Shown in pieces: positions 1 to 64,000 of a DNA stretch of 64,000 bases. How positions within the stretch are numbered: position 1 is the stretch's first letter; each line of letters begins with the position of its first letter. Under the pieces are notes generated by a model. The model saw nothing but the letters and a program-made list of their open reading frames with translations. It searched no databases and was not told the origin of the DNA. A program made the position numbers and the translations under genes. This DNA is from Bacillota bacterium (GTDB lineage Bacteria; Bacillota; Clostridia; Peptostreptococcales; Anaerovoracaceae), in the NCBI GenBank assembly GCA_017522185.1, contig JAFWZZ010000024.1, positions 62,001-126,000 on the forward strand, written 5' to 3'.

Positions 1-743
1 AGAGAAGTTTTAAATACATCGAAAGTCTGGTAAAGAACTGGACTGCAGAAGGACTGGAAACCACGGAACAGGTTGAGGAGCATCTGCAGGAACTGGATGA
101 AAAATATTATAAATACAGGCGCGTTCTGAAGGCGCTGGGTTTTACCAGAAATGCCACGGAAAGCGAAGAAGAGATGATGGACACCTGGTTCGACCAGTGG
201 GGATTCTCTCTGGAACGTGTGCTGGAAGCCTGCAGCAAGACCACGGGGATTTCCAGCCCGAATTTCAACTATGTAAACTCCGTATTGGAAAACTGGAGAA
301 ACGAGGCAGAGGCAAAGGATGTGGATGTGAACAAGAAGATTGTGGTAACACAAAACGTTCTCAACCAGTATTTAGACGAGCTTCGTGACAAGGCAGAAAA
401 GACTGCGGAGCAGAAAAAGAAAGAAATCTACGAAAAGCTGCCGAGAATCAAGGAGATTGACGATAACATTCGTCAGATGGGTTCCCAGCTTTCGAAGGCA
501 TTGATTACGGGTGCTTCCGAAGAGGAGACCAAGAGAATCAATACTGTTATGGACGGTCTGGCAGTAGAGAGGGCCATTCTCCTAACAGAGAACAACTACG
601 CAATGGATTACACCGATATCAAATATGCTTGTGAAAAATGCAATGACACGGGAATTACGGATTTAGGAGAACGCTGCTCATGTATTAAACAGCGTATGGA
701 AGAGGCGGAATTATGGCTAAATATGAAAAATACAAAAAAATAG
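1..743 (+). CDS. DnaD-domain replication protein with a DnaC/DnaI-like zinc tail (5' partial)
   Basis: The frame is open from base 3 to the stop at 743, so the start lies outside the window; about 246 residues are visible. The first part has two helical segments of the DnaD/DnaB_2 type (YIESLVKNW, then FSLERVLEACSKTTG...YVNSVLENW), known from primosome assembly proteins. The C-terminal third (YEKLPRIKEIDDNI, TENNYAMDYTDIKYACEKC, ERCSCIKQR) resembles the N-terminal zinc-binding region of DnaC/DnaI helicase loaders, with CxxC and CxC cysteines. The protein stops just after that, with no Walker A or AAA+ domain. Its last 31 bases overlap the next gene. The DnaD assignment is firm; the hybrid reading rests on motif recognition, and no separate loader ATPase is seen in the window. 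Confidence 0.8.
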   Translation, partial: RSFKYIESLVKNWTAEGLETTEQVEEHLQELDEKYYKYRRVLKALGFTRNATESEEEMMDTWFDQWGFSLERVLEACSKTTGISSPNFNYVNSVLENWRNEAEAKDVDVNKKIVVTQNVLNQYLDELRDKAEKTAEQKKKEIYEKLPRIKEIDDNIRQMGSQLSKALITGASEEETKRINTVMDGLAVERAILLTENNYAMDYTDIKYACEKCNDTGITDLGERCSCIKQRMEEAELWLNMKNTKK

Positions 744-2293
744 AAGATGCGGCAGCAAGATTTGTCTACTGGTTGGATGACCTGCTGATCAAGTCGGACA
801 CCTGGACAAAGACCGCTTTGATGCATCTCGTCAATATGGCTGCGATGACTATCACTTTCATCGATAACCTGCATGTGGTTGTCGACAGAAAGACCTTCAT
901 TCTGCAGTACCATGTTGCGAAGTTCCTGCATAAGCAGAGAAAGAAACTGGGTAATTATAAGAAGGCACTGCTGACCCACTTCGCCGGTACGGTCCTGATT
1001 GCAGTGGCAGTGGTTGCGATTTTCAGTTATTCGACAGGGTACGAATATTCCTATAATGGGAAACATCTGGGCTATGTAAATAACCAGGAAGACGTAACCA
1101 AGGTACTGGGTCTGGTCAGTGAAGAACTGTCTAAGGAATATGACTCCAATATCCAGATTAACGAAGAGTCTGATATTACCTTCAAAAGCGTATTCATCTT
1201 AGATAAGGAAATCGACAGCATCGACACGGTATTAAAGAGACTGACTTACATGTCCGACATGAAGGCAGAGGCATACGGCATCTTTATCGATGGCACGCTC
1301 TTTGTCACAGTAGAAAGTGAAGCTGCTGCGAAGGCAGTACTCAGCAACGTCTACGACGATTATGTTAAAGAAGAAAGCGAAAAGCTGAAGTATGAACAAA
1401 TCGGATTCAAAGAGGATGTGCAGATTCAGCAGGTAGATACAAAGCTGGCTTACATCAGTAGTGTGAAGCAGGCTACAAAGAAGATCATGAAGGGTGGCGA
1501 AAAGGAAGTCGTTTACAAGGTAAAGGGCGGCGACACCATTTATGGCATCTGTGACAAGCTGGATGTAACATGGGAAGAATTGAAGGAAATGAATCCTGGA
1601 CTGAAACAGGAATCCATCTATCCGGGCGATAAGATTCTGCTGAACCGTGCAACAGCGGCAGTAACAGTAAAAACGGTAGAAGTTTCTACTTTTGGTGAAA
1701 AGGTAAAATACAAGACCAAGTACAAGAAATCTTCTGACATGTACGAGGGAGAATCCCGCGTGACACAGGAAGGTCAGTACGGTAAGCGTGTTGTAACTGC
1801 AAGATTAACCAGAGAAAACGGTGAAATTGTAAAGAGAAAGAATCTGAAACAGAACATCATCATCGAACCTGTTACGGAAATCATCGTAGAAGGTACAGCG
1901 CCAAGACCAAAGACGCTGCCAACAGGCACGCTGAAATACCCAATTTATGGTGCGATTCTGACATCAGAATTCGGATGGAGATGGGGTAGAAACCACGACG
2001 GTGTTGACTGGGGCTGCGGCGTTGGTACACCGATTTATGCGGCTGATGGTGGTACCGTAACTTATACGGGATGGTTCGGCGGATACGGACTTTACGTTGA
2101 AATCTCCCACGGAAGCGGTGTCAGCACGGCTTACGCACATCTGAATGACATTTATGTCAGCACGGGCGAGGCTGTATATCAGGGACAGCAGATCGGTACT
2201 TCTGGAAACACCGGATACAGTACAGGTCCACACCTCCACTTCGAGGTTATGGTAAACGGTTCTGTACAGGACCCATTACAGTATCTGCACTAA
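713..2293 (+). CDS. Membrane-anchored M23 peptidase with LysM and G5 domains
   Basis: A 526-residue cell-wall endopeptidase. One transmembrane segment lies near residues 88-106 (GTVLIAVAVVAIFSY) after a basic cytoplasmic region. A LysM peptidoglycan-binding module (YKVKGGDTIYGICDKL...YPGDKI) sits near 265-315, a G5-like segment near 320-400, and a C-terminal LytM/M23 domain follows. The M23 zinc motifs HDGVD and HLHFE are intact, and AYAHL supplies the other conserved histidine, so activity is expected. The domain should face outward and cut peptide cross-bridges. The ATG overlaps the preceding gene by 31 bases and has a purine-rich GAAGAGGCGG before it. Possible roles are growth, division or spore peptidoglycan remodelling; the substrate cannot be read from sequence. 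Confidence 0.92.
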   Translation: MAKYEKYKKIEDAAARFVYWLDDLLIKSDTWTKTALMHLVNMAAMTITFIDNLHVVVDRKTFILQYHVAKFLHKQRKKLGNYKKALLTHFAGTVLIAVAVVAIFSYSTGYEYSYNGKHLGYVNNQEDVTKVLGLVSEELSKEYDSNIQINEESDITFKSVFILDKEIDSIDTVLKRLTYMSDMKAEAYGIFIDGTLFVTVESEAAAKAVLSNVYDDYVKEESEKLKYEQIGFKEDVQIQQVDTKLAYISSVKQATKKIMKGGEKEVVYKVKGGDTIYGICDKLDVTWEELKEMNPGLKQESIYPGDKILLNRATAAVTVKTVEVSTFGEKVKYKTKYKKSSDMYEGESRVTQEGQYGKRVVTARLTRENGEIVKRKNLKQNIIIEPVTEIIVEGTAPRPKTLPTGTLKYPIYGAILTSEFGWRWGRNHDGVDWGCGVGTPIYAADGGTVTYTGWFGGYGLYVEISHGSGVSTAYAHLNDIYVSTGEAVYQGQQIGTSGNTGYSTGPHLHFEVMVNGSVQDPLQYLH

Positions 2294-2321
2294 AAGAATA
2301 AAACTTCATAAATCAAGAACA

Positions 2322-2346
2322 GAGGACGGCTTTGAAAGCCGTCCTC
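2322..2346 (+). terminator. Hairpin after the M23 peptidase gene (weak terminator)
   Basis: Arms GAGGACGGCTTT and AAGCCGTCCTC face each other across almost no loop. Only two T residues follow, so termination is uncertain; it may be an attenuator or an mRNA 3'-end stabiliser. Confidence 0.5.
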
Positions 2347-2396
2347 TTGCAATTCCCGGAAGGTTGCCGCATATATTGTGACAGGGAGGGATTGTC

Positions 2397-2648
2397 ATGA
2401 ACCATGAGATCAATATCTGCAACAAGACAAACATCACCGTCAGTGCGGTCAGCAGTATCGACGGATTTGATGAAAACTGCATTTTTGTTAATCTGCAACA
2501 GGAGGGTCTTCTGATATATGGAAAGAATTTACATATTGAAGGCCTGGATCTGGAAGCAGGTGTTCTGACGGCGGCGGGACAGATTGAAAGCATCGCATAT
2601 GCAAAGAAAAAGGAAAAAAAGAGCCTGCGGGAAAGGTTCCGCCGATGA
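2397..2648 (+). CDS. yabP: YabP/YqfC-family sporulation protein
   Basis: An 83-residue protein of the YabP family, needed for spore cortex or coat formation in Bacillus. The family pattern is visible: short beta-rich sequence with INICNKTNITVSAVSSIDGFDE and LLIYGKNLHIEGLDLEAGVL, ending in a basic tail. GGGAGGG sits 6 bases before the ATG. Its stop overlaps the yabQ start (ATGA), and the order yabP-yabQ-divIC is conserved across endospore-forming Firmicutes, which supports the name despite the short length. This gene is the main evidence that the organism sporulates, or descends from one that did. Confidence 0.88.
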   Translation: MNHEINICNKTNITVSAVSSIDGFDENCIFVNLQQEGLLIYGKNLHIEGLDLEAGVLTAAGQIESIAYAKKKEKKSLRERFRR

Positions 2649-2989
2649 CAGAGCTGATGCAGCGGGAGATGCAGGAACTTTTCTATTTGTTTTTTGGTGC
2701 ACTGGCGGTTATGCTGCTCTTTTTTGTAAGAGACATCCTTTGTAACCGTGTTTCCCATTACAGGAACCTGAGGCGGAGTCTGTATTTGTGCTTCTGGATT
2801 CTGGCCTCCTTTCTGATGTACCAGTTCGCATACCGGGGTGCATACGGCGCGGTATCCTGGTATAGTTTGGCGGTCTTTGGCCTCGGCATCATATTGTGGA
2901 AAAAAGTATTATGTGATATAATTACTCTGTATGATACCGTGCAAAAACAAAATGGGGATTTGAAACATGAGGAAAAAAAAGAGAAGTGA
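2645..2989 (+). CDS. yabQ: Spore cortex biosynthesis protein YabQ
   Basis: A 114-residue integral membrane protein with three or four hydrophobic helices (LFYLFFGALAVMLLFFV, SLYLCFWILASFLMYQFA, WYSLAVFGLGIILW). The arrangement matches YabQ, which is required for cortex synthesis at the forespore membrane. It overlaps yabP by 4 bases and the following divIC by about 23 bases, so the three are translationally coupled. Sequence conservation in this family is low; synteny carries much of the call. Confidence 0.82.
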   Translation: MTELMQREMQELFYLFFGALAVMLLFFVRDILCNRVSHYRNLRRSLYLCFWILASFLMYQFAYRGAYGAVSWYSLAVFGLGIILWKKVLCDIITLYDTVQKQNGDLKHEEKKEK

Positions 2990-3338
2990 AAATATGCGGG
3001 CTATCACCAGAGGAGAAGCTGCGCCGAAGAAGAGAACCCGGTTTAACGGAAGCCGCCTGGCAGTGACCGTTTTTGTCGGGGCTTTGGTTGTCGTGCTTTT
3101 GATGTCCGTGGGAACCATTTTCTCCCTGCGTGCAGAGCAGAAGGCATTGAAAGAAAAGAACAGCGCATTGCTTTTGGAGAAGGAATCCCTGCAGGATGAA
3201 CTGGAAAACGTCAGCGACAAAGAATACATCGAAGAACAGGCAAGAATCCAGCTGAAGCTGATTAAGCCTGGAGAAATCTTATACATTCTGGAAGAGGACA
3301 AAAAGGACGAAGAAAAAAAAGATGAGAAAAAAGATTAA
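2967..3338 (+). CDS. divIC: Septum formation initiator DivIC/FtsB family
   Basis: A 123-residue bitopic division protein. A basic cytoplasmic N terminus is followed by one transmembrane helix near residues 31-53 and an extracytoplasmic coiled coil (LRAEQKALKEKNSALLLEKESLQDELENV). The family ending YIEEQARIQLKLIKPGEILYIL is present. The lysine/aspartate-rich tail (EEDKKDEEKKDEKKD) adds a charged end. DivIC works with FtsL and DivIB in the divisome. The ATG at 2967 overlaps yabQ; a second ATG at 2994 is possible. The last bases overlap rnmV. Confidence 0.9.
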   Translation: MRKKKRSENMRAITRGEAAPKKRTRFNGSRLAVTVFVGALVVVLLMSVGTIFSLRAEQKALKEKNSALLLEKESLQDELENVSDKEYIEEQARIQLKLIKPGEILYILEEDKKDEEKKDEKKD

Positions 3339-3861
3339 AGAAGCCATCATCGTAGAAGGTAGAGACGATACGACCGCAATCGGCAAGGCCGTGGATGCGG
3401 TGACCATAGAAACACACGGATTCGGTATGCCGGACCACATCTGGCCTGTGATTGACAAAGCTTATAAAGAGAAAGGCATTATCGTATTCACTGACCCTGA
3501 TTATGCCGGGGAGAAGATACGACGGAAAATCGTAGAAAGATATCCGGAATGCAAGCAGGCTTTCCTGCCGAAGGGAAAAGCACTGAAGAAGGGCAACATC
3601 GGCGTGGAAAACGCGAAACCTGAGGACATCATAGAAGCATTGGAAAACGCCCACTGCACCAAAACCGAGCAGGTAGATTTATACACGAAAGAGGACTTGT
3701 TCCAGTACGGTCTGGTCGGTACGGAAACGGCGAAGGAAAAAAGAGAAAAGCTGGGGAACCTGCTTTCCATCGGCTATGGAAACAGCAAGACCTTCCTGAA
3801 GAAGCTGAACCAGTTTCAGATTCCACGGGAAGAGTTCCTGGAGAAATTAAAGGAGATCTAA
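3322..3861 (+). CDS. rnmV: Ribonuclease M5
   Basis: A 179-residue TOPRIM nuclease that matures the ends of 5S rRNA in low-GC Gram-positives. The TOPRIM glutamate (IIVEGRDD) and the DPDYAG motif (FTDPDYAGEKIRRKI) are intact, and the small C-terminal region is of normal family length. The ATG overlaps the end of divIC, and the stop overlaps the rsmA start (TAATG). Adjacency of rnmV and rsmA is a conserved Firmicutes arrangement, tying rRNA processing to rRNA methylation. Confidence 0.94.
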   Translation: MRKKIKEAIIVEGRDDTTAIGKAVDAVTIETHGFGMPDHIWPVIDKAYKEKGIIVFTDPDYAGEKIRRKIVERYPECKQAFLPKGKALKKGNIGVENAKPEDIIEALENAHCTKTEQVDLYTKEDLFQYGLVGTETAKEKREKLGNLLSIGYGNSKTFLKKLNQFQIPREEFLEKLKEI

Positions 3862-4718
3862 TGAAATTATACGCACCATCCACGATTCGTGGCATCAAAG
3901 AGCAATACGGCTTCAAGCTTTCCAAAAGCCTGGGCCAGAATTTTTTAACGGACAAGAACATCATCGACAAAATCATCGATTCTACGGATATTACGGATGA
4001 GGATCTGGTCATCGAAATCGGTCCCGGCATCGGGGTCCTGACATACGAAGCTGCGCAGCAGGCGAAGAAAGTCATCGCCGTGGAAATCGACAAGAATCTG
4101 ATTCCGATTCTGAAGGATACGCTGGGCGAGTTCGATAATGTGGAGATTATCAATCAGGACGTATTGAAGACAGACCTGAACCAGATTATTGCAGAGTCCG
4201 GCTGCAGAGAAGCGAAGATCATCGGCAATCTGCCGTACTATATTACAACACCGATTATCATGGGGATTCTGGAAAGCAATACCCATGCAGACAGCATTAC
4301 CATTATGATGCAGAAGGAAGTTGCGGACCGCATCAAGGCCGGTCCGGGATCTAAGACCTACGGCGCACTGTCTGTGGCAGTGCAGTATTACTGTGAGGTC
4401 GAAACGGTAGCCATCGTACCAAAGGAAGTTTTCTTCCCGGCACCAAAGGTGGATTCCGCAGTCCTGAAACTGGTCATCCGTAAGGAGAAACCGGTGGAAC
4501 TCATCGATGAAAAGATGTTTTTCCGCTGTATCAAAGCAGGGTTCGGACAGAGACGAAAGACCTTGTCCAACTCACTGATGGGTATTGGAGATGTAACGAA
4601 AGAACAGGTGAAAGCCTGTCTGGAAGAATTGGGGATTGATGAAAAGAGAAGAGCAGAGACCCTGTCTCTGGAGGAATTTGCGAATGTAGCAAATTATTTT
4701 AGCAAAGGGGAAAAATAA
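3861..4718 (+). CDS. rsmA: 16S rRNA (adenine 1518/1519-N6) dimethyltransferase
   Basis: A 285-residue KsgA/RsmA enzyme that dimethylates two adjacent adenines in helix 45 of 16S rRNA using SAM. Seen in order: GQNFLTDKNIIDKI near residue 24, the SAM-binding EIGPGIGVLT, and the catalytic NLPYYITTPI. The C-terminal helical domain and ending (KRAETLSLEEFANVAN) are normal. Start and stop both overlap neighbours by one base (TAATG), so it is translationally coupled to rnmV and to the LTA-synthase-like gene. Confidence 0.96.
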   Translation: MKLYAPSTIRGIKEQYGFKLSKSLGQNFLTDKNIIDKIIDSTDITDEDLVIEIGPGIGVLTYEAAQQAKKVIAVEIDKNLIPILKDTLGEFDNVEIINQDVLKTDLNQIIAESGCREAKIIGNLPYYITTPIIMGILESNTHADSITIMMQKEVADRIKAGPGSKTYGALSVAVQYYCEVETVAIVPKEVFFPAPKVDSAVLKLVIRKEKPVELIDEKMFFRCIKAGFGQRRKTLSNSLMGIGDVTKEQVKACLEELGIDEKRRAETLSLEEFANVANYFSKGEK

Positions 4719-6691
4719 TGAAAACGTTTTACGAGAAATACTTAAAAAACAGTTTCTGCTTCTGTCTGGCGTGGGCGTTCCTGTTAAATCTGCTCATCGA
4801 GACACTGGCAAGAAAAGGGTTTAACGGCATCCTCTGGATGTTAGAGAGTCCGGTAGTCTTCTTCTATAACTGCCTGATCATCTTTGCAACCCTGGTCATC
4901 GCGACCCTGTTTCAGAGAAGAGTCTTTTTTATTACGCTGATTACCACCCTGTGGATGGCCATCGGGATTACCAACGGGATTATCCTGATGAATCGTCTGA
5001 CGCCGTTCACCATGAAGGACCTGACGGCCATGACCGACGGACTGACGATTCTGACCAATTACTTTACCATTGCACAGCTGATCGGCATCGGTATCGGTAT
5101 CATCGCTGTCTTTGTTGCCTTTGTGGTATTGTGGTTCAAGGCGCCAAAGAAAAAGGACAAGGTTAACTGGAAGCGAAACGTTACGGCGGCAGTTCTGGTC
5201 ATTGCACTGACCTTCAGCGCAACCTTCGGACTGATTCAGGTGGGAGTACTGTCCACCTTCTTCGGTTCCCTGCCATATGCATATAACGATTACGGTGTGC
5301 CGTACTGCTTCATCAACACCTGGCTGAATACCGGTATCTCCAAGCCGGCAGGCTACAGTGAAGATGCGGTGAAAGCACTTTTTGACAAAGAGGACTTGAA
5401 CAAAGACGGCAACATGGAACTGGTAAAGAAAGATGTAGATCAGGAGTATCCGAACATCCTGTTCCTGCAGCTGGAATCCTTCGTGGATCCAACCCTGTTT
5501 ACCAACATCAAGCTGTCTAAGGATCCGATTCCATATTTCCGGTCTCTCATGGAGGATTATTCTTCCGGAGACTTAACGGTACCGGCCTGCGGCGCGGGTA
5601 CAGCCAATACGGAATTCGAAGTGATGACCGGACTCAGTGTCAAATTCTTCGGACCGGGCGAATATCCGTTTAAGGCCGTGTTGAAGGACATTACGGCAGA
5701 AAGTATCGCGACAGACCTGAAATCTATGGGTTATGGAACCCACGCCATTCATAATCACCGCGGTATGTTCTATAACAGACATATCGTCTTTGATAACATC
5801 GGCTACGACACCTTCACCTGTCTGGAGTATATGAGCGATGTACCGAAGACGCCGAAGAACTGGGCGAAGGACAGCATCCTGACAGAACAGATTACCATGG
5901 CTATGGATTCTACCAAGGCTCATGATTACATCTATACCATCTCCGTGCAGGGTCACGGAAAGTACCCTTCCGAAGAAGTGATTAAGAACCCGGTAATCAA
6001 GGTAACCGACGCACCTTCTGAAGAAACGAAGTGGCAGTACGAATACTACGTAAATCAGATTTACGAAATGGACCAGTTCGTAAAAGATCTGACGGAGACG
6101 CTGTCAGAGTATGATGAGGACGTGGTTCTGGTTATGTACGGAGACCACATCCCTGCGCTGGACGTAACCGAAGACTCCTATGCGGCAAAGGATTTGTATA
6201 CGACGCAGTATGTGATCTGGAACAATTTTGGCATGGAAAAGGAAGAACAGGATCTGGCGACATACCAGCTGGCTGCAGAAGTCTTTGACAGACTGGGCAT
6301 CCACACGGGTACAACCGTGACATACCACCAGAAGACAGATCACGACAGCAAAGACTATCTGGACAACCTGAAGCTGCTGGGATACGACATGATGTATGGA
6401 CAGAATTATATCTATGGCGGCGAAAATCCGTTTGAAAAGGCCGGCATGCGCATGGGCATCAAAGAAATCAAGATTGATTCCGTCGTAAACATCGGCGGCA
6501 AGTACTATATTAAGGGACAGAACTTTACAGAAAAGAGTAAGGTTACCCTGGATGAGGAACCGCTGAAGACCATCTACCTGGGACCGAGTCTGTTAGGGCT
6601 GCTGGAAGAAGTGGATCCGGAGAGAGCGAAGGATATGAAGGTCAGCCAGATCGACACATCCAACAAGGAAATCATCAGTACAACAGAGTAG
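4718..6691 (+). CDS. LtaS-type phosphoglycerol transferase (LTA synthase family)
   Basis: A 657-residue membrane enzyme of the sulfatase-fold LTA synthase family, which polymerises glycerol phosphate outside the membrane. Five hydrophobic helices fill residues 1-185, followed by the extracellular domain. Family catalytic elements are present: the metal-binding Glu in FLQLESFVDP, the nucleophile Thr in GAGTANTEFEVMTG, and YGDHIP. A C-terminal extension of about 80 residues follows the catalytic domain. The start overlaps rsmA (TAATG). Whether it makes lipoteichoic acid or another glycerol-phosphate polymer cannot be told. Confidence 0.9.
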   Translation: MKTFYEKYLKNSFCFCLAWAFLLNLLIETLARKGFNGILWMLESPVVFFYNCLIIFATLVIATLFQRRVFFITLITTLWMAIGITNGIILMNRLTPFTMKDLTAMTDGLTILTNYFTIAQLIGIGIGIIAVFVAFVVLWFKAPKKKDKVNWKRNVTAAVLVIALTFSATFGLIQVGVLSTFFGSLPYAYNDYGVPYCFINTWLNTGISKPAGYSEDAVKALFDKEDLNKDGNMELVKKDVDQEYPNILFLQLESFVDPTLFTNIKLSKDPIPYFRSLMEDYSSGDLTVPACGAGTANTEFEVMTGLSVKFFGPGEYPFKAVLKDITAESIATDLKSMGYGTHAIHNHRGMFYNRHIVFDNIGYDTFTCLEYMSDVPKTPKNWAKDSILTEQITMAMDSTKAHDYIYTISVQGHGKYPSEEVIKNPVIKVTDAPSEETKWQYEYYVNQIYEMDQFVKDLTETLSEYDEDVVLVMYGDHIPALDVTEDSYAAKDLYTTQYVIWNNFGMEKEEQDLATYQLAAEVFDRLGIHTGTTVTYHQKTDHDSKDYLDNLKLLGYDMMYGQNYIYGGENPFEKAGMRMGIKEIKIDSVVNIGGKYYIKGQNFTEKSKVTLDEEPLKTIYLGPSLLGLLEEVDPERAKDMKVSQIDTSNKEIISTTE

Positions 6692-6706
6692 AAAAGAGGG
6701 AGAAGC

Positions 6707-7246
6707 ATGAGTACCATTACGACAGAAAGACTGTATTTATCAAATTTCAAAGAGTCTGACGCAGCAGATTTTTATGAATATGCCAAGAACCCGAATGTAG
6801 GTCCGATTGCAGGATGGGCGCCTCATAAGAGTGTGGAAGACACGCAGGAAATCATGAAGGCCTGGTTTATGCACGAGAATGCCTGGACCATCCGTCTTCA
6901 GGGCGAAGAGAAGATGATTGGCGTCATCGCGCTGGAACATGATAAATACCGTCCGGATGCAAAGAGTAAGGAAATCGGATATTCTCTGTCCGAAGATTAC
7001 TGGGGCCGCGGCATCATGACAGAAGCCTGCAAGGCTGTGATGAAGTACGGCTTTGAAGAATTGGATCTGGAAATCATCGGAATCTGTACGGGAGAAGTGA
7101 ACAAACGCTCCCAAAGAGTGATCGAGAAGTGCGGGTTCCAGTTCGAAGGAAAGATTCGTAAGACTTATGAGGTTTATGACGGAACGCTCCGTGATTCGCT
7201 GGTATTCTCCATCTTAAGAGAAGAGTACGATGCATTAGAAAAGTAA
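6707..7246 (+). CDS. GNAT acetyltransferase, RimJ/RimL-like
   Basis: A 179-residue acetyl-CoA-dependent N-acetyltransferase of the RimJ/RimL branch. The N-terminal TERLYLSNFKESDA and the central IGYSLSEDYWGRGIMTEA (acetyl-CoA pyrophosphate loop) are typical, followed by NKRSQRVIEKCGFQFEG. The substrate could be a protein N terminus, such as a ribosomal protein, or a small amine. It starts 15 bases after the LTA-synthase-like gene with GAGGGAGAAGC as RBS, and the operon ends at the hairpin behind it. Confidence 0.88.
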   Translation: MSTITTERLYLSNFKESDAADFYEYAKNPNVGPIAGWAPHKSVEDTQEIMKAWFMHENAWTIRLQGEEKMIGVIALEHDKYRPDAKSKEIGYSLSEDYWGRGIMTEACKAVMKYGFEELDLEIIGICTGEVNKRSQRVIEKCGFQFEGKIRKTYEVYDGTLRDSLVFSILREEYDALEK

Positions 7247-7258
7247 GGAAATGAAAAA

Positions 7259-7301
7259 GAGGAACAATCTGAAATGTGATACAGGATTGTTCCTCTTTGT
7301 T
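7259..7301. terminator. Bidirectional terminator between the acetyltransferase gene and aroB
   Basis: Arms GAGGAACAATC (7259-7269) and GATTGTTCCTC (7285-7295) are perfectly complementary. TTTGTT follows on the plus strand and an A-rich run precedes, so it can serve both converging genes. Confidence 0.8.
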
Positions 7302-7302
7302 A

Positions 7303-8355
7303 TTATGCAGGATTCAGACCGACCTGAATGAAACGACGCAGATCCGTCAGGGAAATTTTGTGAAGATGGCATTTGCCGATGGTATCCGGGATGACCACGG
7401 TAATGTAATCGCCGTTAATCTTCTTGTCCATCAGGGCGTAGTGATAAATGTCCTCCGCACTGTAGTTCACGTGCAGATGAAATCCCAGATTCGTCAGAAT
7501 TTCTGTAAGTGCACCGCTGAGATCCGTCTGGGTCAGTCCCATTTTGTAGGCGGCGCGGGCCTCTACGACCATGCCGGCAGCGACCGCCTGGCCATGAGGA
7601 ATCGTATAAGAACTGAGCTTTTCCAGCCCGTGTCCGATGGTATGGCCAAAGCCTAAGATCTGGCGGAGTCCATAGTCCCGCTCGTCTGCTTCGACGAAAG
7701 ATTTCTTGATGGAGACGCAGCGCTCGATGACGTACTCGTAGTCGCCGGCTTTGATGTGCTCCAGGAGACTGGCGTCGGAAACTACTGCACTTTTGACTGC
7801 CTCTGCCAGACCGTCCAGCCGTTTTTCCGGCGGCAGCGTTTCAAAGGTGTCGCAGTCACACAGAACCAGAGACGGCTGCCAGATGGCGCCGGCCAGGTTC
7901 TTGCCGTTTTGCAGGTTGATGCTGGTCTTGCCGCCGACTGCAGAGTCCACGGCAGCCATATATGTGGTAGGAATCTGCACATAGGCGATGCCGCGCAGGT
8001 AAGTTGCCGCGGCGAAGCCGACCAGATCCCCTACAACGCCGCCTCCCAGGGCGACCAGTGCATCCGAGCGTGTAAAACCTTCGTCGGCAAGGGCTTCCAT
8101 AATATTCAGGTATGTAGTCAGGTTTTTAGAATGTTCACCCGCAGGGAATACAATCTTGGAAGTTTCGTATCCATGATCCTTTAGAGAAGTCAAAAGGGTC
8201 TGCGCATACAGCGTGTTTACATTGCTGTCGGTGATCACACAGAGTTTGCGTGGCGAAGGGAGACACTTGTTGATTAAAAAACCGGAATCTTTCAAGAAAT
8301 CTTTTCCGATGAGTACTTCGTAAGGGTTTCCGGTGGATAACAGAAATTTCTTCAT
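7303..8355 (-). CDS. aroB: 3-dehydroquinate synthase
   Basis: A 350-residue NAD- and metal-dependent enzyme for the second step of the shikimate pathway. Visible are ALGGGVVGDLVGFAAATYLRGI (NAD-binding region), PTTYMAAVDSAVGGKTSIN, the substrate-binding GLAEAVKSAV, and metal-ligand histidines in GFGHTIGHGLE and IPHGQAVAAGM. It stands alone here, with no other aro gene beside it. The RBS AGGAG lies 8 bases before the ATG. Its promoter faces that of the divergent SanA-like gene. Confidence 0.96.
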   Translation of the reverse strand: MKKFLLSTGNPYEVLIGKDFLKDSGFLINKCLPSPRKLCVITDSNVNTLYAQTLLTSLKDHGYETSKIVFPAGEHSKNLTTYLNIMEALADEGFTRSDALVALGGGVVGDLVGFAAATYLRGIAYVQIPTTYMAAVDSAVGGKTSINLQNGKNLAGAIWQPSLVLCDCDTFETLPPEKRLDGLAEAVKSAVVSDASLLEHIKAGDYEYVIERCVSIKKSFVEADERDYGLRQILGFGHTIGHGLEKLSSYTIPHGQAVAAGMVVEARAAYKMGLTQTDLSGALTEILTNLGFHLHVNYSAEDIYHYALMDKKINGDYITVVIPDTIGKCHLHKISLTDLRRFIQVGLNPA

Positions 8356-8356
8356 A

Positions 8357-8385
8357 TTGTCTTGCTCCTAAAAGTTTGGTATACT
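8357..8385 (+). promoter_or_regulatory. Sigma-A-type promoter for the SanA/YdcF-like gene
   Basis: TTGTCT (8357-8362), a 17-base spacer and TATACT (8380-8385). The -35 box abuts the start region of aroB on the other strand. Confidence 0.55.
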
Positions 8386-8404
8386 GAAAACAATTATTAT
8401 GAGC

Positions 8405-8433
8405 ATTGTAACACATTTTCATATGATTTGCAA
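8405..8433 (-). promoter_or_regulatory. Sigma-A-type promoter for aroB
   Basis: On the minus strand: TTGCAA (8433-8428), a 17-base spacer and TACAAT (8410-8405). It lies about 50 bases upstream of the aroB ATG and overlaps the region transcribed from the divergent promoter. Confidence 0.5.
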
Positions 8434-8454
8434 AATACAGGAAAGGGATCGTAT

Positions 8455-9174
8455 ATGAACAGGATTAAGAGATTTTTTGGTATGGTGGTCTTTGTACTGA
8501 TTATGGCGGCGGCACTGGCCGGCATCACGGGAATGACCATCAATAACCATGTGGTGAACAGTCAGAAGGGCAACATCCTCGGAGCCATTACCGATACGAA
8601 GGATGATTTCCTGCAGACGGAATATCAGGACATGAAGAAGATAAATGCGGACTGCATCATGATTCTGGGTGCAGGCATCATCGACGCGGAGACCCCATCC
8701 CCGATGCTGAAGGACAGACTGGATACAGGCATTTTGCTGTATCAGAACGGTGTCGCACCAAAGATTCTTCTGACAGGGGATAACGGTACGGAAGAACACA
8801 ACGAGATTCACGTGATGCTGAACTACGTAAAGAACGCAGGCGTTCCGGAATCCGATATCTTCTGTGATCACGCAGGATTTTCCACTTATGACTCCATGTA
8901 TCGTGCGAAGAGCATCTTTGAGGTAGAAAGCTGCATCGTCGTGACGCAGACCTATCACGAATACAGGGCGCTGTACATCGCAGAAAAGCTGAATCTGACG
9001 GCGAAGGGTATCGCAGCAGACCAAGAGCGTTACAGCGGACAACCTGTGCGGGAACTGCGTGAGGTGCTGGCCCGCATCAAAGATTTCGGCAAATGTATCG
9101 TGAAGCCGGCTGCGCTTCTGGGCGGAGAGGCAATCCCGATCAGCGGCAGCGGCATCCCTTCCCATGGCGAATAG
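8455..9174 (+). CDS. SanA/YdcF-like DUF218 membrane protein
   Basis: A 239-residue protein with one N-terminal transmembrane segment (FFGMVVFVLIMAAALAGITGM) and a DUF218 domain. Family motifs are visible: DCIMILGAGI, LKDRLDTGILLYQNG, KILLTGDNG, and CIVVTQTYHEYRALYIAEKL. The PVRELREVLARIKDF segment is typical of SanA, linked in enterobacteria to envelope barrier function. The start was placed at 8455 (GGAAAGGGATC before ATG); 31 in-frame codons upstream overlap the promoter and lack an RBS. The catalytic activity is not established for the family. Confidence 0.82.
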   Translation: MNRIKRFFGMVVFVLIMAAALAGITGMTINNHVVNSQKGNILGAITDTKDDFLQTEYQDMKKINADCIMILGAGIIDAETPSPMLKDRLDTGILLYQNGVAPKILLTGDNGTEEHNEIHVMLNYVKNAGVPESDIFCDHAGFSTYDSMYRAKSIFEVESCIVVTQTYHEYRALYIAEKLNLTAKGIAADQERYSGQPVRELREVLARIKDFGKCIVKPAALLGGEAIPISGSGIPSHGE

Positions 9175-9210
9175 GGCGCCGGAACAAAAGCATACGATAA
9201 ATCATAGGAT

Positions 9211-9239
9211 AACAGAGGACGATTACGTCCTCTGTTTTT
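9211..9239 (+). terminator. Terminator after the SanA/YdcF-like gene
   Basis: Arms AACAGAGGAC and GTCCTCTGTT enclose a 6-base loop, followed by TTT. The next gene starts 20 bases later, so readthrough is possible. Confidence 0.8.
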
Positions 9240-9258
9240 GAATGGAAGGGGAACGCCT

Positions 9259-10446
9259 ATGATATATCTGGACCACAGCGCAACATCTTTTCCCAAACCA
9301 AAAGGTGTGATAGAAGAAATGAACAACTGCATGCAAAAGTACTGCGGTAACCCCGGACGGTCGGGACACAAAATGTCCATGATGATGGGCGAGAAAATAT
9401 ATGAAACACGGAAAGCCGTGGCAAATCTGCTGGGGGTTCAGAATCCCTCGCAGCTCATTTTTACCAAGAATACGACGGAAGGGCTGAACCTGGCTCTCTG
9501 GGGGATTCTGAGAGAAGGCGATCATGTCGTTACCACGGCCATGGAGCATAACTCCGTGCTTCGTCCGCTGCATGCCATGGAAGCCTGCGGGGTATCTCAT
9601 ACCGTCGTACCGGCCGACTGCTTCGGGGAGGTTTCCGCAAAGGACATTATCGCCGCGGTGAAACCTGAAACCCGGATGATCGTCATGACAGGAGCGTCCA
9701 ACGTGACGGGAACCCTGATGCCGGTAAGAGAGGTCTGCCGCTGGGCTAACGCGAAGGGTATTTTCACGTTGATCGACGGTGCGCAATGGATCGGCAGCTT
9801 CCCGGTGAACGTGGAAGACCTGGCCATGACTATGCTGGCATTCCCGGGACACAAGGGGCTTCTCGGTCCCCAGGGCACGGGAGTCCTGTATGTGTCGGCG
9901 GACCAGTGCGGCACTTTTAACACCGATGATTCTGGCAGAAATGCAGGAGACCTGCTGCAGCCTTTGATCTTCGGGGGAACAGGTACTGCATCAAAATCCC
10001 TCCGTCAGCCCCGGGAGTTTCCGGAAGACTTTGAGGCGGGAACCGTCAACGGACCCGGACTGGCAGGATTAGGCCGGTCCGCAGAGCTGCTTGCACGTAT
10101 CGGGACGGAGACCATCGCCTTTCATGAGAGAGAACTCTGCAGGGAACTGGAAACCCATCTTCGAAACATGGATTTCGTGACGGTGTATGGTCCGGCTCCG
10201 GAGCGGAAAACGGGAATCACCCTGTTTAACATCCGGGGACTTTCTTCGGAAGAGGTCACCGGGCGTCTCAGCCGGGAGTATGACATCGCCGTGCGAGGCG
10301 GCTATCACTGTGCGCCGCTGGCACATCAGGCTATCGGCACCTATGAGGGCGGAGCGGTGCGCCTCAGCGTCGGACCGTTTAATACGAGGAAGGAGATTCG
10401 GAAGGCTGCCGAAGCCGTATACCGCATAGGAAAAACGTGCAAATAG
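9259..10446 (+). CDS. Class V aminotransferase, cysteine desulfurase-like
   Basis: A 395-residue PLP enzyme. It opens with MIYLDHSATSFPKP, carries the PLP lysine in FPGHKGLLGPQGTGVLYV, and has a cysteine in the active-site loop RGGYHCAPLAH, as in cysteine desulfurases. Such stand-alone members often release sulfur or selenium from cysteine or selenocysteine, but no iscU or sulfur acceptor gene is adjacent. The ATG at 9259 follows GGAAGGGG by 7 bases. An in-frame TTG at 9238 lies inside the preceding terminator and was rejected. Confidence 0.88.
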   Translation: MIYLDHSATSFPKPKGVIEEMNNCMQKYCGNPGRSGHKMSMMMGEKIYETRKAVANLLGVQNPSQLIFTKNTTEGLNLALWGILREGDHVVTTAMEHNSVLRPLHAMEACGVSHTVVPADCFGEVSAKDIIAAVKPETRMIVMTGASNVTGTLMPVREVCRWANAKGIFTLIDGAQWIGSFPVNVEDLAMTMLAFPGHKGLLGPQGTGVLYVSADQCGTFNTDDSGRNAGDLLQPLIFGGTGTASKSLRQPREFPEDFEAGTVNGPGLAGLGRSAELLARIGTETIAFHERELCRELETHLRNMDFVTVYGPAPERKTGITLFNIRGLSSEEVTGRLSREYDIAVRGGYHCAPLAHQAIGTYEGGAVRLSVGPFNTRKEIRKAAEAVYRIGKTCK

Positions 10447-10456
10447 AAGGAATGAA

Positions 10457-10484
10457 TTGACAAGGTTGCGAAAAATGATAAAAT
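10457..10484 (+). promoter_or_regulatory. Sigma-A-type promoter for the sigma-54 activator gene
   Basis: TTGACA (10457-10462), a 16-base spacer and TAAAAT (10479-10484). It sits 38 bases before the ATG. Confidence 0.55.
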
Positions 10485-10521
10485 TTTAAGAAGCAGAGAA
10501 TTTGACAGATTGAGGTACACT

Positions 10522-12366
10522 ATGGATTTAAGTAATGCACATGCAATCGAATTGCTGATGGATAATATGAAGAAGGGCGTCATCTATGTGGATGGTGAGC
10601 GTCGCATCCGTATTTGTAATAATATTGCCAAGGAAATTACGGGGATTGTCTTTGACGTTGATGCCAGCCACGATGCAGGGCGGATTGCAGAAGGAGACAT
10701 CGTCATCCTGGCCGACAACAAACTGGGGGAAGACGATGGGAATCTGGGCAGTGAAGAACTGGAGATGTTGAACATTGCCGACAAGAATATCCAGGAAGGC
10801 GATACGCTGGTTGCCGTAGGCGTATATCGGAACAAGAAGATTGAAGCAGAATACAAATACGTCCGCGGTCAGCTGATGGTGCCGCTGGAACTGGATGTCA
10901 ACTACTTCGGTTTTCATATCACGGCGTCCATCGATGTGGAAAAGAAAGAGAACCTGATTACGGTCAACGGGAAGCAATACAAGATGGACTTCTTCTCCTC
11001 CGTAGGGAACATGGTCATCATCGACGGGTCCAGCGGGGAAGTGAAGTTTTTCCAGGCAAAGGGATACAGTATCAGACATGAAGATGCCGGTATGATTCTC
11101 CGCGGTCAGGAATATTTTGCGAAAATTCCGGAAGACATCAACAAAGACGTGGTGGGCATGAAATTCCTGGATATTTTTGATGAATCCAGACTGTCGGAAA
11201 GACTGTTCGCGATTCTGGACGGAAATGGAAAACGCGTAGCCAACCGCCTGTACGAAATCAACAAACGTCCTATCATCTGTGATATCGTGCCGTGGCATGA
11301 AGAGGGCTGGAGCGGAAGAGGTGCCTTCCTGATCATTCGTGATGCGGTGCATCTCGACCAGCTGCTGGAAGACAGAAACGAAATCATCCGCCAGATTGAA
11401 GGAAGAGGATACGTTTCTGCAGCCTCTACACTGGATCTTCCGGAAGGTATCCTGGAGGGTTTTACCGGCCAGAGTGCAAAGACCAACGAAGTAAAATACA
11501 TGGCTTATAAAGCGGCCAACAATAAGTTTAATATCATTATCACCGGTGAGAGCGGCACGGGGAAGTCACGTCTTGCCCGGGAAATCCACAACATGGGAAA
11601 TCCAAACGCACCGTTCGTAGAGGTAAACTGTAATGCCATTGCGCCTTCCCTGTTTGAATCGGAACTGTTTGGATATGTCAGTGGGGCATTTACCGGAGCC
11701 AGCAGCGGCGGTAAGGTAGGGTTTTTCGAGGCGGCGAACAAAGGCACCATCTTCCTGGACGAAATCGGGGAGCTGCCGATGGATATTCAGGTAAAACTGC
11801 TGCACGTACTGCAGAATAAGGTAATCTATCGCGTCGGTTCTTCGAAACCGATCAAGGTGGATGTCCGCGTCATTGCAGCCACCAATCGGAACCTGGAGGA
11901 AGAAGTAGCCCAGGGCCGTTTCAGACAGGACCTGTACTACCGTATCAACGTATTTCCGATTGAGATTCCGCCGATCCGTGAACGAAAGGGAGACCTGTAT
12001 CTGCTGATCAACCAGCTGATGAAGAACATCTGCGACGATTATGGTCTGGAACCGAAGATGTTTTCCGGGGAAGCATTACAGAAGATGATTTCCTATAACT
12101 GGCCGGGTAACGTGCGTGAATTGGAAAACGTCATAGAACGTGCCGTTACTCTTTGTGATTCCAATATCATCTATGGAGAGCACTTACGCATCGGGAAGGG
12201 GAATATTCCGAGAACCATGAAGGAAATGCTGGCGAAAGAAGAGGAAAGAATTCTGGAGATGACACTGCTGAAATATAACGGCAACAAGCAGAAGGCCATG
12301 GAAGAGCTGGACATGTCCAGAAGCATTTTCTATGATAAGCTGAAGAAGTATAATATCAGATATTAG
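10522..12366 (+). CDS. Sigma-54-dependent transcriptional activator with a PAS-like sensor
   Basis: A 614-residue enhancer-binding protein. Residues 1-290 form an unusual sensor region: a PAS-like start (MKKGVIYVDGERRIRICN) is interrupted by a beta-rich insertion, and a second PAS-like part precedes the ATPase. The AAA+ domain has Walker A GESGTGKS near 342, the sigma-54-contact loop GAFTGA near 388 and Walker B TIFLDEIGE near 409. A Fis-type helix-turn-helix (NKQKAMEELDMSRSIFYDKL) ends the protein. GAGGT lies 5 bases before the ATG; an earlier TTG was rejected. It may act on the sigma-54 promoters 2-6 kb downstream; the ligand is unknown. Confidence 0.93.
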   Translation: MDLSNAHAIELLMDNMKKGVIYVDGERRIRICNNIAKEITGIVFDVDASHDAGRIAEGDIVILADNKLGEDDGNLGSEELEMLNIADKNIQEGDTLVAVGVYRNKKIEAEYKYVRGQLMVPLELDVNYFGFHITASIDVEKKENLITVNGKQYKMDFFSSVGNMVIIDGSSGEVKFFQAKGYSIRHEDAGMILRGQEYFAKIPEDINKDVVGMKFLDIFDESRLSERLFAILDGNGKRVANRLYEINKRPIICDIVPWHEEGWSGRGAFLIIRDAVHLDQLLEDRNEIIRQIEGRGYVSAASTLDLPEGILEGFTGQSAKTNEVKYMAYKAANNKFNIIITGESGTGKSRLAREIHNMGNPNAPFVEVNCNAIAPSLFESELFGYVSGAFTGASSGGKVGFFEAANKGTIFLDEIGELPMDIQVKLLHVLQNKVIYRVGSSKPIKVDVRVIAATNRNLEEEVAQGRFRQDLYYRINVFPIEIPPIRERKGDLYLLINQLMKNICDDYGLEPKMFSGEALQKMISYNWPGNVRELENVIERAVTLCDSNIIYGEHLRIGKGNIPRTMKEMLAKEEERILEMTLLKYNGNKQKAMEELDMSRSIFYDKLKKYNIRY

Positions 12367-12370
12367 AAAA

Positions 12371-12396
12371 GAGGTTCATTACGAACCTCTTTTTTC
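12371..12396. terminator. Bidirectional terminator between the activator gene and alr
   Basis: Arms GAGGTTC and GAACCTC with loop ATTAC, flanked by AAAA on the left and TTTTTTC on the right. Confidence 0.85.
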
Positions 12397-13515
12397 TTAT
12401 ATATATACCCTTTGCGGTCTTTCCAGGAATCTGGCGATGATTTCGTTCTTGTTGGAACCTGCAAGGGACGCCGCTTCTGCGATGGTCATGGCACCCTGAG
12501 AGGCTTCACTGCCGTCGCCGTAGATGATAGCTTCCATGCCGGCTTCAACATTCGGCACATCGGTTACGTCGGCGATGCACTGGTCCATGCAGATGACACC
12601 TACGATTGGACATTTCATGCCTCCGATGATGACGTAACCTTTGTCTCTTAAGTTACGGGGATAACCGTCGGCATATCCGAATGGAAGGGTCGCCACGATG
12701 GAATCACGCTCCGCTTTCCATAAGTAATCATAGCTTACGCCTTCTCCGGCCTTGATTTCATGAAGCTGGGAGATGGCGGTTTTGAACACGAGGGCAGGTT
12801 CTACCGGTACGGTGGCCGCTTCGTTGCGCTTCATGCCGTAGATGATGGCGCCGGGACGTACCATGTTCATGTGATACTGTGGGTAATCCACGGTGGCAAT
12901 ACTGTCGGCGATGTGCTTGTATTTGAAATCATAGCCGCGCTGCTCAATTTCTTCGATAAAGTCGCAGAACATATCGTACTGCCTGTCGTTTTCTTCCTCA
13001 TTGGTCAGGGCCAGGTGGGAGAAGATACCTTCTACGTATACGCCATCCACGTCGAACATGGCGCAGACTTCATCTGCGTATGCAGGTGACGGCGTTTTGC
13101 CCAGTCGATGGAACCCTGTGTCCACTTTCACATGAACAGTCACGGTCTTTCCCGCATCACAAGCCAGCCTGCCAAGCAACTCAACCTGTTTCAGTTCGAA
13201 CACCGTGATGGCAATGCCGTATTCTACGACATAAGGGAGATATTTGTCCGGCGTATGTCCCATGACGAATACCGGATAGTCCGGATAAGCCTCTTTCAGT
13301 TCGACTGCCTCGGACAAAGTCGCCACGGCCAGGTATGCCGGTTTAGTTTCCATGATGGCAGGGGCGATGCCCAATGCACCATGGCCGTAACCGTTGGCTT
13401 TGATTACTGGCATAAAGGCAACGTCCGGGCCGATGATGTCCTTTACGATTTCGATATTCTTCTTAATTTTATTCAGATTGATAACCAGCTGGGTATCACG
13501 TAATGTTCTTACCAT
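12397..13515 (-). CDS. alr: Alanine racemase family PLP enzyme
   Basis: A 372-residue enzyme of the Alr family, which interconverts L- and D-alanine for peptidoglycan. The PLP lysine is in MPVIKANGYGHG, and the second catalytic tyrosine is expected in GEGVSYDYLW. The phosphate-binding VRPGAIIYG and CMDQCIADVT follow. The start was set at 13515 (GGAGGAGG upstream); an earlier in-frame start lies inside the M20 gene. The gene overlaps the M20 amidohydrolase by 7 bases, so both should be transcribed from the sigma-54 promoter near 14760. That is odd for an essential cell-wall racemase and suggests a catabolic or broad-specificity enzyme. Confidence 0.92.
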   Translation of the reverse strand: MVRTLRDTQLVINLNKIKKNIEIVKDIIGPDVAFMPVIKANGYGHGALGIAPAIMETKPAYLAVATLSEAVELKEAYPDYPVFVMGHTPDKYLPYVVEYGIAITVFELKQVELLGRLACDAGKTVTVHVKVDTGFHRLGKTPSPAYADEVCAMFDVDGVYVEGIFSHLALTNEEENDRQYDMFCDFIEEIEQRGYDFKYKHIADSIATVDYPQYHMNMVRPGAIIYGMKRNEAATVPVEPALVFKTAISQLHEIKAGEGVSYDYLWKAERDSIVATLPFGYADGYPRNLRDKGYVIIGGMKCPIVGVICMDQCIADVTDVPNVEAGMEAIIYGDGSEASQGAMTIAEAASLAGSNKNEIIARFLERPQRVYI

Positions 13516-14714
13516 GTCTTGCTTTCCTCCTCCAGGATTTTCAGTGCACCGACAACTTCCGTCAGGATACCGGTACGGATACACTCCTCATCCGGGTTAA
13601 AGAACTCGCTGTGGATGGAGAAGGATTCGCGACCGTCCGTAAGACCGGTGCCGATCATGTAATACAATCCCCGGCTTTCGTGGCAGAAGTAGGAGAAATC
13701 GTCTGCACCTAAGGAAGGCTTAGACTGCACGACGATGTTTTCACTGCCAAGGGCTTTTTCCGCGGCAACCTGCATCCATTGGTAAAGCTGATCGTCGTTT
13801 TCCAGGGAAGGATAGCTGTCAAAGAACTCTACGTCGACCGTCGCACCGTGTGCAACGGCGATGCCATGACAGATTCTTTTGATTTCTTCTTTGAGCTTTT
13901 CCCGGTTCTCCAGGTTCAGTGTACGGATGATGCCGGAAAATTTTGTTTCTCCGGGAATGACGTTGTTCTTGGTGCCGCTGTGGAACTGTCCGACCGTAAT
14001 CAGACCGGTATCCGCAGGATCCAGCCTGCGCGTGATGATGGACTGCAGGGCGGTAACCATATTACATGCAGGAATCAAAGGATCGATTCCCTCGTCAGGA
14101 TGGGCACCATGGCAGGATTTTCCCATTACTGTGACATAGAACTCGCAGGACGCGGCGTTCATGGCTCCCGGTGTAAACAGGACTGCGCCTGCAGGAATAC
14201 CGGAATCTACGTGTAAGCCGATAACGCTCTGCACTTCGGGATGCGCTAGACAGCCTTCCTCGATCATTTGCTTCGCTCCGCCGACGGTTTCCTCTGACGG
14301 CTGGAAAAACAATTTGACGCTGCCTGGCAGCTGTTCCTTCATTTCGGACAGGATCTTTGCTGTTCCGTAAAGAATGGCTGTATGGATATCGTGACCACAG
14401 GCGTGCATGATGCCGGGCGTCTGGGATTTATAAGGGAAATCAGTCTGCTCCGTAATCGGCAGCGCATCGATGTCGGCGCGGATGCCGACAGCCTTCTCGC
14501 GGTTCTGACCGTAGATGGTGCCTACCACGCCGTGGCCGGCAACGTCCGGTGTGAATTCGACGCCAATCTGTTTCAGGCGGGACTGAATGCGTTTTGCAGT
14601 TTCACATTCCTGTTCACTCAGTTCAGGATACATGTGGAGTTCTCTGCGGAATTCCACCACTTCGTCAAAGATGTCATCCACACGGGAGCGGATTTCTTCT
14701 ATCTGATATTTCAT
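13509..14714 (-). CDS. M20 family metallo-amidohydrolase
   Basis: A 401-residue zinc-dependent amidohydrolase or carboxypeptidase of the M20D type (N-acyl amino acid or indole-acetyl-amino-acid hydrolase relatives). Visible are FRRELHMYPELSEQE, GIRADIDALPI, MHACGHDIHTA (metal ligand H), PSEETVGGAKQMIEEG (catalytic Glu) and the dimerisation-domain histidine in GKSCHGAHPDEG. It is cytoplasmic, with no signal peptide. GGAGGA precedes the ATG. A near-perfect sigma-54 promoter lies about 40 bases upstream and the gene is coupled to alr. The substrate, an N-acylated amino acid or a short peptide, cannot be fixed from sequence. Confidence 0.92.
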   Translation of the reverse strand: MKYQIEEIRSRVDDIFDEVVEFRRELHMYPELSEQECETAKRIQSRLKQIGVEFTPDVAGHGVVGTIYGQNREKAVGIRADIDALPITEQTDFPYKSQTPGIMHACGHDIHTAILYGTAKILSEMKEQLPGSVKLFFQPSEETVGGAKQMIEEGCLAHPEVQSVIGLHVDSGIPAGAVLFTPGAMNAASCEFYVTVMGKSCHGAHPDEGIDPLIPACNMVTALQSIITRRLDPADTGLITVGQFHSGTKNNVIPGETKFSGIIRTLNLENREKLKEEIKRICHGIAVAHGATVDVEFFDSYPSLENDDQLYQWMQVAAEKALGSENIVVQSKPSLGADDFSYFCHESRGLYYMIGTGLTDGRESFSIHSEFFNPDEECIRTGILTEVVGALKILEEESKTW

Positions 14715-14753
14715 GAATTTTCCTCCAAAGTATTTCTAGCTGGTATTAAGTAA

Positions 14754-14769
14754 TGCAAGAGTTGTGCCA
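14754..14769 (-). promoter_or_regulatory. Sigma-54 (-24/-12) promoter for the M20-alr operon
   Basis: On the minus strand the bases read TGGCAC-AACTC-TTGCA, an exact match to the -24/-12 consensus with correct GG-to-GC spacing. The predicted start is about 12 bases beyond the GC element, near 14743, leaving a leader of about 30 bases. Confidence 0.85.
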
Positions 14770-14808
14770 AAAGGTGCATTGGACGCTTTTGCACATAAAA
14801 GAGAAATT
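14770..14808. promoter_or_regulatory. Spacer between two divergent sigma-54 promoters, possible shared control site
   Basis: Only 39 bases separate the two -24 boxes. They contain GTGCA and TGCAC in inverted orientation 11 bases apart (14775-14795). The spacing differs from the 18-bp operators near the ornithine operon, so a different activator may bind here or farther away. Confidence 0.35.
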
Positions 14809-14824
14809 TGGCACGGAAATTGCA
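14809..14824 (+). promoter_or_regulatory. Sigma-54 (-24/-12) promoter for the M19 dipeptidase gene
   Basis: TGGCAC-GGAAA-TTGCA matches the -24/-12 consensus exactly. The predicted start is near 14835, about 54 bases before the dipeptidase ATG. Confidence 0.85.
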
Positions 14825-14888
14825 TTATCTATTACTGTATAGATTTAGTAAAGTCATATTAACAATATAATATCATAGGAGGACGAAA

Positions 14889-15839
14889 ATGAAAATTGTA
14901 GATATGCATTGCGATACGCTGATCGAAGGCTGGAGAAAACCGGAAAAGAGCTTTTATGACGGTGACTTTTCTATCAATCTGAAGTTACTGAAGGAAAACC
15001 ACAGCTTATGCCAGTTCTTTGCTATGTACCTGTCCAGAAACGAAATGAAGACAATGGATCCATACGACATCCTGAAGGGTATCTATGGTTACTACACACA
15101 GAAGATGGAAGAACATAAGGATATCATCAGACCGGTTTACACAGTAGAAGACATCATGAAGAACAAAGAAGAAGGCATCTTATCTTCCTTCTTAACTGTT
15201 GAAGACGGTGTATTCGTAGATGGCAAGATCGAAAGAATCCAGGAAATCTATGACATGGGCGTTAGATTATTAACTATTTTATGGGGATACGAAAACTCCA
15301 TGGGATTCCCTTGCCACGACGACATGGAAATCCACAAGAAGGGATTAACGCCATTTGGTATCGAAGTAGTAGAAAAGATGAACGACTTAGGCATGATCAT
15401 CGACGTTTCCCACCTGTCCGAAGGCGGTTTCTACGACGTTGCGAAGTACAGCAAGCAGCCGTTCATGGCTACACATTCCTGTGCAAGAGCACTGGCAAAC
15501 CACAAGAGAAACTTAACTGACGATCAGTTAAAGACATTAGGTAACCTGGGTGGCGTTGCAGGCGTGAACTTCGAATGTTCCTTCCTGAAGGAAGGTTCTT
15601 CCCACGCTACCATCGATCAGGTTATCCAGCACTTAGAATACATGAAGAACAAGGCTGGCATCGATGCAATCGGCTTCGGTTCCGACTTTGACGGCATCGA
15701 TGATAACGGCGAAATGGTAAACTACGGCGGATTCAGCCCGATCTTAGCAAGATTAGAAAATCACTTCACTTATGATGAAATCGATAAGATTACACACCTG
15801 AACGCACTGAGAGTGATGAAGGACGTTCTGGGTAAATAA
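14889..15839 (+). CDS. M19 membrane-dipeptidase-family dipeptidase
   Basis: A 316-residue metallodipeptidase of the renal dipeptidase (M19) family. Metal-site motifs are seen in MHCDTLIEG, TVEDGVFVDG, IIDVSHLSEGGF, MATHSCARAL (bridging region) and GFGSDFDGID. Bacterial members cleave diverse dipeptides, including those with D-residues at the C terminus. No signal peptide is present, so it acts in the cytoplasm. RBS AGGAGG lies 8 bases before the ATG. The codons are strongly biased (TTA, AGA, GTT), implying high expression, and a perfect sigma-54 promoter lies upstream. Confidence 0.93.
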   Translation: MKIVDMHCDTLIEGWRKPEKSFYDGDFSINLKLLKENHSLCQFFAMYLSRNEMKTMDPYDILKGIYGYYTQKMEEHKDIIRPVYTVEDIMKNKEEGILSSFLTVEDGVFVDGKIERIQEIYDMGVRLLTILWGYENSMGFPCHDDMEIHKKGLTPFGIEVVEKMNDLGMIIDVSHLSEGGFYDVAKYSKQPFMATHSCARALANHKRNLTDDQLKTLGNLGGVAGVNFECSFLKEGSSHATIDQVIQHLEYMKNKAGIDAIGFGSDFDGIDDNGEMVNYGGFSPILARLENHFTYDEIDKITHLNALRVMKDVLGK

Positions 15840-15888
15840 ACAAGGCACATCCATAATAATCCTAATAAAGAAACACACCTAACAAAGA

Positions 15889-15926
15889 AAAACGGCTTTC
15901 ACCATTGGTGAAAGCCGTTTTTTCTT
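15889..15926. terminator. Strong bidirectional terminator after the M19 dipeptidase gene
   Basis: Arms of 15 bases (15889-15903 and 15907-15921) are perfectly complementary around loop ATT. A-rich sequence lies on the left and a T run on the right. Confidence 0.9.
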
Positions 15927-15931
15927 TGTAT

Positions 15932-16399
15932 TTAGATCTTGGATTTTAATTCAAATAATCCTTTTCTTACGCTCTTATACTGTTTTGCGGTAATCTGTAC
16001 CGGATAGTAGACGAACTGTTCACCGCTTGTGGTGAAGAAGACGATTCTGCCGCCGATCAGGCTGTCTTTGTCCGGGTCGATTTCGCCATGCTGGTTATGT
16101 AACTGGATGTCTTCCAGCTCGGAAAGCATGAATCTGGGTTGTTTGCCGCCCTGGCCGGTTGCGTCGGCGAAAACCACGCTGCCGTTCTGCACGTCTACAC
16201 CGGCAGTAATAACGGAAATCAGAATCATCAACGCTAACAGGAAAATGATGATACCGCAGATTAAAGGGAACGTCCAAATGATACCGCCCCCGGATAATTT
16301 CTTTGCCAAACCTAAAGAAAAGATGACGATAGCAATGGCCATGATGAAGCCGGCTGTCATCGCGCCCCTTTTGTTTACTACAGAAAAATGTGCGTTCAA
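15932..16399 (-). CDS. Small membrane protein of unknown function
   Basis: A 155-residue protein with two adjacent transmembrane segments (GFIMAIAIVIFSLGLA and FPLICGIIIFLLALMILISVI) and a soluble C-terminal part of about 85 residues (MLSELEDIQLHN, GGRIVFFTTSGEQFVYYPVQITAKQYKSV) resembling a small PH-like beta fold. It probably starts at TTG 16399: AGGAGG sits 9 bases before it, while the ATG at 16360 has no RBS. I do not recognise a named family. A second two-segment membrane protein of similar plan is encoded at 17283-17891. Confidence 0.7.
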   Translation of the reverse strand: MNAHFSVVNKRGAMTAGFIMAIAIVIFSLGLAKKLSGGGIIWTFPLICGIIIFLLALMILISVITAGVDVQNGSVVFADATGQGGKQPRFMLSELEDIQLHNQHGEIDPDKDSLIGGRIVFFTTSGEQFVYYPVQITAKQYKSVRKGLFELKSKI

Positions 16400-16412
16400 A
16401 AGTAGTACCTCC

Positions 16413-16441
16413 TTGATTTTATATTTTGTTTCGTATATAAT
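16413..16441 (+). promoter_or_regulatory. Sigma-A promoter for the small Ala-rich protein gene
   Basis: TTGATT (16413-16418), a 17-base spacer and a perfect TATAAT (16436-16441). It lies 35 bases before the GTG start and overlaps the leader of the divergent gene. Confidence 0.7.
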
Positions 16442-16475
16442 GCTTTTAATCTTTTACACAGAAAGGAGTATAAAA

Positions 16476-16670
16476 GTGGGTTTAAAAGCAATTGTTGGCA
16501 TCGTTCTTCTTGCTGGTTCCTTCGGATATTTGATGCTGAACCCGGGCCAGAGCATGATGGACGGATTGCAAAAGAAAAAGAAAGAACAATATGAAGCGAT
16601 GCAGGCAGAAGCCGCTGCAAAGGCTGCCGCAGAAGCTGCAGAAGCAGATGCGGAAGTCATCGAAGACTAG
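16476..16670 (+). CDS. Small membrane-anchored Ala/Glu-rich protein
   Basis: A 64-residue protein starting at GTG 16476, with GAAAGGAG upstream. Residues 2-20 form a hydrophobic anchor or uncleaved signal (LKAIVGIVLLAGSFGYLML). The rest is a charged, alanine-rich helix (KKKKEQYEAMQAEAAAK...AEADAEVIED) that could form a coiled coil. The frame runs open further upstream, but that part is antisense to the divergent gene and was excluded. The well-placed promoter and RBS support a real gene; no family is recognised. Confidence 0.65.
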   Translation: MGLKAIVGIVLLAGSFGYLMLNPGQSMMDGLQKKKKEQYEAMQAEAAAKAAAEAAEADAEVIED

Positions 16671-16682
16671 CTTTCTGCAGGC

Positions 16683-17252
16683 TTATTCAAACTGCATATC
16701 GGAATATCTTACCGGTTCGATGGTTCTGTCGTAGAAATGCCACCATTCTCCTGCATAAGGGGTGAAGCCGGCTTCTACCATGATATCGCGAAGATATTCT
16801 CCGTTTTTACGAGCCTCGCCAGTGGTTGCTTCGCAATCCAGGCGGGCTTTTTCTGTAAAATCGTCAAATTCTGATGGCATCGGAATATCATTTCCGTCCA
16901 TATCACATAATGTTACGTCAACGGCCTGCCCATTCATGTGGCCGTTTTTAAATTCCTTCAGTGTAGCCATATCCGGAGGATACGCAACGAAATTGTTGTC
17001 TGGAAGCAGATCCCAGAAACGCTGCTGGGCGCTGGTCGGACGATATGCGTCCCAAACCTTCATTCTATAGCCGTCCTTCTTGGCTAAATTCTTTGCTACG
17101 ATCAGTCTCTTTGCTGTATTGATATCGATATAGCAGTCTTTGAACGGGTAAACTACCGCGCCGGTGAAGTTATTCGGCGTGGAATAAACTAAATCGATGA
17201 TAAAATCTTCATCCATATCTAACAGGCGAACTAAATTTCCATACTGTTTCAT
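16683..17252 (-). CDS. D-alanyl-D-alanine dipeptidase, VanX/DdpX-like (M15D)
   Basis: A 189-residue zinc peptidase. The family signatures are present: LVYSTPNNFTG, VWDAYRPTSAQQRFW, the zinc-ligand motif GHMNGQAVDVTL (H and D) and the C-terminal EWWHF (catalytic Glu and third ligand). VanX-type enzymes cleave D-Ala-D-Ala. There are no vanH, vanA or vanRS genes nearby, so a role in using or recycling D-Ala-D-Ala from cell walls fits better than glycopeptide resistance. RBS AAAGGAGA precedes the ATG. It forms a likely two-gene unit with the membrane protein gene upstream, 30 bases away. Confidence 0.9.
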   Translation of the reverse strand: MKQYGNLVRLLDMDEDFIIDLVYSTPNNFTGAVVYPFKDCYIDINTAKRLIVAKNLAKKDGYRMKVWDAYRPTSAQQRFWDLLPDNNFVAYPPDMATLKEFKNGHMNGQAVDVTLCDMDGNDIPMPSEFDDFTEKARLDCEATTGEARKNGEYLRDIMVEAGFTPYAGEWWHFYDRTIEPVRYSDMQFE

Positions 17253-17282
17253 GTCATATCTCCTTTGATGCCGGTGTATTAT

Positions 17283-17891
17283 TTAGTGGTTCTGGAAAAT
17301 TGTAACGATGGTTGCAATCGGTGTTGCCAGAGAGCTGGCTAAAACAACCGCGAAGATTGCATAAATAAAGGAAACAATCTTCCATTTCTTCGTATAGCCA
17401 GGCAGAACCTTGAAGTTCTTGATCACCTGCATATCATCTCTTTCCAACAGTGCCTTGTAGAAATTGTTTAAGCTGACTGCTTCTACGATGCCGCCGCGGA
17501 AGAACGGGAAGAAGAAGATTGGCTTATCTTCGCCAGGAACGATGTTCGCATCTGCATAGAACTTGATGCCAAAGGTATCAAATACAGCAAGCTTCGCGTC
17601 GGACAGGTTAAACTGTACCTCTTTGCGCAGAAGCTTATTGTGGTAGATTAAGACTTCGTCGTTGTATTCTCCGTAGAAGAATTTATACTGACGTAGAAAT
17701 GCAAACAGAACAGAGAAATAAACGATGTAAAGCGGAATGGTTAACAGGAAGTTGGTTTCTTCATAGAAGCCATCCAGTTTGAAGATAGCGATTTCCGCCA
17801 TGATGATTGCCAGCATCACAACGTAGGCTAATGCGGCAAAGATCAGAATCTGCTTTGGCAGATTGGTGTAACGATAGTTAATTCTTTTCAT
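17283..17891 (-). CDS. Membrane protein of unknown function
   Basis: A 202-residue protein with two N-terminal transmembrane helices (ILIFAALAYVVMLAIIMAEIAIF and LTIPLYIVYFSVLFAFL), a soluble middle of about 90 residues with alternating beta-type sequence (EVLIYHNKLLRKEVQFNLSD, KPIFFFPFF), and a hydrophobic C-terminal helix (IVSFIYAIFAVVLASSLATPIATIVTIF). The plan suggests a bacterial PH-like domain between helices, but no family is recognised. RBS AAGGAGAG precedes the ATG. It precedes the VanX-like gene on the same strand. Confidence 0.72.
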   Translation of the reverse strand: MKRINYRYTNLPKQILIFAALAYVVMLAIIMAEIAIFKLDGFYEETNFLLTIPLYIVYFSVLFAFLRQYKFFYGEYNDEVLIYHNKLLRKEVQFNLSDAKLAVFDTFGIKFYADANIVPGEDKPIFFFPFFRGGIVEAVSLNNFYKALLERDDMQVIKNFKVLPGYTKKWKIVSFIYAIFAVVLASSLATPIATIVTIFQNH

Positions 17892-18338
17892 TTCTATATA
17901 CTCTCCTTAATAAATGATTGATAACGGATTCATCGCGAAATTACGCTACCTTATATTAAAGCAAAAAACGTGCCTGAATGCAATGGTGTTTCCGCAGGGT
18001 TTTTGCACGGTTTTCGCACTGAAATGAAAGCTTGTCCGAAATTTAGGATTTTTAGTCCGTAAAAAAGGACGACTTTTATAGATTTTGTGAAAAAATTTGG
18101 AGAAAAAGTGAAAAAAAGAAGAAATTTGTCGATTTTAATTTTGGCACGATATTTGCAATATATATTTGTGTCGAAAAAAAGTAATTTAAAATTCTTTTAT
18201 TTTCAAGCTTTCAGAAAAAGTAGGGATTTTCCGAAGCCGGAAGACGAAAGAGTTTTAAATAACGCAATCATCATATTACGCGAAACTTTATCAATGCGTA
18301 GAAAAAGTAAAATTTATCTTTAAGGAGGACACTAAATT
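17892..18338 (+). promoter_or_regulatory. 447-bp regulatory region before the SpmA-like gene
   Basis: No convincing gene is seen here. The region is AT-rich and carries a sigma-54 promoter at 18142. Upstream of it, at 17961-18017, GC dinucleotides next to A/T runs recur in steps of 11 bases (17961, 17972, 17994, 18005, 18016), including the direct repeat TTTTTGCACGG / TTTTCGCACTG. These could be helically phased activator sites. Downstream is a leader of about 170 bases containing a short hairpin (TTCCG/CGGAA). Confidence 0.55.
18142..18157 (+). promoter_or_regulatory. Sigma-54 (-24/-12) promoter for the SpmA/SpmB-like operon
   Basis: TGGCAC-GATAT-TTGCA, an exact -24/-12 consensus. The predicted start is near 18168. 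Confidence 0.85.
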
Positions 18339-19055
18339 ATGATGAACTATATTTGGGTCGGCTTAGTTGTAATCGCTACAGTTGTTGGTGGCTTCACTGG
18401 CACAATGGAAGCTGTAATGAACAACATCGTTGACTTCGCTCAGACAGCAGTAGATATCTGCTTAGGCTTAATCGGTATCATGACATTCTTCTGCGGTTTA
18501 ATGAACGTTATGGAAAAAGCTGGTTTATGCGAAAAGTTAGGTAACCTGATCGCTCCAGTAATGAGAAAGTTATTCCCAGAAGTACCTTCTGATCACCCAG
18601 CACAGTCCGCTATGGCTCTGTACTTCGCTGCTAACATCTTAGGTATCGGTAACGCTGCTACTCCATTCGGCTTAAAGGCTATGCAGGAACTGCAGACCTT
18701 AAACCCTACAAAAGGTATTGCAACTAACGCACAGTGCATGCTGATGGCTATCTCTACTACATCCATCACATTAATCCCTGTAACTGCTATCGGTTTAAGA
18801 GCTGCAGTTCAGACTGAAGGCGCTGCTGAAATCATCGCTCCAGTTATCATCGCAACTACTATTTCCACAATCGTAGGTGTTACTTGCACAATCATCTTCG
18901 AAAAGTTACCAAGATGGAAGTGGGAAAACATCATCGAAAAGGAAATCGCTGCTGGTACATTAGAAATCAACGAAAACTACATCGGCGACAAGCCAATCGT
19001 TTTACCAGAAGGCTACAAATCCGTTAACGATAAGAACAACACAGTTGCATTTTAA
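18339..19055 (+). CDS. spmA: SpmA-like nucleoside-recognition (Gate) domain membrane protein
   Basis: A 238-residue membrane protein of the SpmA family, with several helices and the family features GLIGIMTFFCGLMNVMEKAGL, HPAQSAMALYFAANILGIGNAATPFGLKAM and TNAQCMLMAISTTSITLIP. In Bacillus SpmA and SpmB affect spore core dehydration; Gate-domain proteins are thought to be transporters. Here the gene is under sigma-54, strongly codon-biased, and followed by spmB-like and LD-carboxypeptidase genes, which points to a metabolic transport role rather than sporulation. AAGGAGG precedes the ATG; 18342 is an alternative start. Confidence 0.88.
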   Translation: MMNYIWVGLVVIATVVGGFTGTMEAVMNNIVDFAQTAVDICLGLIGIMTFFCGLMNVMEKAGLCEKLGNLIAPVMRKLFPEVPSDHPAQSAMALYFAANILGIGNAATPFGLKAMQELQTLNPTKGIATNAQCMLMAISTTSITLIPVTAIGLRAAVQTEGAAEIIAPVIIATTISTIVGVTCTIIFEKLPRWKWENIIEKEIAAGTLEINENYIGDKPIVLPEGYKSVNDKNNTVAF

Positions 19056-19074
19056 TTAAGGAGGTACGAAAACT

Positions 19075-19608
19075 ATGACAGCATTTTTAGAACAGGTTTC
19101 TATTTGGTCTATTCCAGTATTAGTTGCATGCGTATCCCTGTATGCAATCATTAAGAAAGTTCCTGTGTACACTGCATTTACACAGGGTGCAAAAGACGGT
19201 TTCTCCACTGCAGTAATGATCATCCCTTACTTAACAGCAATGTTATGTGCAATCGGTATGTTCAGAGCTTGCGGTGCTATGGACTTCATCTGTGACTTAT
19301 TAGCTCCACTGACAAACTTAATCGGTTTACCAGGTTCCGTACTGCCAATGGGTATCATGAGATCCTTCTCCGGCGGTGCTGCTGAAGGTCTGATGTCCGA
19401 CATCTTAGCTACATATGGTACACAGTCCTTAGAAGGTAGAATCGCTTCCGTAGCATTAGGTTCCACTGAAACTACTTTCTACGTAGTAGCTGTTTACTTT
19501 GGTTCCGTTGGTGTTTCCAACACTAGACATTCCATCGCTGCTGGTCTGTTAGGTGACTTAGCTTCCCTGATCGCAGCTGCAGTAATCGTAAACGTTATGT
19601 GGTTCTAA
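19075..19608 (+). CDS. spmB: SpmB-like Gate-domain membrane protein
   Basis: A 177-residue membrane protein, the usual partner of SpmA. Motifs: VYTAFTQGAKDGFSTAVMIIPYLTAMLCAIGMFRACGA is split over helices 2 and 3, then LPMGIMRSFSGGAAEGLM and GSTETTFYVVAVYFGSVGV. It starts 19 bases after the SpmA-like gene with AAGGAGG. Codon use is as biased as its partner. The two probably form a hetero-oligomeric membrane complex; the substrate is unknown, though the LD-carboxypeptidase behind it hints at peptides or amino acids. Confidence 0.88.
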   Translation: MTAFLEQVSIWSIPVLVACVSLYAIIKKVPVYTAFTQGAKDGFSTAVMIIPYLTAMLCAIGMFRACGAMDFICDLLAPLTNLIGLPGSVLPMGIMRSFSGGAAEGLMSDILATYGTQSLEGRIASVALGSTETTFYVVAVYFGSVGVSNTRHSIAAGLLGDLASLIAAAVIVNVMWF

Positions 19609-19622
19609 TCTAGAGGAATACT

Positions 19623-20543
19623 ATGAAATATCCTAAAAAATTACAGCAGGGCGATACCGTTGGTATCGTGGCAACCAGCTCCAAACTGAGCACAGAAAGA
19701 ATTTCTGAATGCGTAAAATGTCTGGAAGACATGGGATACAAAGTAAAAACTGCTGGGAACCTTGATACGGTATATGCCGGCTTCATGGCAGGCACAGGCA
19801 AGGAACGTGCAGACGAACTGAACAAGATGTTTGCGGATCCTGAAGTCGATGCGATTCTTTGTGTAAGAGGCGGAGATGGAAGCAGCCGTATCATGGAATA
19901 CTTAGATTACGAAGTAATCAAAAATAATCCAAAGGTCTTCGTGGGTTACAGCGACGTGACTAATCTGCATACGGCTATTACAAAGAATTGTGGCTTCGTA
20001 ACATTCCACGGTCCTATGGTTTCCTCCAACATGGTTGACGACTTTGACGAAGAGACAAAAGCATCCTTCTTCGAAGCAATCAACGCTGATGGAGAATATG
20101 AATTTAAGAATCCGGAAGGATTCCCGATCGAAGTGCTGAAGGAAGGTAAAGCCACCGGAAGACTGATCGGCGGCAACTTATCCCTGTTATCTGCTGGCAT
20201 GGGAACACCATTCCAGATGGATGCCAAGGATGCCATCATTTTCATTGAAGAAGTCTGCGAACCTCTGAGCAAAATCGAGAAGTGGGCTTTCCACCTGCGC
20301 AACGCCGGTGTATTCAATGAATGCAAGGGTGTAATCTTAGGTCAGTTCACGAAAGTGGAAAACGAAGATTTACCTGAATATGATTCTATCAGAGACTTTG
20401 AAGATGTCCTGGAAGGATTAGATATTCCGGTTCTGTACAACGTACAGTCCGGCCACGGTAAGCCAATGATGACTCTGCCAATGGGCGCGGAGTGTACCAT
20501 TGACACCGAAACAAAAACAATTAAGTTTAAGGTTGAAAGATAA
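19623..20543 (+). CDS. LD-carboxypeptidase (S66 family)
   Basis: A 306-residue serine peptidase of the LdcA/MccF family. Seen are LQQGDTVGIVATSS, LCVRGGDGSSRIMEYLDY, the nucleophile region FVGYSDVTNLH, FHGPM, IFIEEV (catalytic Glu) and the C-terminal QSGHGKPMMTLPMG with the catalytic His. LdcA members remove the terminal D-Ala from tetrapeptides during murein recycling; MccF relatives cleave other amide bonds. There is no signal peptide. AGAGGA lies just before the ATG, 14 bases after the SpmB-like gene, so all three are probably one operon. Confidence 0.9.
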   Translation: MKYPKKLQQGDTVGIVATSSKLSTERISECVKCLEDMGYKVKTAGNLDTVYAGFMAGTGKERADELNKMFADPEVDAILCVRGGDGSSRIMEYLDYEVIKNNPKVFVGYSDVTNLHTAITKNCGFVTFHGPMVSSNMVDDFDEETKASFFEAINADGEYEFKNPEGFPIEVLKEGKATGRLIGGNLSLLSAGMGTPFQMDAKDAIIFIEEVCEPLSKIEKWAFHLRNAGVFNECKGVILGQFTKVENEDLPEYDSIRDFEDVLEGLDIPVLYNVQSGHGKPMMTLPMGAECTIDTETKTIKFKVER

Positions 20544-20566
20544 TCATACATTAAACTAAATTTAAC

Positions 20567-20593
20567 GGGAAGGTGGGTTCGTCCTGCCTTCCC
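20567..20593. terminator. Hairpin after the LD-carboxypeptidase gene (weak)
   Basis: GGGAAGG (20567-20573) pairs with CCTTCCC (20587-20593). On the plus strand ATTAAAAAAC follows rather than a T run, so termination is uncertain. Confidence 0.4.
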
Positions 20594-20631
20594 ATTAAAA
20601 AACAAAAATACAGATTTTGAATATAATTCCC

Positions 20632-20660
20632 TTGTTTAGGGATGAATATAAAACTATGAT
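20632..20660 (+). promoter_or_regulatory. Sigma-A-type promoter for lysA
   Basis: TTGTTT (20632-20637), a 17-base spacer and TATGAT (20655-20660). The 30-base leader leaves no room for a lysine riboswitch. Confidence 0.6.
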
Positions 20661-20691
20661 TATGTAAAGAGAATTTAGGAGAAGCAATACA

Positions 20692-21963
20692 ATGATCAAG
20701 ACAAAGAACAACACACTGTTTTTCGACGGATGCGATACAGTAGAATTAGCAAAGAAATACGGCACACCGCTGTACGTTTACTCTGAAAACGATATCATCA
20801 GCAGATTTGATGAACTGAAGGAATGTTTTACTGAAAAATACGAAAGAACAAGAGTAGCATACGCTGCAAAGGCATTCTTCCCATTAGCGATGGCGAAGCT
20901 GGTTGACGACTGCGGTATGTGCGTAGACGTAGTATCCGGCGGTGAATTATATACAGCAATCAAGGCTGGTTTCCCTGCTGAAAAGATCGAATTCAACGGC
21001 AACAACAAGCAGTACGAAGAACTGGAAATGGCAATCGAATACGGCATCGGCAGAATCATCGTTGACGGCCTGACTGAATTAGATATCATTGAAGAAATCT
21101 GTAAGGAAAAGGGCAAGACTGCAAAGATCCTGTTCAGAGTGACTCCAGGCGTACAGAGCACTTCCCACGACTACATCGTAACCGGTAAGAAGGACTCCAA
21201 GTTCGGTATTCCTCTGGATGTTATCATGGAACAGGTGAAGAAAGCCATCGATTCTGAATACATCGATTTCTACGGCATCCACTTCCACGTTGGTTCCCAG
21301 TTATTCGACAATGACTCCCACCTGCAGGCAGTAGAAATCTTCCTGAAGCTGGCAGAAAACATCAAGAACGAATTCGGTTACGACCTGAAGGAAATCAACT
21401 TAGGCGGCGGTTTCGGCGTGAAGTATGTTGACGAAGAAAGAAAGCCTGCAAGCTACTTCATCGAACCAATGATGGAAAGAATCGTAAACTACTATGAAGC
21501 AGCTGGCATCACAAGACCAAACGTAGTAATCGAACCAGGCAGAAGCATCGTTGCAGAAGCTGGTATCACATTATACACAATCGGTCAGATCAAAGACATC
21601 AAAGACATCAGAAAGTATGTTTCTGTTGACGGCGGCATGACTGACAACATCAGACCTGCGTTATACCAGGCTGAATACACTGGCGTAATCGCAAACAAGG
21701 CAGAAGAAGAAAAGACAGAAACCGTAAGAATCTCCGGTAAGTGCTGTGAATCCGGCGACATCCTGATCAGAGACTTACAGATTGCACATCCGGAAAGAGG
21801 CGACATCTTCGCAATCTTCTCTACTGGTGCATACGGCTACACAATGGCATCCAACTACAACAAGAACAGAATCCCAGGCGTTGTATTCGTTAAGGACGGC
21901 GCTGACAGAGTTGTAGTAAAGCCACAGTCTTACGACGATATGTTAATGAACGAAATTCTGTAA
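20692..21963 (+). CDS. lysA: Diaminopimelate decarboxylase
   Basis: A 423-residue PLP enzyme making L-lysine from meso-diaminopimelate. The PLP lysine is in RVAYAAKAFFPLAMAK. Further motifs are GIHFHVGSQ, the phosphate loop INLGGGFGVKY, EPGRSIVAEAG and the active-site cysteine segment GKCCESGDIL, then STGAYGYTMASNYN. Length is normal. The codons are strongly biased, suggesting an abundant enzyme. GAATTTAGGAGAAGC precedes the ATG. dapF follows 0.5 kb later, but other lysine genes are absent here. Confidence 0.96.
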   Translation: MIKTKNNTLFFDGCDTVELAKKYGTPLYVYSENDIISRFDELKECFTEKYERTRVAYAAKAFFPLAMAKLVDDCGMCVDVVSGGELYTAIKAGFPAEKIEFNGNNKQYEELEMAIEYGIGRIIVDGLTELDIIEEICKEKGKTAKILFRVTPGVQSTSHDYIVTGKKDSKFGIPLDVIMEQVKKAIDSEYIDFYGIHFHVGSQLFDNDSHLQAVEIFLKLAENIKNEFGYDLKEINLGGGFGVKYVDEERKPASYFIEPMMERIVNYYEAAGITRPNVVIEPGRSIVAEAGITLYTIGQIKDIKDIRKYVSVDGGMTDNIRPALYQAEYTGVIANKAEEEKTETVRISGKCCESGDILIRDLQIAHPERGDIFAIFSTGAYGYTMASNYNKNRIPGVVFVKDGADRVVVKPQSYDDMLMNEIL

Positions 21964-21973
21964 GGAATTCAAG

Positions 21974-22006
21974 GAAAGCACAACTCCAGGCAGGATTTGT
22001 GCTTTC
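21974..22006 (+). terminator. Hairpin after lysA
   Basis: Arms GAAAGCACAA and TTGTGCTTTC enclose a 13-base loop. The T run is poor (TGTGTATAT), so it may be leaky. Confidence 0.55.
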
Positions 22007-22045
22007 TGTGTATATATTTGTAATTTGTAGGAGAAGGAAAATACA

Positions 22046-22435
22046 ATGGCAGAATATGCTAGAGATGAAAGCAAGAAGATTGATATTTCAAGAGACTTTG
22101 CAGATAAAAAAATAGGGAAATGCCCGTTCTGCAAGACAGAAGAACCGAAGTGGTTATATAAGGAAGAGTGGAAACTGATTGGCAGCAACGACAGCTATTT
22201 CAAGTGTCCGCACTGTGAAAGCGAACTAAAGCTGATTACAGACGACGTGACCGGACTGGCCTATTCTCCAGTCAGCCCAAGCGGAAAGAAAAAGAAAGCC
22301 GCAGGAAAGATTCAAAACGAGCCTTATGTAACGATCATCAAAATCGGCCTGTCTGTGAAGACTCCGCAGAACATGCTGTGGGCCGGCGAGGAAATGCCGC
22401 TGGCACAGCTGAAGGCATGGACAGAAACAAAATAA
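22046..22435 (+). CDS. Zinc-ribbon protein of unknown function
   Basis: A 129-residue cytoplasmic protein with a four-cysteine zinc ribbon, CPFC near residue 27 and CPHC near residue 53. A basic linker (SGKKKKAAGK) and a C-terminal segment (NEPYVTIIKIGLSVKTPQNMLWAGEEMPLAQLKAW) follow. I do not recognise a named family. AGGAGAAGG precedes the ATG. It sits 16 bases before dapF and is probably cotranscribed with it, which does not by itself suggest a function. Confidence 0.75.
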   Translation: MAEYARDESKKIDISRDFADKKIGKCPFCKTEEPKWLYKEEWKLIGSNDSYFKCPHCESELKLITDDVTGLAYSPVSPSGKKKKAAGKIQNEPYVTIIKIGLSVKTPQNMLWAGEEMPLAQLKAWTETK

Positions 22436-22451
22436 AACTGAGGAATTCACG

Positions 22452-23282
22452 ATGAAATTTACCAAAATGCAAGGAGCCGGTAATGATTTTATCATTGTCG
22501 ATAATATAAATGGTCAGATTGATCGTTCCTCTTATAGCGAGCTGGCTGCCTGCCTTTGTCCGAGGCATACTTCCGTTGGTGCTGACGGCCTGATGGTCAT
22601 CGAGCCTGCGGCGCAGGGCGGAGACTTCAGGATGATGTTCTATAACGCCGATGGTATGCAGGGCGAAATGTGCGGCAACGGTGCGAGATGCATCGCCAAG
22701 TACAGCTTTGAAAATGGTCTTGCCGGCGGGGAGATGACCATCGAAACTACCGCAGGACTTGTCAAGGCATGGCGGATTAGCCCGTCGGAATATCGTCTCC
22801 GTCTCAATGACGTGACTGTGCTGCAGGACGGCCTGAAGCTGGAAGCCTTGGGAAAGACATATACCTGTACTTATGTGGAGCTTGGGAATCCGGGTCTGCC
22901 CCATCTGGTGGTGGAAATGCCGGGACTTCGGGATATGGCTAAGAAAGATCTTTTCAATCTGGGACTTGCCCTCCGCAGCCATTCGGCGTTGCCAAAAGGT
23001 GCAAACGTGAATTTCTACGACCTGACTGGCGAAGACCGGATCTTTGAACGGACCTTTGAGCGGGGCGTAGAGGATTTCACCTATGCCTGCGGCACCGGAA
23101 CGGGCTCCGTGGTATCCGTACTGACACTGCAGGGAAAAGTCAGCGGCCGAAACGTGGAAGTTTCTATGGAAGGCGGCATCCTGCACATCGATATCGTCCG
23201 TGAGGACGATACAATCAAAGACATCTACCTGACGGGACCGGCAACCACCGTTTATGAGGCCGAGACCGGTGAAGTCTGGTAG
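22452..23282 (+). CDS. dapF: Diaminopimelate epimerase
   Basis: A 276-residue cofactor-independent racemase converting LL- to meso-diaminopimelate, for lysine and peptidoglycan. The start MKFTKMQGAGNDFIIVDN, the first catalytic cysteine in EMCGNGARC and the second in TYACGTGTGSV are intact. Codon use is ordinary (GCC, CTG, CGG), unlike strongly biased lysA close by. AGGAATTC precedes the ATG. A strong terminator follows. Confidence 0.95.
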   Translation: MKFTKMQGAGNDFIIVDNINGQIDRSSYSELAACLCPRHTSVGADGLMVIEPAAQGGDFRMMFYNADGMQGEMCGNGARCIAKYSFENGLAGGEMTIETTAGLVKAWRISPSEYRLRLNDVTVLQDGLKLEALGKTYTCTYVELGNPGLPHLVVEMPGLRDMAKKDLFNLGLALRSHSALPKGANVNFYDLTGEDRIFERTFERGVEDFTYACGTGTGSVVSVLTLQGKVSGRNVEVSMEGGILHIDIVREDDTIKDIYLTGPATTVYEAETGEVW

Positions 23283-23326
23283 AAAAGATATTAACGTCCA
23301 ACTTTTTCATTTTTCATAACATATAT

Positions 23327-23378
23327 GAGGGGCGCCTGTAGACTTATGTACCTCCCTACAGGTGCTCCTCTTTTTTTT
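23327..23378 (+). terminator. Strong terminator after dapF
   Basis: A 15-bp stem (23327-23341 with 23356-23370, two wobble or mismatched positions) is followed by eight T residues. Confidence 0.9.
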
Positions 23379-23408
23379 GATTTATATGATATTCGTTTAA
23401 TGCTTTAC

Positions 23409-23437
23409 TTGACTAAATGGGGGCTGTGTATAATAAT
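23409..23437 (+). promoter_or_regulatory. Sigma-A promoter for the paired small membrane protein genes
   Basis: TTGACT (23409-23414), a 17-base spacer and AATAAT (23432-23437). An overlapping TATAAT begins at 23429. Confidence 0.6.
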
Positions 23438-23483
23438 AAGTACAAAGAGAAATATACATCTGTGGGAAAGGAGGCCATATAAA

Positions 23484-23807
23484 ATGAAGACTATGAAATA
23501 TTCCGACTATCAAAAGACGAAGCCATATCAAAACATGGACGACACGCAGAAAGCCATGATGGATCATATTGAAAACACTGGCTTTTACAGGGGAAATGCC
23601 AGAAGAGAGATTGAAAGATGGCAGAGAAACCGCGAAAATATGACCCCTGAAGAACTGCAGGCTATGGAAGAAAAGAATGAACGCGATCGTAAGCGCGGAA
23701 CCTGGTGGCTGCTTGGATTTGGCATCATCGTGCTTGTCATCGCAGGAGTTTTCCTTTATGGCGAAATGACCGGTAATCCGCTTGCAGCAGATTTTACTGG
23801 ATTTTGA
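23484..23807 (+). CDS. Small membrane protein, copy 1 of a tandem pair
   Basis: A 107-residue protein. The soluble N-terminal part of about 70 residues has KTKPYQNMDDTQKAMMDHIENTGF and a helical charged region (EIERWQRNRENMTPEELQAMEEKNERD). One transmembrane helix follows near residues 74-94 (WWLLGFGIIVLVIAGVFLYG). It shares the order TKPYQNM, D-H-x-E-N, RW, ENMT-E-E and a C-terminal helix with the next gene, so the two are paralogues. AAAGGAGG precedes the ATG at 23484. The longer open frame upstream runs through the dapF terminator and was excluded. No family recognised. Confidence 0.78.
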   Translation: MKTMKYSDYQKTKPYQNMDDTQKAMMDHIENTGFYRGNARREIERWQRNRENMTPEELQAMEEKNERDRKRGTWWLLGFGIIVLVIAGVFLYGEMTGNPLAADFTGF

Positions 23808-23837
23808 GGTTAAAGTAATTGAATGGGGGAAGTATAA

Positions 23838-24167
23838 ATGAAGGTTAAGGAAGCGAACTTACGGCCTGAAGACAGACATGAGAGGTGGGACGTTTATTCA
23901 GACACGAAGCCTTATCAAAATATGACAGAAAACCAGCGAATGGTCTTTGATCACGCGGAAGAAAACGGCATCAACGGTGCTAAGCGGTACACGAAAGCAG
24001 ATATTGCCAGATGGAAGGAAAAACGTGCCAATATGACTGAAGAAGAAATTGCAGCAATGGAAGCAGAATTCGAACAGAAAGGCAACAAAATAGGAAAAGG
24101 ATTTCTTATCGCCGTTGGTGTAATCGTAGTCTTTGCTGTTATCGCTTGTATCTGGATAGCCGGATAA
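23838..24167 (+). CDS. Small membrane protein, copy 2 of a tandem pair
   Basis: A 109-residue paralogue of the gene just upstream. Shared features are DTKPYQNMTENQRMVFDHAEENG, a helical charged region (DIARWKEKRANMTEEEIAAMEAEFEQKG) and one C-terminal transmembrane helix (FLIAVGVIVVFAVIACIWIAG). GGGGGAAG precedes the ATG, 30 bases after the first copy; one promoter and one terminator enclose both. The soluble part probably faces the cytoplasm. Function unknown; a membrane-tethered adaptor or regulator is a guess. Confidence 0.78.
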   Translation: MKVKEANLRPEDRHERWDVYSDTKPYQNMTENQRMVFDHAEENGINGAKRYTKADIARWKEKRANMTEEEIAAMEAEFEQKGNKIGKGFLIAVGVIVVFAVIACIWIAG

Positions 24168-24187
24168 ACTGAAGAAACATATATAAA

Positions 24188-24214
24188 AAAAGACGGGAGC
24201 ATCTCCCGTCTTTT
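24188..24214. terminator. Bidirectional terminator between the small protein pair and the CofE-like gene
   Basis: Arms AAAAGACGGGAG and CTCCCGTCTTTT enclose a 3-base loop. Confidence 0.88.
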
Positions 24215-24227
24215 GTGTGTCTGTATG

Positions 24228-25418
24228 CTATTTTGTGTAGTTATCGAAGTAACCCTGGATATAGATGATAGGTGTACCCTTGTCTCCGGAACCGGAAGTC
24301 AGGTCGCATAAGGAACCGATTAAGTCGGTTAACTTTCTAGGGGTTGTCCCCTGTGCAACCATGGAGTCGCCTAAGTCTTCATCCTTGTTCTTGATGTATT
24401 CGCTGATAGCAACCTTCAGTTCGTCGCCCTTCAGGTGTGCGAATTCGTTGTCAGCTAAGTACTTCAGCTTTACTTCGTTTGGTGTACCTTCCAGACCTGC
24501 AGTGTAACCTGGGGAAACAACAGGGTCAGCCAGTTCCCAAATCTTACCTACAGGGTCTTTGAATGCGCCGTCACCGTATATCATAACTTCTACAGTTTTG
24601 CCTGTCAGAACCTTTAATTTTGCCTGTACGCCGTCTACGAATTCCTGACAGTTAATAGGGAATAACTTGATGGAGTTTTCAGTTGCCTTGTTGGAACCTA
24701 AAATACCATACTTGTCATTGTAGCCGCTGCCGTCAACGGATGCAGTTAACAGGTCGTCCATGCCTAAAACAACTTCAGCACCTGCAGCCTTTAATAACTT
24801 CTTTGTTCTTGCTCTTGTGTGAATGTCACAAGTCAGAACGTTCTTTGTATAATCTAAGATTGTCTTGCAGTTGTTGGAGAAGATTACTTCTGCTTCTGCG
24901 CCTTCTTCTTCGATTAAGCTCTTATAGTAGTTTACATAGTCCATACCTGTGAATGTGTGCTTGGACTGTCCGAATAATTCTTCGAATCTTTCCTGTGTCA
25001 GCACGTCAGTGTATGGGTTAATGCCAGCATCGTCTAACAGTTCGATATCCAGCAGGTGGTTACCCACTTCGTCGGAAGGGTAGCTTAACATTAAAACAAC
25101 CTTCTTTGCGCCCTTTGCGATACCACGCAGACAGATACCGAATCTGTTTCTGCTTAAGATAGGGAAGATAACGCCGATAGTTTCTCCGCCTAATTTTTCC
25201 TTTACGTCAGCAGCCAGCTGATCTGTGGTTGCGTAGTTAGCCTGCGCTCTAGCTAAGATGGATTCGGTTACAGCAACGATGTCCTTGTCCTGAACCGTGA
25301 ATTCACCTGCTTCTGCAGCGCCCATAACGGTATCGATTACGATCTGCGCTAAATCGTCACCGTCTTTGATGATAGGGGCTCTCAGACCTCTAGACACTGT
25401 ACCTACTTTTCTTTCCAT
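24228..25418 (-). CDS. CofE-like gamma-glutamyl ligase (F420-0:glutamate ligase family)
   Basis: A 396-residue protein resembling coenzyme F420-0:L-glutamate ligase. CofE-type features are VTESILARAQ near residue 50, the IGVIFPILSRNRF segment, and late DGAFKDPVGKIWELADPVVSPGY followed by DELADN-like sequence. CofE adds glutamate to F420 with GTP in methanogens and actinobacteria. No F420 biosynthesis gene (cofC, cofD, cofG/H) is seen here, so another acceptor is likely. Codons are strongly biased (TTA, GCT, AGA), implying abundance. AAAGGAGAG precedes the ATG. The RNase HI gene lies just upstream, one base away. Confidence 0.75.
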   Translation of the reverse strand: MERKVGTVSRGLRAPIIKDGDDLAQIVIDTVMGAAEAGEFTVQDKDIVAVTESILARAQANYATTDQLAADVKEKLGGETIGVIFPILSRNRFGICLRGIAKGAKKVVLMLSYPSDEVGNHLLDIELLDDAGINPYTDVLTQERFEELFGQSKHTFTGMDYVNYYKSLIEEEGAEAEVIFSNNCKTILDYTKNVLTCDIHTRARTKKLLKAAGAEVVLGMDDLLTASVDGSGYNDKYGILGSNKATENSIKLFPINCQEFVDGVQAKLKVLTGKTVEVMIYGDGAFKDPVGKIWELADPVVSPGYTAGLEGTPNEVKLKYLADNEFAHLKGDELKVAISEYIKNKDEDLGDSMVAQGTTPRKLTDLIGSLCDLTSGSGDKGTPIIYIQGYFDNYTK

Positions 25419-25419
25419 A

Positions 25420-25971
25420 TTACATCTCTCCTTTTATACGGGATATTCCCAGATTTGCCAGTTCGTCTGCACGATTGTTCATCGTCGTAATATACGAGAA
25501 ATCATCGAAGGTGAAACGGTCACCGTTCCAGCCTGTAAACTTGGCATAAAGTTTATCAAAATCTGTAGACTTGCTTGCCAGATTGACGTGTCCTTTCACC
25601 CTGTAAAACGTTACATGGTGTTTGCGGACCAGGGCAAGCAGTTCTTTCCATAAGTCCTGGTTTTCGACGGATTTCTTCGCAGCATTTCTCCATTTGTTCT
25701 GCTCCCAGCTCTCATACCATTTCTCGCGGAAACAGTTAGAGACGTAAGCGCTGTCAGAGAAAACTTCTACGGTTTGTCCATCTTTCTTCAGTGCCTTGAA
25801 CCCTTCTATTACAGCTGTCAGCTCCATACGGTTGTTGGTGGTGTTGATTTCGCCGCCGCAGAGTTCTTTCTTGTGTTCACCGAATTCCAGGATGGTTCCC
25901 CAGCCACCGACGTTCTCGTCGCTTTGGTTGCCCTTGCAGCCGCCGTCGGTGTACATTCTCAAAATCGTCAT
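25420..25971 (-). CDS. Ribonuclease HI-type nuclease with an insertion
   Basis: A 183-residue RNase H fold enzyme that cuts RNA in RNA:DNA hybrids. The catalytic residues are in MYTDGGCKGN (Asp), NNRMELTAV (Glu), SDSAYV (Asp) and NNRADELA (Asp). Between VKGH and NNRADELA there are 36 residues where E. coli RNase HI has about 5, so an insertion of roughly 30 residues changes the active-site edge. The start was placed at 25971 (AAAGGGG upstream); 17 codons further upstream are in frame but lack an RBS. It may be cotranscribed with the CofE-like gene. Confidence 0.87.
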   Translation of the reverse strand: MTILRMYTDGGCKGNQSDENVGGWGTILEFGEHKKELCGGEINTTNNRMELTAVIEGFKALKKDGQTVEVFSDSAYVSNCFREKWYESWEQNKWRNAAKKSVENQDLWKELLALVRKHHVTFYRVKGHVNLASKSTDFDKLYAKFTGWNGDRFTFDDFSYITTMNNRADELANLGISRIKGEM

Positions 25972-26067
25972 AAAAGACCCCTTTTTCCCATTTTCATTTT
26001 TAACATATATATTATGCATCATTTTTGCTGAAAGTACAATGAAAAAGTGTATGGAATGAATAAAAAG

Positions 26068-26095
26068 TTGAATTTTTTTCGTTTCTACGTATAAT
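26068..26095 (+). promoter_or_regulatory. Sigma-A-type promoter for walJ-rlmH
   Basis: TTGAAT (26068-26073), a 16-base spacer and a perfect TATAAT (26090-26095), 35 bases before the walJ ATG. Confidence 0.6.
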
Positions 26096-26129
26096 TAAAT
26101 GTAATGTAAAAAGAGAGGATTAGACATAC

Positions 26130-26939
26130 ATGACATTAGAATTTTGTTCTTTCGCCAGCAGCAGTAGTGGAAACTGTTATCTGGTGAGAAGTGAAAATAC
26201 AACCTTATTATTGGACGTAGGTGTAGCGGGGAAACACATCCTGTCTGGACTTGCAGAGAAAGGTGCATCTGTGGAAGGCATCGACGGCATCCTGCTGACC
26301 CACGAGCATATCGACCATGTGAAGAGCCTTCGTATGATGAGCCGCAAGGCCATAAACGCAGGCGTTTACGCATCGAAGGGCACCCTGTCCCAGGTCTGCG
26401 ATAAAATCAGCGATGAGGTGATGCGCCCGGTGACGGCACAGCAGCCTTTTTCTATCGGCGATATTGAGGTAAGACCGTTTTCCCTGTCCCACGACGCGGC
26501 GGAGCCGTTGAGCTATTCCTTTTGTAAGGATGGCAGACAGATTACCGTGGTGACGGATACGGGCTGCATGACGGAGGATGCCTTTGACCAGCTAAAGGAA
26601 GCGGACGTTCTGGTGCTGGAATCCAACCACGAGGTGAATATCCTGAAGATGGGGGCTTATCCTTACAGCGTAAAGCGACGCATCCTGGGAGATGAAGGAC
26701 ATCTGTCTAACGAAACGGCGGGGAAGTGCCTTTGTGAAATTCTGAAGCATAGAAAGGCACAGGGACGGACGGAAGTGCCGAAGGTGGTGCTGGCCCATCT
26801 CAGCAAAGAGAACAACACGCCGGGACAGGCCTACCTGACCATCCGCAACGTGCTATTTGAAGAGGACTTTTACATAGACAAGGATTTGGAACTGGATATC
26901 GCTCTGCGGGACGAAATCGGAAAGAGCGTGGAAATATAG
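26130..26939 (+). CDS. walJ: WalJ/YycJ-type metallo-beta-lactamase-fold hydrolase
   Basis: A 269-residue MBL-fold protein of the YycJ/WalJ group, a predicted nuclease tied to cell-wall and DNA-damage phenotypes in Firmicutes. It starts FCSFASSSSGNCYLV, a hallmark of the group, and has the metal motif THEHIDH, further ligands in SLSHDA and TDTGCM, and a late VVLAHLSKENN. GAGAGGA lies upstream. In many Firmicutes it belongs to the walRK locus next to htrA and rlmH; here only rlmH follows, 9 bases later, and no walRK is in sight. Confidence 0.9.
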   Translation: MTLEFCSFASSSSGNCYLVRSENTTLLLDVGVAGKHILSGLAEKGASVEGIDGILLTHEHIDHVKSLRMMSRKAINAGVYASKGTLSQVCDKISDEVMRPVTAQQPFSIGDIEVRPFSLSHDAAEPLSYSFCKDGRQITVVTDTGCMTEDAFDQLKEADVLVLESNHEVNILKMGAYPYSVKRRILGDEGHLSNETAGKCLCEILKHRKAQGRTEVPKVVLAHLSKENNTPGQAYLTIRNVLFEEDFYIDKDLELDIALRDEIGKSVEI

Positions 26940-26948
26940 GAGAAATAC

Positions 26949-27428
26949 ATGAACATTACAGTAATTTGTATCGGAAAACTGAAAGAAAAATACTGGACGG
27001 CAGCTATCGACGAGTACAGCAAACGTCTGAAGAGTTACTGCAGCCTGGACATCATCGAGCTGAAGGAAGCGCGACTACCGGACAAAGCCGGCCCGGCCGA
27101 GGAACTGGCGGTCAAAGAAGCCGAAGGCGAGGAAATCCTGAAGAAGATTAAGGACAACCAGTATGTGATTACGCTGGAGGTCAAAGGCAAGATGCTGTCC
27201 TCCGAGAAGCTGGCGGAAAAGATCGATGCATTGGGACTGGAAGGCAACAGCAACGTGGTCTTTGTCATCGGCGGCAGCCTAGGACTGTCTGCGGCGGTGA
27301 GTAAAAGGGCCAACTTTAAGCTGTCCTTCTCTGAAATGACCTTCCCACATCAGATGATGCGCGTCATCCTGCTGGAGCAGGTGTACCGGGCATTTAAGAT
27401 TAACAGGAACGAAGCATATCATAAGTAA
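26949..27428 (+). CDS. rlmH: 23S rRNA pseudouridine-1915 N3-methyltransferase
   Basis: A 159-residue SPOUT methyltransferase that modifies pseudouridine 1915 in helix 69 of 23S rRNA on assembled ribosomes. Visible are ITVICIGKLKEKYW, the SAM-pocket loop VFVIGGSLGLSAAV, and the family C terminus TFPHQMMRVILLEQVYRAFKI...EAYHK, all intact. TAGGAGAAATAC precedes the ATG. It is probably cotranscribed with walJ. Confidence 0.96.
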   Translation: MNITVICIGKLKEKYWTAAIDEYSKRLKSYCSLDIIELKEARLPDKAGPAEELAVKEAEGEEILKKIKDNQYVITLEVKGKMLSSEKLAEKIDALGLEGNSNVVFVIGGSLGLSAAVSKRANFKLSFSEMTFPHQMMRVILLEQVYRAFKINRNEAYHK

Positions 27429-27440
27429 AAAAGCAATGAA

Positions 27441-27464
27441 AAAGGAGCTCGATTGAGCTCCTTT
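27441..27464. terminator. Bidirectional terminator between rlmH and psuG
   Basis: Arms AAAGGAGCTC and GAGCTCCTTT with loop GATT. Confidence 0.8.
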
Positions 27465-27484
27465 GGTAGTTTTTGATGGAATTC

Positions 27485-28399
27485 TTACAGTGCAGCGTAT
27501 TCTGCAGCGATCTTAGCAGCAACTCTAGCGTTGTTGTAAGCTAACTGTAAGTTGGATGCTAATGCAGTACCGCCAGTGTATTCTTTGATGTGCTTCAGTA
27601 AGAATGGAGTAGTAGCCTTACCCTTGATGCCTTCAGCCTTAGCAGCTTCTAAAGCCTTTGTGATAACAGCTTCCATTTCGTCGAAGTCTAATTCGTATTC
27701 TGCTGGGATTGGGTTAGCGATTAAAGCGCCGCCTCTCAGGCCTAAGTCCCACTTAGTCTTCAGGATCTTAGCGATTGTAGCTTCGTCCTTTGCGTTGTAG
27801 TCAACACCGTGACCGGACTTTCTGCAGTAGAATGCAGGGAAATCGTCAGTGTCAACACCGATTACAGGAACGCCAACTGTTTCCAGGTATTCCAGAGTCA
27901 GTGCGATGTCCAGTAAGGACTTGCAGCCAGCGCCTACTACTGCAACTGGAGTTTCTGCTAATTCTTCTAAGTCAGCGGAGATGTCCATTGTAGTTTCTGC
28001 GCCTCTGTGTACGCCGCCGATACCGCCTGTAGCGAAGATCTTGATACCAGCAAAGTTTGCTAACATCATTGTGGAAGCTACAGTTGTTGCACCTGGCAGG
28101 CCTGTTGCGATGTAAGTAGAAACGTCTCTACGGGAAACCTTGCCGATTGTAGGGTCTGTGCACATTAATTCTAACTGTTCGTCAGTCAGACCAACGCACA
28201 TTTTGCCATCGATAATAGCAGTTGTTGCTGGGATAGCACCTTCGCCTCTAACGATTTCTTCTACCTTACGAGCGAAATCTAAGTTTTCCGGATATGGCAG
28301 GCCGTGAGTTAAGATTGTGGATTCTAATGCTACTACTGGCTTACCAGCATCTAAAGCTTCCTGGATTTCTGGTGCTACAGATAAATACTTCTTGTACAT
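27485..28399 (-). CDS. psuG: Pseudouridine-5'-phosphate glycosidase
   Basis: A 304-residue enzyme splitting pseudouridine 5'-phosphate to uracil and ribose 5-phosphate. Family sequence is seen in VVALESTILTHGLPYPENL, TTAIIDGKMCVGL (active-site lysine), KVSRRDVSTYIATGLPGATTVASTM, FATGGIGGVHRGAE and GAGCKSLLDIALTLEYLET. Codon use is strongly biased to GCT, GTA and TTA, unlike psuK upstream. AGAGGTAAAGAGAC precedes the ATG. Together with psuK it lets the cell use pseudouridine from RNA turnover. Confidence 0.95.
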   Translation of the reverse strand: MYKKYLSVAPEIQEALDAGKPVVALESTILTHGLPYPENLDFARKVEEIVRGEGAIPATTAIIDGKMCVGLTDEQLELMCTDPTIGKVSRRDVSTYIATGLPGATTVASTMMLANFAGIKIFATGGIGGVHRGAETTMDISADLEELAETPVAVVGAGCKSLLDIALTLEYLETVGVPVIGVDTDDFPAFYCRKSGHGVDYNAKDEATIAKILKTKWDLGLRGGALIANPIPAEYELDFDEMEAVITKALEAAKAEGIKGKATTPFLLKHIKEYTGGTALASNLQLAYNNARVAAKIAAEYAAL

Positions 28400-28436
28400 G
28401 TCTCTTTACCTCTTTCTTTCTCTTACTAGTAATAAT

Positions 28437-29411
28437 TTAAAAAGTGATATCCTGGCTGTTCATGGATGTATCTTCTGTAGCCAGGGCCAAATTGTCTTTC
28501 ATAAAGCTTTCGGACATCTGCGGATTGATGGTGTTGTCACTCTGGATGGTCAGCATGGAAACGGTCATCGCCGTTTTCAGCGTTTCTTCCAGATTAAAGT
28601 CATTCACATGGGAATACAGCATCGCGCCCAGGAAGGAATCTCCTGCTCCTGTGGCGTTTGCAATCTGATCCATCGGTTTGCAGCGTCTGTGGCGGGTCAC
28701 GCCGTCTGCATCCGCGTAGTAGACACCGTGTCTGCCCAGACTGATGAAGACGCGCTTCGCACCTTTGCCGATGATGATCTGTGCGGCTTCTTCCAGGTCG
28801 GCAAAGGTTTTGATTTCCATGCCGGACAGGATTTCTGCTTCTAACAGATTCGGCTTCAGTGTGTAGACACCCTGCAGATTGTCCACCAGCTTCTGTGCGT
28901 AGGTGGTGGACACAGAATCTGCAAAAATTGGTGTCACATTGCCATAAGTTGCTAACAAATAATTTATGATATCCTGAGGCAGGCCGGTATCAAAGGTGAT
29001 TGCCGCAGCCTCACGGAGCAACTTGTCTTTTTCTTTCAGTTTTTCAACTGTAAACTGTTCCATAATTGTCATATCGGAAACAGCGATGTCCATCTCACCA
29101 TTTGGGTTATGGACGGACATATAGGTGGAACTTGCATGTCCTGGGATCTGGATGAAATGGGATGTATCCAGACCGGCTTCGTCGCAGGCGTTTTTGATGG
29201 TTCTGCCGAAGTGGTCATCTCCGATCAAAGTCACCAGCGTAACAGGCACGCCCAGTCTTGCGGCGTTCTCACAAACGTTGTGTGTGGCACCGCCTACAGA
29301 AACCTGAATGCGTCCGGGATTGGAATCTTCCTGTACCAGGGCCTTCTTGCTTCTGCCCATGACGTCCAGGTTGGCTGAGCCGACGCCGACGATATATTTT
29401 TTCTTTTCCAT
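28437..29411 (-). CDS. psuK: PfkB-family kinase, probable pseudouridine kinase
   Basis: A 324-residue ribokinase-fold kinase. VGSANLDVMGR, the sugar-binding VSVGGATHNVCENAARLG, and the catalytic/ATP region ANATGAGDSFLGAMLYS with the Asp base are intact. By its position 37 bases before psuG it should phosphorylate pseudouridine, making the PsuG substrate. AAAAGGAG precedes the ATG. Its codons are ordinary (CTG, GCC), so psuG is probably made in larger amounts. Confidence 0.9.
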   Translation of the reverse strand: MEKKKYIVGVGSANLDVMGRSKKALVQEDSNPGRIQVSVGGATHNVCENAARLGVPVTLVTLIGDDHFGRTIKNACDEAGLDTSHFIQIPGHASSTYMSVHNPNGEMDIAVSDMTIMEQFTVEKLKEKDKLLREAAAITFDTGLPQDIINYLLATYGNVTPIFADSVSTTYAQKLVDNLQGVYTLKPNLLEAEILSGMEIKTFADLEEAAQIIIGKGAKRVFISLGRHGVYYADADGVTRHRRCKPMDQIANATGAGDSFLGAMLYSHVNDFNLEETLKTAMTVSMLTIQSDNTINPQMSESFMKDNLALATEDTSMNSQDITF

Positions 29412-29470
29412 AAGGAAACTCCTTTTAGTTAAATAAAATGCATTTGACGCCTATAGTATATCAAAGGCAC

Positions 29471-29499
29471 TTGTGAAAAAATAGGACATATGGCATAAT
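29471..29499 (+). promoter_or_regulatory. Sigma-A-type promoter for the Crp/Fnr regulator gene
   Basis: TTGTGA (29471-29476), a 17-base spacer and CATAAT (29494-29499), in the 126-base gap between psuK and the regulator. Confidence 0.5.
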
Positions 29500-29537
29500 A
29501 TAGGGAGACATTATTGACTTTTCAAGGAGTTTTTTGC

Positions 29538-30221
29538 ATGAAAGTACATGATCCGCGCAAAAGAAAAGCTTATATGAAGAGATATCCGGTTCACCAGTAT
29601 TTCTCCACGGAAATCGAACAGTTTCTGGAGCTGCACACCTTCAAAAAAGGAGAGCATCTTTGTGAAGAGAGAAAGACACCGGACCATCTGTATTTTATAT
29701 TGGAAGGAAAGGTGAAACTTTCTTTGATTCACCAGGACGGGAATGTGACCCTGGTGCAGTATTATGAACCGGGGGACATTCTGGGGGAACTGGAACTTCT
29801 GGGTATGCGTCAGCAGTCCCAGACCATTGAGGCTGTGGGCAATGTGATCTGTCTGGCCCTTCCTTTTGAGCAGTGCAAAGAGATTATGCTGGAAGATAGC
29901 CGGTTCCTGCAGAATCTCTGCCGTCTGATTGCAGGGAAGATGCAGCGCAGTGTGAATAAGCTGGTGGGGATTCAGACCTATCCTTTGGAGAACCGGCTGG
30001 CGTCCTACTTCCTGCAGAAGGAAGATGAAGTCGGATATGGACAGTGGATGTACGTGAAACTGACGGACCTGGCTCAGTATCTGGGGGCCAGCTACCGTCA
30101 TCTGTCCAGAGTAATCCGGGATTTTGATGAAGCCGGCTGGATTGAAAAGGAACGGACGAAAATGCGGGTATTGGAAAGAGACGGGTTGTATGAACTGGCC
30201 CGGCAGATGGAGATTGAGTAA
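29538..30221 (+). CDS. Crp/Fnr-family regulator (YeiL-like position)
   Basis: A 227-residue regulator. The N-terminal cyclic-nucleotide-binding fold is seen in FKKGEHLCEERKTPDHLYFILEGKVKLS and YYEPGDILGELELLG. The C-terminal winged helix has LTDLAQYLGASYRHLSRVIRDFDEAGWI. There is no Fnr-type four-cysteine cluster. The start was put at ATG 29538 (AAGGAG upstream); a TTG at 29514 is in frame but lacks an RBS. In E. coli the related yeiL gene lies beside psuT-psuG-psuK, so control of pseudouridine use is a reasonable inference from its divergent position. Confidence 0.88.
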   Translation: MKVHDPRKRKAYMKRYPVHQYFSTEIEQFLELHTFKKGEHLCEERKTPDHLYFILEGKVKLSLIHQDGNVTLVQYYEPGDILGELELLGMRQQSQTIEAVGNVICLALPFEQCKEIMLEDSRFLQNLCRLIAGKMQRSVNKLVGIQTYPLENRLASYFLQKEDEVGYGQWMYVKLTDLAQYLGASYRHLSRVIRDFDEAGWIEKERTKMRVLERDGLYELARQMEIE

Positions 30222-30235
30222 GGGAGGTTTGTATC

Positions 30236-31018
30236 ATGCGGAACGTAAGAATGATAGCGATTCAAATCGGATGGTCCGAGGACAAAGACGACAATCTGCG
30301 CAGGGCACTGGCGCTCATTGACGAGGCAATGTCCACACATGATAAGGCAGATTTGATCTGCCTGCCGGAGATGTATTATTCGAATCCGACCCGAAAGAAC
30401 CTGGACACCGTAGGTATGTCGCTGTGGAATCCACTGACCATCGCGCTGGCCGATTATGCGAGGAAGTATCATGTGAATATTGTGACCGGATGTTTCCCTT
30501 GGAAGTCAAGAAACGGCCTGTACAACACCTGCCTGTGTCTGGACCGCGACGGTGCCATCGTTGGACAGTACAGCAAGACCCACCTCTTTGACGGACTGGG
30601 ACTAAAGGAGTCAGATCTGGTGAAGGCGGGGGACGAAATCTGCATTGTGGACTTTGATTTTGGCAGAGTGGGCATGGCAATCTGTTACGAACTGCGGTTT
30701 CCGGAATATCTGACCCGGGTCTGCAAAGAGGGCGTAGATCTGCTCTGTATTCCGACGGCATTCTATAGGCCGCGCTCTGAGAACTGGGATGTGCTGACCC
30801 GTGCGGCGGCACTGCAGAACCAGGTGTTCGTCTGTGCAGTGAACCAGTACAACCGCTTTTACCTTGGAAAGAGCCGTATCGTAGATCCGAATGGACGCGT
30901 TATGGCGGAAATCGATGAAGGTGAAGGTTTTGCTTATGTGGAAGCGGATCTTGACCAGGTAGCAGAACTGCAGGAGAAACTGGGAAAGTGGAAAAACAGA
31001 AGAGAAGAACTGTATTGA
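30236..31018 (+). CDS. Carbon-nitrogen hydrolase (nitrilase superfamily)
   Basis: A 260-residue amidase-type enzyme with the Glu-Lys-Cys triad: Glu in CLPEMYY, Lys in YSKTHLFDG, Cys in AICYELRFPE. Typical are VGMAICYELRFPE and the late GKSRIVDPNGRVMAE. Members hydrolyse omega-amides, ureido acids or carbamoylated compounds. It starts 14 bases after the Crp/Fnr gene with GGGAGG, so the pair is probably one operon. Uracil produced by PsuG could be degraded through a ureido acid, and a beta-ureidopropionase-like role would fit, but this is inference only. Confidence 0.88.
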   Translation: MRNVRMIAIQIGWSEDKDDNLRRALALIDEAMSTHDKADLICLPEMYYSNPTRKNLDTVGMSLWNPLTIALADYARKYHVNIVTGCFPWKSRNGLYNTCLCLDRDGAIVGQYSKTHLFDGLGLKESDLVKAGDEICIVDFDFGRVGMAICYELRFPEYLTRVCKEGVDLLCIPTAFYRPRSENWDVLTRAAALQNQVFVCAVNQYNRFYLGKSRIVDPNGRVMAEIDEGEGFAYVEADLDQVAELQEKLGKWKNRREELY

Positions 31019-31034
31019 TATAAAGTTAAAGTTA

Positions 31035-31065
31035 AAAATCCAGAGGCTTCATGCCTCTGGATTTT
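31035..31065. terminator. Bidirectional terminator between the nitrilase-type and ArsR genes
   Basis: Thirteen-base arms (31035-31047 and 31053-31065) are perfectly complementary with loop TTCAT. The right arm ends in TTTT. Confidence 0.88.
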
Positions 31066-31067
31066 GT

Positions 31068-31391
31068 CTAGATTACGGAATATTTCTTTGTCGCGTTGAT
31101 ATACTGCATCAGGATTCCCAGATTTGCGTAATAGTAGGAAAATTTGTCCTTCTTCTGGATCTCGATGAGGCCGGACTGCACCAGCTTCTTCATGTGCTGG
31201 GAAATGGTGGCCTGTGCATAATCAAAGTGGGCAACCAGGTCTTTGTTGCAGACCGTTTCCATAGCCCTGTTGCAGGTCATGATGTGTCGGAACAGCTGCA
31301 GTCTTACGGGATGGGCCAGGGCGTCGGAAACCTGTGCGATGAATTCTATATCCTTTTCTTCAAAGAGTTCCTGCTCTTTTCTGATTCTCAT
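31068..31391 (-). CDS. ArsR-family winged-helix regulator
   Basis: A 107-residue repressor of the ArsR/SmtB fold: SDALAHPVRLQLFRHIMT, the recognition region LVAHFDYAQATISQHMKKLVQSGLIEIQKK and the wing KDKFSYYYANL. A single Cys (MTCN) and one more (ETVCN) are present but no obvious metal-binding CxC, so the signal is unknown. The start at 31391 has GGAGGA upstream; 22 in-frame codons farther out lack support. It is divergent from the RocR-like activator gene and could regulate it. Confidence 0.87.
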   Translation of the reverse strand: MRIRKEQELFEEKDIEFIAQVSDALAHPVRLQLFRHIMTCNRAMETVCNKDLVAHFDYAQATISQHMKKLVQSGLIEIQKKDKFSYYYANLGILMQYINATKKYSVI

Positions 31392-31467
31392 GTTTTTGTC
31401 CTCCGTGTCATATACAAAGCTACATAACAATATACAACAATTCGACAAAAAATTCAACGCTGCAGGC

Positions 31468-31485
31468 GTGCAAATATATTTGCAC
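31468..31485. promoter_or_regulatory. Palindromic operator overlapping the RocR-like gene promoter
   Basis: GTGCAAATATATTTGCAC is a perfect 18-bp palindrome. Two related sites upstream of ord share its GC-N10-GC frame. Its right half contains the -35 box of the activator gene, so binding there would be expected to repress. Confidence 0.75.
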
Positions 31486-31508
31486 CCTAAGTGTTTTTGC
31501 GGTAGAAT
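31480..31508 (+). promoter_or_regulatory. Sigma-A promoter for the RocR-like activator gene
   Basis: TTGCAC (31480-31485), a 17-base spacer and TAGAAT (31503-31508), 27 bases before the ATG. Confidence 0.65.
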
Positions 31509-31535
31509 AAGAGTGCGGAGAGGAGGTCATCCAAG

Positions 31536-32927
31536 ATGCATGAAGAGGGATATAAGAAAATCATCGAAGCACTGATTTCTTTGATAGATTCCGGTGTATA
31601 TATTGTTGACGAAGAAGGCGTCGGCATCTTCTATAATGAGGCTATGGCGACGCTGGAACAGGTAAACATCGAAGACGTGGTGGGCAAGGAATTTCCAAAG
31701 GCCTTCCCTGGGGTAAAACTGGGAGAAAGTACGCTTTACCAGGCGCTCAAGAAGAATATCTCCACAAAGAATAAGCAGCAGACTTACAAGAACCTGTACG
31801 GTAAAGAGGTTACCACCATCAACAGTACGGTTCCGGTCGTTTTGGACGGGAAAACTGTCGCGGCTGTCGAAGTGGCGAAAGACATCACCAATATCCGGTC
31901 CATGAGCGATACCATCCTGGAGCTGCAGGAGAACAAAATCAAGCCGAAGGAAGCGAAACCGGTTATCAAAAAATATACCTTTGATGACCTGATCGGGAAG
32001 AGTGCACCCTTTACTGCTGTCGTGGAAAGGGCGCAGCAGGCCGCAAAGAGCAACGCATCGGTCTTCATCTATGGGGAGACCGGAACGGGGAAAGAACTGG
32101 TGGCACAGAGTATCCACTATGCAAGCAGGCGGAAGGACAGGCCGTTTCTGGCGCAGAACTGTGCGGCTTTGCCGGAATCATTGCTGGAAGGCATTCTGTT
32201 TGGTACGGCAAAGGGGGGCTTTACCGGTGCGGTAGACAGAGCAGGCCTCTTTGAACAGGCCAACGGAGGCACTTTGCTGCTGGATGAAATCAACTCCATG
32301 CCTTATGATCTGCAGAGCAAGCTTCTGCGTGTACTGCAGGAGAGCTATATCAGACGTGTGGGCGGCAGCAAGGACATTCCGATCGATGTCCGCATTATGG
32401 CGACGGTCAACGAACATCCGGAGAAGCTGATGGCCCAGGGAAAACTGCGTAAGGACCTGTATTACAGATTAAATGTAGTAAATATCGCGATTCCGCCTCT
32501 CAGACAGCGCAAGGAGGATATCCCGCTGCTGGCAGAAAAGCTGCTGCAGAAACACAATCAGCAGTTCGGTACGGAGATCTGGATGATTTCGGATAATGCA
32601 ATTGAACGGCTGATGGAGTATGACTATCCCGGCAACGTCAGAGAACTGGAAAACATCATCATGCAGTCCATGGCCATGGCCGATACGGAACACGTGATGT
32701 CGCAGAAGATGCTGCAGATGCCGATGCAGATTCATGCCATCGGACACGATGTGGACAAATGGGACAGAAAGGGGCCGTTAGACGAGTATCTGGCCAACCT
32801 GGAGGAGGAAATTATCCGGGAGGTTATGATTGCGGAAGGCGGGAATATATCAAAAACCGCAGAGGTTCTGAAGATCAAAAGACAGACGCTTCAGCATAAG
32901 CTGAGAAAGTACGGCATGAAAGACTGA
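31536..32927 (+). CDS. RocR-like sigma-54 activator of the ornithine operon
   Basis: A 463-residue enhancer-binding protein. A PAS-like sensor covers residues 8-120 (LISLIDSGVYIVDEEGVGIFYNEA). The AAA+ domain has Walker A GETGTGKE near 180, the sigma-54 loop GGFTGA near 227 instead of the usual GAFTGA, and GTLLLDEINSMP as Walker B. GGFTGA and FGTAKGGFTGAVDRAGLFEQA-type context are features I associate with RocR, the arginine/ornithine activator of Bacillus. A Fis-type helix-turn-helix ends it (ISKTAEVLKIKRQTLQHKL). AGGAGG precedes the ATG. Matching palindromes at its own promoter and before ord make the ornithine operon its probable target. Confidence 0.92.
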   Translation: MHEEGYKKIIEALISLIDSGVYIVDEEGVGIFYNEAMATLEQVNIEDVVGKEFPKAFPGVKLGESTLYQALKKNISTKNKQQTYKNLYGKEVTTINSTVPVVLDGKTVAAVEVAKDITNIRSMSDTILELQENKIKPKEAKPVIKKYTFDDLIGKSAPFTAVVERAQQAAKSNASVFIYGETGTGKELVAQSIHYASRRKDRPFLAQNCAALPESLLEGILFGTAKGGFTGAVDRAGLFEQANGGTLLLDEINSMPYDLQSKLLRVLQESYIRRVGGSKDIPIDVRIMATVNEHPEKLMAQGKLRKDLYYRLNVVNIAIPPLRQRKEDIPLLAEKLLQKHNQQFGTEIWMISDNAIERLMEYDYPGNVRELENIIMQSMAMADTEHVMSQKMLQMPMQIHAIGHDVDKWDRKGPLDEYLANLEEEIIREVMIAEGGNISKTAEVLKIKRQTLQHKLRKYGMKD

Positions 32928-32961
32928 TTTCGGAATGTTTTTCGATCTGGAATGCGGCCAG

Positions 32962-32979
32962 GTGCAAAATCTTTTGCGT
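32962..32979. promoter_or_regulatory. Upstream activator site 1 for the ornithine operon
   Basis: GTGCAAAATCTTTTGCGT, an imperfect palindrome with GC-N10-GC spacing identical to the operator at 31468. It lies about 190 bases before the predicted transcript start. Confidence 0.7.
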
Positions 32980-32984
32980 TGAAA

Positions 32985-33002
32985 AAGCAAAAATATTTGC
33001 AT
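32985..33002. promoter_or_regulatory. Upstream activator site 2 for the ornithine operon
   Basis: AAGCAAAAATATTTGCAT, again with GC-N10-GC spacing, offset 23 bases (about two helical turns) from site 1. Confidence 0.7.
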
Positions 33003-33136
33003 TATAATAAGAGAAGAAACGTGGCGAAATGGACGGTGTCTCTACATTTTGTTACGTATCTCCAAAAAAGACGGATTTTCACACTATTTTTTATGAAAAA
33101 ACGCCGCCAGATGGTACATTGTATACATGGACAAGT

Positions 33137-33152
33137 TGGCATGGAGTTTGCA
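33137..33152 (+). promoter_or_regulatory. Sigma-54 (-24/-12) promoter of the ornithine operon
   Basis: TGGCAT-GGAGT-TTGCA, one base from the TGGCAC consensus with correct spacing. The predicted start is near 33163, giving a leader of about 80 bases. Confidence 0.85.
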
Positions 33153-33245
33153 TCATATATAAGCAGGTGTGAAAAACGCAAATAAATAATTAAGTTTATC
33201 ATTTAATTTTTCACAAATCTTAATGTAAAAAGGAGAGAAAGACCA

Positions 33246-34301
33246 ATGGAAAATGTAAAAGTAATTATTTGGGGCTTAGGCGCTATGGGTGGCGGTATGG
33301 CAGACATGCTGCTGACTAAGAAAGGTATTGAAATCGTAGGCGTTGTTGGTAGAGGCAAGAAGATCGGCACTTCCATGTACGACTACATCAAGACTGAAAA
33401 AGGCGACAGACCTGAAGTATTAATCTCTGGTGAAGAAATCATCAAACCAGGTGCTGCAGATATCGTTCTGTTATGCACAGACTCCTTCACAAAGAACGCA
33501 TTCCCAAGACTGAAGTACATCATGGAACAGGGAATCAACGTAATCACTTCCGCAGAAGAAATGGCTTATCCAGCTGCTCAGCAGCCTGAATTAGCTGCAG
33601 AATTAGACAAGATCGCTAAGGAAAACGGCGTTACTTGCTTAGGTACTGGTATCAACCCAGGTCACATCATGGACTTATTAGTTCTGGTTATGACTGGTTG
33701 CTTAACTGACGTTGAAGAAATCACTTCCAGAAGAGTTAACTCCTTATCTCCATTCGGTCCAGCTGTAATGGAAGAACAGGGTATCGGTATCTCCACAGAA
33801 GAATTCTTCGAAAGAAAAGCTAACAACACTATGTCCGGTCACGTTGGTTTCGCTGAATCCGTAGGCATGATCGCAGAAGGTTTAGGCTTAAAGGTTGCTG
33901 AATTCTCTCAGGACATGAACCCTATCACTACAGATGTTGACAGAAAGTCTCCATACGGCTTCGCAGCTGCTGGTTCTTGCGCAGGTGTTGCAATGACAGC
34001 TGAAGCAGTATTAGACAACGGCATGAAGGTTCACATGGATCACCCACAGCAGATCGAACCTGAACAGGTTGGCGTTCAGACTGGTGACTATGTAATCATC
34101 AAGGGTACTCCAAACGTTAACATGGTTAACAGCCCAGAAGTTGAAGGTGGTTTAGGTACAATCGCTATGTGCGTAAACATGATCCCTCAGGTTATCAACG
34201 CTGATGCTGGTTTAGTTTCCATGATCGACCTGCCAATTCCAAGATGCTTAATGGGCGACGTAAGAGACAGAATTAAGCCAGAAAAGAAAATCGCTAAATA
34301 A
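33246..34301 (+). CDS. ord: 2,4-diaminopentanoate dehydrogenase
   Basis: A 351-residue NAD(P)-dependent enzyme related to dihydrodipicolinate reductase. It oxidatively deaminates (2R,4S)-2,4-diaminopentanoate to 2-amino-4-oxopentanoate, the third step of ornithine oxidation. A Rossmann start VIIWGLGAMGGGMADML and NVITSAEEMAYP are seen, with CLGTGINPGHIMDLLVL further on. AAAAGGAGAG precedes the ATG. Codons are highly biased. It leads an operon in which every later gene of the pathway follows in order, which secures the name over a generic reductase. Confidence 0.93.
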   Translation: MENVKVIIWGLGAMGGGMADMLLTKKGIEIVGVVGRGKKIGTSMYDYIKTEKGDRPEVLISGEEIIKPGAADIVLLCTDSFTKNAFPRLKYIMEQGINVITSAEEMAYPAAQQPELAAELDKIAKENGVTCLGTGINPGHIMDLLVLVMTGCLTDVEEITSRRVNSLSPFGPAVMEEQGIGISTEEFFERKANNTMSGHVGFAESVGMIAEGLGLKVAEFSQDMNPITTDVDRKSPYGFAAAGSCAGVAMTAEAVLDNGMKVHMDHPQQIEPEQVGVQTGDYVIIKGTPNVNMVNSPEVEGGLGTIAMCVNMIPQVINADAGLVSMIDLPIPRCLMGDVRDRIKPEKKIAK

Positions 34302-34339
34302 GCAAATTTAGTACTTAGTATTTAAAAAACTATTTCTAT

Positions 34340-34363
34340 GCCCGCAGGAATCTTTCTGCGGGC
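34340..34363 (+). other. Intra-operon hairpin between ord and ortA
   Basis: GCCCGCAG (34340-34347) pairs with CTGCGGGC (34356-34363); wobble and A-T pairs extend it inward to a 4-base loop. No T run follows, so an mRNA processing or stability element is more likely than a terminator. Confidence 0.6.
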
Positions 34364-34390
34364 AATATCTACAAAAGGAGATTTTTAAAA

Positions 34391-34696
34391 ATGGCTAAAA
34401 AAGGCGAATGGGTTCGTATCCATAAGGTAGTTTTACCTGCAGCTGAAAGAACAGCAAAAATTCCTGAAGACACAAAGAACGTTGACTTCGAAATGTGGGT
34501 AAAGGGAACTCTGCAGAACGAAACAGCAGAAATTGGTGAAGAAGTTACTATCATCACAGCTACAGGCCGTGAAGAAGTTGGTAAATTATTAGAAGTAAAT
34601 CCTTACTATACACACAGCTATGGTAAGTTCGTTCCTGAAATCGTTGAAATCGATAAGCAGTTAAGAGAAATCATGCAGTTCGGAGGTGAAAACTAA
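34391..34696 (+). CDS. ortA: 2-amino-4-oxopentanoate thiolase, subunit OrtA
   Basis: A 101-residue small subunit of the thiolase that splits 2-amino-4-oxopentanoate with CoA to alanine and acetyl-CoA. The compact sequence (GEWVRIHKVVLPAAERTA, VDFEMWVKGTLQ, VNPYYTHSYGKFVPEI) matches OrtA, which exists only beside OrtB. AAAAGGAGATTT lies upstream of the ATG. Its last base is the first base of the ortB start (TAATG), so the subunits are translationally coupled, as expected for a 1:1 complex. Confidence 0.93.
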   Translation: MAKKGEWVRIHKVVLPAAERTAKIPEDTKNVDFEMWVKGTLQNETAEIGEEVTIITATGREEVGKLLEVNPYYTHSYGKFVPEIVEIDKQLREIMQFGGEN

Positions 34697-36111
34697 TGAA
34701 ATTAGCAAAAGACTATAATTCCGTAATGGGAAGATCTGCTGAAATCATGAAGGCTTCCCTGGGTCTGGACTTCAATGATTTCGAATCCGGTTCCGTAGCA
34801 TTTGACTACGAAGGATTAATGACAGCGACTGGTTACACTATCGAAGAAATCGACAAGATCCAGTCCAGAACAGGCGTTGGACACACTCCACTGCTTGAAT
34901 TAAGAAACATCACTGCTCTGGCAAGAAAGTATGCTAAGCCAGGTTACGGTGCAAGAATTCTGGTTAAGGACGAAGCTGCAAACGCTTCCGGTTCCTTCAA
35001 AGACAGAAGAGCTGCTTGCGCAGTTGCACACGCTAAGAAGTTAGGATACAAGGGCGTTATCGCTGCTACATCCGGTAACTACGGTGCTGCAGTAGCTTCC
35101 CAGGCTGCTATGCAGGGCATGAAGTGCATCATCGTTCAGGAATGCTACGACTCCAAGGGCGTAGGTCAGCCTGAAATCGTTGAAAAAGCTAGAAAGTGCG
35201 AAGCTTTAGGCGCAGAAGTTATTCAGCTGACAGTAGGTCCTGAATTATTCTACGAACACCTGTCCGTAATGGAAGACTCCGGATACTTCAACGCATCCCT
35301 GTACTCCCCATTCGGTATCGCTGGTGTTGAAACATTAGGTTACGAAATCGCTATGGACTGCCGTGAAAGATTCGGCAAGGATCCTGCAATGGTAGTATGT
35401 ACACAGGCAGGCGGCGGTATGGTTACAGGTACAGCAAGAGGTCTGATCAAGGCTGGCGCTGAAAACACTGAAGTAGTTGCTGCTTCCATCGACCTGACTG
35501 GTTTACATATGGCTTCCGACGTACAGTTTAACAAGAAGTCCTGCACAACTGGTCACACTGGTTTCGGTGTACCACACGCTACAAACCCTGACACAGGTGA
35601 CGTTCCTCGTTCCGCAGCAAGACCGCTGAGATATATGGACAGATACGTTACAACTACACAGGGTGAAGTAATGTACATGACAGAAATGTTAGCTAACCTG
35701 GAAGGTCTGGAAAGAGGTCCTGCAGGTAACACTGCATTAGCTGCTGCATTCTCCCTGGCTCAGGAATTACCAGAAGACGAAATCCTGGTTGTAACTGAAA
35801 CAGAATACACTGGCGCTGGTAAGCACATTCAGCCTCAGTTAGACTTCGCTAGAGAAAACGGTATCGAAATCTTCTTCGGTAACCCAGATCAGGACGAACC
35901 TGGTAAGAACATCGTTCTGCCAGAAAACCCAGGCGTATTCAAGGTTAAGGAATTAAGCTTAGACAAGATGAGAAAGTCCTTAATCAAGAGATCCGTTCCT
36001 AGAGCTGCTGGTAAGTTAACTGCTGAAGATATCGCATTCTTAGTAGTTGATACCAGATCTGATGAAGCATTCGTAAAGGCTGCATTAGACGAATTAGGCG
36101 TAGAATACTAA
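34696..36111 (+). CDS. ortB: 2-amino-4-oxopentanoate thiolase, PLP subunit OrtB
   Basis: A 471-residue PLP-dependent large subunit of the thiolase, with a threonine synthase/cysteine synthase fold. The PLP lysine is in NASGSFKDRRAACAVAHAKK, and GVIAATSGNYGAAVASQAA is the substrate/cofactor loop. TQAGGGMVTGTARGLIKAG binds the PLP phosphate. It makes alanine and acetyl-CoA, linking ornithine to energy gain through acetyl-CoA. Codon use is highly biased. Confidence 0.94.
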   Translation: MKLAKDYNSVMGRSAEIMKASLGLDFNDFESGSVAFDYEGLMTATGYTIEEIDKIQSRTGVGHTPLLELRNITALARKYAKPGYGARILVKDEAANASGSFKDRRAACAVAHAKKLGYKGVIAATSGNYGAAVASQAAMQGMKCIIVQECYDSKGVGQPEIVEKARKCEALGAEVIQLTVGPELFYEHLSVMEDSGYFNASLYSPFGIAGVETLGYEIAMDCRERFGKDPAMVVCTQAGGGMVTGTARGLIKAGAENTEVVAASIDLTGLHMASDVQFNKKSCTTGHTGFGVPHATNPDTGDVPRSAARPLRYMDRYVTTTQGEVMYMTEMLANLEGLERGPAGNTALAAAFSLAQELPEDEILVVTETEYTGAGKHIQPQLDFARENGIEIFFGNPDQDEPGKNIVLPENPGVFKVKELSLDKMRKSLIKRSVPRAAGKLTAEDIAFLVVDTRSDEAFVKAALDELGVEY

Positions 36112-36137
36112 AAACAAAGTTTATTAACGTGGGATAC

Positions 36138-36165
36138 GCGCTTTGATGGACAACCGTCAAAGCGC
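36138..36165 (+). other. Intra-operon hairpin between ortB and oraS
   Basis: A 12-bp stem (36138-36149 with 36154-36165, one G-T wobble) closes the tetraloop ACAA. No T run follows. It lies in the 87-base gap before oraS and may set mRNA stability or segment boundaries. Confidence 0.65.
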
Positions 36166-36198
36166 CGTCTCCTGCGAGAAGTAAGGAGAACATAAAGA

Positions 36199-36564
36199 AT
36201 GAAAAGAGCAGACGATTTCGAACAGAGAAGAGCGCATATTGCAAATCTTACTGACGAAGAATTATACGACAGATTCTGGGAATTAACAGCTCAGGTTGTT
36301 GACCCACTTCTTGAATTAGGTAAGAAGAATACAACTCCTTCCGTAGAAAGAGCTGTATTACTGAGAATGGGTGTTTCCTCTTTAGACACTCAGAAGATCG
36401 TTGAAGGCTGCATGGACAGAGGTCTGATGGGACACGGTACTGGCCACGTAGTTTACAAGGTTTCCAAGGAAAAGGGCATCTCCATCAGAGAAGCTTCCGA
36501 AAAGTTAGCTCAGGGTGAATACTGGGATGACGCAGTAGCATTATTCAAGAAGGAGGTTAAATAA
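36199..36564 (+). CDS. oraS: D-ornithine 4,5-aminomutase, small subunit
   Basis: A 121-residue subunit of the adenosylcobalamin- and PLP-dependent mutase that moves the delta-amino group of D-ornithine to carbon 4. Its sequence (RADDFEQRRAHIANLTDEELYDRFWEL, RMGVSSLDTQKIVEGCMDRGLMGHGTGHVVY) is characteristic of OraS. AAGGAGAAC precedes the ATG. The gap to oraE is 2 bases, ensuring matched synthesis. Codon use is highly biased. Confidence 0.93.
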   Translation: MKRADDFEQRRAHIANLTDEELYDRFWELTAQVVDPLLELGKKNTTPSVERAVLLRMGVSSLDTQKIVEGCMDRGLMGHGTGHVVYKVSKEKGISIREASEKLAQGEYWDDAVALFKKEVK

Positions 36565-36566
36565 CG

Positions 36567-38783
36567 ATGGCAGATTTCGAATTAAAACCAAATGAAAAGT
36601 TAGACGTAAGAGAGATTTTAAAAGATCTTGACAAGTATGAACCAAGAAGAAGAGGATGGGTTTGGAGAAAACCTGCTCCTGGTCTGAAGATGGGTCCTTT
36701 CGAATTCAAAGATTGTACAGAACCTCTGAAGAATTCCGTTGGCCTGCCTCCAGCTAAGTACTTCGAAAACATCGACCCACAGCCAATGCCAGTAATCACA
36801 ACTGAAATCGCTTCCGGTAGATTCGAAGACGATATCAGAAGAATGAGAATGGCTGCATGGCATGGTGCTGACCATATCATGGTTATCAGACATATGGGTC
36901 AGTCCCACATCGACGGTCTGATGGAAGGTACTCCACAGGGTATCGGTGGTATTCCTGTAACTAGAAAACAGGTTAGAGCTCAGAGAAAGGCTCTGGACAT
37001 CATCGAAGATGAAGTTGGTCGTCCAATCAACTATCATTCCTACGTTTCCGGCGTTGCTGGTCCAGACGTAGCTGTAATGTTCGCTGAAGAAGGTATCAAC
37101 GGTGCTCACCAGGACCCTCAGTACAACGTATTATACAGAGATATCAACTGTGTTAGATCTTTCGTAGACGCTTGCGAATCCAAGAAAGTTTTAGCTTGGG
37201 CTGACATTCTGCAGATCGACGGCGCACACAATGCTAACGCAACAGCAAGAGAAGCTTGGAAGGTAATGCCAGAACTGATCGTTCAGCACGCTATCAACTC
37301 CCTGTTCTCTGAAAAGGTTGGTATCAAGCCAGAAAACATCGCATTATCCACAGTTCCTCCAACAGCTACTCCAGCTCCATGCGTATACTACGATTTACCA
37401 TATGCAGTAGCTCTGAGAGACTTCTTAAGAAGATACAAGATGAGAGCTCAGCAGAACACGAAGTACATCTGCTCCTCCGTAAGAGAAGCTACAGTTACTC
37501 ACGTAATGAACATGCTGATCTCCAAGCTGACAAGAGCTGACATCCAGTCCACAATCACTCCTGACGAAGGTAGAAACGTTCCATGGCACATCTACAACAT
37601 GGAAGCTGTTGACAACGCTAAGCAGGCTCTGATCGCTATGGACGGTTTAATGGACTTAGTAGAACTGAAGATGGATGGTCCTCTGGGCGAAATGGCTAGA
37701 GACATCAAGGAAAGAGCAGTTCTGTTCATGGAAGAAATCGTAGAAGTTGGCGGCTACTTCCAGGCTGTTCAGGAAGGTTTCTTCGTAGACTCCGCGAAGT
37801 ATCCTGAAAGAAACGGCGACGGTATCGCAAGACAGATCGAAGGCGGCGTAGGCTATGGTTACATCTTCGAAAGAGAAGAAGACTACATGGCTCCTGTAAC
37901 TGCTCACTACGGCTACAACAACGTAGAACAGTACGGCGGCGATCCTGAAAATCCATCTGCATTAATCGGCGGATGTACATTCGAAGACAGAAGCAAGATC
38001 GTATTCATCGACGAATTAGAAGAAGAAGATACAGTTGCTACAAGATTAGAAAACGTTAAGAAGTACTTAGACGGCGAAGCAATCAAGCCTGAAATGGAAT
38101 GGTGCGGCGACGGTGTAGTTCTGATGACAATGATGATCCCTGCAGAACCAAGAACTGCTGAAGCAGTTGCTCTGGAAATCGGCCGTAAGTTAGGTCTGGA
38201 AAATCCAGAAGTTAACTCCAAGGAAGTTATGCAGGAAGCTGAAGGTACAAGAATTGAAATGAAGGGTAAGGTTACATTCGATGTAGATCCTTCCACTCTG
38301 GAAATTCCACCTGCACCTCATCACTTAGACGACGCTACTCTGTACAAGGAATTCGAAGAACACCCAATGGTAGTTGTTTGTGGTACAGTTGGCGAAGACG
38401 AACACTCCGTAGGTCTGAGAGAAATCATCAACATCAAGCACGGTGGTATCGAAAAATGGGGTATCAAGGTTAACTACTTAGGAACTTCCGTTCCAGTAGA
38501 AAAGCTGGTTGACGCTGCTATCGAATTAAACGCTACAGCAATCCTGGCTTCCACAATCATCTCCCACGATAACATCCACTACAAGAACATGAAGAGAATC
38601 AACGACTTAGCAGTTGAAAAGGGTATCAGAGATAAGGTTATTATCGCAGCTGGTGGTACTCAGGTAATTCCTGATGACGCAGTAAAGACTGGTATCGACG
38701 CTGGTTTCGGCAGAGACTCCCATGGTATCGATGTTGCTACATTCTTAGCTGAAGAAGCTATGAGAAGAAGAGGCGATCTGTAA
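36567..38783 (+). CDS. oraE: D-ornithine 4,5-aminomutase, large subunit
   Basis: A 738-residue catalytic subunit. The N-terminal three quarters form the substrate/PLP TIM-barrel part; the C-terminal Rossmann-like domain binds cobalamin through DEHSVG (DxHxxG motif; His about residue 613). Eleven residues later is a lysine (REIINIK, about 624). In the Clostridium sticklandii enzyme the cobalamin His and PLP Lys are likewise 11 apart, so both cofactor contacts appear intact. AAGGAGG overlaps the end of oraS. Codon bias is among the strongest in the window. Confidence 0.95.
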   Translation: MADFELKPNEKLDVREILKDLDKYEPRRRGWVWRKPAPGLKMGPFEFKDCTEPLKNSVGLPPAKYFENIDPQPMPVITTEIASGRFEDDIRRMRMAAWHGADHIMVIRHMGQSHIDGLMEGTPQGIGGIPVTRKQVRAQRKALDIIEDEVGRPINYHSYVSGVAGPDVAVMFAEEGINGAHQDPQYNVLYRDINCVRSFVDACESKKVLAWADILQIDGAHNANATAREAWKVMPELIVQHAINSLFSEKVGIKPENIALSTVPPTATPAPCVYYDLPYAVALRDFLRRYKMRAQQNTKYICSSVREATVTHVMNMLISKLTRADIQSTITPDEGRNVPWHIYNMEAVDNAKQALIAMDGLMDLVELKMDGPLGEMARDIKERAVLFMEEIVEVGGYFQAVQEGFFVDSAKYPERNGDGIARQIEGGVGYGYIFEREEDYMAPVTAHYGYNNVEQYGGDPENPSALIGGCTFEDRSKIVFIDELEEEDTVATRLENVKKYLDGEAIKPEMEWCGDGVVLMTMMIPAEPRTAEAVALEIGRKLGLENPEVNSKEVMQEAEGTRIEMKGKVTFDVDPSTLEIPPAPHHLDDATLYKEFEEHPMVVVCGTVGEDEHSVGLREIINIKHGGIEKWGIKVNYLGTSVPVEKLVDAAIELNATAILASTIISHDNIHYKNMKRINDLAVEKGIRDKVIIAAGGTQVIPDDAVKTGIDAGFGRDSHGIDVATFLAEEAMRRRGDL

Positions 38784-38791
38784 AACTTGTC

Positions 38792-38892
38792 TTTTTCAAC
38801 CACAGCGTTGTTAGCTGCACTGTCCTGCAGTGCTCACGTACTTCAGTACGCTCCGCGCTTCGGCAGTTTGCTGCCTAGCTGTGAATGAAAAA
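38792..38892 (+). other. Cloverleaf-like inverted-repeat element after oraE
   Basis: A 101-base near-palindrome. The outer arms TTTTTCA/TGAAAAA and CACAGC/GCTGTG enclose three small hairpins: GCACTG/CAGTGC (38817-38833), CGTAC/GTACG (38837-38850) and GGCAG/CTGCC (38862-38875). This is not a simple terminator and does not look like a tRNA. It could be a dispersed palindromic repeat (REP or MITE-like), or a structured RNA at the operon end. A further small hairpin, CTGCGT/ACGCAG, follows at 38895-38909. Confidence 0.7.
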
Positions 38893-38940
38893 TCCTGCGT
38901 TTTACGCAGAGAATAAGGTTTACAACCAAACAAAGTCTTG

Positions 38941-38970
38941 AAAGGGCGGGCCAAAAGCCCGCCCTTTTTT
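38941..38970 (+). terminator. Terminator after oraE
   Basis: GGGCGGGC and GCCCGCCC with loop CAAAA, followed by six T residues. Confidence 0.92.
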
Positions 38971-39047
38971 AAAACACAAATACCTTTCCAGAGCAAAACC
39001 AGACGCTTTTGTTGTGGTAAAGTATTTGAAATCAAAAGGAGGATAAC

Positions 39048-40775
39048 ATGAAAGTAGACGTATTAGTAGCTGAAATTGGATCAACCACTACGGTAGTTAA
39101 TGCATTTACCGGTCTGCACACGGACAACCCGGTGTTCTGGGCACAGGGTCAGGCGCCGACTTCCGTACTGGAAGGTGACGTTAGAATCGGCCTGCAGGGT
39201 GCTGTGGATGATCTTTGTAAGAAGATGAATATAGATAGTCTGGAATACGATGAAATGCTGGCAACTTCTTCCGCGGCTGGCGGCCTGAAGATGACCGTAC
39301 ACGGTCTGGTGTACGACATGACTGCCAAGGCGGCAAAGGAAGCAGCCCTGGGTGCCGGCGGTATCCTGCATTACATCACAGCAGGCAAGCTGAGAAGAAC
39401 AGATATCGCAAAAATCAAAGAAATCAATCCAAACCTGATCCTGATTGCAGGCGGTGTTGACTACGGTGAAAGAGAAACTGCCATCGACAACGCAGAAAAG
39501 ATCCGTGCACTGGGTCTGAAGACACCGATCATCTACGCCGGCAACATCGAAAATCAGGAAGAAATGAAACTGATCTTCGACGAAGAAAGCGGTCAGAAAT
39601 TATATAACGTAGAAAACGTATATCCAAAAATTGACGCGCTGAATGTAGAACCTTGTCGTAAGGTCATTCAGGATGCTTTTGAGGATCACATCACCCACGC
39701 ACCGGGCATGGAACACGTGAGAGACATGGTAAACGGCCCGATTATCCCGACTCCGGGCGCGGTTATGGAATGCACCAAGCTGTTATATGACTGCCTGGGC
39801 GACCTGATCGTACTGGACGTTGGCGGTGCGACAACCGACCTGCACTCCGTTGCAACAGAATCCGACAAGATCGCCCGTATCATGACTTCTCCGGAACCAA
39901 AAGCGAAGAGAACCGTAGAAGGTGACCTGGGTGTATATGTAAACAGAATGAAGGTTATCGAATCCATCGGCGAAGAGCAGATGAGAAAAGACTGCGAAAA
40001 GATGGGTATCGATTTAGAAGCAACGCTGGAAAGCTACGTTGCGATTCCAAAGACAGAGGCAGAATTCAAGCTGGTTGAACGCCTGACAAAGGAAGCCGTG
40101 CTGAAGGCGGTTGACCGTCACGCTGGTATCATCAGATACATCTACGGCCCATCTGGCAGAAGCACCATTGCAGAAGGTAAGGACCTGACACCGGTAAAAT
40201 ACATCATCGGTACAGGCGGCGCCCTGACAAGACTTCCTCACAGAGTGGAAATCATGGAAGAAATCGCGAAGAACAACGAAACCGGTATGAAGCTGTATCC
40301 AACGCAGCACGCGAAAATCCTGGTAGATAACGATTACATCATGGCATCCCTGGGCGTTCTGTCCACAAGATACAGAGAAGCTGCCATCAGACTGCTGGAA
40401 AAGAGCTTAGACTTCAAGTTCCCTGAAAAGAAAGCACAGGACTTCTCCACACCTGCATACATGGCTGATGTAAACCGTGAGGCAGAAGAAGCAAAGAAGC
40501 GCGACGAAGAATACAAGAAGCACATTGAAGAAATGGAAGCTTTGGGCTATGACATGAGTTGCTACAAGGAAGAAGAAAAAATCGGCGGCGCAAGCGCAGA
40601 AGAAGTGCAGGCTGCAAGAGCTGCGGCAGAAGGCAAGGCCGACCTGGCTGCCGGCAAAGGCATCAAAGGCAAGTGGGCTGCGGCAGAAGGCGAAGGCCAG
40701 TACATGGGCGACTGCACCCACGACTGTGCACACTGCACCAGAAGAAACTGTCCAAACAGAGCAAAACCTCTGTAA
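39048..40775 (+). CDS. GlmL/MutL-type ASKHA ATPase, probable aminomutase reactivase
   Basis: A 575-residue protein of the GlmL family, an actin-like ATPase fold found beside glutamate mutase and ornithine aminomutase. Phosphate-loop features are VAEIGSTTTVVNAF, LIVLDVGGATTDLHSV and IIGTGGALTRLPH. A role in repairing or reloading inactivated B12 mutase is inferred from context. The C terminus is unusual: a charged coiled-coil stretch (about 470-505), an Ala-rich linker, then DCTHDCAHCTRRNCPN with four closely spaced cysteines and two histidines, a possible metal or Fe-S site. AAAAGGAGG precedes the ATG. A terminator separates it from oraE, so it may be expressed at a lower level. Confidence 0.88.
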   Translation: MKVDVLVAEIGSTTTVVNAFTGLHTDNPVFWAQGQAPTSVLEGDVRIGLQGAVDDLCKKMNIDSLEYDEMLATSSAAGGLKMTVHGLVYDMTAKAAKEAALGAGGILHYITAGKLRRTDIAKIKEINPNLILIAGGVDYGERETAIDNAEKIRALGLKTPIIYAGNIENQEEMKLIFDEESGQKLYNVENVYPKIDALNVEPCRKVIQDAFEDHITHAPGMEHVRDMVNGPIIPTPGAVMECTKLLYDCLGDLIVLDVGGATTDLHSVATESDKIARIMTSPEPKAKRTVEGDLGVYVNRMKVIESIGEEQMRKDCEKMGIDLEATLESYVAIPKTEAEFKLVERLTKEAVLKAVDRHAGIIRYIYGPSGRSTIAEGKDLTPVKYIIGTGGALTRLPHRVEIMEEIAKNNETGMKLYPTQHAKILVDNDYIMASLGVLSTRYREAAIRLLEKSLDFKFPEKKAQDFSTPAYMADVNREAEEAKKRDEEYKKHIEEMEALGYDMSCYKEEEKIGGASAEEVQAARAAAEGKADLAAGKGIKGKWAAAEGEGQYMGDCTHDCAHCTRRNCPNRAKPL

Positions 40776-40828
40776 ATAGATCACTAACGCGGGCCAGGCC
40801 CGGGAAGAAGAAAAAAGGAGAGAAAAAC

Positions 40829-41917
40829 ATGTATCCTAAACTAGTAATCGATTTAAAGAAATTAGAAGACAACTTAAACGCTGTTGGCAAGATTACAAAG
40901 GAAGACGGCGGCTGCTCTTTGATGATCGTAACAAAGGGTCTTTGTGCAGACTTAGAAATGGCTAAGATGGTTGCTGCAAATGACTATGTTGATTTTGTTG
41001 CTGACTCCAGAGTAAAGAACATCGCTTCTTATGCTGACATCGTAAGAGGTGCAGGCAAGAAGACGGTTCTGCTGAGAATCCCTATGCACAGCGAAGTGGC
41101 AGAAGTTGCGAAGTATGTTGACCTTTGCTTCAACTCCGAACTGTCCACAATCAGACTGTTAAACGAAGAAGCTGCAAAGCTGGGTAAGAAGCAGGATATC
41201 CTGTTAATGATCGACCTGGGCGACCTGAGAGAAGGTATCTTCTTCCAGAACGAAGACCTGATCTACGAAGCAGTAGAAGAAATCCTGGCGATGGAAAACA
41301 TCAACCTGTATGGTATCGGTGTAAATCTGACCTGCTATGGTGCAATCATTCCGAAAAACGACAACCTGTCCCAGCTGGTTGATATCGCACGCAAGCTGGA
41401 AGCGAAATACGACATCAAGCTGGAAATGGTATCCGGCGGTAACTCCAGTTCCATCTATCTGGTAGGCAAGGGCGAATTACCAGAAGGTATCAACAACCTG
41501 AGACTGGGTGAATCCTTCTTATTAGGTAACGACACAGCTTACGAAACAAAGCTGCCAGGCACTGTCAGCGATGCATTGATTCTGCAGGCAGAAATCATTG
41601 AACTGAAGGAAAAACCATCCCTGCCAATCGGCGAAGTTGGTGTTGACGCATTCGGTGAAAAGCCTTACTACGAAGACAGAGGTATCATGAAGAGAGCTAT
41701 CATCGGTATCGGTAAGCAGGATACAGACCTGGGCAGCATGACTCCATGCGATCCACAGGTAGAAATCATGGGCGGCAGCTCCGACCACATCATCCTGGAC
41801 GTAACACACGCTGACAAAGAATACAAAGTTGGCGACATCGTAGAATTCGAACTGGGTTACGGCGGCATGCTGAAGACTGCAACCAGCGCCTACGTAGAAA
41901 GAGCATATAGAAAATAA
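40829..41917 (+). CDS. orr: Ornithine racemase
   Basis: A 362-residue PLP enzyme of the alanine racemase fold that converts L- to D-ornithine, the first step of the pathway. The PLP lysine is in LMIVTKGLCAD. The barrel shows VDFVADSRVKNI, LLMIDLGDLREGI, GIGVNLTCYGAIIP and VSGGNSSSIYLV; a late NLRLGESFLLG is typical. AAAAAAGGAGAG precedes the ATG at 40829; upstream in-frame codons overlap the GlmL-type gene in another frame and were rejected. It lies 53 bases after that gene and ends the cluster. Confidence 0.93.
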   Translation: MYPKLVIDLKKLEDNLNAVGKITKEDGGCSLMIVTKGLCADLEMAKMVAANDYVDFVADSRVKNIASYADIVRGAGKKTVLLRIPMHSEVAEVAKYVDLCFNSELSTIRLLNEEAAKLGKKQDILLMIDLGDLREGIFFQNEDLIYEAVEEILAMENINLYGIGVNLTCYGAIIPKNDNLSQLVDIARKLEAKYDIKLEMVSGGNSSSIYLVGKGELPEGINNLRLGESFLLGNDTAYETKLPGTVSDALILQAEIIELKEKPSLPIGEVGVDAFGEKPYYEDRGIMKRAIIGIGKQDTDLGSMTPCDPQVEIMGGSSDHIILDVTHADKEYKVGDIVEFELGYGGMLKTATSAYVERAYRK

Positions 41918-41923
41918 GCGAAG

Positions 41924-41950
41924 AAAGACTGCCTGCGGGCAGTCTTTTTT
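41924..41950 (+). terminator. Terminator after orr
   Basis: AAAGACTGCC and GGCAGTCTTT with loop TGCG, followed by TTT. Confidence 0.9.
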
Positions 41951-41970
41951 GATGAAACGAAAATATTAAC

Positions 41971-41999
41971 GTGACAAATGGTTACAAAGGGTATAGAAT
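41971..41999 (+). promoter_or_regulatory. Sigma-A-type promoter for pckG
   Basis: GTGACA (41971-41976), a 17-base spacer and TAGAAT (41994-41999), 47 bases before the ATG. Confidence 0.5.
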
Positions 42000-42046
42000 G
42001 AAGATGTATGAGTATTTGTTGTAAAAAGAGAAAAGGAGAAAGATTT

Positions 42047-43816
42047 ATGACAATGATTACAAATCAATTCGTAAATGATTGGGTAAAGGAAATGGCTGAA
42101 CTGACAAAGCCAGAAGAGATCATTTGGATTGACGGAAGCGAAGAACAGCTGGAAGCAATTAAGCAGGACGCTCTGACAACAAAGGAAATGCTGGAACTGA
42201 ACCAGGAAAAACTGCCAGGCTGTTTATATTACCGCACAAAACCTACAGACGTTGCAAGAGACGAAAAGAGAACTGTGATCTGCACACGCAGAAAGGAAGA
42301 TGCAGGCCCTACAAACAACTGGGTAGACCCTCAGGAAATGTACGACAAGATGGGCAAGCTCTTTGATGGCTCCATGAAGGGAAGAAAGATGTATGTAATT
42401 CCATTCTCCATGGGTGTGGTTGGTACAGAGTTCTCTAAGATTGGTATTGAAATTACAGACTCCATCTACGTTGTTCTGTCCATGGCGATCATGACACGTG
42501 TTGGAAGAGACGTGATTGACGCCCTGAATGCCGGTGCAGACTTCACAAAGTGCCTGCACTCCAAGGCTGACATCAACGAACAGGAAAAATATATTGCACA
42601 CTTCCCAGAAGATAACACTATCTGGTCCATCAACTCCGCTTACGGCGGTAACGTACTGCTGGGTAAGAAGTGTCTGGCTCTGCGTATCGGTTCTTACCTG
42701 GGTAAACAGGAAGGATGGATGGCAGAACACATGCTGATTCTGAAAGTGGAAAAAGAAGGCGAAGAACCTAAGTATGTTTGCGGTGCATTCCCAAGTGCAT
42801 GCGGTAAGACAAACTTAGCAATGCTGACTCCACCTGAATACTTCAAGGAACAGGGCTACAAGGTATCCACAATCGGTGACGATATCTCCTGGCTGCGTAT
42901 CGGTGAAGACGGCAGATTATATGCAGTAAACCCAGAAAACGGTTTCTTCGGTGTTGCACCTGGTACTAACATGAAGTCCAACCCTAACGCAATGCTGACA
43001 ACCATGAAGGGTACCATCTTCACAAACGTTGCAAGAAACTTAGACGACAATACAGTTTGGTGGGAAAGCATGGACAAGAATCCGCCTGCAAACGGCGAAG
43101 ACTGGTTAGGCAACCCATGGAACGGACCGGAAGCAGACGTGAAGGGTGCACATCCAAACAGCAGATTTACTGCACCTGCAGCAAACTGCCCTATCATTGC
43201 TGACGAATTCTCCACAGGAGAAGGCGTTCCGATCTCCGCTATCATCTTTGGCGGCAGAAGAGCAAAGGCAGAACCGCTGGTTTACCAGGCAAAGGACTGG
43301 AACCACGGTGTATTCATCGGTTCCGCAATGGCATCCGAAACAACAGCTGCAGCAAACGGTCAGGTTGGTGTAGTTCGTCATGACCCAATGGCAATGCTGC
43401 CATTCTGCGGCTATAACATGGCTGAATACTTCCAGCACTGGATCGATATGGGTAAGAAGATGACAAACCCTCCTAAGATCTTCCATGTAAACTGGTTCAG
43501 AACTGATGAAAACGATCAGTTCATGTGGCCTGGTTTTGGTGACAACTTAAGAGCAATCCTGTGGATGTTAGACCGTTGCGATGGCAAGATCGACGCAGAG
43601 GAGACTCCTCTGGGCTTAGCTCCTAAGAAGGGTGACTTAGACGTTACCGGTCTGGATCTGTCCGACGAAGTTCTGGAAAAGCTGTTCGCAGTAAACAAGG
43701 CTGACTGGGAAGCAGAAGTAGAAGGCATCCAGGAATTCTATGACAAGTTCGATTCCCTGCCGGTTGAACTGACAGATGCTTTAGCTACTCTGAAGGCTGA
43801 AATCGAAGCACTGTAA
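42047..43816 (+). CDS. pckG: Phosphoenolpyruvate carboxykinase (GTP)
   Basis: A 589-residue GTP-type PEP carboxykinase, interconverting oxaloacetate + GTP and PEP + CO2 + GDP. Seen are RTVICTRRKEDAGPTNNW, the P-loop GAFPSACGKTNLAML with the reactive cysteine, the metal/nucleotide region STIGDDISWLRIGEDG, NPENGFFGVAPGTN and the C-terminal FHVNWFRTDENDQFMWPGFGDN. Family length is normal. The start at 42047 has AAAAGGAGAAAG upstream; a TTG 13 codons earlier was rejected. In an amino-acid fermenter it may supply PEP for gluconeogenesis or run in the CO2-fixing direction. Confidence 0.96.
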   Translation: MTMITNQFVNDWVKEMAELTKPEEIIWIDGSEEQLEAIKQDALTTKEMLELNQEKLPGCLYYRTKPTDVARDEKRTVICTRRKEDAGPTNNWVDPQEMYDKMGKLFDGSMKGRKMYVIPFSMGVVGTEFSKIGIEITDSIYVVLSMAIMTRVGRDVIDALNAGADFTKCLHSKADINEQEKYIAHFPEDNTIWSINSAYGGNVLLGKKCLALRIGSYLGKQEGWMAEHMLILKVEKEGEEPKYVCGAFPSACGKTNLAMLTPPEYFKEQGYKVSTIGDDISWLRIGEDGRLYAVNPENGFFGVAPGTNMKSNPNAMLTTMKGTIFTNVARNLDDNTVWWESMDKNPPANGEDWLGNPWNGPEADVKGAHPNSRFTAPAANCPIIADEFSTGEGVPISAIIFGGRRAKAEPLVYQAKDWNHGVFIGSAMASETTAAANGQVGVVRHDPMAMLPFCGYNMAEYFQHWIDMGKKMTNPPKIFHVNWFRTDENDQFMWPGFGDNLRAILWMLDRCDGKIDAEETPLGLAPKKGDLDVTGLDLSDEVLEKLFAVNKADWEAEVEGIQEFYDKFDSLPVELTDALATLKAEIEAL

Positions 43817-43831
43817 ATTACATAAAAATCA

Positions 43832-43868
43832 AAGAAGCTGCCGGCGATGTGCCCGCGGCTTCTTTTTT
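43832..43868 (+). terminator. Terminator after pckG
   Basis: A 13-bp stem with one mismatch and one wobble (from 43832 to 43863), followed by TTTTT. Confidence 0.85.
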
Positions 43869-43885
43869 AAGGGAAGTCGAAGCTT

Positions 43886-44905
43886 ATGGAAAACTACTAC
43901 TACAACCGTATGACAAAGCCCGAGCAGGCCGCATATCACGCCATCAAGAAAGGACTGGAAGCCCTGGCACCATCCATTCAGGTGCCTCGCATCGATGGAA
44001 AAGACCTGGCGCAGGTCTATTTCCTGCTCCGTCTGGACCATCCGGAAATCTTCTATTCAGCAAGCTATAAGTATCGTTACTACGAGCATGCAGACAGTAT
44101 GGAGCTGATGCCGGAATATTTGTTTGAGAAGAAAAAGATCCAGCAGCATCAAGCGGCGCTAAAAGCCCGCGTAGAGAAGCTGGCGAGACCGGCAAAAGAA
44201 CTGAAAAGTGAATGGGACAAGCTGGTTTACATTCACGACTTTATCTGCCAGAACGTTCAGTACGACAAGTTGCGTAAACCTTATGCTCATGAAATCATCG
44301 GGCCCCTTGGTCAGGGTGTCGGCGTCTGCGAGGGCATGGCGAAATCGGTCAAGATTCTCTGCGATGCGCTGAACATCTGGTGTGTCATCGCTATCTCCGA
44401 AGCCAACGCGGACAAAGGCGTCAAATACCGTCACGCATGGAACATCGTGAAGATTGGTGGGAAGTACTATCACTTGGACGCCACTTTTGATAACGGTCTC
44501 TGCAGGGAGACTGACGATGTCCGTTATGACTATTTCTGTCTTCCGGATAAGCAGATTTTCCGTGACCATGAGCCACTGGTATGGCAGATGCCGCAGTGTG
44601 AAGACAGTGACAACTTCTATTACAAGGTAAAGAAACTGTCCTGGACCAAGGAGGAAGAGGTCCGCAAGCGCTGTGCCCAGGCGGTAAAGAAGGGGAAGGT
44701 GCTGACCTTCCACTGGAGAGGAGACTATCTGACCCGGGAACGACTGAAAGAGTTTCTGAGCATCTTTGAAGAGGAAGCCGCAAAGAAAGAAAAGCATGCC
44801 CGCGTCAGATTCAACTGGCCGCAGGCGGTGCTGCGGGTCAGCTTTGACGTGCCGGCAGCCGCAGAAGATGTGGAACTGGAAGAGGCCGATGCATCAACGA
44901 GATAA
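43886..44905 (+). CDS. Transglutaminase-fold protein
   Basis: A 339-residue cytoplasmic protein with a central papain-like transglutaminase domain. The Cys-His-Asp triad is intact: Cys in GVGVCEGMAKSVKIL near residue 150, His in YRHAWNIVKI near 185 and Asp in YYHLDATFDN near 200. There is no signal peptide. A helical N-terminal region (residues 1-110) and a charged C-terminal region flank it. Such domains usually act as peptidases or amidases rather than cross-linkers in bacteria. The gene is flanked by terminators and stands alone. Codon use is GC-richer than pckG beside it. Confidence 0.85.
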   Translation: MENYYYNRMTKPEQAAYHAIKKGLEALAPSIQVPRIDGKDLAQVYFLLRLDHPEIFYSASYKYRYYEHADSMELMPEYLFEKKKIQQHQAALKARVEKLARPAKELKSEWDKLVYIHDFICQNVQYDKLRKPYAHEIIGPLGQGVGVCEGMAKSVKILCDALNIWCVIAISEANADKGVKYRHAWNIVKIGGKYYHLDATFDNGLCRETDDVRYDYFCLPDKQIFRDHEPLVWQMPQCEDSDNFYYKVKKLSWTKEEEVRKRCAQAVKKGKVLTFHWRGDYLTRERLKEFLSIFEEEAAKKEKHARVRFNWPQAVLRVSFDVPAAAEDVELEEADASTR

Positions 44906-44914
44906 CAGTATAAA

Positions 44915-44945
44915 AAAAGCCGACAGGATGAACCTGCCGGCTTTT
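44915..44945. terminator. Bidirectional terminator between the transglutaminase-fold gene and iadA
   Basis: AAAAGCCG and CGGCTTTT pair, with an inner CAGG/CCTG stem across one mismatch. Confidence 0.85.
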
Positions 44946-44965
44946 CATGTTTTTGATATGTGGGG

Positions 44966-46138
44966 TTACGCTTCGAACGCGCCTTTCACCAGGATTTCTC
45001 CGCCCTGGATCATGGTCTGTCCCATTGCGATAACGGTGTCGATTTCTAAATCCTTTGTCATCATGCACAGGTCAGCATCGTTGCCTTCTGCAATCACGCC
45101 CTTCTTCTTCAGGCCAAGTGCTCTTGCAGGGTTGCAGGTGATGGCTTTGATAGCGATTTCCAGAGGAATGTTTTCTCTTTCGATACATTCCTTTACTTCC
45201 TTCAGCAGGCAGCTGGACTGGCCCATGCCCATGCCCAGGAATACACCGTCTGCACTGTACAGCGGTAAGCTGCCCTGGCCGTCGGAGGAGAATGTGAATA
45301 AGTCAGTGGAAATACCTTCGTCGATCAGTCTCTTTACGCCTGTGGAAACGCGGACTTCGTCGCAGACAGTTTCCCAGTAGTCGATGTCTTCGTTACCGGT
45401 GAAATCGATGTAGCCGCCCTTCTTCGCATATTCCAGGGACTTTTCGAACAGCATTGCGTTTCTGTTTACGTGGGTAGGCATAAACTGTGTAATTGGAATT
45501 TCAGTTTTTTCAACTACTTCTTCGATCAGGTCCATGCATCTTGGGCTGTCGCCTAAGTGGATGTTGATGATGCCGGCTTTGCCGGATAACACGCCGCCCA
45601 GTCTTGTGTCAGCGCATACTCTTGCAAATTCAGCGAAAGTAGGCTGGGAGGATCTATGGTCGGAGATGGCGATTTCACCGCATCCGATGAATTCGTCGAT
45701 CATCATGATATCCTTTACGATGCTGTCAGTCAGTGTATGAACCGGAATCTGGTAGCTGCCGGTGTAGCCATAAGCAGACAGTCCCTGTTCTTTCAGACCC
45801 TTTAACTTTGCTACCAGTGCGTTCACGTCACGACCGATACCGTCTGTGCCCAGACATCCTACGACTGTTGTAATACCGTAGCGGGTCAGTCCGGACAGAG
45901 TTGCTTCCGGTGTTCTGTTGCCAAAACCGCCTTCGCCGCCGCCACCCAGTACGTGTACGTGGGAATCGATGAAGCCAGGTAATAAGATCTTACCAGTTCC
46001 GTCGATGACCTCAACCCCTAATTCTTCTGGCAGGTTGATTTCGTCAGCGATTTTGCAAATCTGACCGCCAGCCAGATAGACATCTTTTACACCTAATTTC
46101 TCTGGTGCGTATACTTCTACATTTTTGATTAATTTCAT
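44966..46138 (-). CDS. iadA: Beta-aspartyl (isoaspartyl) dipeptidase
   Basis: A 390-residue amidohydrolase-fold enzyme that cleaves isoaspartyl dipeptides from damaged proteins. The metal motif is GFIDSHVHVLGGGGEGG. Further signatures are YTGSYQIPVHTLT, a carboxylated-lysine region, HLGDSPRCMDLI, FMPTHVNRNAMLF and FSSDGQGSLP with the catalytic Asp. Length is normal. AAAGGTAAC lies upstream of the ATG. It sits 30 bases downstream of the DUF2804 gene on the same strand and is probably cotranscribed. It adds to the peptide-scavenging capacity of the cell. Confidence 0.93.
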   Translation of the reverse strand: MKLIKNVEVYAPEKLGVKDVYLAGGQICKIADEINLPEELGVEVIDGTGKILLPGFIDSHVHVLGGGGEGGFGNRTPEATLSGLTRYGITTVVGCLGTDGIGRDVNALVAKLKGLKEQGLSAYGYTGSYQIPVHTLTDSIVKDIMMIDEFIGCGEIAISDHRSSQPTFAEFARVCADTRLGGVLSGKAGIINIHLGDSPRCMDLIEEVVEKTEIPITQFMPTHVNRNAMLFEKSLEYAKKGGYIDFTGNEDIDYWETVCDEVRVSTGVKRLIDEGISTDLFTFSSDGQGSLPLYSADGVFLGMGMGQSSCLLKEVKECIERENIPLEIAIKAITCNPARALGLKKKGVIAEGNDADLCMMTKDLEIDTVIAMGQTMIQGGEILVKGAFEA

Positions 46139-46168
46139 ATTTATAGTTACCTTTCTATTGTATAAACT

Positions 46169-47200
46169 TTACCATTTATTGAATACTTTTTCTGCGAAGC
46201 CCAGCAGGTCTTTGACTTCCAAAACGGTGCCATCGTCTAATACCACTTTGCCGTTAAACTTACCGAATACCTGATGCTGGTTGGAGCGGATTACGCCCAC
46301 ATTGGTATCCGCATGACGATCGATGATTGGTTCAAAGTCCATCTCGAATCTGCCGTCGCTGCTGGTAAACTTCCAAGGCGCCAGGAAGTCTTCTTCCTTT
46401 TCGCCCATCGGAATGTGGAAGGTTACATCTTCCAGCTTGTGGGCTTTGTGGTTATAGAAGAGCATGTTTTCCGTTGCGGCAGTAGTGTCGCCGAAGCCGT
46501 AGCCGATGTTGAACCCGAAAGGCACGCCGTCGACCAGGCCGGAAGCACTGCCCCAGTACCATGTGTTTTTGTATGTCCATACGCCGCGGCCCCAGTCTAA
46601 TACGCCGAATGAAGTTTCCGGTTCAAAGACGTATTCCACGCCGTTGAATTCCACAACGCCCTTGGCAGGCAGACAGTTGATCTTCTGGTTATAGTAGAAA
46701 TGTTTCGGATGGCCGGCAAAAGGTGTTGCGATGACCATGGAGTCACCCTTTGGATTTGCCAGCTCGATGCGGCCTTTGATCGGTTTACCGTCACAGAAGT
46801 TTTCCATGGAGAATTCCAGAACGCGCTTCTCGCCGTCGTTATGGAAGAACATGGCGTGTTTCTTGCTGCTGTGGAATACATCGCCTTTTACCGATGTAGC
46901 AGGAAAACCAACCTTTCCGTCGGTCAGCCAGGACATCTGGCTGGTTGTCTGTTCCCAAGGGGTGCGGAAGTCCAGCAGGGAAATGCTGTCCAGACCCATA
47001 TAGGAGTTGTCGGCGATGGTCAGGGCAACGCCATAGTCGTCATTGCCGATATAGTAGTAGTCCCATTCTTTGATACGCCAGCGGTTCGCCTTGATCGCGG
47101 CTCTATCGTAAATAGGCAATAAGCTTGTCGCGTAGCCGGGCTCTGCCAGATGACCGTTTTCATCCAGTAGCGGCTTTGATGTCAAAATCTGATGCTGCAT
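46169..47200 (-). CDS. DUF2804 family protein
   Basis: A 343-residue soluble protein resembling DUF2804. Typical stretches are RWRIKEWDYYYIGNDDYGVALTIADNSYMG, VEFNGVEYVFEPETSFGVLDWGRGVWTYKNTWYWGSASG and FGFNIGYGFGDTTAATENMLFYNHKAHKLEDV. The fold is probably beta-rich and lipocalin-like by analogy with related DUFs. No enzymatic role is known. The start was placed at 47200 (AGGAGG, 6 bases upstream) rather than 10 codons earlier. Expression with iadA is likely but the functional link is unclear. Confidence 0.82.
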   Translation of the reverse strand: MQHQILTSKPLLDENGHLAEPGYATSLLPIYDRAAIKANRWRIKEWDYYYIGNDDYGVALTIADNSYMGLDSISLLDFRTPWEQTTSQMSWLTDGKVGFPATSVKGDVFHSSKKHAMFFHNDGEKRVLEFSMENFCDGKPIKGRIELANPKGDSMVIATPFAGHPKHFYYNQKINCLPAKGVVEFNGVEYVFEPETSFGVLDWGRGVWTYKNTWYWGSASGLVDGVPFGFNIGYGFGDTTAATENMLFYNHKAHKLEDVTFHIPMGEKEEDFLAPWKFTSSDGRFEMDFEPIIDRHADTNVGVIRSNQHQVFGKFNGKVVLDDGTVLEVKDLLGFAEKVFNKW

Positions 47201-47281
47201 AGGGCACCTCCTGTTTTCATAGGTATACACCTATTTTACCATAAATCGCACCACTTGCTATGAAAAATTGAAAAACTAGGG

Positions 47282-47287
47282 TATAAT
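47282..47287 (+). promoter_or_regulatory. -10 box immediately before nfo
   Basis: A perfect TATAAT lies 6 bases before the nfo ATG, so a transcript from it would begin at or next to the start codon. No good -35 box is seen at 17 bases. Confidence 0.4.
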
Positions 47288-47293
47288 ATAGAT

Positions 47294-48139
47294 ATGAAAA
47301 GAGACTTACATATTGGATGTCATCTTTCTGCCACAAAGGGCTTTGCAGCCATGGGGAAAGATGCGGTAAAAATCGGGGCAAACACCTTTGCCTTCTTCAC
47401 CAGAAATCCAAGGGGAGGGAAAGCAAAAGAGATAGATCCGGAAGACGCAAGGGCGCTTCTGGAAATCATGGAGAAGGAAGGCTTCGGGAAACTGGTTGCC
47501 CATGCGCCGTATACACTGAATCCGTGCTCGGCAACGGAAAAGACAAGAGAATTTGCAAAGATGGCCATGACGGATGATCTGGCCAGAATGGAATATTTAC
47601 CGGGAAATTACTATAACTTCCACCCGGGCAGCCACGTAGGCCAGGGGGCAGAGAAGGGGATCGAAATGATTGCCGGCCTGCTCAACGAAGTGATGTCACC
47701 GGAACAGACCACCACAGTGCTGCTGGAAACCATGGCGGGAAAAGGCAGTGAAGTCGGTGGGAATTTTGAGGAAATCGCGGCTATCATCGACAAGGTGGAG
47801 CTGAAGGAGAAGATAGGGGTCTGTCTGGATACCTGCCACGTCAGCGATGGCGGCTACGATATCATCGGTGACCTGGACGGTGTGCTTGCAGAATTTGACC
47901 GGATCATCGGGCTGGAAAAGTTAAAGGCCCTGCATATCAATGACAGTAAGAATCCGATGGGCGCCCGCAAGGACAGACACGCCTGTATCGGGGAAGGATA
48001 TTTGGGAAAAGAAACCATCGTGAAGGTGCTGAGCCATCCAAAACTGGCGGGGCTTCCATGCATTCTGGAAACGCCGCAGGAAGACCTGGAGGGTTATGGC
48101 AGGGAAATCGAAATGCTGAAAGGAGCAGTGGAGCTATGA
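47294..48139 (+). CDS. nfo: Endonuclease IV
   Basis: A 281-residue AP endonuclease with a zinc TIM barrel, cutting DNA 5' of abasic sites. Seen are [102 protein letters not shown] and [10 protein letters not shown], covering all expected metal ligands. No strong RBS precedes the ATG, and a -10 box lies immediately upstream, so the message may be leaderless. The stop overlaps the buk start (ATGA). Confidence 0.95.
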
Positions 48140-49206
48140 AAATCAAAGATGTATTAGTAATTAATCCGGGATCAACCTCTACGAAGATTGCAGTTTACAC
48201 CGATGAAGCCAGAGAGGTTGTATTCGAAACCAACATCGTCCATGACGAGGAAAAAATCAATGATTTTCCGAATGTGGCCGCGCAGAGAGTTTACAGAACG
48301 GAAACCGTGATGGAATTCCTCAAATCGAAGAATTACGATATGAGGAATCTTTCTGCAGTAGTCGGCCGTGGAGGCATGGTGCCTGAACTGAAGGGCGGCG
48401 GCTACAAGGTAAACGAAAAGCTCTGCACCAGAATGGCCAGTGCAGATATCCCGCAGCATGCATCCAGCCTGGGGGCTTTGATCGCCTATGCCATTGCAAA
48501 ACCGCTGGGTCTGCCTGCTTACATATACGACTCCACCATGGGCTATGACCTTCTGGACATCGCGAAGATTACAGGGATTGCTGAAGTAGAAAGACACGGC
48601 GGCATCCACCTGCTGAACTCCAGGGCCCAGGCGATCAAATACTATAAGGCAAAGGATCAGGATTATCGCAACAAGCAGTTCATCGTCTGCCACATGGGCG
48701 GCGGCATCACGGCCAACGCATGGAAGGCCGGCAAGGTTGTGGACGTATCTTCTTACGACGATGGTCCGATGGCACCGGAACGTTCCGGCGGCATTCCTCT
48801 GCTGCTGTTCAAACGTCTTTGCTTTGACGGCAGACATACAGAAGCGGATATCGATAAGCTGATCAGCGGCCGTGGCGGACTGTTCTCCTACTTAGGCACA
48901 AAGGACTGCCGTGAGGTAGAACGCATGATTGCAAACGGCGACCACTACGCGAAGATGGTTTACGAGGCCATGGTGCTGCAGGTTGCAAAAGCCATCGCGG
49001 GACTTTCCTGCACGCTGAAGGGCAAGGTTGATGTCATCATCTTAACCGGCGGCATCGCCCATTCCCACAAACTGACTTCCATGATTAAAGAATACTGCGA
49101 ACACATCGCACCGATCGTGGTGTTGCCAGGCGAAAGCGAGCTGGAAGCACTGGCGCAGGGTGCAGTCAGAATGATGCAGGGCGAAGAAATCACACAGGAA
49201 TACTAA
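48136..49206 (+). CDS. buk: Butyrate kinase
   Basis: A 356-residue acetate/butyrate kinase of the ASKHA fold, making butyrate and ATP from butyryl phosphate. The N-terminal [76 protein letters not shown] and [13 protein letters not shown] are diagnostic. The start at 48136 overlaps nfo by 4 bases. Phosphotransbutyrylase (ptb), its usual partner, is not in the window. Branched-chain acyl phosphates are possible alternative substrates. Confidence 0.94.
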
Positions 49207-49237
49207 AGAATGTAAATGGAAAGGAATTCACTATAAA

Positions 49238-49507
49238 ATGAAGGTAGCATACGGAAGAAAAGTATTTATTGCAATTATTATCACAGGGCTTTTGGAGCTG
49301 CTGGCATTTCCATTTCTGGGAAGCGGGATTGAGCAGAACAAAGGCACAGTGCTGTTCTGCATAGTCATGGCAGTCGGCGGTGGTATTTTCACCTATATGG
49401 ATATGCCGGAAGAGTCCGCAGAAGAAAAGATGCGTGTAACAAATATCCTAACCGCAATTATGCTGCTGGTTGCAGAAACCTACGCGGCGGGTATGTTGCT
49501 GTTGTAA
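49238..49507 (+). CDS. Small three-helix membrane protein
   Basis: An 89-residue hydrophobic protein with three predicted helices (VFIAIIITGLLELLAFPFLG, GTVLFCIVMAVGGGIFTYM, ILTAIMLLVAETYAAGMLLL) and a short charged loop (DMPEESAEEKMR). AAAGGAA precedes the ATG. It follows buk by 31 bases, before the shared terminator, so it is probably the last gene of the nfo-buk unit. No family recognised. Confidence 0.68.
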   Translation: MKVAYGRKVFIAIIITGLLELLAFPFLGSGIEQNKGTVLFCIVMAVGGGIFTYMDMPEESAEEKMRVTNILTAIMLLVAETYAAGMLLL

Positions 49508-49537
49508 GACGACGTAAAATTACATAAGGAAAATAAG

Positions 49538-49573
49538 AGAGAGCGTTTCCACTGGATGGGAACGCTCTCTTTG
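49538..49573. terminator. Bidirectional terminator after the buk unit
   Basis: A 13-base stem with one mismatch (49538-49550 with 49558-49570), then TTTG on the plus strand. Confidence 0.85.
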
Positions 49574-49584
49574 TATGAGCAGAT

Positions 49585-51024
49585 TTATTCTGTTTCTTCA
49601 TCAGAAGATCTGCTGCGCAGTGCCATCTGGGCGGCAGCGTGACGGCTGTGAACATCTAATTTCTGATAAATCTTCTTGGTGTAATCTTTTACGGTATGTT
49701 CAGAGAGGAACAGAATCTTTGCGATATCGCCATTACTGTAACCGTAGCTGATTAAATCCAACACTTCTTTTTCGCGGGCAGTCAGTGTTTCGATCAGCTT
49801 GCTTTCCGGCGTTACCGCCTTTGTCTGTTTTGTTGCCGGTGCACTTGCTGGTACACTTGCATCTGCATCTGCAGGCACGATCTTTCTCGTCAGGGAGAAG
49901 ATGAGGAATGGTGCCAGGTGCATGTACAGCAGCTGAAGAGTAACCATAATCATCAGATAAACCAGAAGCAGCATCTGGGTGTTGTCGCGGAAGGCTTCGA
50001 CCATTGCGCTTTGAATCACTACCGTTGCCACCGCGATAAACATGCAGGCCGGCACGATATGCTTTGATGGATAATGCTTCACCAGAATCAGCTCGTACAG
50101 CGGAAGGAACTGACATGGTGCGAAGCCGAAACCGATGCAGACGCATGCCAGGTAGGTCACGGATGGAATATAGGCTGATGCGAAGAGTATCAGGAATCCC
50201 ACTACAGAGACGGACATCAGTACTGGAACCAGACGCAACGGATGCAGAATCTTCTTCTTATACAGTATGTACATTGTCAGGCTGGCAACGGCATCGCTGA
50301 AGTATGCGATTGCTACTCCGTTTTTAACATCGGCTACGGCAGCCGAACCACAGAGGGTCATCAGGCAGCTTACTACGGCTAGGGCACAAAGTCCGGTGAA
50401 GAGGTGCTTCGGACAAAGGATTCCGTCACCCTTCTTTACAAAACGCGGACAGGCAGCCTTTCCTGCAGGCAGGGTGAAGAAGAAGTACAGCAGCATCAGC
50501 AGCATCATGACAACGACCACGCGGAACGCGGAGAAGGTAATCGGCACAGTGTCGTTTTGCACCAGCGCAATGATCAGAAAGGAGACACCGTAAGCGATGG
50601 TCAGATGGGTAACGGCACTTTTCTCCGTTATCATGTTGACGATGACGAAAGATTCAAACCCAATCATAATGCAGCAGCAAAAGATGTGGGCATAAATCAA
50701 AAGCAGCAGTGTCTCAGGCGGCAGGGGCAGAAAAAGTCCGCCGATGGTAGCCAGCGCGCCAATGGTAAAAAATCTTTGTGCCTGAACGACCCCCTGTGGG
50801 AACGCAATCATATAGATAATCGTCAGGATATAGCAGGCTGCAATCAAGGTCGTGGCATTATCCATGTCCACCGGAATCGGTGTCCGGTTGTCGATGACCA
50901 GAGATGGCCCCATGAAATAGATGAAACCCATCTGCCATGCATTGAACATGGCGAAACAGATGAGTCGAAACAGCGGGATGTCGATACGCCGGTTTTGGTT
51001 TTCGAGTAAGATAGAATGATTCAT
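49585..51024 (-). CDS. Multi-span membrane regulator with LuxR-type helix-turn-helix
   Basis: A 479-residue protein. Residues 1-385 contain about twelve hydrophobic helices in a transporter-like arrangement, for example FPQGVVQAQRFFTIGALATIGGLFL and TYLACVCIGFGFAPCQFLPLYEL. A linker rich in Ala, Pro and Ser follows, then a C-terminal LuxR domain (LTAREKEVLDLISYGYSNGDIAKILFLSEHTVKDYTKKIYQKLDVHSR). The membrane part probably senses or transports a ligand and the DNA-binding domain responds. AAAAGGAGC lies before the ATG. It faces the zinc-ribbon cluster, a possible target. Confidence 0.87.
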   Translation of the reverse strand: MNHSILLENQNRRIDIPLFRLICFAMFNAWQMGFIYFMGPSLVIDNRTPIPVDMDNATTLIAACYILTIIYMIAFPQGVVQAQRFFTIGALATIGGLFLPLPPETLLLLIYAHIFCCCIMIGFESFVIVNMITEKSAVTHLTIAYGVSFLIIALVQNDTVPITFSAFRVVVVMMLLMLLYFFFTLPAGKAACPRFVKKGDGILCPKHLFTGLCALAVVSCLMTLCGSAAVADVKNGVAIAYFSDAVASLTMYILYKKKILHPLRLVPVLMSVSVVGFLILFASAYIPSVTYLACVCIGFGFAPCQFLPLYELILVKHYPSKHIVPACMFIAVATVVIQSAMVEAFRDNTQMLLLVYLMIMVTLQLLYMHLAPFLIFSLTRKIVPADADASVPASAPATKQTKAVTPESKLIETLTAREKEVLDLISYGYSNGDIAKILFLSEHTVKDYTKKIYQKLDVHSRHAAAQMALRSRSSDEETE

Positions 51025-51165
51025 ATATAAAGCTCCTTTTCAAGCGTTTTTTCTCTTATTATACCAAAACACCACCAACGGGGGATACCCATTTTCAGAA
51101 AATTCCAATAGAATACAGCCAAGTAAACAAGCAAATCACCAGGACGCGAAACGGAGGTGAGAAGT

Positions 51166-51477
51166 ATGCGGCGATTCTATAAGCAAATTCGTTTCGATAT
51201 CAATTTAAAACGATTCTATGTAGCATGTGCGGTCTGCGGAGAACGGCTTTATGGAAAGAAATTGCCGTTGTTATGTCCCAGCCAGACTCGTATCAAAGAA
51301 TTGGAACTCGGCCAGGGCGGCTGGCTGGAGCAGCAAACCTATAACCATACCAAAGCTGTTTCGGTACAGTACCTTTCCCGCTTCTATGATCAGTGTCCGC
51401 ACTGCGGCTCATGGATTTGCGACCAATGCTACAGCGTGGTAGAAGAAAAAGGCTGCTTCTACTGTAATAAATTGTAG
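51166..51477 (+). CDS. Cysteine-rich zinc-ribbon protein
   Basis: A 103-residue basic protein with eight cysteines in pairs that could bind two zinc ions: CAVC near residue 21, a lone Cys after KKLPLL, then CPHC, ICDQC and CFYC in the last 35 residues. The N-terminal RRFYKQIRFDINLKRFY is strongly basic. The start at 51166 has GGAGGTGAG upstream. It is the first gene after the divergent membrane LuxR gene. No family recognised; RNA- or protein-binding is a guess based on the ribbons. Confidence 0.72.
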   Translation: MRRFYKQIRFDINLKRFYVACAVCGERLYGKKLPLLCPSQTRIKELELGQGGWLEQQTYNHTKAVSVQYLSRFYDQCPHCGSWICDQCYSVVEEKGCFYCNKL

Positions 51478-51609
51478 CAGAAAAAAGAATGGATGTGTTG
51501 GTAGGAAACCTACCCGAACAGGCAAAAAACGACCAATTCAAATAGGGGATAAGAATCCGGAGATACTTTATAATGGAAAAAATCATTATGTATATAAAGA
51601 GGTACAATC

Positions 51610-51894
51610 GTGAAACAGCCAGAAGGAAACGGGACAAAATTTTTTGAGTATATCAATAAGGCAAAGGATGAGTTTGCAAAGATTCTGGAAATCTATCCGG
51701 AGCTGGCACTTCTGTCAGACCGAGAAATCGAGGTTTTTGAACAGCTTTTATCTGATAAGACCCTGGCGCAGATTGCAGAGACCTTGTTCATATCCCACTC
51801 GACGGTACATTTTCACTGCAAAAACATCTATAGGAAGCTGGGAATTACCAGCAGGAGACAATTTATTATCACTTATAAGGATTTATGTCAATAA
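51610..51894 (+). CDS. Small LuxR-type helix-turn-helix regulator
   Basis: A 94-residue protein consisting of a short helical N terminus (KFFEYINKAKDEFAKILEIYPELALL) and one LuxR/GerE DNA-binding domain (LSDREIEVFEQLLSDKTLAQIAETLFISHSTVHFHCKNIYRKLGITSRRQFI). There is no receiver domain. It starts at GTG 51610 with AGAGGT upstream. It heads the zinc-ribbon/lipoprotein unit, 22 bases before the next gene, so it probably regulates it; the signal is unknown. Confidence 0.83.
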   Translation: MKQPEGNGTKFFEYINKAKDEFAKILEIYPELALLSDREIEVFEQLLSDKTLAQIAETLFISHSTVHFHCKNIYRKLGITSRRQFIITYKDLCQ

Positions 51895-51916
51895 GAGAGG
51901 TTAGAAGGAGGATATC

Positions 51917-52819
51917 ATGGGACTGTTTGATAAGGCAATGAAACAGGGATTAGGGGAAGCGTTAGGCAAGGCAGCAAAGCAACTGGACCAGGCGGTGAAC
52001 CAGGTGAGCAATCAGATGAACGGTGGTCAGCCACAGCCGCAAAATCAGCAGATGCAGCAACAGCAATATGCACAGCCACAGCAGCAGTACAGCCAGCAGC
52101 CGCAGCAGAATATGGGACAGCCGGCAGCGGGTGCGGGACTTAGTGCAGGCCTGGGCGGATTCTTCGCGAACCTGGAGAAGTCGGCAAAGAGCTTTGCGAC
52201 GGAACTGGGAAAAGACATGAAGATCTGTCCAAATTGTGGTAAACCATCCGGTAAGGACCAGCAGTTCTGTCCGGAATGCGGCGCGAAACTGCCAGAAGAA
52301 ACGGTAGCGGAAGGTGCCATTTGTCCGAATTGTGGGAAGCAGAATGATATTGGAACAAAATTCTGTCAGGACTGCGGAACAAAATTACCATCTGCAGTGG
52401 CAGAAGAGCAGGCAGCGGAAGCGGCAGATGCCAGTGTCATGGCACAGTGGGATGAACAGCTGGGAGCCTTCCCGAAGTGGAACTGCGGCGGCTCCAAGTA
52501 CAACATTGAAATGTATGATAACTACTATTCTTTTACCGCATTCTTCCCACAGGGCATGGGTGCAGAGGCGGCAGTCAATCAGTACCGCCAGATTCTGCAG
52601 CAGGAGGGTTTTCAGCCGGCGGGACAGTATCCGTCTATGGACCACCTGTATAAGATGTACAACGGCAGATGCTTACACGTGGATTTAGAACACTGCTTCG
52701 AAGGTGACTACGAATGGCCGACCATCGGCTTTGATTTAAGCGAACCGACAGGCGGATTCGACTACGTGAAACCGGAACCGAAGAAACCAACAGGGCTAAA
52801 GGACCTGTTTAATCTGTAG
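51917..52819 (+). CDS. Double zinc-ribbon protein with Gln-rich linker
   Basis: A 300-residue protein in four parts: a short amphipathic N terminus (MGLFDKAMKQGLGEALGKAAKQLDQAVNQV), a Gln/Pro-rich disordered stretch (about 35-68), two zinc ribbons (ICPNCGKPSG...FCPECG near 103 and ICPNCGKQND...FCQDCG near 134), and a C-terminal alpha/beta region (about 175-285, ending EWPTIGFDLSEPTGGFDY). No membrane segment is evident. AGGAGG precedes the ATG. The ribbons recur in the next genes of the cluster; the function is unknown. Confidence 0.8.
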   Translation: MGLFDKAMKQGLGEALGKAAKQLDQAVNQVSNQMNGGQPQPQNQQMQQQQYAQPQQQYSQQPQQNMGQPAAGAGLSAGLGGFFANLEKSAKSFATELGKDMKICPNCGKPSGKDQQFCPECGAKLPEETVAEGAICPNCGKQNDIGTKFCQDCGTKLPSAVAEEQAAEAADASVMAQWDEQLGAFPKWNCGGSKYNIEMYDNYYSFTAFFPQGMGAEAAVNQYRQILQQEGFQPAGQYPSMDHLYKMYNGRCLHVDLEHCFEGDYEWPTIGFDLSEPTGGFDYVKPEPKKPTGLKDLFNL

Positions 52820-52872
52820 ATAAAGAAAATCACACTACGAAATATAAAGCGATGGTAAAGGAGGGGAACGAT

Positions 52873-53565
52873 ATGAAGAAGCTGTTATTATTAGGGTTAA
52901 CGCTGGCGATGGCATTTACCATGGTAGCCTGTGGCGGCGGAGATGATAAGCCTTCCGCAGAAGACGCAGCGAAAAAGGCAGTAGAGCAGGCAGAAGAATT
53001 TGAATCCTTCAGCGTAGAGGCAGTAGAACATTATCTCAAGAGTGCAGTGAACATGGAACTGACTTCTGTGGCACCGGATTGGGAATATACCATAGGCGAG
53101 AAGAGTGCATACGCAGACGATCCGTCCAGCGGTTACGGACACACAGTTGTTTTGTTCAGCAAGAAGGACGGAGAGGTAACGAGTGACGAATATCAGGCAT
53201 GGCTGCAGAAAGTCTTTGATGCAACGGCGAAAGCCTCTCAGGACGGATATAACATCGTAGGATGGGAATTTGTAGCGGAAGGAGAAGATCCATTTAAGGA
53301 AACAACGTTAGACAAGGCGATGGACGGTTTTCTGCAGGGATGGTGTTTCCGCGTCAATGATAAGAGCATGACGGTATACGTTTCCCAGGCTTACGATAAC
53401 GATAAGGAAAGTGAAATCGGCGAGATGTTCTACTACTATGGCGTGAAAGTAGATATCGGTGTAGGCCTGCAGAAGAGTTTTGATGATACCATGGAAGATA
53501 TGGAAGAAGCCTTAGAAGAGAATGAAGACGAGATCAAAGATGCAATTGAAGATTATGCAGAATAG
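52873..53565 (+). CDS. Lipoprotein, unknown function (first of two)
   Basis: A 230-residue predicted lipoprotein: signal MKKLLLLGLTLAMAFTMVAC with the lipobox cysteine at residue 20, then a Gly/Asp-rich spacer. The mature part is acidic, with a mixed alpha/beta domain (APDWEYTIGEKSAYADDPSS, YNIVGWEFVAEGEDPF) and an acidic helical C terminus (DTMEDMEEALEENEDEIKDAIEDYAE). The start at 52873 has AAAGGAGGGG upstream. It is translated from the same unit as the zinc-ribbon genes. No family recognised. Confidence 0.8.
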   Translation: MKKLLLLGLTLAMAFTMVACGGGDDKPSAEDAAKKAVEQAEEFESFSVEAVEHYLKSAVNMELTSVAPDWEYTIGEKSAYADDPSSGYGHTVVLFSKKDGEVTSDEYQAWLQKVFDATAKASQDGYNIVGWEFVAEGEDPFKETTLDKAMDGFLQGWCFRVNDKSMTVYVSQAYDNDKESEIGEMFYYYGVKVDIGVGLQKSFDDTMEDMEEALEENEDEIKDAIEDYAE

Positions 53566-53592
53566 GCGTATCAAAAGTAGGAGGGGAAACAA

Positions 53593-53988
53593 ATGGCTTT
53601 TTTAGATAAGATCAATCAAGTGGCAAAGAATATTGGAGATAAGACTAACGATGCTATTGAAAATACGAAACTAAGTCAGAAAATCAATTCGGAAAAGGCT
53701 GCGGCAGGAGAAGACTTCAAGAGAATCGGGGAGTATTACTACAACGTATACTTGTCCGGAGGTGAGGTAGCTCCGGAGGTCCTGGAATTTTGTCAGAACG
53801 CGAAACTTCATCTAGATTCTGCAGCAGCGGCACAGATGGAAATTGAACGGAACAAGGCAGAAGGCCCACAGACTATGCAGGCGGCTCCGGCACAGGGGGC
53901 GCAGGGAGGCGGGTTTTGCCAAAACTGTGGCACACCATTGGCACCAGGAACTAAGTTCTGCCAGGGTTGCGGGATGAAGATAGAGTAA
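53593..53988 (+). CDS. Zinc-ribbon protein with helical N terminus
   Basis: A 131-residue protein with a long N-terminal amphipathic helical region (FLDKINQVAKNIGDKTNDAIENTKLSQKI), a middle helical part, a Gly/Ala/Gln-rich linker and one C-terminal zinc ribbon (FCQNCGTPLAPGTKFCQGCGMKIE). The N-terminal part resembles proteins described as zinc ribbon domain-containing with coiled-coil tails. AGGAGGGG precedes the ATG; spacing to its neighbours is 27 and 14 bases, consistent with one operon. Function unknown. Confidence 0.78.
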   Translation: MAFLDKINQVAKNIGDKTNDAIENTKLSQKINSEKAAAGEDFKRIGEYYYNVYLSGGEVAPEVLEFCQNAKLHLDSAAAAQMEIERNKAEGPQTMQAAPAQGAQGGGFCQNCGTPLAPGTKFCQGCGMKIE

Positions 53989-54002
53989 AGGAGGACGCAT
54001 CG

Positions 54003-54671
54003 ATGAAAAAATGGCTGATATTACTATTATCCGTGACGATGATCTTCATGTTTACTGGATGTGGCGGCGGTGAAGAACCTGCGCCAACAGCAACAGAAGG
54101 TGAACAGGTGCAGCAGGAAGAACCTGCAGCCGAACCGGAAGAATTAAGCGGATTCGCGGGAACAAAGACCGGTGCATTCTATTCCCAGTTTGCAGACGGT
54201 AAGATGTACATGGAATATGAAACCGAAATAGAAGGACAGCAGATGACCCTCATTTCTGCAATCAATGGAGATAAAACCTATTCCGAAAGCAGAATGGGTG
54301 ATGTTACAGCAGGTGTCAGCATCATAGACGGAGATGTGATGTACACCATCGACCACAACAGCAAAATGGTTGTGAAGATGCCGTTGCAGGCAGACGCACA
54401 GACTATCGCAACGGACATCATGGAAGAAAGCGACGTTAACATGGATGAGATGAAGTCCGGCAAACGCACCATTGATGGCAGGGAATATGACACAGAAGAG
54501 TGGCATATGGAAGACGGCGCATCCATCATGTGTTTCGATGGAGATCAGCTGGCATACATAATCGGTGAAGCAGATGGAACAGAAGCCATCATGAAAATCG
54601 TTAAGGTTTCCAAAGATGTAGACGAAAGTCTGTTTGAGATTCCTGACGACTATCAGATGATGGAAATGTAG
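54003..54671 (+). CDS. Lipoprotein, unknown function (second of two)
   Basis: A 222-residue predicted lipoprotein: signal MKKWLILLLSVTMIFMFTGC with lipobox cysteine at residue 20, then an acidic Pro/Glu/Thr-rich spacer (about 24-50). The mature domain is beta-rich and reads like an LppX/LolA-like fold (FYSQFADGKMYMEYETEIEGQQMTLISAINGDKTYSES, EEWHMEDGASIMCFDGDQLAYII, LFEIPDDYQMMEM). That fold is known in lipid-carrying lipoproteins; here it is only a suggestion. The start at 54003 has AAAGGAGG upstream. Confidence 0.78.
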   Translation: MKKWLILLLSVTMIFMFTGCGGGEEPAPTATEGEQVQQEEPAAEPEELSGFAGTKTGAFYSQFADGKMYMEYETEIEGQQMTLISAINGDKTYSESRMGDVTAGVSIIDGDVMYTIDHNSKMVVKMPLQADAQTIATDIMEESDVNMDEMKSGKRTIDGREYDTEEWHMEDGASIMCFDGDQLAYIIGEADGTEAIMKIVKVSKDVDESLFEIPDDYQMMEM

Positions 54672-54689
54672 AAGAAACGGAGGTGGACC

Positions 54690-55202
54690 ATGGCTAGATT
54701 TTGCAAAGAATGCGGGGCCGAAATCCCTGAAGGTGTAAGCTTTTGCAACGCATGCGGCGCGCCCGTGGACCAGCCCACGCAGCAGACGGTATCAGTCGTA
54801 CAGCCTGCACAGCAGGCAGCATCACAGCCGGTGCAACAGCCAAAGGCGCAGCCGGCCCCTTTGATGGACGACACTGTAGGCACAGGGTATTTCTTCGGCA
54901 TGATGCTGGTGTACGCACTTCCAATCGTCGGCTGGATTGCATGTATCCTGACCGCACTGAAAGGAAAGCATCAGACGAAGAAAAACTTCGCGAAAGCGAT
55001 GATGATCTGGTTAATCATTGGCCTGGTACTCTCCCTGATTACAGGGGTAATCATCACCTGGCTGGGCACGCTCTTAGTTGACTATATCAACGAGCTTGCC
55101 GCAGCAGAATTGGGAGAAAATGGGGAGATTGGAGAGTTTCAGGATTTATTAAATCAGTTACAGCAATATGAAAACGGAGAGGCAGCTCTCCCGGCAGAAT
55201 AG
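54690..55202 (+). CDS. Zinc-ribbon membrane protein
   Basis: A 170-residue protein with an N-terminal zinc ribbon (FCKECGAEIPEGVSFCNACGAPV, about residues 4-26), a Gln/Pro/Ala-rich linker, and two transmembrane helices (YFFGMMLVYALPIVGWIACILTAL and MMIWLIIGLVLSLITGVIITWLGTLLV). An acidic C-terminal tail follows. The ribbon is probably cytoplasmic. ACGGAGG precedes the ATG. The plan (ribbon, linker, helices) is widespread in Clostridia but uncharacterised. Confidence 0.8.
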   Translation: MARFCKECGAEIPEGVSFCNACGAPVDQPTQQTVSVVQPAQQAASQPVQQPKAQPAPLMDDTVGTGYFFGMMLVYALPIVGWIACILTALKGKHQTKKNFAKAMMIWLIIGLVLSLITGVIITWLGTLLVDYINELAAAELGENGEIGEFQDLLNQLQQYENGEAALPAE

Positions 55203-55212
55203 GAGGTACAAA

Positions 55213-56199
55213 ATGGCTTTTTGTGTAAACTGTGGATCTCAGCTTCCTGATGGAAGCAGATTTTGTGGAAATTGTGGCGCACAGCAGGGTGGCGGCGCAC
55301 CGGCACCTATGCAGGGCGGCGCACCGGCCGGTCAGCAGTTGGGTGCAAACCAGATGCAAAAGAACGGTGTCATCTTCACCAAGGCTGATGTGATCGACTT
55401 CGAAATTTTCGGCGACGACATGCAGCTGGTTGAAATCGAACTGGACCCGGGCGAAAGCGTAATCGCAGAAGCAGGGGCAATGAACTATATGGAATCCTGC
55501 ATCAAGATGGAAACCGTATTTGGTGATGGCAGCGGCGCAGATCAGGGCAAGGGCCTGGGCGGCAAGCTGCTCAGCGCAGGAAAGAGAGCACTGACCGGTG
55601 AAGGACTGTTCATGACCGTATTCCAGAATGCAGACCCTGCAAGAAAGGCAAAGGTTGCCTTCGCATCACCATACCCAGGTAAGATTATTCCTGTAGACCT
55701 GGATACCTTTGATCAGCAGCTGATCTGCCAGAAGTCCGCATTCCTTTGTGCGGCAAAGGGCGTAAACGTAGGCATCCACCTGCAGAAGAAACTGGGCGCA
55801 GGCCTGTTCGGCGGCGAAGGCTTCATTATGCAGAAGCTGACAGGTGACGGTGTTATCTTCCTCAATGCAGGCGGCACTATCATCAAAAAGACTCTGGAAG
55901 CAGGCGAAACCCTGAAGCTGGATACAGGCTGTCTGGTAGCCATGAGTGCAACAGTTGATTACGATGTAGCGTTGCAGAACGACATCAAGAACGGTTTCCT
56001 GGGCGGCGAAGGACTGTTCCTGGCAACCTTAACAGGTCCGGGCGAAGTATGGCTGCAGTCCTTACCATTCAGCAGAATGGCTGACGAAATCATCAAAGCA
56101 TCCAGAGATAACAAAGGTGAAAACAAAGGCTTCGCCAATCCGGTAAACGAAGTAACCGGCGGTCTCAATGATGCACTGGGCGGACTGTTTAAGTTCTAA
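55213..56199 (+). CDS. Zinc-ribbon AIM24 (TIGR00266-type) protein, copy 1
   Basis: A 328-residue protein with an N-terminal zinc ribbon (FCVNCGSQLPDGSRFCGNCGAQQ) and a large AIM24/TIGR00266 domain from about residue 50 to 320. Glycine-rich turns typical of this beta-fold are seen in GEGLFMTVFQNADPARKAKVAFASPYPGKIIPVDL, LGAGLFGGEGFIMQKLTGDGVIFLNAGG and NGFLGGEGLFLATLTGPGEVWLQSLPFSRM. AIM24 is a mitochondrial membrane-organisation factor in yeast; the bacterial role is unknown. The start at 55213 has AGGAGG upstream. It closes the operon before the hairpin at 56222. It is a close paralogue of 59822-60778. Confidence 0.88.
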   Translation: MAFCVNCGSQLPDGSRFCGNCGAQQGGGAPAPMQGGAPAGQQLGANQMQKNGVIFTKADVIDFEIFGDDMQLVEIELDPGESVIAEAGAMNYMESCIKMETVFGDGSGADQGKGLGGKLLSAGKRALTGEGLFMTVFQNADPARKAKVAFASPYPGKIIPVDLDTFDQQLICQKSAFLCAAKGVNVGIHLQKKLGAGLFGGEGFIMQKLTGDGVIFLNAGGTIIKKTLEAGETLKLDTGCLVAMSATVDYDVALQNDIKNGFLGGEGLFLATLTGPGEVWLQSLPFSRMADEIIKASRDNKGENKGFANPVNEVTGGLNDALGGLFKF

Positions 56200-56221
56200 A
56201 ATATGAATTAACGAGAGATGA

Positions 56222-56250
56222 AGAGGGCTGGGAAAGAAACAGCCCTCTGT
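56222..56250 (+). terminator. Hairpin terminator after the first AIM24 gene
   Basis: AGAGGGCTG and CAGCCCTCT enclose a 9-base loop; GTTTG follows. The next ATG is 37 bases later, so partial readthrough is likely. Confidence 0.7.
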
Positions 56251-56286
56251 TTGTAAAAAACGATACAAAAGAGGAGGTGAAAAATC

Positions 56287-59200
56287 ATGAAACCCATATG
56301 GAAGAAACTATCGGCAGGACTGCTGGCCTTTGCTTTGGTATTTACAACCATACCGCCAATAGGTGCCAGTGCCGACACGACAGCCCTGGGAACTGATACC
56401 GGCGAAAAGGAAGAATACGTTATTGACGTTAGCGAAGCAGATCAAGTTAGTTTGCCGGCACAGGGATTAGATGTCGTCTATGTCCTGACCGGAACGAATA
56501 CAGCGGCTACGGTTTACATCAATGCCGACTGTGAACTGATCCTGCGTAATGTTACCCTCAAGAAGATATATACTGATTCCGACAAAAATTTAACGGTGAA
56601 CATTACCCTTGAGGGTGAAAACGTCATTGATCAGAATGTATCACAGTCTGAAGGTGCTATAGAAGTTCGCCGCTCACAAGTTACCATCAACGGCGGCGAG
56701 GATGACAGTCTGCACGCAAAATCCCGTAAATTCCCTGCATACAGCATTAGAGATGAAGTCAAGGCGGGAGGCGGGCTTACCATCAACGGTGGAAATATTA
56801 CCTTTGAAATGACAGATTCCGGTGTTCCAATACAAACCGCCTATACCCAGAACGGCGGAACGGTGAAGGTCATCGGATCTACCAGTTCCTGCTTTCTTTA
56901 CAATGTTTATCTCAACGGAGGAAGCCTGGAGGTTAACCATCAAGCTAACAATAGCGTTATTTTTAATAACCCTGTAAAGATCAAAAACGGGGCCTCTATG
57001 AAGGTAACGGGTCCTGAAACGCCTGGACAGAATTTTTCGTTCAATGGGCCATTAGGTCTTGCTGACGGTGCGGCTGCCGATGATTGCCTCCTTGTAAGAT
57101 TTGACGACAGTTCAGACTTTGTTTATCTTGACGAAGGAAACGAAATCCTGAGAGGTAAAACATACGCGGAAATCAAGGCGGTTACTCATGTCCATGAGTA
57201 TGAGAATGGAATATGTTCCTGCAACTATAGCTGTGTACATAACACAGACGACGGCACATGCAGCTTGTGTGAAGCATATATTTATAAAATCAAGCATCAG
57301 CCTACAGTAGAGGAGCCTTATGTAGCACTCAATGACGGAACGGGGGCTTCTTATCAGTGGTATGAAGTGAAGAACATCAGTGAAATCACCGATGAGAGTA
57401 AAATCTACCCTTGGTCATACTTCGGTGAACCTTTTGAGGAGGACAGCACCTATGACGCGGCTGCCGGATGGACACCGATTGACGATTCTTACGAAGGCGA
57501 CAGCTACAAGTATTTGTATTATATCGCATCATCTTTTAAAGCAGTCGATCAGGTGACACTTCGTTTTTCCTCTCCTGTAGAGTATGCAGTCATATTCAAT
57601 CAAAATGATGAGCTTTTATGCGAAGTTGACGGAACAACGGCAACTGCCACCATTCCTTCTGACGGAGTTTTTGGAATCTGTGCAACGACAAAAGACACGG
57701 AACCAACAGTGAAGGTATATGTAGGCGATGCAGAAGTAAACGCCCTTACGGGACAGACGAGCGCAACACTGCGTCAATACGCTTACGGAAACTATTATTT
57801 CTGCAAGGCAACAGCAAAAGATGGAACCGTGCTGACCTCTGATTATGCAGATTTTACTTACAAAATTACCCATCAGCCTACGGACGAAGCACAGTATGTT
57901 TCTCTCAATAACAGCAAAAATGCCACATACCAGTGGTACATTGCAAAAGGGGACATCGTGCAGGTGACAGAGGAAAACTCTCACGGGTGGAGTGTTTTTG
58001 ATGCACCGGAATATATCGGCGGAACCTATGACAGCGAAACCGGATGGACGCCGGATGAATATGGCGACTATTTTGTCGTATGGCTGGATGAGGGAGATGT
58101 CGTGAACTTCGAATTTTCACAGACACCGTCGGAGTGGGGATACCTATTTAGCACGACAGAAGGCGCTATCGAAGATGAAGCCAATATAGAGTCTGACGCA
58201 AGTTTGACCGCCGAAGCCAGTGGATATTATGGCATCTGGGCTGTGGACGGTGGTAACCTGAAGGCAACCATGGATGGAACAGAATTTATCGCTGTCAGCG
58301 GACAGACTGACGCGACGCTCAATGCCAGTGAGCTGGGTCAATACCGCTGCGAAGTTACCTTTGGCAACGGAACAAAGGTAACTTCAGACATAGTTGAAGT
58401 ACAGCATCTGCATGCCGGCGGAATGGCTACTTGTAAGGACAAGGCAATCTGCATAACCTGTGGCATTGGATACGGATCTCTTTCGACAGAGCATAAGTAC
58501 GACAATGCCTGCGATACAGAATGCAATGTATGCCGCACAACAAGAACCGTTACACATAATTACAATGAAGCGACTTGTACGGATCCAAAAACTTGCAAGA
58601 TATGTGGCAACGAAGAAGGTGAAGCGTTAGGTCATACCCCTGGTCCAGAAGCAACCAGCACAACGCCTCAAATCTGCACTGTATGTTTGAGCGTACTGGC
58701 ACCGGCAACAGGTACAACACCTACCCCAGACCCTGAAACAGGTGACGGTGGCAGCACAGCCGGCGGCACAACGCCAGACCCAGGCGTAACACCGACACCT
58801 ACCCCAGATCCAGAACCGGGCGATGGTGGAAGCACAGGCGGCGGCACAACGCCGGACCCAGGCGTAACACCGACACCTAATCCGGATCCAGGCACAGGAA
58901 CAATCCCAGAACCGGGTAGCGGTACAACGCCAACACCAGACCCAGGTGTGACCCCAACACCTACCCCAGATCCAGACACAGGAACAATCCCAGAACCGGG
59001 TAGCGGTACAACGCCAACACCAGACCCAGGCGTAACACCGACACCTACCCCAGATCCTGAGCTGGAACACCAGTGCACATACAAAACTGCCACAACCAAG
59101 GCAACTGCAAGCAAAAATGGTAAAATTGTCACAAAGTGTACCGTTTGTGGCACGGTAAAATCGACCACAACAATCTACAAGGCTTCCGGGGTTAAACTGA

Positions 59201-59694
59201 AGGTGGCATCTTACGCCTACAACGGCAAGGTGAAGAACCCGACAGTCATCGTAAAAGACAGCAAGGGCAAGACCATTGCAAAATCCAATTATAAGATTAC
59301 CAAGCCAACAGGCAGAAAGGCCATCGGCAAGTACACGTATATCATTAAGTTCAAGGGAACCAAGTATACAGGTACCAAGAAACTAACCCTGACCATCAAA
59401 CCGGTGAAGCCAACCATTCAGACACCAAAGGCAGCAAAGAAAGCCATCACAGTAAAATGGAAGAAGGGCAAGAAAGCCCAAGTAACCGGCTATCAGGTGA
59501 TGGCAGCAACTAACAGTAAGTTCACCAAGAACAAGAAGACTGCTACAGTTAAGGGATATACCAAAGTTTCCAGGAAGATGACCGGCCTGAAGGCAAAGAC
59601 CAAGTATTATGTAAAGGTAAGAACCTACAAGACCGTCAAGGGTGTAAAGATTTACTCCAACTGGTCCAAGGTGAAGAGTGTAAAAGTAAAATAG
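56287..59694 (+). CDS. Large secreted repeat protein with Fn3-like C terminus
   Basis: A 1135-residue secreted protein. A signal peptide (KKLSAGLLAFALVFTTIPPIGASA) is followed by a beta-helix-like region (about 40-270). Two similar modules, each starting with YKI(K/T)HQPT and containing YQWY, cover about 335-525 and 525-705. Cys-pair segments follow (CKTICK-like: TCKDKAICITCG, NVCRTTRTVTHNYNEATCTDPKTCKICG), then a Thr/Pro-rich linker with repeats (about 810-920), a bacterial immunoglobulin-like domain and a C-terminal Fn3 domain (ITVKWKKGKKAQVTGYQV...KTKYYVKVRTYKTVKG). No LPxTG motif or anchor is visible, so attachment to the cell is unclear. GAGGAGG precedes the ATG. Confidence 0.87.
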   Translation: MKPIWKKLSAGLLAFALVFTTIPPIGASADTTALGTDTGEKEEYVIDVSEADQVSLPAQGLDVVYVLTGTNTAATVYINADCELILRNVTLKKIYTDSDKNLTVNITLEGENVIDQNVSQSEGAIEVRRSQVTINGGEDDSLHAKSRKFPAYSIRDEVKAGGGLTINGGNITFEMTDSGVPIQTAYTQNGGTVKVIGSTSSCFLYNVYLNGGSLEVNHQANNSVIFNNPVKIKNGASMKVTGPETPGQNFSFNGPLGLADGAAADDCLLVRFDDSSDFVYLDEGNEILRGKTYAEIKAVTHVHEYENGICSCNYSCVHNTDDGTCSLCEAYIYKIKHQPTVEEPYVALNDGTGASYQWYEVKNISEITDESKIYPWSYFGEPFEEDSTYDAAAGWTPIDDSYEGDSYKYLYYIASSFKAVDQVTLRFSSPVEYAVIFNQNDELLCEVDGTTATATIPSDGVFGICATTKDTEPTVKVYVGDAEVNALTGQTSATLRQYAYGNYYFCKATAKDGTVLTSDYADFTYKITHQPTDEAQYVSLNNSKNATYQWYIAKGDIVQVTEENSHGWSVFDAPEYIGGTYDSETGWTPDEYGDYFVVWLDEGDVVNFEFSQTPSEWGYLFSTTEGAIEDEANIESDASLTAEASGYYGIWAVDGGNLKATMDGTEFIAVSGQTDATLNASELGQYRCEVTFGNGTKVTSDIVEVQHLHAGGMATCKDKAICITCGIGYGSLSTEHKYDNACDTECNVCRTTRTVTHNYNEATCTDPKTCKICGNEEGEALGHTPGPEATSTTPQICTVCLSVLAPATGTTPTPDPETGDGGSTAGGTTPDPGVTPTPTPDPEPGDGGSTGGGTTPDPGVTPTPNPDPGTGTIPEPGSGTTPTPDPGVTPTPTPDPDTGTIPEPGSGTTPTPDPGVTPTPTPDPELEHQCTYKTATTKATASKNGKIVTKCTVCGTVKSTTTIYKASGVKLKVASYAYNGKVKNPTVIVKDSKGKTIAKSNYKITKPTGRKAIGKYTYIIKFKGTKYTGTKKLTLTIKPVKPTIQTPKAAKKAITVKWKKGKKAQVTGYQVMAATNSKFTKNKKTATVKGYTKVSRKMTGLKAKTKYYVKVRTYKTVKGVKIYSNWSKVKSVKVK
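58720..59060 (+). repeat. Coding tandem repeats of the Thr/Pro linker
   Basis: Degenerate repeats encode TPDPGVTPTPTPDP-type units. A near-identical 84-base unit starts at 58897 and again at 58981. Long frames on the minus strand here are a by-product of the repeat. Confidence 0.85.
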
Positions 59695-59723
59695 CCTTCC
59701 TAGTTATGTATACATAATGCATC

Positions 59724-59757
59724 ACAAAACCGCTTTACAATTGTAAAGCGGTTTTGT
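59724..59757. terminator. Perfect 34-bp palindrome after the secreted protein gene
   Basis: Two 17-base arms are exact reverse complements, with a GC-rich core (ACCGC/GCGGT) and an A run to the left and a T run to the right. It fits a bidirectional terminator, and the promoter described at 59734 is embedded in it. Confidence 0.85.
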
Positions 59758-59762
59758 ATAAT
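59734..59762 (+). promoter_or_regulatory. Sigma-A promoter embedded in the palindrome
   Basis: TTTACA (59734-59739), a 17-base spacer and a perfect TATAAT (59757-59762). It would transcribe the second AIM24 gene, giving a leader of about 50 bases. Confidence 0.6.
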
Positions 59763-59821
59763 GGGAAAAAATTCAAGTTTGGAAAACTACCCGAAAAGGG
59801 GTTATTGCAAGGAGGTAGACT

Positions 59822-60778
59822 ATGGCATTTTGTAACAATTGTGGAGCACAGATTCCTGACGGCAGCAAGTTTTGTGGAAGCTGCGGCGCACAGCAGGGCG
59901 GCGGTCTCTTTGGCGGTGCGACAGGAAACAGAGTGCAGAAGAACGGCGTAACCTTTACCAAGGCTGACGTGATAGATTTTGAGATTATCGGTGATGACCT
60001 GCAGCTGGTAGAAATCGAGCTGGATCCGGGTGAAAGCGTGATTGCAGAAGCCGGGGCCATGAACTACATGGATGCCTGTATCCAGATGGAAACCGTATTT
60101 GGTGACGGCAGCGGACACGATGAAGGAAAAGGATTTGGTGCCAAGCTGTTCAGTGCCGGCAAGCGTGCCCTGACAGGAGAAGGTCTGTTTATGACTGTGT
60201 TTAAGAACGCAGATCCTGCGAAGAAAGCAAAGGTTGCATTTGCTTCTCCATATCCCGGAAAGATTATTCCTGTAGACTTAGATACATTCGACCAGACCTT
60301 GATTTGCCAGAAGTCAGCGTTCTTGTGCGCGGCAAAGGGCGTGAACATCGATCTGTATCTGCAGAAGAAACTGGGTGCCGGACTGTTCGGCGGTGAAGGT
60401 TTCATCATGCAGAGACTGACCGGTGACGGTGTAGTATTCCTCAATGCCGGCGGCACCATCGTCAAAAAGACCCTGGCAGCGGGCGAAACCATCAAGATGG
60501 ATACCGGCTGTCTGGTAGCCATGAGCGCAACCGTAAACTACGATGTGCAGATCCAGAATGACATTAAGAACGGCTTCCTGGGCGGCGAAGGTATTTTCAT
60601 TGCAACCCTGACCGGACCGGGTGAAGTATGGATGCAGTCCTTACCATTCAGCCGTATGGCAGATGCTATTATCAAAGCATCCAAGTACAGCACCGGTGAC
60701 AGCGGCAGCTTCAACAACCCGATTGAAGAAGTGACCGGCGGATTGGAATCTGCATTAGGTGGATTATTCAAGTTCTAA
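59822..60778 (+). CDS. Zinc-ribbon AIM24 (TIGR00266-type) protein, copy 2
   Basis: A 318-residue paralogue of the AIM24 protein at 55213. It has the same N-terminal ribbon (FCNNCGAQIPDGSKFCGSCGAQQGG) and an almost collinear AIM24 domain: VIDFEIIGDDLQLVEIELDPGESVIAEAGAMNYM and GEGLFMTVFKNADPAKKAKVAFASPYPG. The main difference is a shorter linker after the ribbon and a few substitutions, so the two may be partially redundant or form a mixed assembly. GCAAGGAGG precedes the ATG. It has its own promoter and terminator, so regulation is separate from copy 1. Confidence 0.88.
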   Translation: MAFCNNCGAQIPDGSKFCGSCGAQQGGGLFGGATGNRVQKNGVTFTKADVIDFEIIGDDLQLVEIELDPGESVIAEAGAMNYMDACIQMETVFGDGSGHDEGKGFGAKLFSAGKRALTGEGLFMTVFKNADPAKKAKVAFASPYPGKIIPVDLDTFDQTLICQKSAFLCAAKGVNIDLYLQKKLGAGLFGGEGFIMQRLTGDGVVFLNAGGTIVKKTLAAGETIKMDTGCLVAMSATVNYDVQIQNDIKNGFLGGEGIFIATLTGPGEVWMQSLPFSRMADAIIKASKYSTGDSGSFNNPIEEVTGGLESALGGLFKF

Positions 60779-60793
60779 CACCTCTAAATAAAG

Positions 60794-60845
60794 AAGACAG
60801 CTTCTGTCATCTATGATACAATAGATGGCAGAAGCTGTCTTTTTG
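60794..60845 (+). terminator. Strong terminator after the second AIM24 gene
   Basis: A 20-bp stem (with one wobble or mismatch) encloses a short loop near 60815-60820 and is followed by a TTTTT run. Confidence 0.93.
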
Positions 60846-60858
60846 TTTGGGAGGAAGT

Positions 60859-61356
60859 ATGGAAAAGAGAATTGGGACTGTCAGCGCACTATGTTTTCTG
60901 ATGATAACCGGTATCGCAGTGGCAGGGGTTTTGATAGAGAATGAAACGGTGCGACGAGTGGTAGTTCTAGCAGGCTGCCTGGTTGTAGTCTGGCTGACGA
61001 CACTTAACTTTAAATATCTGAAGTTAATGAAACAGATGACGGAAGATACGGCGCCGGAGGTACCGGATTTGGTTCACTGGCTTCAGGGCGAGACCTGGCC
61101 GGAGATTATGGGCAGGGAAAAAGTAAGAGCACAGTTCCCGGCGGAATTGGACGCGTTTCTGCAGACACATCCAAGCTGCGATGCAAGCGCCATTAAGGGC
61201 TACCGCGTCTGGCGCACAGAAGAAACGGAAAAGTACTTTGACTGGACGGATGGCTCGCAACAGCAGATTCTGGTGCTGATGGATGAGAGCGGAAGGTACT
61301 TTCAAGTTTTCGGAAGTGAGACGCTGCAGAAGGCCATGGAAGAACATGCAAAATAA
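60859..61356 (+). CDS. Membrane protein of unknown function
   Basis: A 165-residue protein with two N-terminal transmembrane helices (IGTVSALCFLMITGIAVAGVLI and VVVLAGCLVVVWLTTLNF) and a soluble C-terminal domain of about 110 residues (MGREKVRAQFPAELDAFLQTHPSC, GYRVWRTEETEKYFDWTDGSQQQILVLMDESGRYFQVFG). GGGAGGAAGT precedes the ATG at 60859. It follows the AIM24 terminator immediately and may depend on readthrough. No family recognised. Confidence 0.75.
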   Translation: MEKRIGTVSALCFLMITGIAVAGVLIENETVRRVVVLAGCLVVVWLTTLNFKYLKLMKQMTEDTAPEVPDLVHWLQGETWPEIMGREKVRAQFPAELDAFLQTHPSCDASAIKGYRVWRTEETEKYFDWTDGSQQQILVLMDESGRYFQVFGSETLQKAMEEHAK

Positions 61357-61359
61357 GAG

Positions 61360-61392
61360 AAGGGATATCACTGAAGTGGTGATATCCCTTTT
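61360..61392. terminator. Bidirectional terminator before the phosphohexomutase gene
   Basis: Twelve-base arms (61360-61371 and 61379-61390) are exact complements, with TTTTG on the plus strand. Confidence 0.9.
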
Positions 61393-61405
61393 GTAATGCT
61401 TGAAT

Positions 61406-62932
61406 TTATAATTTTTCAATATCCAGTTCGTTGTATCCTGCCAGCAGAGGTTTCAGTACCTTGCGGATTTCCGCGCAGCCACCGGCTGTATCGGATTCGA
61501 TGTTCAGCGGCATAATCGGATCGTGGAGAGACTTACGAAGCAGCAGCCAGCCGCCGAAGTCCGGTCTGTCAAAGGCGATGCGGACGCCCTCGTAATTCGG
61601 TTCTACCAGTGTCGCCCCTGCGATCTGACCGGAGCGGGCCAGGTTTTCCAGGTCTGCGATGATGGTATCTCCATATGCGCCGAAGTCCTCTGCCAAAATC
61701 GGGAATCTGACTTCTTCGGATTCTGCAGGCAACTTCAGGTCAGCCAGCAGGGTAGAGATGCCGCGGCCTTCGCGGAACAGCTGTGCTGCCTTGATGACAA
61801 TCTTCGTTGCCAGGTAAGCGCCGTCGTCTAAGAAGTAGTTTTCTTTATAAGCGGCATGTCCGCTGGTTTCGATGGCCAGCTGGCTGTCGATGCCGGCATC
61901 GTTCAGTTCGATGGATTTGTTGATAACGTTCTTGTAGCCTCTCTTGAAACGGAGATGTTTCAGGCCTAGGCCTTCTTCTAAGAATGTGGTCAGCTCGTTG
62001 CTGGTGATGCTGTCGGTTACGACAGTGGTTCCAGGATAAGCATCAGCGATGAGTGCTGCCGCCATGGCAACGATGCTGTTACGGTTGATTTCCTGGCCGC
62101 GTTCATCAACTGCGGAGGAACGGTCTACGTCGGTATCGAAGATGAGACCAAGATCTGTGCCGCATTCCTTCACGCGGGCGCAGATGGCAGCCATGGCTTT
62201 CTTGTCTTCTGGATTCGGTGCATGATTCGGGAAGTTTCCGTCAGGTTCCAGGAACTGGCTGGAGGAAACGTCTGCGCCCAGAGGCTCCAGAACCTTGTTT
62301 GCGTAGAAACCGCCTGCGCCGTTGCCTGCGTCTACGGTAATCTTCATGCCTGCAAGGGGCTGCTCGCCTGCACCGACACCGTCGATGATCAGCTTGCGCA
62401 GGTGGGTAGCATATGTATCAATCAATGGGATTTCTGTGACTTCCTTTGCCGGAATCGGTCTCATGGAGTTGAGCATGGAGTCGGATTCTGCGAAGGTGAT
62501 GATGTCGACGATGTCGCCTTTGTTAAGGCCGCCGTATGCGTCGAAGAACTTCATGCCGTTTCTATTCCAAGGCAGGTGGCTGGCCGTAATCATGATGGCG
62601 CCGTCGCACTTGTATTCCTCAAAGATGGTAGACATGAACATGGCCGGCGTGGATGCCAGGCCTGCGTCCAGGACTTTGCAGCCATGAGGCAGGAGGCCGT
62701 CGATGAGGGCCTTTGTGATGTCTTCGCCGGAAAGTCTCGGGTCACGACCGATGGCAACGGTCAGCTCGTGGGCGCCTTTGCCCGTCATGTTGGTCAGCCA
62801 GAATAAGAAGCCGCGGCCAAGTCTGGATGCCGCTTCTGCTGTCAGGTTCACCGCTTCGCCTTCTACGCCTTCCAGGGCAACGCCTCTGATATCGCTGCCG
62901 TTTTGCAGTTTTGTATAATCATATCTTGCCAT
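61406..62932 (-). CDS. Phosphoglucomutase/phosphomannomutase family enzyme
   Basis: A 508-residue four-domain phosphohexomutase. The phosphoserine loop is in ITASHLPWNRNGMKFF, the metal-binding DTDVDR in LGLIFDTDVDRSSA, and the sugar-binding ETSGHAAYKENYFLDDGAYL follows. The C-terminal phosphate-binding region (RIAFDRPDFGGWLLLRKSLHDP) is present but reads RPDFGGW, which may shift substrate preference. Products could be glucose-1-phosphate, mannose-1-phosphate or another hexose phosphate for envelope polysaccharides. GAGGAGA precedes the ATG. Confidence 0.9.
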   Translation of the reverse strand: MARYDYTKLQNGSDIRGVALEGVEGEAVNLTAEAASRLGRGFLFWLTNMTGKGAHELTVAIGRDPRLSGEDITKALIDGLLPHGCKVLDAGLASTPAMFMSTIFEEYKCDGAIMITASHLPWNRNGMKFFDAYGGLNKGDIVDIITFAESDSMLNSMRPIPAKEVTEIPLIDTYATHLRKLIIDGVGAGEQPLAGMKITVDAGNGAGGFYANKVLEPLGADVSSSQFLEPDGNFPNHAPNPEDKKAMAAICARVKECGTDLGLIFDTDVDRSSAVDERGQEINRNSIVAMAAALIADAYPGTTVVTDSITSNELTTFLEEGLGLKHLRFKRGYKNVINKSIELNDAGIDSQLAIETSGHAAYKENYFLDDGAYLATKIVIKAAQLFREGRGISTLLADLKLPAESEEVRFPILAEDFGAYGDTIIADLENLARSGQIAGATLVEPNYEGVRIAFDRPDFGGWLLLRKSLHDPIMPLNIESDTAGGCAEIRKVLKPLLAGYNELDIEKL

Positions 62933-62955
62933 AGTAAATCTCCTCGTATCGTCTG

Positions 62956-63324
62956 TTAAAAGAATATACTCTTATTATATTTGACCAGAGAGAAGAACGC
63001 AAGGCATAATAGGAACCAGCAGCCAGAGAACTGGGGACAGATCTGGCCGAGAATGTTTCCCGGCTGGTCGGAGTAATCCCACACGTTCCACTTGAACAAA
63101 AGATTTACGATACACCCCATGGAGAACTCATAGAGGGTGATGATAGCTGCGCCCAGAAGTGCCGCGGCCCAGAGAGGCATCTGAAAGAGCAAAGGAATCA
63201 GATAATAGAAGGTCAGGATGACGGCCCCTCCGGTCAGCACCATGGACCAGTGGGTGTAACCCCGGTATAGAATTTCCACAAGGCCGTAAGACAGGCCGCC
63301 CAATAAGAATACGATGATTTCCAT
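62956..63324 (-). CDS. CmpB-like putative ABC-transporter type IV membrane protein
   Basis: A 122-residue membrane protein with four or five helices (IIVFLLGGLSYGLVEILYRGYTHWSMVLTGGAVILTFY, PLWAAALLGAAIITLYEFSMGCIVNLLF, CPQFSGCWFLLCLAFFSLV). The segment ILYRGYTHWSM and the WNVWDYSD motif are characteristic of the CmpB family, once annotated as ABC permease-like. No ATPase gene is nearby and the role is not established. The start at 63324 is favoured by family alignment, though no clear RBS precedes it; a TTG at 63360 is the alternative. Confidence 0.78.
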   Translation of the reverse strand: MEIIVFLLGGLSYGLVEILYRGYTHWSMVLTGGAVILTFYYLIPLLFQMPLWAAALLGAAIITLYEFSMGCIVNLLFKWNVWDYSDQPGNILGQICPQFSGCWFLLCLAFFSLVKYNKSIFF

Positions 63325-63411
63325 GATTTTAATATTTGAAACGGGCAGGAAAATATACAAGGAAAAGATTGTTTGTGGTATACTCGGTATAGACAGAAGG
63401 AGGTTTTACAG

Positions 63412-64000
63412 ATGGAAAAGAAGAAAAAGAAGGGTGATGTGCTGTATAAGATTGTGATGGCGGTCTTAGTGGTGATTATCCTTTTCAGTTTATATAATAT
63501 CGGTAAAATTCTGTACGGATATTACCAGGGGAACAGCCAGTATGAAGAGGTGCAGGAAATTGCCAAGGTGGAAGAGAAAGAAGAAGGCATAGATTTTGCC
63601 GCACTGAAGAAGGTCAACAAAGACGTCAAAGCGTGGATCTACCTGGAGGATACGGTCATCGACTATCCTGTCCTGCAGACGACCAACAATGATTACTACC
63701 TGTACCACATGTTCAATGGAGAGGAGAACGGTGCAGGGTCTATCTTTATCGATTACCGAAACGAGAACCCGTTCAGGGACTTTGTTACTGTGCTCCACGG
63801 CCACCGCATGAAGGACGGATCTATGTTTAAACCTTTGGTACAGTACAGCGATCCGGAATTTTACAAAAATCACAAGGTGATTGAGATTACTACGCCGAAA
63901 AAGAAATATAACTGCAAAGTTTTTGCCATGGCCACCATTCCGGCAGACAGCGATTTTTATCAGTTCTATTTCTATGATGAGGCGGACAAGCAGGCATATC
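63412..64000 (+). CDS. srtB: Class B sortase (3' partial)
   Basis: About 196 residues are visible and the frame is open to the window edge. A short basic start (MEKKKKKGDV) is followed by a transmembrane anchor (LYKIVMAVLVVIILFSLYNIGKI), then the sortase domain: VNKDVKAWIYLEDTVIDYPVLQT, DYYLYHMFNGEENGAGSIFIDYRNENPF and VLHGHRMKDGSMF with the catalytic histidine. The catalytic cysteine would lie beyond the end. AGGAGG precedes the ATG. Class B sortases anchor surface or iron-uptake proteins; no substrate with a sorting signal is seen in the window. Confidence 0.9.
   Translation, partial: MEKKKKKGDVLYKIVMAVLVVIILFSLYNIGKILYGYYQGNSQYEEVQEIAKVEEKEEGIDFAALKKVNKDVKAWIYLEDTVIDYPVLQTTNNDYYLYHMFNGEENGAGSIFIDYRNENPFRDFVTVLHGHRMKDGSMFKPLVQYSDPEFYKNHKVIEITTPKKKYNCKVFAMATIPADSDFYQFYFYDEADKQAY

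Follow-up and report, generated by a model that had tools for sequence, protein, structure and literature searches.

The window, i.e. the whole 64-kb stretch of DNA analysed here, contains a cassette of genes for zinc-ribbon (ZR) proteins and lipoproteins, which lies opposite a divergent gene for a membrane-embedded LuxR-type regulator (MFS-LuxR; Table 1). An earlier note on this DNA had listed seven genes, G1 to G7. All seven open reading frames are present at the positions given there, and the tight spacing that had been described is borne out by intergenic gaps of 22, 53, 27, 14, 18 and 10 bp. However, the list lacked the upstream gene CXX0, the MFS-LuxR gene and a second ZR-AIM24 gene, and the unit is bigger than seven genes. 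Better start positions were found for G3 (52873), G5 (54003) and G7 (55213). Strong ribosome-binding sites precede the six genes 3' of G1, and G1 itself (GTG start) has a weaker site. A stem-loop is indeed present where a terminator was said to close the unit, but it is not among the hits of the terminator scan (loop limit 8), and a terminator at this position is hence considered plausible, not strong.

Table 1. Features of the locus (positions within the window)
Feature	Position	Strand	Description
MFS-LuxR	49585..51024	-	479 aa, 10 hydropathy segments and C-terminal LuxR HTH; divergent from the cassette
Divergent control region	51025..51165		Between MFS-LuxR and CXX0; degenerate ATCCC-N8-GGGAT at 51069-51086
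CXX0	51166..51477	+	Cysteine-rich, 103 aa, four CxxC knuckles; cassette gene 1
Second control region	51478..51609		GGTAGGAAACCTACC and a partial ACTACCC...GGGT-like element
G1	51610..51894	+	Stand-alone LuxR HTH, 94 aa, GTG start; GerE 4.7e-18
G2	51917..52819	+	Helical N-terminus, two CxxCG zinc ribbons, orphan C-terminal domain, LFNL tail
G3	52873..53565	+	Lipoprotein, VACG lipobox, orphan domain
G4	53593..53988	+	Amphipathic N-terminal helix, helical body, C-terminal zinc ribbon; Zn_Ribbon_1 8.6e-7
G5	54003..54671	+	DUF4412-like lipoprotein
G6	54690..55202	+	N-terminal zinc ribbon and two TM helices
ZR-AIM24 (G7)	55213..56199	+	N-terminal zinc ribbon and AIM24 domain, amphipathic LFKF tail
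Stem-loop, possible terminator	56222..56248	+	9-bp stem, 9-nt loop
Large secreted protein	56287..59694	+	1135 aa; flanked by the two AIM24 genes; may or may not belong to the unit
AACTACCCG-N5-GGGT element	59785..59802	+	Between promoter-like site 59734-59762 and the second ZR-AIM24 gene
Second ZR-AIM24 gene	59822..60778	+	Protein 83% identical to ZR-AIM24 G7

Conservation of the gene order outside this strain had been set as a check on the proposed unit, and its core is indeed kept elsewhere, in several gut bacteria. An MFS-LuxR gene facing, in order, LuxR-HTH, G2 and lipoprotein genes was found in three more genomes, namely the goat-caecum MAG RGIG1748, G366 (with one gene inserted) and G663, which belongs to another family; two of the three also have a ribbon-AIM24 gene. 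On the other hand, the exact seven-gene order was observed only in the window, and the content is modular, with genes and flanks differing between loci. In L150 and L192-L195 the cassette begins with a CXX0 homologue (38-42% identical), and G1 homologues (52-61%) occupy the equivalent place in L166, L176 and L200. Homologues were also identified for G3 (L175, 51%; L200, 55%; L146, 40-43%), G4 (L176, G059 and G091) and G6 (L166, L167, L175, L176 and G042), and genes 77-85% identical to G7 are present in L166, L175 and L176. The lipoproteins are diverse and locus-specific, several occurring at one locus, such as L176. The many short matches in these searches were attributed to signal peptides or to the ribbon and were not counted as homologues. 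Clusters in which ribbon genes accompany kinase- and FHA-like genes (L154, L157 and L160) were set aside on sight, and G131 (E 9.3e-4) was dropped because there is no cassette at its locus.

The G2 profile matched 7 of 349 genomes of the family, one doubtfully, and none of 12 other genomes of the window's genus. AIM24 is widespread among relatives, being present in 70 of 119 genomes, mostly without the G2 domain, and the G2 domain was found in two of the 119, the window's own genome included. The figures for AIM24, as well as the varying gene content, would suit unrelated genes that had become neighbours by chance. This explanation is highly improbable and largely refuted by the conservation found, in that core and regulator recur in several genera and share a control element and protein tails. 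Sequence comparison indicates that the unit is more than a chance neighbourhood, since its genes occur as a group in other genera, between differing flanks, and third codon positions vary most in all nine homologous gene pairs compared. Literature searches gave no description of the unit, in agreement with the view that no named system has this gene order; PMC7046647, considered as a DUF124 paper, concerns DUF1240 and is unrelated.

The HTH of MFS-LuxR is C-terminal (GerE match, 4e-18). Simple sliding-window hydropathy gave 10, 11, 12 and 12 TM segments for the proteins of the window, L166, L176 and L150, respectively, and the homologues at the latter three loci (46-53% identity) adjoin ribbon/lipoprotein cassettes. 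Members of this rare subfamily occur at 11 loci in 10 of 345 genomes of the family, and a cassette lies opposite the regulator gene at 8 of the 11 loci, a count that falls to 5 of 8 without three profile rows. As judged from these loci, a rare MFS-LuxR subfamily faces a ribbon/lipoprotein cassette in several genera. One MFS-LuxR gene (G230:C146) has no cassette, and the cassettes in G057 and G308 face a pair of genes for a solute-binding lipoprotein and a Cache-like LuxR protein, not MFS-LuxR.

One possible explanation is that MFS-LuxR answers a specific gut compound and that the lipoproteins and ribbon proteins serve to bind, sequester or hand on this compound. The regulator resembles DadR, HcdR and CadR of Eggerthella lenta, likened by architecture alone (10-12 N-terminal TM segments and a C-terminal LuxR HTH); these 12-TM LuxR regulators are described in PMC9734109 as switching on metabolic enzymes upon small molecules. 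The variation of the lipoproteins by locus and the solute-binding pair opposite the G057 and G308 cassettes also fit. In contrast to the E. lenta regulators, however, MFS-LuxR is adjoined by no catabolic enzyme, its neighbour being the ribbon-protein and lipoprotein cassette, and no enzyme or transporter is constant among the cassettes, in which ribbon proteins, AIM24 and lipoproteins recur. We consider this explanation unlikely, although it should be kept in mind.

With regard to control elements, 7 of 10 homologous divergent regions and none of 57 control regions contain an exact ATCCC-N8-GGGAT palindrome (5 of 57 have it at 1-2 mismatches), the motif having been derived from the same regions on which it was counted. 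It is the sole genomic copy in G366, G065 and G260. These counts show one palindrome in most of the shared MFS-LuxR control regions. The window copy is degenerate (2 mismatches), and matches within the window alone are not above chance (27 at up to 2 mismatches versus 25 expected); two exact copies are present in the window's genome, both away from this locus. In G147 a cassette is present and the palindrome is absent. The ACTACCC...GGGT-like element 5' of G1 in the window is weak, because it has 3 mismatches and 0.145 of shuffles are as good. Matches to this second element (site 2) in the window at up to 3 mismatches (10 versus 9.5 and 9 versus 13) are not above chance. The AACTACCCG-N5-GGGT element, which follows a promoter-like site scoring 11/12, is the only exact match in 64 kb to a pattern written with that site in view. 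Similar elements precede G1 in L166, L176 and L200, and the second ZR-AIM24 gene is possibly in the same regulon as the cassette.

The G7 protein contains a complete AIM24 domain (6.4e-73, 245.3 bits against a cut-off of 25.7; 104.8 against 96.6; PF01987/TIGR00266), like other AIM24/TIGR00266 proteins (PDB 1yox and 1pg6), from which it differs by its N-terminal zinc ribbon, its amphipathic LFKF tail and the cassette context. In mitochondria, Aim24 has been reported to aid the assembly of Mic10 into MICOS (PMC8633786), and, as stated in a 2018 paper, no role had been ascribed to AIM24 in prokaryotes (PMC5822837). An LFKF-like tail was found on 11 of 304 ORFs, each of the 11 encoding a G2 or ribbon-AIM24 protein. 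The tail is common to most such proteins of these loci, being absent from G2 of L177 and from ribbon-AIM24 of L152 and L153, and truncated in G2 of L200. The AIM24 tails are amphipathic, with a hydrophobic moment of 0.56-0.57 that 0.001 of shuffles attain. The G4 N-terminus (moment 0.54) and residues 20-37 of G2 are also amphipathic; residues 1-18 of G2 show no unusual amphipathicity.

Among the lipoproteins, G5 passes the DUF4412 cut-off (22.3 versus 21.6 bits); in its family of seven members, three match DUF4412 and three match Ependymin weakly. A lipoprotein of L178 is a DUF6591 protein (6.2e-10). The L178 protein and G5 are like known DUF6591 and DUF4412 lipoproteins, respectively, and differ in context, the lipoproteins here adjoining ribbon proteins. 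The C-terminal domain of G2 gave weak reciprocal matches to the DUF6591-like domains of neighbouring lipoproteins, with no Pfam match, DUF6591 included, and a best E of 0.32 against solved structures. G2 may carry a DUF6591-like domain in the cytoplasm. A relationship of G3 to the lipoprotein domain or to G2 was ruled out (hhalign probability 1.0 and 0.2), and low-E matches of G5 to designed 'Pizza' repeat proteins were taken as repeat artefacts, spanning 33 residues with no single stretch passing.

The presence of multiple lipoproteins per locus, together with the large secreted proteins that adjoin the cassettes of the window and G147 (an SLH protein in the latter), could mean that the cassette has a role in sorting, folding or displaying lipoproteins and large surface proteins. 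However, the large secreted proteins are not constant, and the ten window proteins scanned included no recognisable sortase, secretion ATPase, chaperone or peptidase; this role is quite unlikely. A defence or bacteriocin-immunity island with diversifying lipoproteins would agree with the patchy distribution of the G2 profile and the locus-specific lipoproteins, but it appears very unlikely considering that the window unit contained no recognisable nuclease, NTPase or toxin-like effector and that PADLOC matches to described defence proteins were weak and confined to HTH, ribbon or TM stretches. A phage origin was also rejected: PHROG matches were weak and to ribbon stretches, G6 matching a phage membrane-protein family (3.1e-6).

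The earlier note had inferred an envelope-spanning assembly that senses or shapes the membrane. Such a reading is hinted at by the membrane-embedded regulator, the amphipathic tails, the lipid-anchored proteins with their weak ependymin match and the ydjIGH-like neighbours of one regulator relative in G394 (see below). Here, we propose that this locus encodes a modular system dedicated to envelope homeostasis (membrane stress), PspA-YdjGHI-like in action but distinct, and give this proposal about an even chance of being right. MFS-LuxR would sense a membrane or envelope signal via its 10-12 TM domain and switch the cassette through the ATCCC-N8-GGGAT palindrome, and G1 would act on the second element, which is also found 5' of the second AIM24 gene. 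Amphipathic helices and tails, together with the TM ribbon protein G6, may anchor the AIM24 and ribbon proteins to the inner membrane face, where they would build a coat or scaffold, while lipoproteins, some possibly lipid-binding, would work on the outer face. The whole system might stabilise or repair the membrane as B. subtilis PspA-YdjGHI does, with other proteins.

A bolder version is a hitherto undescribed two-sided Clostridia envelope scaffold, with copies of one domain on both cytoplasmic ribbons and outer lipid anchors, which would be linked by TM ribbon proteins and an AIM24 coat with membrane-docking tails, and with its own membrane-embedded LuxR sensor. We offer it tentatively and doubt that it holds in full; if true, it would be the bacterial equivalent of a membrane organiser assisted by Aim24. 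The Clostridia genomes searched repeatedly contain unexplained genes for ribbon + membrane proteins, AIM24 and small lipoproteins. These gain a testable context from a cassette-marking regulator and control element, which also tie bacterial AIM24 to a defined membrane module; if the proposal is true, 10-12-TM LuxR regulators would reach beyond drug and diet metabolism.

Among known systems, group I ter clusters are described as stress-type gene clusters containing AIM24 (PMC5822837), and the window unit is like them in this respect; a scan of the unit and nine flanking genes revealed no TerD-, TerC- or TelA-type gene. The window unit is also like B. subtilis pspA-ydjGHI, likened by domains alone, in having zinc-ribbon proteins, among them a possibly comparable TM ribbon protein (G6, with a ribbon and two TM segments). 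It differs by its lipoproteins, AIM24 and LuxR-type membrane regulator, and by the absence of PspA, SPFH and TPM proteins: PspA/IM30 had no Pfam match in ten window proteins, MFS-LuxR or nine flanking genes, and SPFH proteins with a zinc ribbon and TPM proteins are absent from the window unit. In B. subtilis, the ydjI/G/H set is reported to carry PspA to the membrane, and pspA to have a sigma-W promoter (PMC8581546). In G394, another of the 11 MFS-LuxR genes, beyond the eight that face a cassette, precedes genes for an SPFH protein bearing ribbon-type cysteines, a ribbon protein of TFIIB type and a TPM protein (Band_7_1 and TPM matches). This is the domain set (SPFH, ribbon, TPM) described for ydjI/G/H (PMC11237479), and the G394 locus is like pspA-ydjGHI in having a ydjIGH-like set 3' of the regulator.

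Analysis of open reading frames and domains in the window confirmed as genuine, and in the order claimed, the seven genes that an earlier note had proposed as an undescribed system sensing or shaping the membrane. Seven genes proved too few, however, since CXX0 (a cysteine-rich first cassette gene) and a divergent regulator lie upstream and a second ribbon-AIM24 gene lies downstream. Spacing between the seven is 10-53 bp, and ribosome-binding sites are strong at six starts and weaker at G1. Base composition does not separate the unit from its surroundings (G+C of the genes 0.40-0.53 vs 0.47 for the window).

Genes of the unit and its extensions in the window
Feature	Coordinates	Position	Description
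MFS-LuxR	49585-51024	divergent	membrane-embedded regulator, 479 aa, 10 hydropathy segments and LuxR HTH
CXX0	51166-51477	upstream of G1	103 aa, four CxxC knuckles
G1		first of seven	LuxR HTH protein, 94 aa
G2		second of seven	two ribbons and orphan C-terminal domain
G3		third of seven	lipoprotein
G4		fourth of seven	helical protein, one ribbon
G5		fifth of seven	DUF4412-like lipoprotein
G6		sixth of seven	ribbon and 2 TM protein
Ribbon-AIM24 (G7)		last of seven	ribbon and AIM24
Second ribbon-AIM24 gene	59822-60778	downstream, beyond large secreted protein	protein 83% identical to G7

The large secreted protein between both AIM24 genes of the window (56287-59694, 1135 aa) contains repeats rich in proline and threonine, CxxC pairs and, at its C-terminus, an fn3-like match slightly below cut-off. 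A third AIM24 gene of the same genome (locus L147, 8070-8750; G000:C5:23123-23743) encodes 226 aa without a ribbon.

The unit has a patchy distribution, as few genomes match: the G2 profile found 7/349 family genomes, with no match in the other 12 members of the window's genus, and 2/391 at class level (the window's genome and G663, from a different family). Family-level matches were strong in four genomes (G000, which is the window's own, and G057, G308 and G366) and weaker in two (G230 and G324); the seventh, G131, was dropped. Among 119 relatives including the window's own genome, the G2 C-terminal domain occurred in 2 and AIM24 in 70; most of the AIM24 matches listed sit in open frames shorter than 295 aa and probably lack the ribbon. 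Apart from the window's genome, a single one (G051) had a full-length G3 relative; the remaining G3 matches were read as signal peptides and discounted. In genomes of named species, two short peptide patterns of low reach confirmed two loci, L166 from goat-caecum MAG RGIG1748 and L167 from the rumen-type MAG record SIG262, the latter being the same locus as that of G057.

Comparison of gene order upheld part of the conservation expected of the unit: MFS-LuxR divergent from G1, followed by G2 and a lipoprotein, recurs in L166, L176 (G366) and L200 (G663), but the exact seven-gene order is found in the window only. In L166, G1 (61% identity) and G2 (62%) are followed by two lipoproteins, G5 (50%), G6 (46%) and ribbon-AIM24 (85%), with neither CXX0 nor G4 seen. 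In L176, a 5'-nucleotidase-like gene lies between G1 (52%) and G2 (60%), and several lipoproteins and a ribbon-TM protein precede G5 (59%), G4 (33%), ribbon-AIM24 (77%) and G6 (34%). L200 has G1 (59%), G2 (57%) and G3 (55%), and its MFS-LuxR is 41% identical to the L150 protein. L175 (G308), without MFS-LuxR, has G2 (65%), ribbon-AIM24 (82%), G5 (58%), a lipoprotein, G6 (32%) and G3 (51%). In L167 (G057), two cysteine-rich ribbon proteins precede G2, G6 and a ribbon-DUF4870-like protein (DUF4870 under cut-off); L177 has G2 followed by a G5-like gene, and L178 has G2 with divergent lipoproteins, one being DUF6591. Across these seven G2 loci beyond the window, G1 with MFS-LuxR occurred in 3, ribbon-AIM24 in 3, G5 in 4, G6 in 4, G3 in 2 and G4 in 1, all lower bounds as some contigs are short or masked. 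Flanks vary between loci, which argues that the set coheres as a module.

Several other clusters were also observed. At L149 (6136-13379), a ribbon cluster with four lipoproteins also encodes G4- and G6-like proteins, and it faces a pair of genes resembling a histidine kinase and its response regulator. By eye, L154, L157 and L160 combine ribbon proteins with kinase-like and FHA-like genes, probably a different locus type. 5'-nucleotidase/metallophosphatase-like genes repeatedly adjoin cassettes (L176 7334-8791, with a Pfam match; L194 5803-7977 and L146 3826-4707, by eye).

The MFS-LuxR profile (A3), built from four rows including G000, G366 and G065, matched 2/118 relatives at E≤1e-40 and, at E≤1e-20, 10/345 family genomes with 11 loci in all. 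The regulator faces a ribbon/lipoprotein cassette at 8 of the 11 loci, or at 5 of 8 once the three profile rows are left out (G285, G260, G311, G312 and G147); the eight loci with a cassette span six genera, as G285 and G260 share one genus and G311 and G312 another. Judging from these neighbourhoods, the regulator is tied to the cassette. In G230, no cassette lies beside the regulator on contig C146, and the neighbourhood on C164 is cut off by the end of the contig. A second cassette type (G065, G285, G260, G311 and G312) runs CXX0, ribbon protein, seven-CxxC protein, multi-ribbon protein, others in some cases, and G5. Both types share the regulator and, at most loci, G5, and the window links them because CXX0 is present there, alone among first-type loci. 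At L167 (5611-8667) and L175 (7226-10290), from two genera and without adjoining MFS-LuxR, a solute-binding-like lipoprotein and Cache-like LuxR pair faces the cassette, where the regulator seems to have been swapped.

Our preferred reading of the locus, which stands about an even chance, is an envelope-homeostasis module that carries a dedicated sensor embedded in the membrane. Its chief competitor is a ligand-specific module, since the characterised 12-TM LuxR proteins drive enzymes that metabolise dopamine, hydrocaffeic acid and catechin (PMC9734109).

Comparison of divergent intergenic regions yielded a candidate palindrome, ATCCC-N8-GGGAT, exact in 7 of 10 regions (L166, L176, L200, L150, L192, L193 and L194), a post hoc count since the motif was derived from these regions and L192/L193 and L194/L195 are near-identical pairs. 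It has one mismatch in L195, two in the window (equalled by 0.03 of shuffles; within the window alone, not above chance) and four in L199. Elsewhere at these loci, 57 intergenic regions contained no exact site, one with one mismatch and four with two. Nine whole genomes held 18 exact sites, vs 1 for the pattern read backwards, and six of the 18 are the divergent regions; the site is single in G366, G065 and G260, and all exact sites of G000 (two), G147 (three) and G312 (two) lie away from the divergent region.

A second element, ACTACCC with GGGT 3-5 bases on, lies 41-95 bp upstream of G1 in L166, L176 and L200. For the form CTACCC-N4-GGGTAG, the L176 match is exact and the L200 match has one mismatch; that of L166, also with one mismatch, lies further upstream. 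A similar sequence at 59785-59802, between a promoter-like site (11/12) and the second AIM24 gene, is the sole exact match in the window, but the pattern was written with that site in view. This suggests that the unit and the second AIM24 gene may form one regulon. In the stretch 59695-60778, the second gene has a promoter-like site and a control-like element to itself and stands behind a 17-bp perfect inverted repeat.

The G2 domain matches no Pfam model. DUF6591-like domains occur on lipoproteins at these loci (6.2e-10 in one case), and two such lipoproteins were the top non-G2 matches of the G2 profile among 600 proteins (E 0.0087 and 0.029). Conversely, a lipoprotein-domain profile, with rows chosen by eye, had four G2 proteins as top matches outside lipoproteins and its own rows (0.011-0.031); the window's own G2 scored poorly (8.7). 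Leave-one-out testing, run five times, placed the omitted row at ranks 7-10 and the top-scoring G2 protein at ranks 8-10 (E 0.00056-0.066), and hhalign gave 79% probability. These sequence comparisons are no more than suggestive of one domain on both membrane faces. For G5, 3/7 members gave Ependymin matches, all under cut-off; ependymin and LolA-type proteins have a lipid-binding fold in common.

A C-terminal LFKF-like tail, a pattern picked from the very proteins concerned, was found on 11 of 304 ORFs from 15 sources, all 11 being G2 (6/8; L177 lacks it and L200 ends LDLFK) or ribbon-AIM24 proteins (5/5). The ribbon-AIM24 proteins of L152 and L153, which are other kinds of locus, lack it. 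Amphipathicity is strong in the AIM24 tails (moment 0.56-0.57, reached by 0.001 of shuffles), at the G4 N-terminus (0.54; 0.002) and in G2 residues 20-37 (0.44; 0 of 2000), but not in residues 1-18 of G2 (0.30; 0.22).

The open-access papers, as far as their text was available, gave no account of this unit. The structures nearest to AIM24 by sequence are 1yox and 1pg6. Aim24 supports Mic10 assembly into MICOS (PMC8633786), and AIM24 is found in ter clusters (PMC5822837). A phage-shock study (PMC11237479) reports lipoproteins and ribbon proteins in the vicinity of PspA, but its main text, searched by term, returned neither AIM24 nor LuxR. Its ydj set comprises band-7 with ribbon, ribbon with TM, and TPM domains. 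In G394 (L198 1069-6659), the remaining one of the 11 regulator loci, the MFS-LuxR relative is followed on the same strand, in place of a cassette, by Band_7_1 (SPFH; ribbon-type cysteines, DZR under cut-off), TFIIB-type ribbon, TPM and sigma-70 region 4 proteins. This set is like ydjIGH in domains and has a LuxR-type membrane protein as its regulator.
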